Source: a virus. From it: DNA of 24,196 nucleotides. Shown in pieces: positions 1-24,196 of the stretch; within the stretch, counting starts at the first letter, position 1, and the number at the start of each line of letters is the position of its first letter. A program made the position numbers and the translations under genes. The stretch covers positions 1 through 24,196 of the IMG/VR virus record IMGVR_UViG_3300046777_000654; one strand, given 5' to 3'. The notes under the pieces were generated by a model. The model saw nothing but the letters and a program-made list of their open reading frames with translations. It had not been told where the DNA came from and did no database searches.

Positions 1-18
1 TAATTATCATTTGCATTC

Positions 19-51
19 TAACATCTGCTTAAATTTTAATCACTTGTTAAG
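19..51. repeat. Imperfect 33-bp direct repeat, copy 1
   Basis: Begins TAACATCTGCTTAA and matches the copy at 100-132 at 26 of 33 positions without gaps. A shorter relative of the core (CATTTGC) is also present at 8-14, so there may be three iteron-like units. The copies are 81 bp apart. Function unknown; a protein-binding iteron or a promoter-proximal operator are both possible. Confidence 0.55.
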
Positions 52-52
52 A

Positions 53-58
53 TATAAT
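53..58 (+). promoter_or_regulatory. Possible -10 box
   Basis: Perfect TATAAT inside the 12-base word GATATAATACTT, which is repeated exactly at 332-343. No good -35 box stands 16-18 bp upstream and there is no TG extension, so this is a weak promoter call that rests mainly on the repeated word. Confidence 0.3.
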
Positions 59-99
59 ACTTGAGTAATTTAGTAGGGTATTCATTCCATTCATAAAGA

Positions 100-132
100 T
101 AACATTTGCTTAATTATTAGGCACATGTAAAG
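100..132. repeat. Imperfect 33-bp direct repeat, copy 2
   Basis: Begins TAACATTTGCTTAA and ends CATGTAAAG. It aligns to copy 1 at 19-51 with 7 mismatches. Copy 1 runs directly into a TATAAT box and this copy does not, so the repeats are not simply duplicated promoters. Confidence 0.55.
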
Positions 133-190
133 GGTGACATTGTTGTGGTACACATAACCATAATCACCGGCATATATACCAATCGGCATA

Positions 191-218
191 TTGACAAACT
201 AAAACATTGAATTGTAAA
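191..218 (+). promoter_or_regulatory. Possible sigma70 promoter in leader
   Basis: TTGACA at 191-196 is a perfect -35 box. Sixteen bases later TGTAAA (213-218) is a fair -10 box (4 of 6). It overlaps the TTGTAA half-site cluster, so it could be controlled by whatever binds there. Confidence 0.35.
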
Positions 219-250
219 AAGATTATTGTAATTTACATTACAGAATTACA
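212..250. promoter_or_regulatory. Cluster of TTGTAA/ATTACA half-sites (possible operator)
   Basis: TTGTAA occurs at 212-217 and 226-231, and the inverted form ATTACA at 237-242 and 245-250. The inner pair forms an inverted repeat TGTAAT-N4-ATTACA (227-242). A further palindrome, TTGTACAA, is at 311-318, at the -35 position of the last promoter. The arrangement looks like a regulator-binding array, but the composition is A+T rich and chance is not excluded. Confidence 0.35.
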
Positions 251-310
251 CGGGGTAAATAATCAATAAATTTTATTAATGGATAGATTGTTTTTGATTA
301 AAAAATACAA

Positions 311-339
311 TTGTACAAATGAAAAAATGTTGATATAAT
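311..339 (+). promoter_or_regulatory. Likely early promoter with extended -10
   Basis: TGATATAAT (331-339) is an extended -10 box (TG-n-TATAAT). Seventeen bases upstream lies TTGTAC (311-316), a weak -35 inside the palindrome TTGTACAA. It is the last promoter-like element before the first early gene at 384, leaving a leader of roughly 40 nt. Confidence 0.5.
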
Positions 340-383
340 ACTTCTCAGCAGCAGCAGAAAAACACTATATGAAAGGGTACAAA

Positions 384-566
384 ATGAACGGAAAAGAGTT
401 AAGAAAAGCAGTAAGAAATGCTAAAACAGTGTATGTTTTCAGTGCAGTTATTGAGGAATATATAGAAGTTAAGAAAGGTGATTTTTATTCCTGCTTACTA
501 AAATCTAGCTTAGATTTTGAATTCGACGGGGTAGACTTAAGAGGGGATGAATTGTTCATAGGATAG
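384..566 (+). CDS. Small early protein, 60 aa
   Basis: First gene after the leader. An in-frame ATG exists at 369, but the ATG at 384 is preferred because GAAAGGG (371-377) sits 6 nt upstream of it. The same GAAAGGG-N-AAAATG arrangement introduces the gene at 1176. The protein starts MNGKELRKAV and has a basic N-terminal stretch followed by an acidic C-terminal half with no membrane segment. I recognise no family. Its position next to the early promoter suggests a host-takeover or regulatory role, which is inference only. A strong hairpin at 577-599 follows the stop codon. Confidence 0.65.
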   Translation: MNGKELRKAVRNAKTVYVFSAVIEEYIEVKKGDFYSCLLKSSLDFEFDGVDLRGDELFIG

Positions 567-576
567 AATAACAATT

Positions 577-599
577 AAGCCCTCTCAAAAAGGGGGCTT
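577..599 (+). other. Hairpin after first early gene
   Basis: AAGCCCTCT (577-585) pairs with AGGGGGCTT (591-599) over 9 bp including one G-T pair, with a 5-nt loop CAAAA. No T-run follows, so it is not a textbook intrinsic terminator. It may be an attenuator, an RNase-resistant 3' end or a processing site. Confidence 0.55.
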
Positions 600-633
600 G
601 GTGGTCAGTCTGTTAAATATAGAAAGGGTTATC

Positions 634-711
634 ATGTTAAAAAATATCTTTGAGGGTTTAGTTTTTGTGGTAGCATTTTTAGGTATTATCTTTTTTCTGT
701 TAGTTATTTAA
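634..711 (+). CDS. Tiny single-span membrane protein, 25 aa
   Basis: ATG at 634 follows AGAAAGGG (621-628) at normal spacing. The 25-residue product has MLKNIFEG followed by an uninterrupted hydrophobic stretch (about residues 9-25) rich in Val, Phe, Leu and Ile. It is therefore a predicted one-span inner-membrane microprotein with a short cytosolic N-terminus. Spacing to the next gene (724) is 12 nt, as in the rest of this cluster. No family recognised. Its strong ribosome-binding site and place in the early run are the main support. Confidence 0.5.
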   Translation: MLKNIFEGLVFVVAFLGIIFFLLVI

Positions 712-723
712 TTGGGGGTTATT

Positions 724-885
724 ATGCAATTATACGATTTGACAATACATTTTACTGATGGCTCATATAAAGATGTAGAGAAGTATGCTAACGATGAACA
801 AGAAGCAAAAAGAAAAGCTATCTATTATGAAGATTATGACAAGGTTTCTGTTGTATGCTTTAACGGAATAATTGAATTAGAGTGA
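724..885 (+). CDS. Small early protein, 53 aa
   Basis: ATG at 724 is preceded by GGGGG (714-718). The product starts MQLYDLTIHFTDGSYK, followed by a segment with ANDEQEAKRKA. This beta-strand plus 'A-[DE]-DE-x-x-A' helix plan is shared with the gene at 2103 and loosely with that at 959, and resembles short DpnD/PcfM-like modules found in phages. That resemblance is weak and from memory. Soluble, no Cys motif. Function unknown. Confidence 0.55.
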   Translation: MQLYDLTIHFTDGSYKDVEKYANDEQEAKRKAIYYEDYDKVSVVCFNGIIELE

Positions 886-892
886 CAATTAA

Positions 893-912
893 AAGCCCAC
901 GATCAAGGGCTT
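893..912 (+). other. Intergenic hairpin before a T9 run
   Basis: AAGCCC (893-898) pairs with GGGCTT (907-912) over 6 bp. Nine T residues follow at 935-943 but 22 nt away, too far for a standard intrinsic terminator. GATCA at 901-905 could instead pair with TGATC at 924-928, giving two exclusive folds. Confidence 0.4.
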
Positions 913-958
913 GATGGTTTCTTTGATCATGAAGTTTTTTTTTATAAAGGGGTTTATT

Positions 959-1099
959 ATGTATCACGCTATTGGTTATAATCCATCGACAAAGCATATG
1001 GTGTCTGTTTATTTTAAAGCCGAAAATGATGAGCAAGCATATCATTATATTGTTAATCATTATGACTGTTCACTAACATGGCGATATAATAAAGTTTAA
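959..1099 (+). CDS. Small early protein, 46 aa
   Basis: The frame opens at 911, but the ATG at 959 is the likely start because AAAGGGG lies just before it with the spacing seen at other genes here. The product begins MYHAIGYNPSTKHMVSVYFK and continues AENDEQAYHYIV. It shares the 'strand, then A-x-DEQA helix' plan with its neighbours at 724 and 2103, suggesting a small paralogous set. No enzyme motif. Hairpins flank the gene on both sides (893-912 and 1111-1134). Function unknown. Confidence 0.55.
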   Translation: MYHAIGYNPSTKHMVSVYFKAENDEQAYHYIVNHYDCSLTWRYNKV

Positions 1100-1110
1100 A
1101 TTATCAGTTT

Positions 1111-1134
1111 AAGGGGGTTAGTTTTAGCCCTCTT
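1111..1134 (+). other. Intergenic hairpin
   Basis: AAGGGGG (1111-1117) pairs with CCCTCTT (1128-1134) over 7 bp including one G-T pair. A second weak stem-loop (CGG...CCG, 1138-1153) follows and carries nearly the same loop text (TTA[GA]TTTTAGCC), so the two look like a duplicated element. No T-run. Confidence 0.4.
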
Positions 1135-1175
1135 ATGCGGTTAATTTTAGCCGATACTATACGAAAGGGTTTAAA

Positions 1176-1493
1176 ATGTATCAATCAATTAATTTTGCTA
1201 GTTTTTGTGGCGCTTTCATAAACATGGGGCGAGATAATCAATTCAGCTATGAAGCAAAGAAAATCATTTTTGACTATATAGAAGATTATGAGAGAGATTC
1301 AGGCGAAAATATAGAATTAGATGTTATTGGCATTTGTTGTGACTTTGCTGAAATGACAGAATTAGAATTGCGTCAAAATTATTCTATTGATGATGATGTA
1401 GCTGTCAGTGATTTTTTGGAAGATAACACTGTATTTTTAGGTTTCTTTGATGGTAATGACGGCTTGCCTCATTATGTATTTCAACAATTTTAA
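1176..1493 (+). CDS. Conserved phage hypothetical protein, 105 aa
   Basis: ATG at 1176 stands 7 nt after GAAAGGG (1163-1169). The protein is acidic and soluble, with a central block resembling 'FDYIEDYERDSGENIELDVI' followed by GICCDF and ELRQNY. I recognise this block as a recurring short phage/prophage family in which an acidic helix is followed by an I-x-CCD-x-x-E motif, but I know of no assigned function. The double Cys at about residues 54-55 is characteristic. The end overlaps the out-of-frame start region of the next gene by only a few bases. Confidence 0.65.
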   Translation: MYQSINFASFCGAFINMGRDNQFSYEAKKIIFDYIEDYERDSGENIELDVIGICCDFAEMTELELRQNYSIDDDVAVSDFLEDNTVFLGFFDGNDGLPHYVFQQF

Positions 1494-1506
1494 AAGGGGC
1501 TATAAA

Positions 1507-1743
1507 ATGAAACTTGTAAAAATTGAAGCGTATGAATATCATGAATTAAGCGAGGCGGGAAAGTATAATGCTAGACTTTGGCTTGATGAATGCCCTATTG
1601 ATTATGAAGACGAGCATGGCTCTACTTATAACGAATATCCGAGCGAATGGGATGAAGATACAATTACAGAGCATTGTAAATGGAACGATTATATTTTTAA
1701 CATATACGGAAAACCTATTCACAATTTAATTATAGAGGGGTAA
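1507..1743 (+). CDS. Small early protein, 78 aa
   Basis: The frame is open from 1447, but the ATG at 1507 has AAAAGGGG immediately upstream and starts after the previous stop. The product starts MKLVKIEAYEYHELSEAGKY and continues NARLWLDE. This N-terminal pattern (E-[FY]-x-E-L-x-x-x-A-x-x-x-A) is common in small phage proteins. The C-terminal half is rich in Asp, Glu, Trp and Tyr. No catalytic motif visible. Function unknown. Confidence 0.6.
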   Translation: MKLVKIEAYEYHELSEAGKYNARLWLDECPIDYEDEHGSTYNEYPSEWDEDTITEHCKWNDYIFNIYGKPIHNLIIEG

Positions 1744-1747
1744 AATC

Positions 1748-1873
1748 ATGGGTGAAATACATTTATGGCAGTTTGCTTTGTTGCAACAATTTAGGTATTA
1801 TAATTGCTTGGAAATGGAATATTTAAAAACCGATTATTATGTAAACGAAAGGGGCATATTATGCTTGAATTAA
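1748..1873 (+). CDS. Possible small protein, 41 aa
   Basis: ATG at 1748 follows GAGGGG (1735-1740), and the frame stays open for 41 codons, overlapping the next gene by 13 nt. The product (MGEIHLWQFALLQQ...) has an aromatic/leucine-rich first half. An alternative in another frame is a GTG at 1752 giving a 24-residue peptide ending in a hydrophobic IIIAWKW segment. Which of the two is made, if either, cannot be decided from sequence alone. Confidence 0.3.
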   Translation: MGEIHLWQFALLQQFRYYNCLEMEYLKTDYYVNERGILCLN

Positions 1874-2103
1874 AACCTATGGGGGCAAATAAAACTTTGC
1901 TCATATGTAATGGGATGAAGGTGTTATTTAGCTATAAAACACCGGTGGCTTGTGAAATAGGCTTGCGCTATTATAAAACTAGCTATAAGTTTTCTAAGAC
2001 AACAACAAAGCACATCAATGCTTGGCTTGACGGGGTAAAAGCTGAAGAAAAAGACCAAGAATTTTTCCATGCTTTAGTAATGCGGTTTAATTTGGGGGAA
2101 TAA
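1861..2103 (+). CDS. Conserved phage small protein (SYxTPVA / TTxKHIN family), 80 aa
   Basis: The open frame begins at 1804, but the ATG at 1861 follows GAAAGGGG at ideal distance. The product MLELKPMGANKTLLICNG... carries 'LFSYKTPVA' (about residues 22-30) and 'TTTKHINAWL' (about 47-56). This pair of signatures marks a widespread family of phage proteins of unknown function (from memory, a DUF8033-like family). It is soluble and about the usual length for that group. The stop overlaps the next start as TAATG at 2101-2105, so the two are translationally coupled. Confidence 0.7.
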   Translation: MLELKPMGANKTLLICNGMKVLFSYKTPVACEIGLRYYKTSYKFSKTTTKHINAWLDGVKAEEKDQEFFHALVMRFNLGE

Positions 2104-2285
2104 TGGCTAAATTTATAGTGTTAGCTAGTCAAATGGCTTATTATTCTATCATGGTTGAGGCGGAAGATGAAGACACGGCATTCGAACTAGCAATAGAGAG
2201 TAAAAAGGGCTGGAAAGTATGCGATAAAGCACCAAAACGGTTGCAATTTATTCAAACTGTAAACGATATATTAACAGATGATTAA
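2103..2285 (+). CDS. Small early protein, 60 aa, DpnD/PcfM-like fold plan
   Basis: ATG at 2103 overlaps the preceding stop (TAATG), with GGGGG at 2094-2098 as ribosome-binding site. The product MAKFIVLASQMAYYSIMVEAEDEDTAFELAIE has a strand followed by 'A-[DE]-[DE]-x-x-x-A' and a helix, the plan typical of short DpnD/PcfM-type phage modules. The assignment is weak. It shares the pattern with genes at 724 and 959, suggesting local duplication. Function unknown. Confidence 0.6.
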   Translation: MAKFIVLASQMAYYSIMVEAEDEDTAFELAIESKKGWKVCDKAPKRLQFIQTVNDILTDD

Positions 2286-2313
2286 TTTTAAATTTATTTT
2301 AAGGCAATAGAAA

Positions 2314-2418
2314 ATGAAAAAGACTGTTATTTACTGGCTGTGTGCTGTTGTAACTTTGTGGGCATTTTTTCACATTATAGATATTCTTTTCGATGTACTT
2401 TTACAAGCGAGGATATGA
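2314..2418 (+). CDS. Tiny single-span membrane protein, 34 aa
   Basis: ATG at 2314 follows AAGGCA (2301-2306), a modest ribosome-binding site. MKKTVIYW leads into a hydrophobic segment (about residues 5-28), then a short tail LLQARI. The KK start and single span make it either a small membrane protein or an uncleaved signal anchor. Its 3' end overlaps the start of the next gene (ATGATG at 2415-2420), which suggests coupling. Confidence 0.45.
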   Translation: MKKTVIYWLCAVVTLWAFFHIIDILFDVLLQARI

Positions 2419-2660
2419 TGAAACAAAACAATTTAGGCAAATGTTTTAAATTTACAGAGGCAGATTCTCAACATATAAACCGTGAAGCGTGGGACGAAAG
2501 ACAATTCTCATACAATTCATGGGACGATAGAAACTGGCTCAAAAATGTGTGTTGGAATAGATTTTATTTAGAAAACTTTAAACAAAAGAAAGGTGGCACT
2601 ATGATTGGTTTATTTTTAATTATTGGCATTTTGGCTTTGTACTGGTGGAGTGCAACATAA
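2418..2660 (+). CDS. Small protein with C-terminal membrane helix, 80 aa
   Basis: The frame opens earlier (2340), but that part overlaps the upstream microprotein. GAGGA (2409-2413) supports starting at 2415 or 2418. Residues 1-60 are soluble and rich in Trp, Asn, Asp and Arg. Residues 62-80 (MIGLFLIIGILALYWWSAT) form a membrane helix. An in-frame ATG at 2601 has its own AAAGGTGG site 5 nt upstream, so a 19-residue free transmembrane peptide may be made as well. No family recognised. Confidence 0.5.
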   Translation: MKQNNLGKCFKFTEADSQHINREAWDERQFSYNSWDDRNWLKNVCWNRFYLENFKQKKGGTMIGLFLIIGILALYWWSAT

Positions 2661-2706
2661 TGACAACACTTGCAACTATATTATTGTTTTTTAGGAGTAT
2701 TTTCAA

Positions 2707-2865
2707 ATGTTGCGACATTACAAAGTGACAATATACTTGCACTTAAACGAAGATGACGCTGACTTTATCTTGCCTATGCTAGAGGCTAATTTGCAGGACG
2801 GTGAAGCTGTGGAATATCTGTCAATCGAGGAATGGATACCGAAAGACAAAAATCTATTGTCTTAA
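2707..2865 (+). CDS. Small acidic protein, 52 aa
   Basis: ATG at 2707 is preceded by TAGGAG (2691-2696) at slightly long spacing. The product MLRHYKVTIYLHLNEDDADF begins with a beta-strand and continues with an acidic helix (LPMLEANLQ) and a second acidic strand (EYLSIEEW). The layout again resembles the strand-helix mini-domain of nearby genes. No known motif or membrane segment. Function unknown. Confidence 0.5.
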   Translation: MLRHYKVTIYLHLNEDDADFILPMLEANLQDGEAVEYLSIEEWIPKDKNLLS

Positions 2866-2889
2866 CTTTTAACTTGGAGATTTTTTTAC

Positions 2890-3042
2890 ATGAAAAAATA
2901 TGTTTTTGCTTTACTTTTGTTTTTACCTGTGTTAGCGTATGCTTGCAACATTTACACCACTAGCACAACATACGACGGAAAACTAATTGTATGTACTTGC
3001 ACTGTGTGTGCAAATGGCACTCAAAATTGCGTGTGTACTTAA
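2890..3042 (+). CDS. Secreted Cys-rich peptide, 50 aa
   Basis: ATG at 2890 follows GGAGA (2876-2880) at nearly 10 nt. The first 18 residues, MKKYVFALLLFLPVLAYA, form a clean signal peptide with an AYA cleavage site. The mature peptide starts with Cys19 and is about 32 residues, with six Cys (19, 35, 37, 40, 47, 49), four of them in a CTCTVC...CVC pattern. Cys directly after the cleavage site recalls a lipobox, but Ala at -3 and Tyr at -2 make a lipoprotein doubtful. Small Cys-rich exported peptides of this kind recur in phages, where their function is unknown. A periplasmic action is inferred. Confidence 0.6.
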   Translation: MKKYVFALLLFLPVLAYACNIYTTSTTYDGKLIVCTCTVCANGTQNCVCT

Positions 3043-3056
3043 TAGGAGAATTTAAA

Positions 3057-3317
3057 ATGTTTCATTTAATGGATACAAATCAACTTTTGCGCCTTGCCCG
3101 TGATGTAGATATGGGAGAATATGAACGGGCTTGTGTTGAGAGGTTAGACGATGTTGACAGAAAATTGCAGGAGTTAGACGAAGTTCTCGACAATTTTTAT
3201 CTACATTCTGACCCTAGTTTATTGCAATATGAACTTAATGAAATGCAAGACCAAATAAGAGATTTAAAACAAGAAAATGCAGAATTAAGGGCTGAAATTG
3301 ATAGTTTGAAGGGGTAA
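3057..3317 (+). CDS. Coiled-coil protein, 86 aa
   Basis: TAGGAG (3042-3047) points to the ATG at 3057 rather than the earlier in-frame ATG at 2991, which would run through the signal-peptide gene. The C-terminal two thirds are strongly heptad-like: LDDVDRKLQELDEVLDN and, near the end, MQDQIRDLKQENAELRAEIDSLKG, a dimeric leucine-zipper type coiled coil. The N-terminus MFHLMDTNQLLRLARD could be a small helix. No DNA-binding signature is visible. Function unknown. Confidence 0.6.
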   Translation: MFHLMDTNQLLRLARDVDMGEYERACVERLDDVDRKLQELDEVLDNFYLHSDPSLLQYELNEMQDQIRDLKQENAELRAEIDSLKG

Positions 3318-3321
3318 TAAA

Positions 3322-3504
3322 ATGCACTGTTTAGCTTGTAATTGTGAATTGACGGATACAGAGGCAACACGAAAAGATAGTCATGGGCAATTTTTAGACT
3401 TATGCACATTTTGCTATTATGAAATTAAAAACGATGTTGCTATAAGCAATAATTTTGACTTGAACATTGTTGAGAAACAAGACGATAGTTATAGCGAGGA
3501 ATAA
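3322..3504 (+). CDS. Zinc-ribbon-like small protein, 60 aa
   Basis: ATG at 3322 with GAAGGGG (3308-3314) upstream. The protein has two CxxC pairs: Cys3/Cys6 or Cys6/Cys8 in MHCLACNC, and Cys28/Cys31 in LCTFCYYEI. This is consistent with a single structural zinc site, followed by an acidic tail. Small zinc proteins directly upstream of a primase are common in T7-like phages and may regulate or bind nucleic acid, but nothing here proves it. The stop lies 1 nt before the primase start. Confidence 0.6.
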   Translation: MHCLACNCELTDTEATRKDSHGQFLDLCTFCYYEIKNDVAISNNFDLNIVEKQDDSYSEE

Positions 3505-3505
3505 T

Positions 3506-4189
3506 ATGGCATTTATTCAACATCATCCTTGCCCTAGATGCAACTCAAAAGATAATTTGGCTGAGTATGACAATGGTTTCTTTTGTTTTGGGTGTGGATA
3601 CAAAAACTTAAAGCGTGATTTAAGCCTTTTTAAGCCACGAAATACTGTTAAGGTGAGGGATGATATCCATCTTGATAAAAACTTGCCAAAAACAGCGTTA
3701 AAATGGCTTTTAAAATACAATTTAACTGAAAAAGAGATAGAACAATTCTATTATTCACATGAAAGAGTGATAAATAATGAAACGAGACATTGTAATTTAC
3801 TGGTTTTGTACGCTGATTCTAATTATTGGCTTGCTAGAAATTTGGATGACGGTGCGTATAGCAAATATGTTTCATCCGGTAATAAGCCAATCATCAAATA
3901 TGGCACAGGACAAACACTGGTCTTTGTTGAAGACATAATTTCAGCAATAAAAGTGGGCAGACAATTCACTGCAATACCCATGTTAGGTTCTAAAGTTTCA
4001 CAAGATATGTGGACAGAAGCAAAAAACTATGATAAAGTAATAGTGTGGGGTGATAGAGACAAGGCAACAAGTAATGTAATCTCTTGCAGACGAGCAAGGG
4101 AAGTGTTAGGCAAAGAGGTTAGATGTATTATTACAGAGAAAGACCCAAAAGATTACACTGATTCACAGATATATAATTATATTATTTAA
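3506..4189 (+). CDS. DNA primase (T7 gp4 N-terminal type), 227 aa
   Basis: Synthesises RNA primers for lagging-strand replication. The ATG at 3506 is chosen because GAGGA (3496-3500) precedes it; the frame is open from 3467. An N-terminal zinc ribbon has Cys9, Cys12, Cys27 and Cys30 (CPRC...CFGC). A TOPRIM domain follows, with the glutamate motif FVEDIISAIKVG (Glu142) and the DRD motif at 183-185. It ends after the TOPRIM domain, so it equals only the primase half of T7 gp4; the helicase half is the separate next gene. The last seven codons already lie in an 80-nt pure A/T tract. Confidence 0.85.
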   Translation: MAFIQHHPCPRCNSKDNLAEYDNGFFCFGCGYKNLKRDLSLFKPRNTVKVRDDIHLDKNLPKTALKWLLKYNLTEKEIEQFYYSHERVINNETRHCNLLVLYADSNYWLARNLDDGAYSKYVSSGNKPIIKYGTGQTLVFVEDIISAIKVGRQFTAIPMLGSKVSQDMWTEAKNYDKVIVWGDRDKATSNVISCRRAREVLGKEVRCIITEKDPKDYTDSQIYNYII

Positions 4190-4248
4190 TAATTATTATT
4201 ATTATATATAATTATAATTATTTTATTATATATTATTTTTAAATTATT
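4169..4248. other. 80-nt uninterrupted A/T tract (possible origin element)
   Basis: Every base from 4169 to 4248 is A or T. It begins within the end of the primase gene and fills the gap before the helicase. No gene fits in it. An intrinsically melted region between primase and helicase is a good candidate for a replication origin or DNA-unwinding element. T7's primary origin is likewise an A/T-rich intergenic block, though elsewhere in the genome. Confidence 0.5.
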
Positions 4249-4266
4249 GTAAAGGATTTTTTAATA

Positions 4267-5487
4267 ATGGTTGAACATTCAATTATAAGGCTGTTTGTTG
4301 GGAATACTGAGCTTTACGAAAAGTATTCGCCATCACTCAAGCTAGACTATGTGCGACAGAATTATCCTGTCTTGTACAAATGCTTTAAATCCTTGCCTGC
4401 TTCAAGCATGGAAGTGTTAGAGGCTAATTACATGGCTAATTTCCCTGTCATCAAGGAAGGTGATAGAGAGACACTAAAGACAGTTATCAATGACATCAAG
4501 AACGCAGAGGCTACTGCTGATGAGATTATTCCATACTTAGAAAGCCACTTGGCTCGTGCTTGGGCTGCTAATGTTGCTATCCTAGCGTTAGATGTTGCAG
4601 AGGGTAGAACGACTGTCGACCAATTAGACGAGGTTATTGGAGAACGAGATAGCTCATTGTTGATTGACGCAGAGCAGATTGAGTTTGTTACAACAGACAT
4701 TGAGGAACTGATAAAGGATGAAAACTTAGAAGGAGGACTTAAATGGAGACTTAAATGCCTTAATCAATCACTCGGACCTTTGCGTAAGGGGAATTTTGGA
4801 CACATCTTTGCTCGTGTTGAAACAGGTAAAACTGCTATGTGGGTTTCAGAGGCTACATTCATGGCAGAACAGGTAGACAGACCAATCCTGATATTCTTTA
4901 ACGAGGAGGGGGGAAGAGATGTTGTTTTCCGTATGTACAATGCCATTACTGGTATGACTTACATGGAGATTGCACAGAACCCTAAACTAGCAAAGCAGAT
5001 ATGGGAAAAGAAGATTGGAGACCGTATTAAGTTTGTTGATAACCCTGTTCATGTAGAACGCAAAGCAATAGAACGCACCATTGAGCAAGTTGACCCATCT
5101 TTAATCATTGTTGACAATATGGACAAGGTTAAAGGGTTCACTGGAGATAGAAAAGACTTGCTGTTGCATGAGATTTACAAGTGGGGCAGAGATATTGCTA
5201 AGACACAATGCCCTTTTATTACTGTAGGACAAGCAGATAGCACTAGTCATAACAGCATGGTGATTGATGAAAGCCAGCTTGCAGATAGTAAGACTGCTAA
5301 ACCATCAGAACTTGACTTTATTCTTGGTATTGGTAGAATTGACAAAGAAGGACACGAGAATGTACGCTATCTCACTCTGTCAAAGAATAAGCTACGAGGT
5401 GATATGAACACAATAGAGGCTATGCGACACATGAGAGCACATCAAGTGTTATTAAAACCACATTTTTCAATTTATGAGGATATCTAA
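4267..5487 (+). CDS. Replicative DNA helicase, DnaB/T7 gp4C type, 406 aa
   Basis: Ring helicase that unwinds DNA at the fork. ATG at 4267 follows AAAGGA (4251-4256). Residues 1-165 form an all-helical N-terminal part. The RecA-like motor follows, with Walker A ARVETGKT at 182-189, a glutamate-containing strand ILIFFNEE, Walker B LIIVDNMD (Asp283), VGQAD (motif with Gln), and SKNKLRGD near the end, the arginine/lysine region of phage gp4-type helicases. The first residue of Walker A is Ala rather than Gly, a variant common in phage helicases of the 'ARPETGKT' type. It pairs with the separate primase upstream. Confidence 0.88.
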   Translation: MVEHSIIRLFVGNTELYEKYSPSLKLDYVRQNYPVLYKCFKSLPASSMEVLEANYMANFPVIKEGDRETLKTVINDIKNAEATADEIIPYLESHLARAWAANVAILALDVAEGRTTVDQLDEVIGERDSSLLIDAEQIEFVTTDIEELIKDENLEGGLKWRLKCLNQSLGPLRKGNFGHIFARVETGKTAMWVSEATFMAEQVDRPILIFFNEEGGRDVVFRMYNAITGMTYMEIAQNPKLAKQIWEKKIGDRIKFVDNPVHVERKAIERTIEQVDPSLIIVDNMDKVKGFTGDRKDLLLHEIYKWGRDIAKTQCPFITVGQADSTSHNSMVIDESQLADSKTAKPSELDFILGIGRIDKEGHENVRYLTLSKNKLRGDMNTIEAMRHMRAHQVLLKPHFSIYEDI

Positions 5488-5488
5488 A

Positions 5489-5782
5489 ATGAGTGACTAT
5501 TACGAGTATTACCATAACAACCCACATGAGATTGATGATATGCCAGAGGATGAGTACGAAGAAATGCTACATGATGCTATGCTAGAAGAATTAGATGAGA
5601 TTGAAGGTAGTGATTGTGTTGACTTAGGGCTAGAACAGAATGAAGAAGCATTCTATAATGCTATGCGTGGTATTACACTAGCTTATTACGACATGGATGA
5701 TAAACAAATATTGACAAATGCTAAAATATTAGGTAAACTAGTTACAGATAAACTTACTAATTTAGTAGAAAAGGATTTATAA
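5489..5782 (+). CDS. Acidic protein downstream of helicase, 97 aa
   Basis: The ATG at 5489 is chosen over the in-frame ATG at 5474 because GAGGA (5476-5480) lies 8 nt upstream of it. The first 55 residues are extremely acidic (DDMPEDEYEEMLHDAMLEELDEIEG), and the C-terminal 40 look like ordinary amphipathic helix. Such acidity could mean a DNA mimic or a protein-protein adaptor for the helicase, but no family is recognised. The start is 1 nt after the helicase stop and the end overlaps the next gene (ATAATG). Confidence 0.65.
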   Translation: MSDYYEYYHNNPHEIDDMPEDEYEEMLHDAMLEELDEIEGSDCVDLGLEQNEEAFYNAMRGITLAYYDMDDKQILTNAKILGKLVTDKLTNLVEKDL

Positions 5783-6111
5783 TGAAACCACATAAATGGG
5801 CAAAAGAAATAATTGCTTGGGCAAATGGTGCAGAGATTGAAGAATTGATAGGTTCAACATGGCATCAAGTATATCCACCGCAATGGCATAGAGATAGCCA
5901 GTACCGCATTAAACCACAACAGCAACAAAGTAGTTGTTGCCAATGCCAGCAGACTAGTTCTGCTCTAAAAGAGCCACAGTATTTGTTAGCGGTCAGATTA
6001 ACTGACGGAAGCGATAAGTTAGGCATAAGTGGTGAATGGGTGGAATTAAAAAAAGGTGAGTCAGTTCACCATGTAATAGGAAAAATTAAACTGGAAACTG
6101 ATAATGAATGA
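5782..6111 (+). CDS. Phage hypothetical protein with YRIKP motif, 109 aa
   Basis: The stop of the previous gene overlaps this ATG (5782), and AAGGA precedes it. The N-terminal 45 residues (HKWAKEIIAWANGAEIE ... QWHRDSQYRIKP) match a widely spread phage mini-domain in which a helix 'IIAWANGAEI' is followed by 'W...YRIKP', function unknown. A linker with QQQQSSCCQCQQ, including a CCxC cluster, follows. A C-terminal beta region (YLLAVRLTDGSDKLGISGEWVELKKGE) may be a second small domain. The linker composition is low-complexity. Confidence 0.65.
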   Translation: MKPHKWAKEIIAWANGAEIEELIGSTWHQVYPPQWHRDSQYRIKPQQQQSSCCQCQQTSSALKEPQYLLAVRLTDGSDKLGISGEWVELKKGESVHHVIGKIKLETDNE

Positions 6112-6301
6112 AGTTATACTTAAAGATTTACCAGTAGACCATCCATTAAGAAATAAACCATTAGCAGGGTTTTTCTATTATGCTAGAGGAAGTAAGATTG
6201 CTAGAGAGGTATTCCCTGCATTCGGAATTGCTAAAGTGTGTTATAATGACCTTTCAGATGTATGGACAAAGTATGACATATTTGTATGGAGACAAGAATG
6301 A
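6104..6301 (+). CDS. Small hypothetical protein, 65 aa
   Basis: ATG at 6104 overlaps the end of the preceding gene by 8 nt, so translation is probably coupled; only a weak GGAAA site is present. The product MNEVILKDLPVDHPLRNKPL... is soluble with several aromatic residues (FFYYARG, VWRQE) and no Cys pair. It overlaps the next gene by 4 nt (ATGA at 6298). No family recognised. Confidence 0.6.
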   Translation: MNEVILKDLPVDHPLRNKPLAGFFYYARGSKIAREVFPAFGIAKVCYNDLSDVWTKYDIFVWRQE

Positions 6302-6438
6302 AGCTATGGGCTATATTAGATGACGAAGGTAAACCAGTTAGGTTCTTTGATTACCCTGCAGAGGGCGCACAGCAATACCCTGCACCTCCTGAGACATTAC
6401 CTAAAGACCATCCTGATTGGGATAACCCATTATTTTAG
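6298..6438 (+). CDS. Small Pro-rich hypothetical protein, 46 aa
   Basis: ATG at 6298 overlaps the preceding stop as ATGA, with GGAGA (6288-6292) upstream. The product MKLWAILDDEGKPVRFFD starts with a strand and ends with a proline-rich tail (YPAPPETLPKDHPDWDNPLF). The N-terminal pattern, an '[IL]-x-D-x-x-G-K-P-V-R-[FY]-F-x-Y' strand, is seen in many small phage proteins associated with tail or replication clusters. Here the place is in the replication half. Function unknown. Confidence 0.6.
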   Translation: MKLWAILDDEGKPVRFFDYPAEGAQQYPAPPETLPKDHPDWDNPLF

Positions 6439-6447
6439 GAAAATATA

Positions 6448-6651
6448 ATGATTACATTATCTTGTGGACATACAATACAATCTTATGATGAAGATTATTA
6501 TGATGTTATGACTAAAGGATATACTAGGGATGGAAGTAAATGTGTTGAGTATAAATCTGTTTGTAGTGATTGCTATGATGATTACAAAAAACATAATGAA
6601 ATACTAGAAAACGATTACCTTGCTGATATTTGGTTAGGAATAGGAGAGTGA
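6448..6651 (+). CDS. Small zinc-finger-like phage protein, 67 aa
   Basis: ATG at 6448 follows TAGGA (6436-6440). It has an N-terminal 'ITLSCGH' and a later 'VCSDCYDDYKK', giving Cys6, His8, Cys39 and Cys42, a plausible single zinc site. The middle contains 'YDVMTKGYTRDGSKCVEY'. I recognise this combination (LxCGH, then K.y.rdg, then VC.xCY) as a common phage protein of unknown function and of this length. It is followed 1 nt later by the next gene. Confidence 0.7.
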   Translation: MITLSCGHTIQSYDEDYYDVMTKGYTRDGSKCVEYKSVCSDCYDDYKKHNEILENDYLADIWLGIGE

Positions 6652-6652
6652 T

Positions 6653-6967
6653 ATGAATAAAGATGAAACAGGAGCTGTTTCTACAGCGAACGCTTTAAAG
6701 ATGGCAATTTTAAATTTAGAGGTGTGTGCTAGTTTAATGGCAACACATGAATATAGCGATGATTTTTACCAATCAGTTTCAGATGCTATTGATACTTGCA
6801 AAGAAGCACTAGAACAACCAGCGCAAGAGCCTTTGAGTGATGATGATATATTTAAAATTGTTTCAACTATTGAACAAATCAAACCACAATATGGAATGAT
6901 GCTATCAAACGAATGGAATATATTAGATTTTGCTCGCGCTATTGAACAAGCACATGGCATTGTTTAG
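6653..6967 (+). CDS. Phage accessory protein with C-terminal RAIExAHGI motif, 104 aa
   Basis: ATG at 6653 follows TAGGAGAG (6639-6646) at short spacing. The N-terminal part is helical (ALKMAILNLEVC...VSDAIDTCKEALEQ), then a Gln/Pro linker (PAQEPLSDDDI). The C-terminus ends FARAIEQAHGIV, matching the short 'ARAIEAAHGI' ending of many phage and prophage proteins. This modular helix-linker-HGI plan is typical of accessory proteins whose function has not been assigned. Soluble, no metal motif. Confidence 0.65.
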   Translation: MNKDETGAVSTANALKMAILNLEVCASLMATHEYSDDFYQSVSDAIDTCKEALEQPAQEPLSDDDIFKIVSTIEQIKPQYGMMLSNEWNILDFARAIEQAHGIV

Positions 6968-6989
6968 CAAGTAAACTAAGGAGTTAAAG

Positions 6990-7139
6990 ATGAATAAAAA
7001 AGAATTGACATTGTATAGTATTTTCTTTGTACTTGGTATGATAGTGATGTATTACGTTAAAGATGCAAATACAGATTGCTTTGTTAAGTTTACAAGGGCA
7101 GATGGAGAGACACACATTCTTGTTGGGATTAGTAAATGA
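6990..7139 (+). CDS. Small membrane-anchored protein, 49 aa
   Basis: ATG at 6990 follows AAGGAG (6978-6983). MNKKELTL leads into a hydrophobic span (about residues 9-25), then a polar tail with KDANTDCFVKFTRADGETH, presumably outside the cytoplasm given the positive N-terminus. A signal-anchor protein is the best reading. Its stop overlaps the polymerase start as ATGA (7136-7139). No family recognised. Confidence 0.6.
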   Translation: MNKKELTLYSIFFVLGMIVMYYVKDANTDCFVKFTRADGETHILVGISK

Positions 7140-8287
7140 GAGTAAAACCTTGTGATTTAGAAACAACCATTTTCAATAAAGGAAACGCTTTTGACAGCCG
7201 TAACGAGGTTTGCTTTGTTGGACTTGGTGATAAAGTATGGGATATTTCATACTCTGATGAACCCTATGGACATAAACTGAAAGAGATACAAGATGAAATT
7301 AATAAAACAGATGTTCTCGTATTTGTCAACGCTAAGTTTGACCTTCATCATCTTAGGAATCTTGGTATTTCTTTCTCTGAAGTTCGTATATGGGATTGTG
7401 CACTGGTGGATTTTATGTTAGAGGGGCAGACAACCCCTTACCCTTCAATGAACAAAATGGCAGATAAATATGGCTTACCGCAGAAACCGGATATTAAAGA
7501 AACCTACTGGAACAACGGCATCGATACTAAGGACATACCTAGAGACGAGGTGGTCTCCTACCTGCAAGAGCATGACCTTAAAACAACTTTGGCAATTTAC
7601 GAGATACAAAAAACGCTTGTTGACAAGAAGCCAAAAGAGTTCCAACGGCTCGTTAGCTTATGTAATCAGGACATCCTTGTCTTACAAGAAATGGAGTATA
7701 ATGGATTCTATTTTGATGAATCACGCTGTAAGCAAAAAGCTACAGAACTTGAAGTTCAGATTAAAGAATTAAGGATGGAATTAAATGACTACCATAACAT
7801 CGAAGAGTTTAACACTGAAAGTGGAGACCACTTATCCGCACTCTTATACGGAGGAACAATTACGATTTCTCGGAAAGAGCTTGTTGGAACTTACAAAACA
7901 GGGGAACGAGCAGGGGAAGATAAGTATGGATGGCGAGATTACGATTACACTCTCCCTAGACTATTTAACCCTCTGCCTAAAACAGAACTAAAGAAAGAAG
8001 GATATTGGGCAACCGGTGAAGATGTACTAAAACAACTCAAGTGTAGGGATAAAGCAGGTAAACGATTGTTAGAAGTGATATTATCCCTTGCTAAACTTGA
8101 AAAGATGGTAGGAACATATTATAATGGCTTACCTAAGTTACGAGAGGATATGAATTGGAAAAAGAATTATTTACATGGCAATTTGAATCAAGTAACAGCA
8201 CGGACAGGCAGACTGTCTTCAACTAAACCAAACTTGCAGAACATTGCAGGAGATATGAAAGAAATCTTTGTATCAAGATTTAATTAG
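7136..8287 (+). CDS. Family A DNA polymerase, N-terminal fragment (3'-5' exonuclease + thumb + RTGRLSS motif), 383 aa
   Basis: First part of the replicative polymerase. ATG at 7136 overlaps the preceding stop (ATGA). A 3'-5' proofreading domain begins with the DxE motif (Asp7, Glu9 in CDLETT), followed by VNAKFDLHHL and a YLQEHDLKTTLAIY motif. The palm/thumb start (LVSLCNQDILVLQEMEYNGFYFDE) and then TARTGRLSSTKPNLQNI (about 355-371), the conserved motif just before motif A, follow. The protein then stops at TAG 8285 after EIFVSRFN, where an intact enzyme would continue within a few residues to motif A. It lacks every polymerase catalytic carboxylate. The rest is encoded at 8547-9269, after an inserted small gene. 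Confidence 0.85.
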   Translation: MRVKPCDLETTIFNKGNAFDSRNEVCFVGLGDKVWDISYSDEPYGHKLKEIQDEINKTDVLVFVNAKFDLHHLRNLGISFSEVRIWDCALVDFMLEGQTTPYPSMNKMADKYGLPQKPDIKETYWNNGIDTKDIPRDEVVSYLQEHDLKTTLAIYEIQKTLVDKKPKEFQRLVSLCNQDILVLQEMEYNGFYFDESRCKQKATELEVQIKELRMELNDYHNIEEFNTESGDHLSALLYGGTITISRKELVGTYKTGERAGEDKYGWRDYDYTLPRLFNPLPKTELKKEGYWATGEDVLKQLKCRDKAGKRLLEVILSLAKLEKMVGTYYNGLPKLREDMNWKKNYLHGNLNQVTARTGRLSSTKPNLQNIAGDMKEIFVSRFN

Positions 8288-8295
8288 GAGTAGAT

Positions 8296-8553
8296 ATGAG
8301 TAATGCAAAAGAGTTTAATGATGTTTATGGTCAAGTAGAGCTAGACTATCAAGCATACTTGGATTATCAACGAGACCAAGCAGAAGAAGCACAACGAGAA
8401 GCATGGGTTTGGGCAACAATCTCGAATGTTAATGACCTAGTAAAAGAGTATGGTATTAGATTCTTTGTAGAGCATTTAGACAATCATTCTAAGATTGCTT
8501 TGTCAGACTATTATCGCAAGATGCAAGAAAAGAAAGGAGAACCACCATTTTAA
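8296..8553 (+). CDS. Small gene inserted within the DNA polymerase, 85 aa
   Basis: ATG at 8296 has TAGGAG (8285-8290) overlapping the stop codon of the upstream polymerase fragment. The product MSNAKEFNDVYGQVELDYQAYLDYQRDQAEEAQREA... is an acidic, Tyr/Gln/Glu-rich helical protein ending VNDLVKEYGIRFFVEHLDNHSKIALSDYYRKMQ. The last part resembles a small helical module of stand-alone phage proteins (weak). It shows no HNH, LAGLIDADG or GIY-YIG nuclease signature and is not similar to any polymerase region. Near its end, AGGAGA (8535-8540) forms a second ribosome-binding site leading into the polymerase frame. An insertion cassette is the best description. Confidence 0.75.
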   Translation: MSNAKEFNDVYGQVELDYQAYLDYQRDQAEEAQREAWVWATISNVNDLVKEYGIRFFVEHLDNHSKIALSDYYRKMQEKKGEPPF

Positions 8554-9269
8554 TACAATGTGATGCTGCAGCTTTGGAGATTAGAGTTGCTGCTTTTCTC
8601 TCACAAGACCCTGTGCTAGTGCAAGAAATTGTAGACGGGGCGGACTTACATACAGATAACCAACAGAGATTTGGACTTCCATCTAGGTTACTTGCTAAGG
8701 TGTTTAACTTTAGACTGTTGTATGGAGGCTCTGCCTACAGTTATGCAAATGATACAGACTTTATGGGTATTAGTAGGAGTGAGAAGTATTGGCAAGAAGT
8801 TATTGATGCGTATTATGATAAGTACAAGGGGATTAAAGAATGGCATAAATTTTTAGTTAGACAAGCAATAGAAACAGGGAAAGTTATTTCCCCCACTGGA
8901 AGAGAATACAGATTTGAGAAATATAATGGCATCATCAAAGACACACAGGTTAAGAACTACATTGTACAGGGCACTGGTGCTGATTTAATGGCACTAGCTA
9001 GAGTTAGCTTCTATAATCGTATCAAGAAGTTAGGATTAAAAGAGTGCTTGTTAGTAAATACTGTGCATGACTCAATAGTTATTGACTTTAATGAAAAAGT
9101 ATGCGATAATAAGGTTATAGCTAAAACATTTCATGATGTATTTGATGATTTACCCATGAATTTTGAGAAGCTGTTTTATACCCCTTTCAATGTACCAATG
9201 GAATGTGAAGTACTAATGGGCAAAGATTGGGAAAATATGGAAGAAATTACAAAGGAGAGTTTATGTTAA
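8547..9269 (+). CDS. Family A DNA polymerase, C-terminal fragment (motifs A, B, C), about 240 aa
   Basis: Catalytic palm and fingers of the polymerase. The open frame runs from 8493, but it contains no ATG, GTG or TTG before a TTG at 8574. That TTG would remove motif A: CDAAALEIR has its Asp at codon 8562-8564. The only initiation site that keeps it is ATT at 8547, 6 nt after AGGAGA (8535-8540). Otherwise a -1 frameshift at the end of the inserted gene is needed. Motif A Asp is followed by motif B RLLAKVFNFRLLYG (Lys codon 8697) and motif C VNTVHDSIVID (His-Asp codons 9066-9071). All catalytic residues are present, so the split enzyme can be active if both halves associate. It overlaps the SSB gene by 7 nt. 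Confidence 0.8.
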   Translation: MLIQCDAAALEIRVAAFLSQDPVLVQEIVDGADLHTDNQQRFGLPSRLLAKVFNFRLLYGGSAYSYANDTDFMGISRSEKYWQEVIDAYYDKYKGIKEWHKFLVRQAIETGKVISPTGREYRFEKYNGIIKDTQVKNYIVQGTGADLMALARVSFYNRIKKLGLKECLLVNTVHDSIVIDFNEKVCDNKVIAKTFHDVFDDLPMNFEKLFYTPFNVPMECEVLMGKDWENMEEITKESLC

Positions 9270-9781
9270 TTGAAATTGTTAATGTTCAGCGAGAAGACCT
9301 GCCGAGTAAGAATGGTAAAGGCACTTATGGTCAACTCACTGTAACCTATCGTAGTAATGGTAAGATTGCAGAGAAGAAACTTATCTCTTTCTCTAATCCT
9401 GCTGTGTTCAAGGCGATTGAAAAGGCATCTGCAGGGGATAACCTAGATGTAACTACTGTCAAGAATGACAAAGGTTATTGGGATTGGACAGGTATTAACG
9501 AAGGAGGTAAGCAAGAAGTGGCTACTCAACAAGCAAACCCATCATCAACTCGTGTAACTGGAAGTAATTATGAAACCAAAGAAGAGCGGGCTATTCGTCA
9601 AAGATACATTATTAGACAAAGTAGCATTAGTAGTGCTGTTGATAGTCTTGCTGTTGGCGCTAAGTCCAGCCTTAATGCTGATGATGTCATTGCTTTAGCT
9701 CGTAAGTATGAAGCGTATGTGTTTGAACAACCCAACTTAGATGAGTTGACAGATGCGCTTGAGAACGACGTTCCGTATTAA
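9263..9781 (+). CDS. Single-stranded DNA-binding protein, phage type, 172 aa
   Basis: Coats ssDNA at the fork. The ATG at 9263, preceded by AAAGGAGA (9251-9258), is preferred over the in-frame ATG at 9227 inside the polymerase. The N-terminal 85 residues show an OB-like pattern of strands (MLIEIVNVQ..., YGQLTVTYRSNGKIAEKKLISF, DNLDVTTV, GYWDWTGI). The middle is a flexible Ser/Thr/Gln linker, and the extreme C-terminus is acidic with an aromatic end (TDALENDVPY), as expected for a replisome-contacting SSB tail. Position between polymerase and exonuclease agrees. Exact family (T7 gp2.5-like or another phage SSB) is not determined. Confidence 0.7.
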   Translation: MLIEIVNVQREDLPSKNGKGTYGQLTVTYRSNGKIAEKKLISFSNPAVFKAIEKASAGDNLDVTTVKNDKGYWDWTGINEGGKQEVATQQANPSSTRVTGSNYETKEERAIRQRYIIRQSSISSAVDSLAVGAKSSLNADDVIALARKYEAYVFEQPNLDELTDALENDVPY

Positions 9782-9797
9782 TATCTTTATACGCATA

Positions 9798-9821
9798 GTG
9801 GAGGTGATTACTTGCCTCCAC
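9798..9821 (+). other. Hairpin in leader of secreted-protein gene
   Basis: GTGGAGG (9798-9804) pairs perfectly with CCTCCAC (9815-9821) around a 10-nt loop. It lies between the SSB stop and the next start at 9851 and is not followed by a T-run. The GGAGG arm looks like a ribosome-binding site locked in a stem. It may set the level of expression of the following gene or mark an RNA processing site. Confidence 0.4.
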
Positions 9822-9850
9822 ATCATTGCAAACACATGGAGACACTGGTA

Positions 9851-10177
9851 ATGAAAAGATTAATAGCAGGGGTGGTATTACTCAGTAGTGTGGCAGTTGG
9901 TGCGCCTGTATATGCAAAGGCATTAGTTTTCAAGTATAGCGACCAAGTGAGTATTTATATAACAAGTGCACCTTGTGGGATTGAAAAGTATTCTAAAGAC
10001 TTCCCATATGCAGCTAGAGCAGTCAAAAAAATTAATGGAAAGACTGACTATCTAGCAGGTTGCTTTACTGGAAAGGATGAAGCAATAGTTATACAATGGC
10101 AAGATATTAATGGCAAGCCATCTGACCAAACTATACTCCCTGCTGACCAGTTTCAGTCTCCAGAGGAGGCAATTTGA
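9851..10177 (+). CDS. Secreted phage protein, 108 aa
   Basis: The frame opens at a TTG at 9812, but the ATG at 9851, 8 nt after GGAGA (9838-9842), gives a textbook signal peptide: MKRLIAGVVLLSSVAVGAPVYA, with cleavage after AYA-like VYA. The mature ~86 residues contain two Cys (in SAPCG and AGCF) that could form one disulfide, and strand-like segments (LVFKYSDQVSIYITS, EAIVIQWQDINGK). A secreted family with this 'V-x-[IL]-x-x-x-PC ... GCW/F ... W-x-D' layout recurs in phages beside replication genes (from memory), function unknown. Location in the envelope or periplasm is inferred. Its stop overlaps the exonuclease start. Confidence 0.65.
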   Translation: MKRLIAGVVLLSSVAVGAPVYAKALVFKYSDQVSIYITSAPCGIEKYSKDFPYAARAVKKINGKTDYLAGCFTGKDEAIVIQWQDINGKPSDQTILPADQFQSPEEAI

Positions 10178-10875
10178 AGGCTCTGATTGACATGGATTTA
10201 GTTGCGTTTCGCTGTGCTGCTTCTGCAGAGAATGACAGTGCTGAAATTGCAATATATCGGATGAATGAGCTTCTTGACATTATTCTTTCTGCTACGGAGG
10301 CTACAGAATATCGTGCCTTCTTAACAGGTAAAAAGAATTTTAGAAAGACCATTTACCCTGAATATAAAGCAAACAGAACACAACCAAAGCCAAAGTATTT
10401 GTCAGACTGTAGAGAGTATGCTTGTGAACACATGGGTGCAGAGATTACAGACCATGATTTAGAAGCTGATGACTATTTAGGAATACACCAAACAGAGGAT
10501 ACAATTATCTGTTCTTTAGATAAAGACCTTCTGCAGATAGCTGGTAAACACTTTCAGTGGGCTATTTCAGGTAAAGGGTGGAGTAAACCTAATACTTTTA
10601 TAGAGCAAACGGAATTAGAAGGGTTACGGCTCTTCTATGAACAATGCTTAAAAGGAGACAGTTCAGACAATGTTAAAGGAATTAATGGTGTTGGAGATGC
10701 TAAAGCAAGAAAGTTCTTAAAAGACTGTACCTCTGAGAAGGAAATGCTTGATGTTGTGTTAGAGATGTACCCACATGAAGAAGAGTTCCTGCTTAATGCA
10801 CAGTGTTTATGGATATTGCGTAGCTTTGAAGACAGCTATTTAACTAGATTTGAAGGATTAAAAGATGGAAATTGA
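10174..10875 (+). CDS. 5'-3' exonuclease, FEN / Pol I N-terminal type, 233 aa
   Basis: Removes RNA primers and degrades DNA from 5' ends (T7 gp6 role). The start is TTG at 10174, preceded by an excellent AGAGGAGG (10162-10169); no ATG competes before residue 7. The N-terminal ALIDMDLVAFRCA carries Asp6 and Asp8 of the metal site. EADDYLG and CSLDKDLLQ supply further acidic residues. KGDSSDNVKGINGVGDAKARKFL is the helix-3-turn-helix DNA-binding and Asp cluster typical of FEN nucleases. The N-terminal exonuclease domain missing from the split polymerase is thus supplied as a separate protein. Length is normal for compact phage versions. Confidence 0.82.
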   Translation: MKALIDMDLVAFRCAASAENDSAEIAIYRMNELLDIILSATEATEYRAFLTGKKNFRKTIYPEYKANRTQPKPKYLSDCREYACEHMGAEITDHDLEADDYLGIHQTEDTIICSLDKDLLQIAGKHFQWAISGKGWSKPNTFIEQTELEGLRLFYEQCLKGDSSDNVKGINGVGDAKARKFLKDCTSEKEMLDVVLEMYPHEEEFLLNAQCLWILRSFEDSYLTRFEGLKDGN

Positions 10876-11092
10876 GTTTGAATGGGACACAATGCAACAA
10901 ATATTTGTAGAACACGCAAAAAACTGTCTTGACCTTGCAATTAGATTTGATAATGATGAAGCAGAGATTAAATCTTATTTGTTTGTTATTTCAGATAACT
11001 TATCTAAAAGAAAGTTTATAGAATATGTCAAGGAAAAAGACCTCGAAGCCCACTGTCAAGAAATCTTCCAAAGGTACGAAAGCTACCTCTAA
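10865..11092 (+). CDS. Small acidic protein, 75 aa
   Basis: ATG at 10865, with AGGA at 10854-10857 upstream, overlaps the exonuclease end by 11 nt. The product MEIEFEWDTMQQIFVEHAKNCLDLAIRF... is predicted to be mostly helical, without Cys pairs or membrane segments. It overlaps the HNH gene start (11025) by 68 nt in another frame, a rather long overlap that makes one of the two starts uncertain. Function unknown. Confidence 0.55.
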   Translation: MEIEFEWDTMQQIFVEHAKNCLDLAIRFDNDEAEIKSYLFVISDNLSKRKFIEYVKEKDLEAHCQEIFQRYESYL

Positions 11093-11453
11093 GAAAGAAT
11101 GGACAGAAGGTAGACTTAAAGCATTTATTACGAGTGTACTGAGGGGTGGATATAGACGTTACCCTCCTAAGTATGAAGTGTTAAAAGAAGCATTATGGGG
11201 TAAGAAGTTAAACCCCAAGACAGGTAGACAGTCAATACACTATATTTGCGCCAAATGCAAAAAAGAATACCCTGCTAAGGAGGTAAATGTAGACCATATT
11301 GAACCAGTTGTGTGCCCTAAGCAAGGTTTTGTAAGTTGGGATGAGTTTATTACACGACTTTTTTGCGAGAAACACAATTTACAAGTGTTATGTACAACCT
11401 GTCATACTGAAAAAACAAATGAAGAAAGGAAACAACGTGGCAACAAAGAATGA
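11025..11453 (+). CDS. HNH endonuclease, 142 aa
   Basis: DNA nuclease of the HNH type. The first 25 residues are a Lys/Ser/Thr-rich basic tail (SRKKTSKPTVKKSSKGTKAT), probably for DNA contact. A helical part follows, then the zinc-HNH core: CAKC (Cys75, Cys78), DHIEPV (Asp90, His91), HNLQVLC (Asn118) and CTTCHTEK (Cys123, Cys126, His127). Its place after the exonuclease, where T7-like phages keep recombination nucleases, suggests a role in DNA resolution or packaging rather than homing. The ribosome-binding site at 11025 is weak and overlaps the preceding gene, so a later start is possible. Confidence 0.75.
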   Translation: MSRKKTSKPTVKKSSKGTKATSKKEWTEGRLKAFITSVLRGGYRRYPPKYEVLKEALWGKKLNPKTGRQSIHYICAKCKKEYPAKEVNVDHIEPVVCPKQGFVSWDEFITRLFCEKHNLQVLCTTCHTEKTNEERKQRGNKE

Positions 11454-11667
11454 TATTACTGGAGATAGTTTAATCTCGAAGGTAAATACAAAAGCCTTTG
11501 AAGACAACTTTGACAAGATATTTCGTAAAGAAGCTAAAAACCTCTGTGATGTTTGTGCTAAAGATTTAGAAAAGGTTACAGAGTGTGCATGGACTTCTTG
11601 CCCTTTAAATTGGAATGAAGGTAGAGCAGACCAAATCGGTCAGAATGGGAATATTGGATATGAGTAA
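11437..11667 (+). CDS. Small zinc-motif protein, 76 aa
   Basis: GTG at 11437 is preferred to the in-frame ATG at 11341 because AGAAAGGA (11423-11430) sits 6 nt upstream and the longer form would lie inside the HNH gene. The product ATKNDITGDSLISKVNT... carries CDVCAKDLEK (two Cys) and CAWTSC further on, i.e. four Cys that could bind one zinc. No family recognised. It overlaps the HNH stop and, at its end, the metallophosphatase start (11660). Confidence 0.55.
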   Translation: MATKNDITGDSLISKVNTKAFEDNFDKIFRKEAKNLCDVCAKDLEKVTECAWTSCPLNWNEGRADQIGQNGNIGYE

Positions 11668-12457
11668 ACGAATCATTGTAATACCTGATAGTCAAATCAG
11701 ACCAGAAGATGACTTTGAGTTCTTGTCATTCATTGGGCAATACATTGTAGATATGCAGCCTGACATTATTGTTCACTTAGGTGACTTTGCAGATATGCCG
11801 TCTCTATCTCAGCATGACAAAGCTGGCAGTAAGAGTATGGAAGGTATGCGTTACAAGGCAGATATACAAGCCTCGAAAGATGCTATGGCAACTCTGTTAG
11901 AGCCAATTCGTGACTTACAGAAACGTCAAAAGCAGAGTAAGCATAAAGTATGGAAACCTGATATGATTATGCTGTATGGTAATCATGAACATCGAATTAA
12001 TAGAGCAATACAGAATGACCCTAAACTTGAAGGGTTAATTAGCCTAGAGGACTTAGAATATGAGAAGTTTGGTTGGAAAACTGTTCCTTTCTTGCAGCCT
12101 ATTAATATTGAGGGTGTTATGTTTTGTCATTACTTTGTGTCTGGGGTTATGGGTAATCCTTGCACAACTGCTAGGAGCATTCTTAATAAGCATCATCAGT
12201 CTTGTATTGCAGGGCATCAGCAAGGTAGGGACATTGCTTTCGGAAGACGAGCAGACGGAACAGAAATGACAGCCATGATTGTGGGCTCTGGGTATGAACA
12301 CGATGAGAAATACTTGAACTCACAAACAAACAATCATTGGAGAGGTATTGTTGTATTAAATGAAGTTGAAGATGGGCATTTTGATGAAATAATGGTATCA
12401 TTAAAGTATCTGCGTAAGAAGTATGGCAGTAAATCTTCACTTAAACTTGTAGCATAG
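11660..12457 (+). CDS. Calcineurin-like metallophosphoesterase, 265 aa
   Basis: Hydrolyses phosphomonoesters, phosphodiesters or nucleotides with a two-metal centre; substrate unknown. The ATG at 11660 is chosen rather than 11615, because residues from MSKRIIVIPDSQIRPED match the usual start of the fold. Motifs in order: PDSQI (DxQ instead of DxH), LGDFADMPS (GDxxD), YGNHEHR (GNHE), CHYF, and AGHQQGR (GHxx). The DxQ and GHQQ variants are seen in phage members of the family. It sits in the replication/nucleotide block before a DUF3310-type protein. It is most often left unassigned in phage genomes. Confidence 0.75.
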   Translation: MSKRIIVIPDSQIRPEDDFEFLSFIGQYIVDMQPDIIVHLGDFADMPSLSQHDKAGSKSMEGMRYKADIQASKDAMATLLEPIRDLQKRQKQSKHKVWKPDMIMLYGNHEHRINRAIQNDPKLEGLISLEDLEYEKFGWKTVPFLQPINIEGVMFCHYFVSGVMGNPCTTARSILNKHHQSCIAGHQQGRDIAFGRRADGTEMTAMIVGSGYEHDEKYLNSQTNNHWRGIVVLNEVEDGHFDEIMVSLKYLRKKYGSKSSLKLVA

Positions 12458-12465
12458 GAGATAAG

Positions 12466-12711
12466 ATGTATCCGGGATTAGACAAAGAAATAAAAGTAGC
12501 TTCAGAACAGCAAGTAGGTGGGAATCATTACAAGAAGTTTGCAATACAACCTGCTTACTTCTGTTGGAAAAACCAGATACCTTATCTTGAGGCTACAGCA
12601 ATTAAGTATCTCTGTCGTTGGAGAGACAAAGGTGGTGTGCAAGACCTCGATAAAGCAATACACTTTATTGAGTTGATTAAGGAATTTGAACGTGAATCTG
12701 ACAATTCCTGA
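12466..12711 (+). CDS. DUF3310 family protein, 81 aa
   Basis: ATG at 12466 with TAGGAGA (12456-12462). The motif run 'VGGNHYKKFAIQPAYF', 'LEATAIKYLCRWRDKGG' and 'DLDKAIHFIELI' is the classic signature of DUF3310, a small protein found in many phages and sometimes fused to nucleotide kinases. Its function is unknown, but nucleotide metabolism is suspected. Full length (usual 60-80 aa). Its stop overlaps the next gene. Confidence 0.85.
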   Translation: MYPGLDKEIKVASEQQVGGNHYKKFAIQPAYFCWKNQIPYLEATAIKYLCRWRDKGGVQDLDKAIHFIELIKEFERESDNS

Positions 12712-12850
12712 GTTAAAAGAAAAGATTATTGAGCAGATTGATGAAGTAACATTAATTGATTTGCTCAACCTTACTACAGAGGACTTAGTAAATGCCTTTA
12801 TTGATAAGATAGAAGACAAATATGACATCCTTTGTGCTGAGTTGGAATGA
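12692..12850 (+). CDS. Small conserved phage protein, 52 aa
   Basis: GTG at 12692 is preceded by AAGGA (12679-12683) and overlaps the DUF3310 stop. The product MNLTIPELKEKIIEQIDEVTLIDLLNLTTEDLVNAFIDKIEDKY is a helical acidic protein. The 'L[IE]Lx[TS]xEDLV..F.D.I[EH]' core is a frequent small phage protein. A competing in-frame RNR extension (ATG 12822) would overlap it and is rejected. Function unknown. Confidence 0.6.
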   Translation: MNLTIPELKEKIIEQIDEVTLIDLLNLTTEDLVNAFIDKIEDKYDILCAELE

Positions 12851-12896
12851 TTGGTTTCCTCCAATCAATTTGTATAACTTCCCAAGAAAAGAAAGA

Positions 12897-14753
12897 ATGA
12901 GTATGGACATTAGTCAAAAGATTTTAAGTGACATTACTGTGTTTAACAAGTATGCCAAATTTGTACCTGAGATTAACAGACGAGAATCATGGGATGAGTT
13001 GGTAGAACGTAACATGGCTATGCACATTCGTAAGTACCCTCATATGAAACAGGAGATTAAAGATGTTTACTCTTATGTATTTAAGCGTCAAGTGCTTCCT
13101 TCAATGCGTAGTTTACAGTTTGGCGGAACTCCTATTGAACTTAGTAATAACCGTATGTTTAATTGTGCTTTCTCCTGTGTTGACCATCCAGCCGTCTTTA
13201 GTGAAACGATGTTTAACCTTCTTGGAGGAAGTGGAGTGGGTTTCAGTGTACAGAAACGTCACGTCGAGAAGCTGCCAACAATTATTGGTCCATCTACGAA
13301 ACAACGACGCTTTCTAATTGGAGATTCTATCGAGGGGTGGGCAGATGCTGTCAAAGTTCTTATCAAAGCGTATACATTGGGTAAATCTGACCCTGTTTTT
13401 GATTTTAGGGATATTAGACCTAAAGGTGCTAGACTTATCACATCAGGGGGTAAAGCTCCCGGACCTGACCCGTTACGCATATGTCTTGACAAACTTCGGA
13501 GTGTTCTTAATGGCTCTATTGGCAGAAAACTCAAGCCGATTGAAGTACATGATATGGTTTGCCACATTGCCGATGCTGTGTTATCTGGTGGCATTCGTCG
13601 TGCTGCTCTAATCAGTTTGTTTGACAAAGATGACTATGATATGTTGTCTGCTAAGGCAGGTGCATGGTGGGAAATGAATCCACAGCGTGGTCGTGCTAAT
13701 AACTCAGTTGTCTTACATCGTGGTGAAACTACAGAAGAGGAGTTCTTTGCTGTCTGGAAACGAGTTGAAGAAAGTGGTGCTGGCGAACCCGGTATTTTCT
13801 GGACAAATGACTATAATGTTGGTACAAACCCTTGTGCTGAGATTAGTTTGAACAGCAATCAATACTGTAACTTGGTAGAGGTTAATGTTTCAGATGTTAC
13901 AACGCAAGAGGAATTAAACAATCGTGTCAAGGCTGCTACATTTATTGGTACTCTGCAAGCAGGATATACAGACTTCCATTATTTGCGTACAGTGTGGCGA
14001 GACACTACAGAGAAAGAGGCACTATTAGGTGTTTCTATGACAGGTATTGCTTCTGGTGGAGTATTGAAGTTAGACTTGAAAGAGGCTGCCAATTTAACTA
14101 AGGAGGAAAATAAACGTGTTGCTGCTCTTATTGGGATTAATAGTTCTGCTCGTATCACTACCGTTAAACCTGCTGGTACTACGTCTCTCGTTTTGGGAAG
14201 CTCTAGTGGCATCCATGCTTGGCATAATGATTTCTACATTCGTCGTATGCGTGTTGGAAAAAATGAACCTCTTTACGCTTACATGACAGAGAAAGTTCCT
14301 GCCTTGATTGAAGACTGTCATTTTAAACCACACTTAGAGGCTGTAATGAGTTTTCCACAGAAAGCCCCTGAAGGTGCGTTATTACGAACAGAGTCCTATC
14401 AAGACTTATTGGAACGAGTAAAACGCTTTAACTTAGAATGGGTAGCAGAAGGACATAACTATGGTGATAACAAACACAACGTTAGTTGCACTATCTCTCT
14501 CAAGTCTGATGAGTGGGAAGGCTGTGGCAAGTGGATGTGGGAAAACCGTGCTGATTATACTGGTATATCTGTTTTGCCATATGACGGTGGTACTTACATT
14601 CAAGCCCCATTTGAAGACTGCACTGAAGAGACTTTCAACGAAATGTTTAAACATCTTGCAGAGATTGACTTAACTAAGGTAGTAGAGTTGGATGACAACA
14701 CTGAAGCAAAAGATAATTTAGCCTGTTCAGGAGGTTCATGTGAAGTCAACTAG
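12897..14753 (+). CDS. Class II (adenosylcobalamin-dependent) ribonucleotide reductase, monomeric type, 618 aa
   Basis: Converts ribonucleotides to deoxyribonucleotides with B12 radical chemistry, without oxygen. The start at 12897 gives MSMDISQKIL; an earlier in-frame ATG at 12822 adds an unrelated N-terminus and overlaps another gene. The catalytic set is present: Cys90 (FNCAF), Cys313 and Glu315 (NPCAEI), Cys324 (QYCNL) and the C-terminal reducing pair Cys610/Cys615 (CSGGSC). The spacings Cys313-Cys324 (11) and Cys610-Cys615 (5) equal those of the Lactobacillus leichmannii monomer (408/419, 731/736). IRPKGARLITSGGKAPGP also marks the RTPR-like branch. Probably boosts the dNTP supply. No B12 synthesis gene is in view. 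Confidence 0.9.
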   Translation: MSMDISQKILSDITVFNKYAKFVPEINRRESWDELVERNMAMHIRKYPHMKQEIKDVYSYVFKRQVLPSMRSLQFGGTPIELSNNRMFNCAFSCVDHPAVFSETMFNLLGGSGVGFSVQKRHVEKLPTIIGPSTKQRRFLIGDSIEGWADAVKVLIKAYTLGKSDPVFDFRDIRPKGARLITSGGKAPGPDPLRICLDKLRSVLNGSIGRKLKPIEVHDMVCHIADAVLSGGIRRAALISLFDKDDYDMLSAKAGAWWEMNPQRGRANNSVVLHRGETTEEEFFAVWKRVEESGAGEPGIFWTNDYNVGTNPCAEISLNSNQYCNLVEVNVSDVTTQEELNNRVKAATFIGTLQAGYTDFHYLRTVWRDTTEKEALLGVSMTGIASGGVLKLDLKEAANLTKEENKRVAALIGINSSARITTVKPAGTTSLVLGSSSGIHAWHNDFYIRRMRVGKNEPLYAYMTEKVPALIEDCHFKPHLEAVMSFPQKAPEGALLRTESYQDLLERVKRFNLEWVAEGHNYGDNKHNVSCTISLKSDEWEGCGKWMWENRADYTGISVLPYDGGTYIQAPFEDCTEETFNEMFKHLAEIDLTKVVELDDNTEAKDNLACSGGSCEVN

Positions 14754-14988
14754 AATTACACGAGAGGAAGCTCAAGAGGCTGCACATACACTGCAGTTTT
14801 ATATGATGCAATTTGAAAAAGACCCAATAGCATATCAATTAGGACATAATTCAGTAATTACAGCTAGAATTCATATAATCCAATCCACTATGGAAAAAAT
14901 GAGAAAAAACTATGATGCACAATGGAAGGAATTAAAGAAGGCAGGTAAAGTAAAGAAAATTAGTAAAGATGAATTTATATTTGAATAG
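14740..14988 (+). CDS. Small basic helical protein, 82 aa
   Basis: Starts at GTG 14740 inside the RNR end, 5 nt after a perfect AGGAGG (14729-14734). The product MKSTRITREEAQEAAHTLQFYMMQFEKD... is helical and ends with a Lys-rich stretch (WKELKKAGKVKKISKDEF). Overlap with the RNR end makes it translationally coupled. Possible nucleic-acid contact by the basic tail. No family recognised. Confidence 0.65.
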   Translation: MKSTRITREEAQEAAHTLQFYMMQFEKDPIAYQLGHNSVITARIHIIQSTMEKMRKNYDAQWKELKKAGKVKKISKDEFIFE

Positions 14989-14996
14989 GAAAAAAT

Positions 14997-15146
14997 ATGT
15001 TAATCTTTGGATTTGAGTTTATTACAGGATTTATGATAGGAGTTGAGCTTGTTGACTTAGGAGAAATATATGAAGACATCGATGGATGGAGTTTTGTGGT
15101 AGATTTGGGAATTTTACGTCTTGTAGTCGAAAAACGAACGCTGTAA
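14997..15146 (+). CDS. Small phage protein, 49 aa
   Basis: ATG at 14997, preceded by TAGGAA (14986-14991), closes the plus-strand operon just before the terminator at 15167-15192. The product MLIFGFEFITGFMIGVELVDLGEIYEDIDGWSFVVDLGILRLVVEKRTL has two hydrophobic patches and a central acidic turn. The 'GWxFVVDLGILRLxV' ending recurs in small phage proteins (weak memory). Function unknown. Confidence 0.6.
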   Translation: MLIFGFEFITGFMIGVELVDLGEIYEDIDGWSFVVDLGILRLVVEKRTL

Positions 15147-15166
15147 TCGACGTATATTGAAAGAAA

Positions 15167-15192
15167 AAAGGGGACTTAATATTGTCCCCTTT
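15167..15192. terminator. Bidirectional intrinsic terminator between convergent operons
   Basis: AAAGGGGAC (15167-15175) pairs perfectly with GTCCCCTTT (15184-15192), 9 bp with an 8-nt loop, followed by ATTTTT. The A-run on the other flank (15164-15169) supplies the T-run for the minus strand, so it can stop transcripts from both sides. It lies exactly between the last plus-strand gene and the last minus-strand gene. Confidence 0.88.
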
Positions 15193-15243
15193 ATTTTTAC
15201 CTAAAACCGCTTAAACAGCGATTATGTGCGTTTTAGAGCTAAA

Positions 15244-17355
15244 TCACTTAAAATACTGCTGAATTGTAGCTCTTCCAGCCTCTTCTGTTGTTGGTATTGG
15301 AGAAGAGTAAATATTTATTAGTCTTTGTCTTACCGTTGGGCTTGCTTTACCTTGCATAGCTTTAAAAACAGCCTGTTGATTTTGATTCGGTATTGTTTCT
15401 AAAAATGCAGCAAACTTTTTAGGGTCTAACATTAACTCTGTCATTCTATTATCAAACTCTTCTTGACTTCCTTTAATTAAATCACGAAGAACATTTTTAA
15501 CAAAAGTAACAGAGGTAGAGATAAATCCCGGAATTTCTTGAGCAGCATTTAATTCTGCTGCTTTAGCAGATTCAATTCCTTTGCCTGATAAAAATGCTTT
15601 TTCTTGACGTAAAACATCTGCATATACTTTATTAACAGCAGCTAACTGTGGTTCAGTTAATAACTCATCAATAGACTTATATCTAGCCTGTCCAGTAGCT
15701 TTTTTAATTGTTGCAGGGGTGTCTTGCATAGCCTGTAAAAATTTACCAGCCGTTTCCTCAGAGAACTTACCTTCAAGTCGTGATTTTAAAGTTTGACCTA
15801 ATTCTAGTTGGTCTATTTTTTTACTATGCTCTGCAAATTTAGCCAAATAGTCTGTCCATAAAGTAGAGCCAGACGCTTTATTAATTTCAGCATCAATAAT
15901 CTTTTTGAGTTGAGTTTCTACATCAGTAGCTTGTGCTCTGAAACTAGCAGTTGCCATATTCTTAGAGCCAGAATACTCTGCAATATCTTGGGCAATTTCT
16001 TTTCTAATATTATACAAATCAGCACTATTTATAATACCATTTTCATTTGTATATTTGGCTAGCTTCCCACGAAGTTTACTTACAGCATAGGTAAGCATTT
16101 CATTTGAACGAGTACCCGGAGAATTAACAACATTATCAATCTTATTAATCAATCCTTCACTTGTTAAAGGATAGTATCCATTGGCTTTTATATTTTCAAC
16201 TTGTGCTTTTAGTAAGTCATTACGTTGTTTAGAATTTACACTACCAAGATAAGAAGTACCTTGTTTTAATTGTTGTTCTAGTTTAGATGCAGTTTCACCA
16301 TAGAAGTCTGCCTCTTTTAAAGCTCTTTCACGCATTGGAGTAGTAGTAGTCAATCTAGATTGTTTTGCCAATTCTAAATCAGCAGAACTTCCAAAGACAT
16401 CTTCCAAAGCATTTAAACGAGCTTGTTGTTGAGTGGCTCGTCTTTCAATAAATGCACCAGCAGTAGATGCTTTTCCTTCTAATCGCTCTTGTGCTTTTGC
16501 TAATTTATAGGCAGAAGGGATGTCAGAAACTACTTCAGCTACAGTGGGTTGACTACCAGATACAAGTTCACCTGCAGATGTTAATTTATTAATTAATTCA
16601 TCTCTTTCAGCAGGAAGTAATTTTTCTACATACTTCTTAAATGACTCTGCTTTATTTTTAGCAGTAATTGGGATATTACCAAGATATTCTCTTAGTTTTG
16701 GTAGTGTTTCTCCTAAAGTTCCTAAAGAACCTCCAAACAATACACCTAAACCAATCTGAAAATTCTTTTCAGCCCCATAGTCTTTACCTTCTACAGGCTG
16801 CATAGCCCCAAATATACCTCCAGATAATGCACTTTGCCCAATACGTTGTAAAGCAGTAGTGGCAGTGCCCATTGATAGTAGTTTATTTGCAGGAGATACA
16901 ATAGCTCCACCTAAAGCGTAAGCGTCAAATCCCCCTCTTCCAGCTTCTTCTCTAGCCTTACGAGAGGCTTCTGCCTCAATAGTTACAAGCTCATTAGCTG
17001 CTTTCTTTACATCTTCCCCAAATAAACCAGTATTAGCTAAAAATTGATTTACACCAAGTACAGGTTCAACAATAGCTCCTCTTACAGCAGAATAGAATGG
17101 AGAGCCAAGTCCCATACTTCTACTTAGGAATGTAGAATCTTCAGGTTGATTTTGTTCTTTTTCAAAGGCGGCTTTTTCCTCTGCCGTAGGAGCTTTAGCA
17201 GTTACAGTAACCTCAGGCGCAGTTGTTCCTATAGAACTAGCAAATTGCTCATAAGGTAAATCACTGTAAAACTTAGAATGAAGCCCTTTTAATAATTGCT
17301 CATCAGATAAATCTGAATACTGAGGGTATTTCTGTCTGATTTCTTCAATAGTCAT
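15244..17355 (-). CDS. DNA ejection / internal virion protein, 703 aa
   Basis: Large virion protein expected to be expelled with DNA into the host. The N-terminal 'EEIRQKYPQYSDLSDEQLLKGLHSKFYSDLPYEQF' is the module frequently found at the start of podovirus ejection proteins. The following AVRGAIVEPVLGVNQFLANTG, and a Gly/Ala-rich segment around residues 150-215 (ALGGAIVSPANKLLSMG, SGGIFGAMQP, GVLFGGSLGTLG), could insert in membrane. The rest is long helical coiled-coil-like sequence rich in Lys, Gln and Ala. No lytic-transglycosylase motif is seen. It is the last gene of the minus-strand operon, 11 nt after the previous stop. Confidence 0.7.
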   Translation of the reverse strand: MTIEEIRQKYPQYSDLSDEQLLKGLHSKFYSDLPYEQFASSIGTTAPEVTVTAKAPTAEEKAAFEKEQNQPEDSTFLSRSMGLGSPFYSAVRGAIVEPVLGVNQFLANTGLFGEDVKKAANELVTIEAEASRKAREEAGRGGFDAYALGGAIVSPANKLLSMGTATTALQRIGQSALSGGIFGAMQPVEGKDYGAEKNFQIGLGVLFGGSLGTLGETLPKLREYLGNIPITAKNKAESFKKYVEKLLPAERDELINKLTSAGELVSGSQPTVAEVVSDIPSAYKLAKAQERLEGKASTAGAFIERRATQQQARLNALEDVFGSSADLELAKQSRLTTTTPMRERALKEADFYGETASKLEQQLKQGTSYLGSVNSKQRNDLLKAQVENIKANGYYPLTSEGLINKIDNVVNSPGTRSNEMLTYAVSKLRGKLAKYTNENGIINSADLYNIRKEIAQDIAEYSGSKNMATASFRAQATDVETQLKKIIDAEINKASGSTLWTDYLAKFAEHSKKIDQLELGQTLKSRLEGKFSEETAGKFLQAMQDTPATIKKATGQARYKSIDELLTEPQLAAVNKVYADVLRQEKAFLSGKGIESAKAAELNAAQEIPGFISTSVTFVKNVLRDLIKGSQEEFDNRMTELMLDPKKFAAFLETIPNQNQQAVFKAMQGKASPTVRQRLINIYSSPIPTTEEAGRATIQQYFK

Positions 17356-17366
17356 CTATTGATTCC

Positions 17367-18632
17367 TTATCTAATTCCTAGTGGGTCTTCTTTTCCAGCA
17401 GACGGGGTAACTTTATCTGCAAATCCTCTAACTCTAATATATTCTTGTCTTTCTACTTTTAACTTATTTTGAGCTGAAATCAAGGCATCCATAGCAGCTT
17501 TCCATGCTTCTGTAGAGTTCTTTGAGGAAGCATCTACAAACAAATCCCTCGCTCTTTGAGCATCCCCTTCTGTTTGAGTTCCTTTTGCCTTTAACAAGAG
17601 CTCATTAACACCTTCATTAATTATTCGCTTAACTTCGTTTTGAGCAAGTGCATTTTTAGTTGGGAAACCAGCACTAAGAGAAGTAGTAGCTATTGCATTC
17701 TCTTTAGGTGAAAAAATAACCTCACCTTTATCCAGTTTAGTTTTCCAATCAGATACCTTAGCAGTAACTAATTCAAGTCCTTTAATCTCAGCAGCAGACT
17801 GTGCTACATCTTTTGGTACGCCTTTATTTAAAGCGTCATTTTGTACTTTAAGTTGAGCAATCATCATTTTATTGGTATTATCAAGATTTTCTAATTGTAT
17901 TCTACCTTGTTGACGAATTGCCTCTAATTGTACAGCATTTGCCCCTTGTAGGGTTGCTTGTTGAATTAAAGTATCGTTTCTTTCTTGAGCTCTTTGTAAT
18001 TGACCTTGTCTATCTTTCTCAGCCTCTTGTACTTTAAAATCTCTTTGCTCTCTAGCTAATTGACGTTTATCAATACTGGAAATAATGTCTTTAGAAGTTC
18101 CAAAGCGCTTAGCTACATTGTAATAGTCATCGTCAGTAGCATCTGCAGGTAGGGCAGCTAATGCTGCTTTAAAGTTTTCTTCTTGTGTTATTTCATTAGC
18201 TAGTTTAGTGGCTTGCCGTGCTTTTAAATCAATAGCAGCTTGCTTTTCTGTATAAGCTAATCCAAGTTCTGCTGCTTTGGTTTGAGCAGCCATAGCTTCC
18301 CTTTGGAAGTTAGGATTTTGAGAAAGGGCTAATCCTAATTTTTGATATACTAATGCAGGATTTGCCTTTTCTTCTTCAGAAAGGGTTGATTGCACATCTT
18401 GTAAAATTTTTTCATACTCTGTAGCTTTTTGAAGACGTGGGTCTTGTACACCAAAAGCGCCTAGTAATCCTCTGGCAATATTACCACCAATCATTTGACC
18501 AGTGTAAACATTACGCTGTGAACGGTTAAGTTGAGCAAGGTTCATTGCATTTTGCATTTGCTCATTTCTAAGTTGCTGTTCTACGTCTATAGGAGACAGC
18601 CCAAACAAACTACCTACAATATTATCTGCCAT
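17367..18632 (-). CDS. Internal virion / DNA ejection protein, 421 aa
   Basis: Helical Gln/Ala/Lys-rich protein with a hydrophobic N-terminal part (SLFGLSPIDVEQQLRNEQMQNAM... GGNIARGLLGAFGVQDPRLQKA), followed by long predicted helices (AAQTKAAELGLAYTEKQAAIDLKA; QREQRDFKVQEAEKDRQGQ). The central part is typical of the gp15/gp16-like ejectosome cylinder. Order between a small Gly-rich protein and the 703-aa protein fits the usual three-protein ejection set. It overlaps the upstream gene by 11 nt. Identity is by composition and context, not by a diagnostic motif. Confidence 0.6.
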   Translation of the reverse strand: MADNIVGSLFGLSPIDVEQQLRNEQMQNAMNLAQLNRSQRNVYTGQMIGGNIARGLLGAFGVQDPRLQKATEYEKILQDVQSTLSEEEKANPALVYQKLGLALSQNPNFQREAMAAQTKAAELGLAYTEKQAAIDLKARQATKLANEITQEENFKAALAALPADATDDDYYNVAKRFGTSKDIISSIDKRQLAREQRDFKVQEAEKDRQGQLQRAQERNDTLIQQATLQGANAVQLEAIRQQGRIQLENLDNTNKMMIAQLKVQNDALNKGVPKDVAQSAAEIKGLELVTAKVSDWKTKLDKGEVIFSPKENAIATTSLSAGFPTKNALAQNEVKRIINEGVNELLLKAKGTQTEGDAQRARDLFVDASSKNSTEAWKAAMDALISAQNKLKVERQEYIRVRGFADKVTPSAGKEDPLGIR

Positions 18633-19551
18633 AAATACCGCCTATGTTATAACTATCAAAAGGATTATAGGGAGATGCAGGGGTTAATTGAATGCCGGGA
18701 TTATAAGCAGAAGCAGTAGATGTTGGAGTGTTAAATAAACTCTTAGTCCAACCTGCTAACCCACTACCAAGCCCCATACCTAATCCAGAGCCAACCCCAC
18801 CAGCAATACCACTAACAATATTGGAGAACAAACCACCACCACCTGCTTGCCAATTCTGCATATCTGCATTGTATTTTTGGACTGCAGCTTGATTTGTCAT
18901 ATTGCCAAAATTGGCTAAGTTCTGTAAATCGTTTTGAGATAATGCAGTGAGGTCAATGCCAGCTCCAAATAATTTTTGAGCTTGTGCATAAGGGAGCATA
19001 CGTTGTTGTTGTCCTGCTTCCATCAACCCTAAGCCACGCAGTTGTTCTCTATTTTGACGGTCATACGCTTGAGAAAGAGTATCGAATAAACGTTGTTTAT
19101 CTGCTTGGGCATTAGCTAATTGGAATGAATACTGTTCTGGATTAACATAACCTTCGCCCATACCTATAGCAGCACCAGTTCTACCTGTCTTAAACAAAGT
19201 ATCAGCCAACATTGAAGCTTCTTGTTGTCTTTGTGGAGCTAAAATGTCAGAGCCTTGTTGGAATAGTTGAGCAGCATACTCTTGAGGATTCATCCCCAAA
19301 GCCTGATTTAAAATATCCCTACCCGCAGTATTTAAATAGTTAGCAAAGTCTGTCCCCTCTTGAGTAGGAAGGAACTCTTGAGCCCCACCATAGAAGATGT
19401 CTCGCATTGCCTGAATTTCAGGAGCAAGATTATAAGATACAGTGCCCTTTCTAGGGTTATATTTACCAGTGCCATAAGCCCCTGTAAGATTAGTGGACTT
19501 TAGCTGTAATTCTGGAGCATCGCCACCAAAGAAACTATCAAAAATTCCCAT
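18622..19551 (-). CDS. Internal virion protein with C-terminal Gly-rich membrane segment, 309 aa
   Basis: The first 60 residues are a Gly/Asn-rich region (MGIFDSFFGGDAPEL...GTGKYNPRKGTVSYNL). A helical Gln-rich middle follows, with ANAQADKQRLFDTLSQAYDRQNREQLRGLGLMEAGQQ, the type of helix seen in podovirus ejection proteins. Residues ~240-275 carry Gly-rich hydrophobic runs (LFSNIVSGIAGGVGSGLGMGLGSGLAG) suited to membrane insertion. This fits the small ejection component that anchors the tunnel. Start at 19551, with GGAT upstream, is the only ATG near the previous stop. Confidence 0.6.
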   Translation of the reverse strand: MGIFDSFFGGDAPELQLKSTNLTGAYGTGKYNPRKGTVSYNLAPEIQAMRDIFYGGAQEFLPTQEGTDFANYLNTAGRDILNQALGMNPQEYAAQLFQQGSDILAPQRQQEASMLADTLFKTGRTGAAIGMGEGYVNPEQYSFQLANAQADKQRLFDTLSQAYDRQNREQLRGLGLMEAGQQQRMLPYAQAQKLFGAGIDLTALSQNDLQNLANFGNMTNQAAVQKYNADMQNWQAGGGGLFSNIVSGIAGGVGSGLGMGLGSGLAGWTKSLFNTPTSTASAYNPGIQLTPASPYNPFDSYNIGGIYGR

Positions 19552-19559
19552 TTTTTATC

Positions 19560-20804
19560 CTATTCATACATAATATTTACAGAGCCAGCATCAAATGTAC
19601 CAGAGCCTGACCAATCAAGTTGAACTTGGGCTACAGTTCCACCAACAGTAACTACACCACCACCTGAAATTCCCCGTTCAGCTCCAGCAACTGCTCCTGC
19701 GTGAGATGCAACCCATGTTGTACCTGAAATTAAGCAAATAGTCATGATGCCAGTAAACGACCTACCAGAGTTATCCACTGTTACTACAAAACCTGCTGAA
19801 GATGATGTACCAATACCAGTCAAAGTATCCCCAACTTGGATAGAACTAGATGAATATCCACTAGTAATAACTGAACCTGATGTACCTAATTGGACCAATA
19901 ATTGGTCATTACCAGAACAAGATACTCCATTAAATATCACTGTGAGTTTCTTTGCCCATGCTGGTACTGAAGAAGTTACAGACACTGTTGAACCTGAAGT
20001 TGTAGCTACACTTGTCCCACTAACTAAACTAAAGTCTCTAAATTGTTTAGGTGTAACTGCTTTAACCTGAGAAGTACCTGCTGTCATTTCAGCAGCATTA
20101 GCCACTGCAATAGTACCATATCGTTCTGCAGTTGCATTCCCTGCAGATGTTACTGAACTACCATAGTTAATTGTAAATGCTGTAGTAGTAGTAATGCCTG
20201 TAATTGTAAATTTACCTGCAGTTAAAGCACTACCAGATGTATTAGTGAATGTGATAAATACTTCTTGTCCTACTGTAAACGCATGAGTAGCTGTAATTGA
20301 AATAGTGCTACTGCCTGAGACAGAATATGTACCAGAAGTGATGGTATTATTAGTTGTATTTAGTGTTGCTACTTCTGAAGTTACAGCAATAGTACCGTCT
20401 TTATCTGGAACTGTTAGAGTTCTAGTTGTACCTGTAGTAATACCACTTAGTTGTAAGTTAAGTTTCTTAGTATCATCAGAGTTATCTTTTACTTCAAACT
20501 TATTATCTAAGAAAGATTGTGTACCAGAATAAGAGTTATCCCCTGCTGGGAAGTTTGTAGTTACAAAAGCAGTAGTAGCTACTTGTGTAGTACTAGTCCC
20601 TGTAGCAGCCGTAGGAGCTGTCGGAGTTCCTGTTAAGTTAGCATTAGATAGAGTAGGGCTTGTTGAATCTGCCTTTGTTGTAATAGCGGTTGCAATGTTA
20701 GTAAATTCTGTGTCAATTTCACTACCACGAACAAGTTTAGATGGATTCCCTGAAAGCAGGGAGTCTTTACTTGCAAAGTTAGTCGATTTGGTATAGTTTG
20801 CCAT
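19560..20804 (-). CDS. Tail fibre / receptor-binding protein, 414 aa
   Basis: Short tail fibre expected to contact the host surface. The N-terminal MANYTKSTNFASKDSLLSGNPSKLVRGSEIDTEFTNIATAI is the virion-attachment module of many podovirus fibres. 'TGTPTAPTAATGTSTTQVATTAFV' follows, a repeat also common in fibres. A beta-rich middle (HAFTVGQEVFITF... GKFTITG...TAFTINYG) and a Ser/Gly/Thr-rich beta C-terminus ending VNIMYE complete it. No pectate-lyase or chaperone peptidase motif is recognised. TAATG overlap with the upstream gene indicates coupling. The host cannot be deduced from it. Confidence 0.75.
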   Translation of the reverse strand: MANYTKSTNFASKDSLLSGNPSKLVRGSEIDTEFTNIATAITTKADSTSPTLSNANLTGTPTAPTAATGTSTTQVATTAFVTTNFPAGDNSYSGTQSFLDNKFEVKDNSDDTKKLNLQLSGITTGTTRTLTVPDKDGTIAVTSEVATLNTTNNTITSGTYSVSGSSTISITATHAFTVGQEVFITFTNTSGSALTAGKFTITGITTTTAFTINYGSSVTSAGNATAERYGTIAVANAAEMTAGTSQVKAVTPKQFRDFSLVSGTSVATTSGSTVSVTSSVPAWAKKLTVIFNGVSCSGNDQLLVQLGTSGSVITSGYSSSSIQVGDTLTGIGTSSSAGFVVTVDNSGRSFTGIMTICLISGTTWVASHAGAVAGAERGISGGGVVTVGGTVAQVQLDWSGSGTFDAGSVNIMYE

Positions 20805-22447
20805 TATATCATCTTCCCTGCTTTAATGTATACAGTCATTTGTTGTAAGTTAATCGGAGCACTTTCTACTGTAGCTTCTACTCCAAATTGTAAAATCTTT
20901 CCAGAACCACCTAAGTTTACATCAATCTCTGCTAAAGATACTCCACTAGAGTATTCAGAAAGTACATAACCAGTTTGTCCGGGTAAGCTAGTATACTCAG
21001 AAATACCATATTGAGCAGTAGCCCCTGAGAAATCTTTTGTATATACTCTTGATGAAAAGTCAGACTTGTAATCGAATCCGTACTTAAATACAATATCCTG
21101 ACTACCAGAGGCAATAACAATTACTTTAGCTTTCTTCAATAACTTCAGTGTAAATGGACTACCAAAGTCAGTATTTGCTGTAAAGTATTCCATACGATAG
21201 GTAGAGCCATTATCTGAATACCCAGAGTATTGTCCTAAACCACCTTGCATACCAAAGTATAAAACTCTTGCTGAAGTAGAGCAGAATGCTTTTGGAACTA
21301 AATTATCCCAAGTTGTAACTCTAGCTGCCCCAGTTTCTAATACTTTGCGTAAGTCAAAACAGTATGTCTGATTCAATGAAGGCAAAGATAGTAAGTAGAA
21401 GGCATCTCGACTAAAATAAACACTCTTAATGTTATTATGGTCTTCCCCATCAATATACTGAATTAAGTCATCTCTAATGTTTAAAGATAACTCACGCATA
21501 GGCATAGACTTCTCTTGTACTGTACGAGATAAACTACGCACACCACTGGCAGATAGGAATATGACATCATTACCTGTTTGTTGTACAGAATCCCTAGCAA
21601 TACACCCTACACCCGGAATTACATCATCAATAGTAATTGAAGTAGGATTATCCGCATTACCAATAATAACAATGTTTCTTTTACAGAAAACAATTAAGAA
21701 GCCATTGTGAGAACTAATTGCTACAATCTCATCATTACTACCAATTTTAGATGAGATGCTTAAAAAACCACTACCTGAGCCAGTAAATTCAGCAGGGGCA
21801 AGTAATTGAGAATAGAATACAGTAAGCCTATTCTCTGTTAATCCTGCTACCCATACACGACCAAAAGCTGCATGACAGCAGTCAGGGTCAAATGAAGAAA
21901 TACCTGAAGGAGCAGTTCCATATCCACCTGTACCTATTTTTTGAAGTACAAAAGGACCACTATGAGCCCCTTCTCTATACACCATAGCAACATTGCCACG
22001 TTGTGTCGTTATAGCATATGTTTCTGCTTGCGTATTTCCTGTAGTAACCCCTTCTTGCAATGTAGCCCATTGCCAACGATTCCCAGTAAAGGGGGGTTGT
22101 GGGTCTAAAACAGCAGGACCAGATGCATCAGTACCATAAACATTTAATCTAGTTAGAGTAGAAGTACCTGTGAATATCTTACCTCCACCAGCAGAGACAA
22201 TAGTAGAAGTACCACCTACTCCTAGAATTTCGTAGATAGATTCAATGTATTCACTATCTTCTAAATCACCATTATTTGTTGTTACAGTAGTCCAACCTCT
22301 ACGGCTAGATAGTCTACCATTTTTGTCAATTACACAGTTAGAAGCTCTAGTAGCAAAGCCACTCTCTAAAGTAACACCATTATCCTGAGTGTTTAAACCC
22401 AAGAAACCTAATGTAGCATTAGATACTGCCTGTAATTTACCAGCCAT
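20804..22447 (-). CDS. Tail nozzle-like structural protein (tail tube B position), 547 aa
   Basis: Large beta-rich tail protein directly after the tail tube A-like gene. The start is taken at 22447 (overlapping TAATG with the upstream stop; GGTAGGTG upstream), not at 22462. 'LGFLGLNTQDNGVTLESGFATRASNCVIDKNGRLSSRRGW' is the characteristic opening of this podovirus nozzle-like protein, which is followed by WD/beta-propeller-like strands (HAAFGRVWVAGLTENRLTVFYS; SSHNGFLIVFCKRNIVIIG; FLSASGVRSL). The family equivalence to T7 gp12 is inferred from place and fold plan, not from close similarity. Confidence 0.68.
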   Translation of the reverse strand: MAGKLQAVSNATLGFLGLNTQDNGVTLESGFATRASNCVIDKNGRLSSRRGWTTVTTNNGDLEDSEYIESIYEILGVGGTSTIVSAGGGKIFTGTSTLTRLNVYGTDASGPAVLDPQPPFTGNRWQWATLQEGVTTGNTQAETYAITTQRGNVAMVYREGAHSGPFVLQKIGTGGYGTAPSGISSFDPDCCHAAFGRVWVAGLTENRLTVFYSQLLAPAEFTGSGSGFLSISSKIGSNDEIVAISSHNGFLIVFCKRNIVIIGNADNPTSITIDDVIPGVGCIARDSVQQTGNDVIFLSASGVRSLSRTVQEKSMPMRELSLNIRDDLIQYIDGEDHNNIKSVYFSRDAFYLLSLPSLNQTYCFDLRKVLETGAARVTTWDNLVPKAFCSTSARVLYFGMQGGLGQYSGYSDNGSTYRMEYFTANTDFGSPFTLKLLKKAKVIVIASGSQDIVFKYGFDYKSDFSSRVYTKDFSGATAQYGISEYTSLPGQTGYVLSEYSSGVSLAEIDVNLGGSGKILQFGVEATVESAPINLQQMTVYIKAGKMI

Positions 22448-23088
22448 TAAACACCTACCCAAATAACTTCGTTAGGTCTACGATTAGCTTCTATTGCAAT
22501 TAGGTCAGACATCAACTCATTAAAGCGTTGTTCGGCAGCCATTAAACCACCATCATCACCACGTTCTTCAATAGCTCTTGCCACTGTACCAAAGATAACA
22601 ACTCTGTCATTTATTTCTAAAACATCAGTGTCATTTACTAGGTCATCTTGTGGTAATACTAAGTTAAATCGAACTGAATAATCACCATCAGGGATAGGGA
22701 ATAAGTCTACTTGACTATCTCCATTCTCATCTACACCGTTAAAGTTGTAGAATATAGGAGAGCCATTCTGATTGTTCTGTGCTAGGAATACAGTGTCAAA
22801 CCAAGAAGTAGGTCTGTATTGCATTACATGGTCAGATGTATCATTAATAACATCTAATACACGGAAACGAGTACCACTGCCAACTAAGACATAATTGAAT
22901 ACACCATCAGCAGTATCGGCAGTTAAAGTAGTACGGAGAACATCCCAGTTCCACGCATCTTCTACTTCACGTTTAACGTCATTAACCATCTCAGCAATCA
23001 TCTTGCTATATGGGGTCTCATTAATAGTAGAGACCTCGTTTTCACGAAGCCTCCGTAAGACACTATTGACAATTTCTAGGTAAGTCAT
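22447..23088 (-). CDS. Tail tube A-like protein (gp11/adaptor type), 213 aa
   Basis: Adaptor or tail tube protein joining portal to nozzle. 'MTYLEIVNSVLRRLRENEVSTI...PYSKMIAEMVNDVKREVEDAWNWDVLRTTLT' is the typical N-terminal helical module of podovirus gp11-like proteins. It is followed by beta strands (FRVLDVINDT, RPTSWFDTVFLA, GDYSVRFNLVLP) and the C-terminal 'AERGDDGG..AEQRFNELMSDLIAIEA' helix. First gene after the strong promoter at 23113-23141. The TAATG overlap with the following nozzle gene suggests coupled synthesis. Confidence 0.82.
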   Translation of the reverse strand: MTYLEIVNSVLRRLRENEVSTINETPYSKMIAEMVNDVKREVEDAWNWDVLRTTLTADTADGVFNYVLVGSGTRFRVLDVINDTSDHVMQYRPTSWFDTVFLAQNNQNGSPIFYNFNGVDENGDSQVDLFPIPDGDYSVRFNLVLPQDDLVNDTDVLEINDRVVIFGTVARAIEERGDDGGLMAAEQRFNELMSDLIAIEANRRPNEVIWVGV

Positions 23089-23112
23089 TATAATTTCCTA
23101 TTTATTAATAAC

Positions 23113-23141
23113 ATTATACCATATAATATGATATTTGTCAA
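23113..23141 (-). promoter_or_regulatory. Strong sigma70 promoter with palindrome in the spacer
   Basis: On the minus strand TTGACA (23141-23136) is followed by exactly 17 bp and TATAAT (23118-23113), with TGG before the -10 box (extended -10). The 17-bp spacer holds an 11-bp palindrome CATATAATATG (23120-23130), which could be an operator. The first structural gene starts at 23088, giving a ~20-nt leader. This is the only full-consensus promoter seen in the window and probably drives the tail/ejection genes through host RNA polymerase. Confidence 0.88.
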
Positions 23142-23150
23142 CTTATTTTA

Positions 23151-23429
23151 TTACCATTTTACCTTATCAGCCCAATAAGCAGCAGACATTTTACCTTTTG
23201 CTATGTTTTTAGCATGACGAGCTTCAAAAGATTTCTTTCTAGCCTTCTCAGAAGCAGTCTTTGGGTTAGCCCCAGCCCCTTTAACCCCTTGCTGTCCAAA
23301 CCTTATTGTTTTTACTTTATCCCCTTCTTTTGCAACAACTACATGGGATTTAGTCGGGTGGCTAGGGGTAGCCTTTGGCTTATTATATCCAGATACACCA
23401 ATCTTAGCTAATCTAGGGTCTTTTTTCAT
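23151..23429 (-). CDS. Basic phage protein (DUF6321-like), 92 aa
   Basis: Highly Lys/Ala-rich protein MKKDPRLAKIGVSGYNKPKATPSHPTKSHVVVAKEGDKVKTIRFGQQG... ending AKGKMSAAYWADKVKW. The 'KDPRLAKIGVSGYNKPK', 'KTIRFGQQG' and 'GKMSAAYWADKVKW' blocks are a recognisable phage family (recalled as DUF6321). The basic charge suggests nucleic-acid binding or a virion-internal role, not shown here. Its start overlaps the stop of the 48-aa gene (TAATG). Confidence 0.75.
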   Translation of the reverse strand: MKKDPRLAKIGVSGYNKPKATPSHPTKSHVVVAKEGDKVKTIRFGQQGVKGAGANPKTASEKARKKSFEARHAKNIAKGKMSAAYWADKVKW

Positions 23430-23575
23430 TATTTCTTTCTCGCTGTTTTAGCAGCCTGTTTAAATGCTTTAGCAGTGGGAGCACCCTTAGTTCCGGGTTT
23501 TCTCATTTTCTCCCCACTCCCTGCAGCTATACGCTTACGTTTTGCATTAATGTTAGCATATAATCCTTGCTTCAT
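23429..23575 (-). CDS. Very basic small phage protein, 48 aa
   Basis: MKQGLYANINAKRKRIAAGSGEKMRKPGTKGAPTAKAFKQAA... is a short Lys/Arg/Ala/Gly-rich protein, too short to be obvious at first sight. Its composition and the 'GLYANINAKRKRIAAGSGEKMRKPGTKGAPT' block recur in many phages and usually sit beside a DUF6321-like gene. Predicted disordered and nucleic-acid-binding; function unknown. Start ATG overlaps the next upstream stop (ATGA, 23572-23575), stop overlaps the DUF6321-like start. Confidence 0.7.
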   Translation of the reverse strand: MKQGLYANINAKRKRIAAGSGEKMRKPGTKGAPTAKAFKQAAKTARKK

Positions 23576-23688
23576 TTCTTTTTAGCCTTTGCCATCTTCA
23601 TAGGTTTACCAGATTTAGCAGCAGCTTTCTTCGCTTTTGCCATACCTTCTTTAGTGTATGCGTATTTCTTATTTCCGACCATTGGCAT
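23572..23688 (-). CDS. Very basic small phage protein, 38 aa
   Basis: MPMVGNKKYAYTKEGMAKAKKAAAKSGKPMKMAKAKKK is almost entirely Lys/Ala/Gly after a short 'VGNKKYAYTKEG' start, a pattern found in small phage proteins. Translationally coupled to the next gene through the ATGA overlap. Predicted disordered, cationic; DNA condensation, virion-internal or ribosome-associated roles are all only guesses. Confidence 0.65.
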   Translation of the reverse strand: MPMVGNKKYAYTKEGMAKAKKAAAKSGKPMKMAKAKKK

Positions 23689-23690
23689 GA

Positions 23691-23870
23691 TTACTTCCCT
23701 TTCTTTTTAGACATTCCTGCTTGAGATAGTGCAATAGCAATAGCTTGCTTCTTCGATTTAACTACTGGACCTTTCTTTGAACCTGTGTTAAGCGTACCTG
23801 CCTTGTATTCACGCATAACCTTAGCTATTTTCTCTTGTTTACCTTTTTTGGTACTTGGGGTCTTCTTCAC
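23691..23870 (-). CDS. Basic phage protein, DUF6496-like, 59 aa
   Basis: Starts at GTG 23870 behind GGAG (23877-23880), which overlaps the lysozyme stop. The product VKKTPSTKKGKQEKIAKVMREYKAGTLNTGSKKGPVV... contains 'KVMREYKAGTL' and 'KSKKQAIAIALSQAGMSKK', the signature of a small phage/bacterial family recalled as DUF6496. Lys-rich and predicted partly helical. Function unknown. Confidence 0.75.
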   Translation of the reverse strand: MKKTPSTKKGKQEKIAKVMREYKAGTLNTGSKKGPVVKSKKQAIAIALSQAGMSKKKGK

Positions 23871-23879
23871 AATTATCTC

Positions 23880-24196
23880 CTAAAATAAAGCTATTTCTGC
23901 TTCTCTTCGTTTGACTAAACCATTCATCTTTTTGCCATCTGCGTATACCCAACGTCTAAATTGCTTTTTAGCACCTTCAATGTCCCCTGCTAATACTTTC
24001 CTACGCAGAGTAGAAGCCTTTAACCTACCAATACCAACGTTGTAAGCAAAATCAGCAAGGGCAACCAAAAGTCCCCCTGACACATTAGGAAACAACTCTT
24101 TAGTTGCAGCCAAAAACTTTCTAGCATCCACTTCAAGCCTAGCATCTGCTTGCTCCTGAGTCCATCGAGTATAAGGGTAAATTCCTGCCCCAGTAG
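23880..24196 (-). CDS. GH24 phage lysozyme (endolysin), C-terminal part, cut by window edge
   Basis: Muramidase that degrades peptidoglycan at lysis. The frame stays open to the end of the window (24196), so the 5' part, with the N-terminal catalytic Glu, is missing. An internal GTG at 24131 is not the true start: the sequence upstream (GAGIYPYTRWTQEQADARLEVD) is still lysozyme-like. Conserved GH24 blocks are visible: 'ALADFAYNVGIGRLKASTLRRKVLAGDIEGA', 'FRRWVYADGKKMNGLVKRREAEIALF'. The gene heads the minus-strand run. A holin is not visible in the window. Confidence 0.85.
   Translation of the reverse strand, partial: TGAGIYPYTRWTQEQADARLEVDARKFLAATKELFPNVSGGLLVALADFAYNVGIGRLKASTLRRKVLAGDIEGAKKQFRRWVYADGKKMNGLVKRREAEIALF

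Follow-up and report, generated by a model that had tools for sequence, protein, structure and literature searches.

A replicative family A DNA polymerase probably formed from two separately translated chains in a phage clade related to Zobellviridae

The closest described counterparts of the locus analysed here are the Methylophilales phages MEP401 and MEP402, whose DNA polymerase is split with a small ORF between the two parts, as it is in "most group I" metagenomic relatives; the authors left the question of an intron open (PMC10580990). Phage T4 genes 39 and 60 represent a replication enzyme split by a homing endonuclease, with mobA and a protecting 50-nt bypass in gene 60 beside the HNH gene (PMC5009743). 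The split 43A/43B genes of Aeromonas phages 25 and 44RR and the split nrdA of Aeh1 demonstrate that split phage enzymes reassemble and work (PMC2988022), but these are a family B polymerase or a ribonucleotide reductase, whereas the enzyme considered here belongs to family A and is split in a whole clade. The polymerase of Vibrio phage ICP2 (Zobellviridae) is interrupted between RTGRLSS and motif A like that of the window, but about 16 residues earlier (after NLQNISN), and it falls outside the split clade on the tree, which indicates an independent split. Of the ICP2 loci (L035 and L036), that of one strain carries an HNH-annotated gene in the gap and is annotated as an intron-joined gene, and that of the Haiti strain shows only about 9 nt between stop and start.

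The window, i.e., the complete 24,196 bases of the viral record IMGVR_UViG_3300046777_000654, encodes a family A DNA polymerase in two frames. It resembles MEP401 and MEP402 in the split point, in an N half containing the exonuclease and the start of the polymerase domain, in the small ORF between the halves (ORF14 of MEP401, which belongs to the same profile family as the 85-aa protein of the window, termed M in the following), in the separate C half, and in a similar order of replication genes. It differs in its polymerase sequence (about 48% identity), in an AUU start and in the length of M (85 rather than 77 aa). The original prediction had regarded the insertion point as unusual, which is only partly right, because the split point has already been published for MEP401/402 (PMC10580990). 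The polymerase of the window thus belongs to a published kind and is set apart by its apparent AUU start and its junction-specific small protein, while the larger novelty seems to reside in its relatives. As judged from sequence comparison, the replicative polymerase probably consists of two assembling polypeptides that go back to one ancestral split, are translated separately, are accompanied by the accessory protein M and likely owe their origin to a homing endonuclease.

The two halves and the small gene between them

Three frames with starts of 2, 1, and 0 (mod 3) cover the junction as originally described, and the assignment of the exonuclease through RTGRLSS to the first and of motifs A, B, and C with the catalytic residues to the last is borne out by profile matches and invariant residues (Table 1). 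The polymerase domain of the N half extends to TGRLSSTKPNLQNIAGDMKEIFVSRFN, residues 280–372 matching Pfam DNA_pol_A (E 3e-19), and its exonuclease yields a weak Pfam match and matches to phrog_9556 and phrog_17 at about 1e-43 or better. The C frame corresponds to DNA_pol_A positions 154–380 (E 8e-31). The DEDD residues of the 3'-5' exonuclease (D7, E9, D69, and D147) and TGRLSS are invariant in nine split relatives, as are D6 of motif A, R47 and K51 of motif B (the RxxxK of the O-helix), and H174-D175 of motif C, the HD motif. In profile searches against solved structures, the alignment of the N half reaches NLQNI of Pol I, and the first residue of the C half aligns to Taq 605 and to Klenow chain position 377, which by our own arithmetic is about residue 700 of E. 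coli Pol I. Compared with the two nearest relatives, L002 and L007, the dN/dS values are 0.07 for the N half, 0.055 for the C half, and 0.07–0.09 for M (0.05–0.09 overall), ratios which are rough because synonymous sites are near saturation in these pairs. These values indicate that both halves are under strong purifying selection and, together with the low value of the small ORF, argue against a split by chance. The early region of the window further encodes a Toprim protein (primase-like), a DnaB-type helicase, a 5'-3' exonuclease, an HNH protein, and ribonucleotide reductase, and an ORF at 11615–12457 resembles a metallophosphoesterase by eye. The order of genes is close to that of MEP401 and MEP402, both classified as Zobellviridae in their records. 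The HNH protein (11025–11453) lies 3' of the 5'-3' exonuclease, a place occupied in MEP401 by an endonuclease.

Table 1. Features of the split polymerase locus in the window and at the junctions of its relatives.
Feature	Location	Strand	Remarks
N half of family A DNA polymerase	7136..8287	+	3'-5' exonuclease, thumb, palm up to RTGRLSS and ...MKEIFVSRFN; 383 aa
Exonuclease D7-x-E9 codons	7154..7162	+	invariant in split-relative alignment
RTGRLSS motif	8201..8221	+	TGRLSS invariant in split-relative alignment
AGGAG ribosome-binding site of 85-aa gene	8286..8290	+	overlaps N half stop codon
M, 85-aa small protein, predicted helical	8296..8553	+	family restricted to polymerase junction
AGGAG ribosome-binding site of C half	8535..8539	+	within end of M
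C half of family A DNA polymerase	8547..9269	+	fingers and catalytic palm; most likely AUU start, overlapping M stop
Motif A catalytic Asp codon (CDAAALEIR)	8562..8564	+	3' of AUU start
Motif B RLLAKVFNFRLLYGG	8685..8729	+	alignment of C halves
Motif C VHDS	9063..9074	+	alignment of C halves
HNH cassette in motif A of C half	L203 7205-7766; L209 3108-3667; L211 2136-2695; L212 3179-3726		
HNH cassette in motif A of C half	L255 1336-1987; L257 3964-4469; L258 3964-4468; L260 1791-2315		
Motif A breaks	L192 about 3030; L203 7761-7766; L209 3664-3667; L256 about 1554		
Motif A breaks	L257 4464-4469; L258 about 4461-4468; L260 2310-2315		

The first ATG, GTG, or TTG of the C frame is a TTG at 8574, and a start at this codon, 3' of the catalytic Asp codon of motif A, would drop the Asp. 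Conservation and spacing make ATT 8547 the most likely start, as AAAGGAG ends 7 nt upstream of it and the relatives have ATG at the equivalent position, five codons before the Asp; AUA 8553 is a possible alternative. AUU start codons are rare, infC of E. coli being a known case. The starts of 154 distinct C halves comprise 142 ATG (six of them one codon upstream), one GTG, one TTG, three ATT (the window, L002, and L007), and one ATC (L197, 7469), the remaining six being broken in motif A. A catalytic half that apparently starts with AUU is new here; nearly all relatives beyond the nearest group use AUG, GUG, or UUG.

The gene for M is complete and has its own ribosome-binding site, as originally noted, but it can hardly be regarded as unrelated cargo, because its homologues, collected with iterated profiles from the group of the window and including MEP401 ORF14, lie between the polymerase halves in 95 of 95 loci. 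Neither does it appear to have caused the split, because 35 of the 154 distinct sequences have overlapping halves with no gene between them. AlphaFold models M as three helices (mean pLDDT 87, pTM 0.53); the model has no fold match in the PDB, and the sequence gave no Pfam match, no convincing PHROG match, and no tblastn match in phage records. M is absent within the flanks examined from all 99 loci with a gap shorter than 150 nt, a count which would miss a distant copy beyond these flanks, and its presence changes six times on the tree, for which parsimony infers several losses. This distribution indicates that M is conserved but dispensable. Short ORFs resembling a truncated version of the 85-aa protein are present in L192 (2323–2508, MAKEFNDVYGQTDLDY...), in L212 (3058–3204), and in the gap of L056.

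Since the N half ends on a stop codon that lies partly within the ribosome-binding site of M, and the M stop overlaps the AUU start of the C half by 7 nt in the window (in several relatives it overlaps or abuts the C start), the arrangement suggests coupled translation of the halves from one message and a low, tuned synthesis of the catalytic half. Our best guess is that M serves this coupling as a small accessory protein, which would be useful yet dispensable, given its loss in several lineages. An obligate third subunit bridging the two halves would also account for its occurrence only at the junction, its helical model, and its purifying selection; the 99 short-gap loci and the several losses make such a role unlikely.

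Age and distribution of the split

None of the 220 clade loci with both halves and none of the 154 distinct C halves encodes a fused polymerase. The original suggestion to search for uninterrupted versions was followed up, and fused ones are present only outside the clade. In a tree of 85 sequences built without the motif A region, every sequence with the break at this site falls into one clade (SH-aLRT 99) with a single change to this split, and the fused polymerases of the HMO-2011 type and of BUCT700 fall outside, which indicates that the split arose once. It would have occurred in the ancestor of this Zobellviridae-related phage clade and been kept since. Fused HMO-2011-type outgroups read SRFEGGKIIEIDF through the split site, and the comparison of SRF-xGGK-IxEIDF in uninterrupted relatives with SRFN / ILIQCD in the window places the break in the turn that links the ...KEIFVSRF strand to that of motif A, with the loss of only two or three turn residues (GGK in the fused relatives). 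The window shares with the MEP401-type split a break that separates ...SR(F/Y) from the motif A strand, a C half with a separate start, and a small ORF between the halves that is homologous to ORF14 by iterated profile. A DnaJ insert of HMO-2011 was considered as an event at the split site and rejected, because it lies far upstream.

The distance from the N stop to the C start ranges from -17 to 3598 nt across the clade loci. The halves overlap or touch as stop/start in the 35 distinct sequences mentioned above, and N stop and C start overlap in QDWS535, for which no similar relatives were found in IMG/VR; in MW202796, the halves are 3.6 kb apart with eight annotated genes between them, including a cytosine methyltransferase. 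Bacterial and archaeal genome contigs contained no relatives.

HNH cassettes and motif A breaks in relatives

Eleven contigs contain a gene for an HNH endonuclease of the phrog_3322 type immediately 5' of the C half. Comparison of L203, L209, and L212 with empty relatives shows that a 13-nt piece of motif A, TGCTAAACAATTA or the corresponding sequence, is replaced by a cassette of 528–545 nt, the identities of the two flanks being 96 and 95% for L209/L112, 96 and 94% for L203/L110, and 88 and 82% for the more distant pair L212/L182. In eight contigs, the cassette is preceded by the original gene start, which is cut off. A promoter-like sequence TTGAC(T/A)-17-TATA(C/A)T (sigma70-like) follows the cut-off start in L203, L209, L211, L212, and L255, and no promoter as good as that of these five was found in L257, L258, and L260. 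The cassette continues with the HNH gene and in most cases a ribosome-binding site, and then repeats the gene start through motif A; this second copy mostly differs from the first by synonymous changes, i.e., is recoded. With this second copy behind the HNH gene, the cassette restarts the gene that it cuts. The duplicated gene start led us to drop a reading of these relatives as simple frame-broken genes. Splicing of the cassette was rejected as well: the first copy lacks the motif A codons after the Asp, and the in-frame stops of L203, L257, and L260 would therefore remain. In L283 (about 5500–6760), the gap contains an HNH gene and motif A is intact; a second insertion in this locus, with another HNH-like ORF, lies within motif B (KFVFR ... 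RLMYGG).

In all eleven contigs with the HNH gene immediately 5' of the C half (11/11), the second copy joins the body of the gene via a stop or a frame change within motif A, the break consisting of inserted TAACTG, TAGCCC, TAGCTC, TCTT, CCTT, TA, or ATATGCAG, or of one missing base. HNH gene and break change together in seven to eight of eight independent pairs on the tree (sign test, p about 0.008). A +1 break in motif A also occurs without an HNH gene in L034 (MW202697, 4849–5100), where the gap is filled by an unrelated R67 DHFR-like ORF. The dN/dS values of the bodies (0.027 for L209/L211, 0.115 for L203/L209, and 0.108 for L192/L212) indicate that the broken genes stay under purifying selection, and no second PolA gene was found in eight of the records, a set that includes fragments.

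Counted by eye, five of seven insertion alleles have, directly in front of the body or of the shared codons, a triplet that encodes the same amino acid as the last codon of the leader (CTG/CTG, CTT/CTT twice, CTT/CTC, and CAA/CAG), so that a hop between them would restore the exact motif A. Ribosome hopping across the breaks is therefore predicted, and stop-hops between matched codons are indeed known (PMC5009743); the matching triplets could also represent short duplications made during repair. As in T4 genes 39/60, an HNH gene lies between the two parts, and a break close to the start of the second part has to be decoded or escaped. The differences are that a family A polymerase is affected, that the breaks of the relatives measure -1 to +8 nt, that the cassette carries a recoded gene start, and that the window itself contains neither an HNH gene at the junction nor a break.

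The C half of the window begins at the same place as the cassette copies, and the ancestral split may thus be a cassette remnant after loss of the HNH gene, although neither an endonuclease gene, which is present in some relatives, nor a second copy of the gene start is retained at the junction of the window. The most likely origin would be the arrival of a homing-endonuclease gene at motif A, of the kind seen as later insertions in living relatives. The more far-reaching view that the split is a fixed scar of such a cassette, and that some ten living lineages read across a break of 1–8 nt by hopping or frameshifting, is held tentatively and with somewhat less than even confidence: cassettes, breaks, and selection on the bodies are seen; that ribosomes hop and that the ancestral split goes back to such a cassette is deduced. 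If true, an essential gene would be cut and restarted in one step by a cassette with a ribosome-binding site and recoded first codons, and the relatives would provide a family of natural, short bypass sites that can be compared with T4 mobA and gene 60.

Probably two chains rather than one

A polymerase in two pieces on a metagenomic contig may raise the suspicion of a sequencing or assembly error or of a decaying pseudogene, yet the same architecture recurs in many independent contigs and in the isolates MEP401, MEP402, and QDWS535, with dN/dS far below 1, leaving these causes a negligible probability and bearing out the original view of a natural split. Self-splicing of the 262-nt insert as an intron with an ORF, giving a mature message for one polymerase, has precedents, as introns and HNH genes occur in phage polymerase genes, and was raised for the Methylophilales phages (PMC10580990). 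Rfam, however, gave no group I or II intron even at E 1 over 8150–8700, nor any match in the HNH-bearing relatives, and the ORF fills the insert. Splicing is also improbable because the C half comes with a ribosome-binding site and a start of its own and the distance between the halves varies, from overlap or contact to the 3.6 kb and eight genes of MW202796; we consider it even less likely than a frameshift or bypass by which the C half would be fused to M or to the N half. Such a fusion, itself very unlikely, would fit the 7-nt overlap of M and C and the 17-nt overlaps of N and C in relatives, but no slippery heptamer was seen at the junction, a stop closes the C frame of L002 a few codons above the ATT, and overlap lengths and distances vary freely, with some relatives having their halves kilobases apart.

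The never-fused clade, the variable distance, the single origin, and the restriction of M to the junction all argue against splicing and for a two-chain polymerase, the halves of which would assemble in vivo into one enzyme. The original idea of two complementary halves forming a two-subunit polymerase is thus supported by comparison, while its insertion story as a whole, a gene lodged between the halves and splitting them, finds no support in the clade and has been revised, the observation itself standing.

These data argue strongly that the MEP401-type split represents an old, stable two-gene state rather than an intron, and the replicative polymerase has therefore probably worked as two chains across the whole clade. 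With its break adjoining the catalytic strand, it can guide the design of split polymerases by natural example. In the relatives, the HNH cassette, its recoded gene start, and the motif A breaks suggest a way, open to testing, in which mobile elements could split essential genes; the breaks may also be a natural collection of short ribosome hops, a class with few known examples. Some relatives still carry such a mobile DNA-cutting gene close to the position of the split, and this may be how splits of this kind arise.
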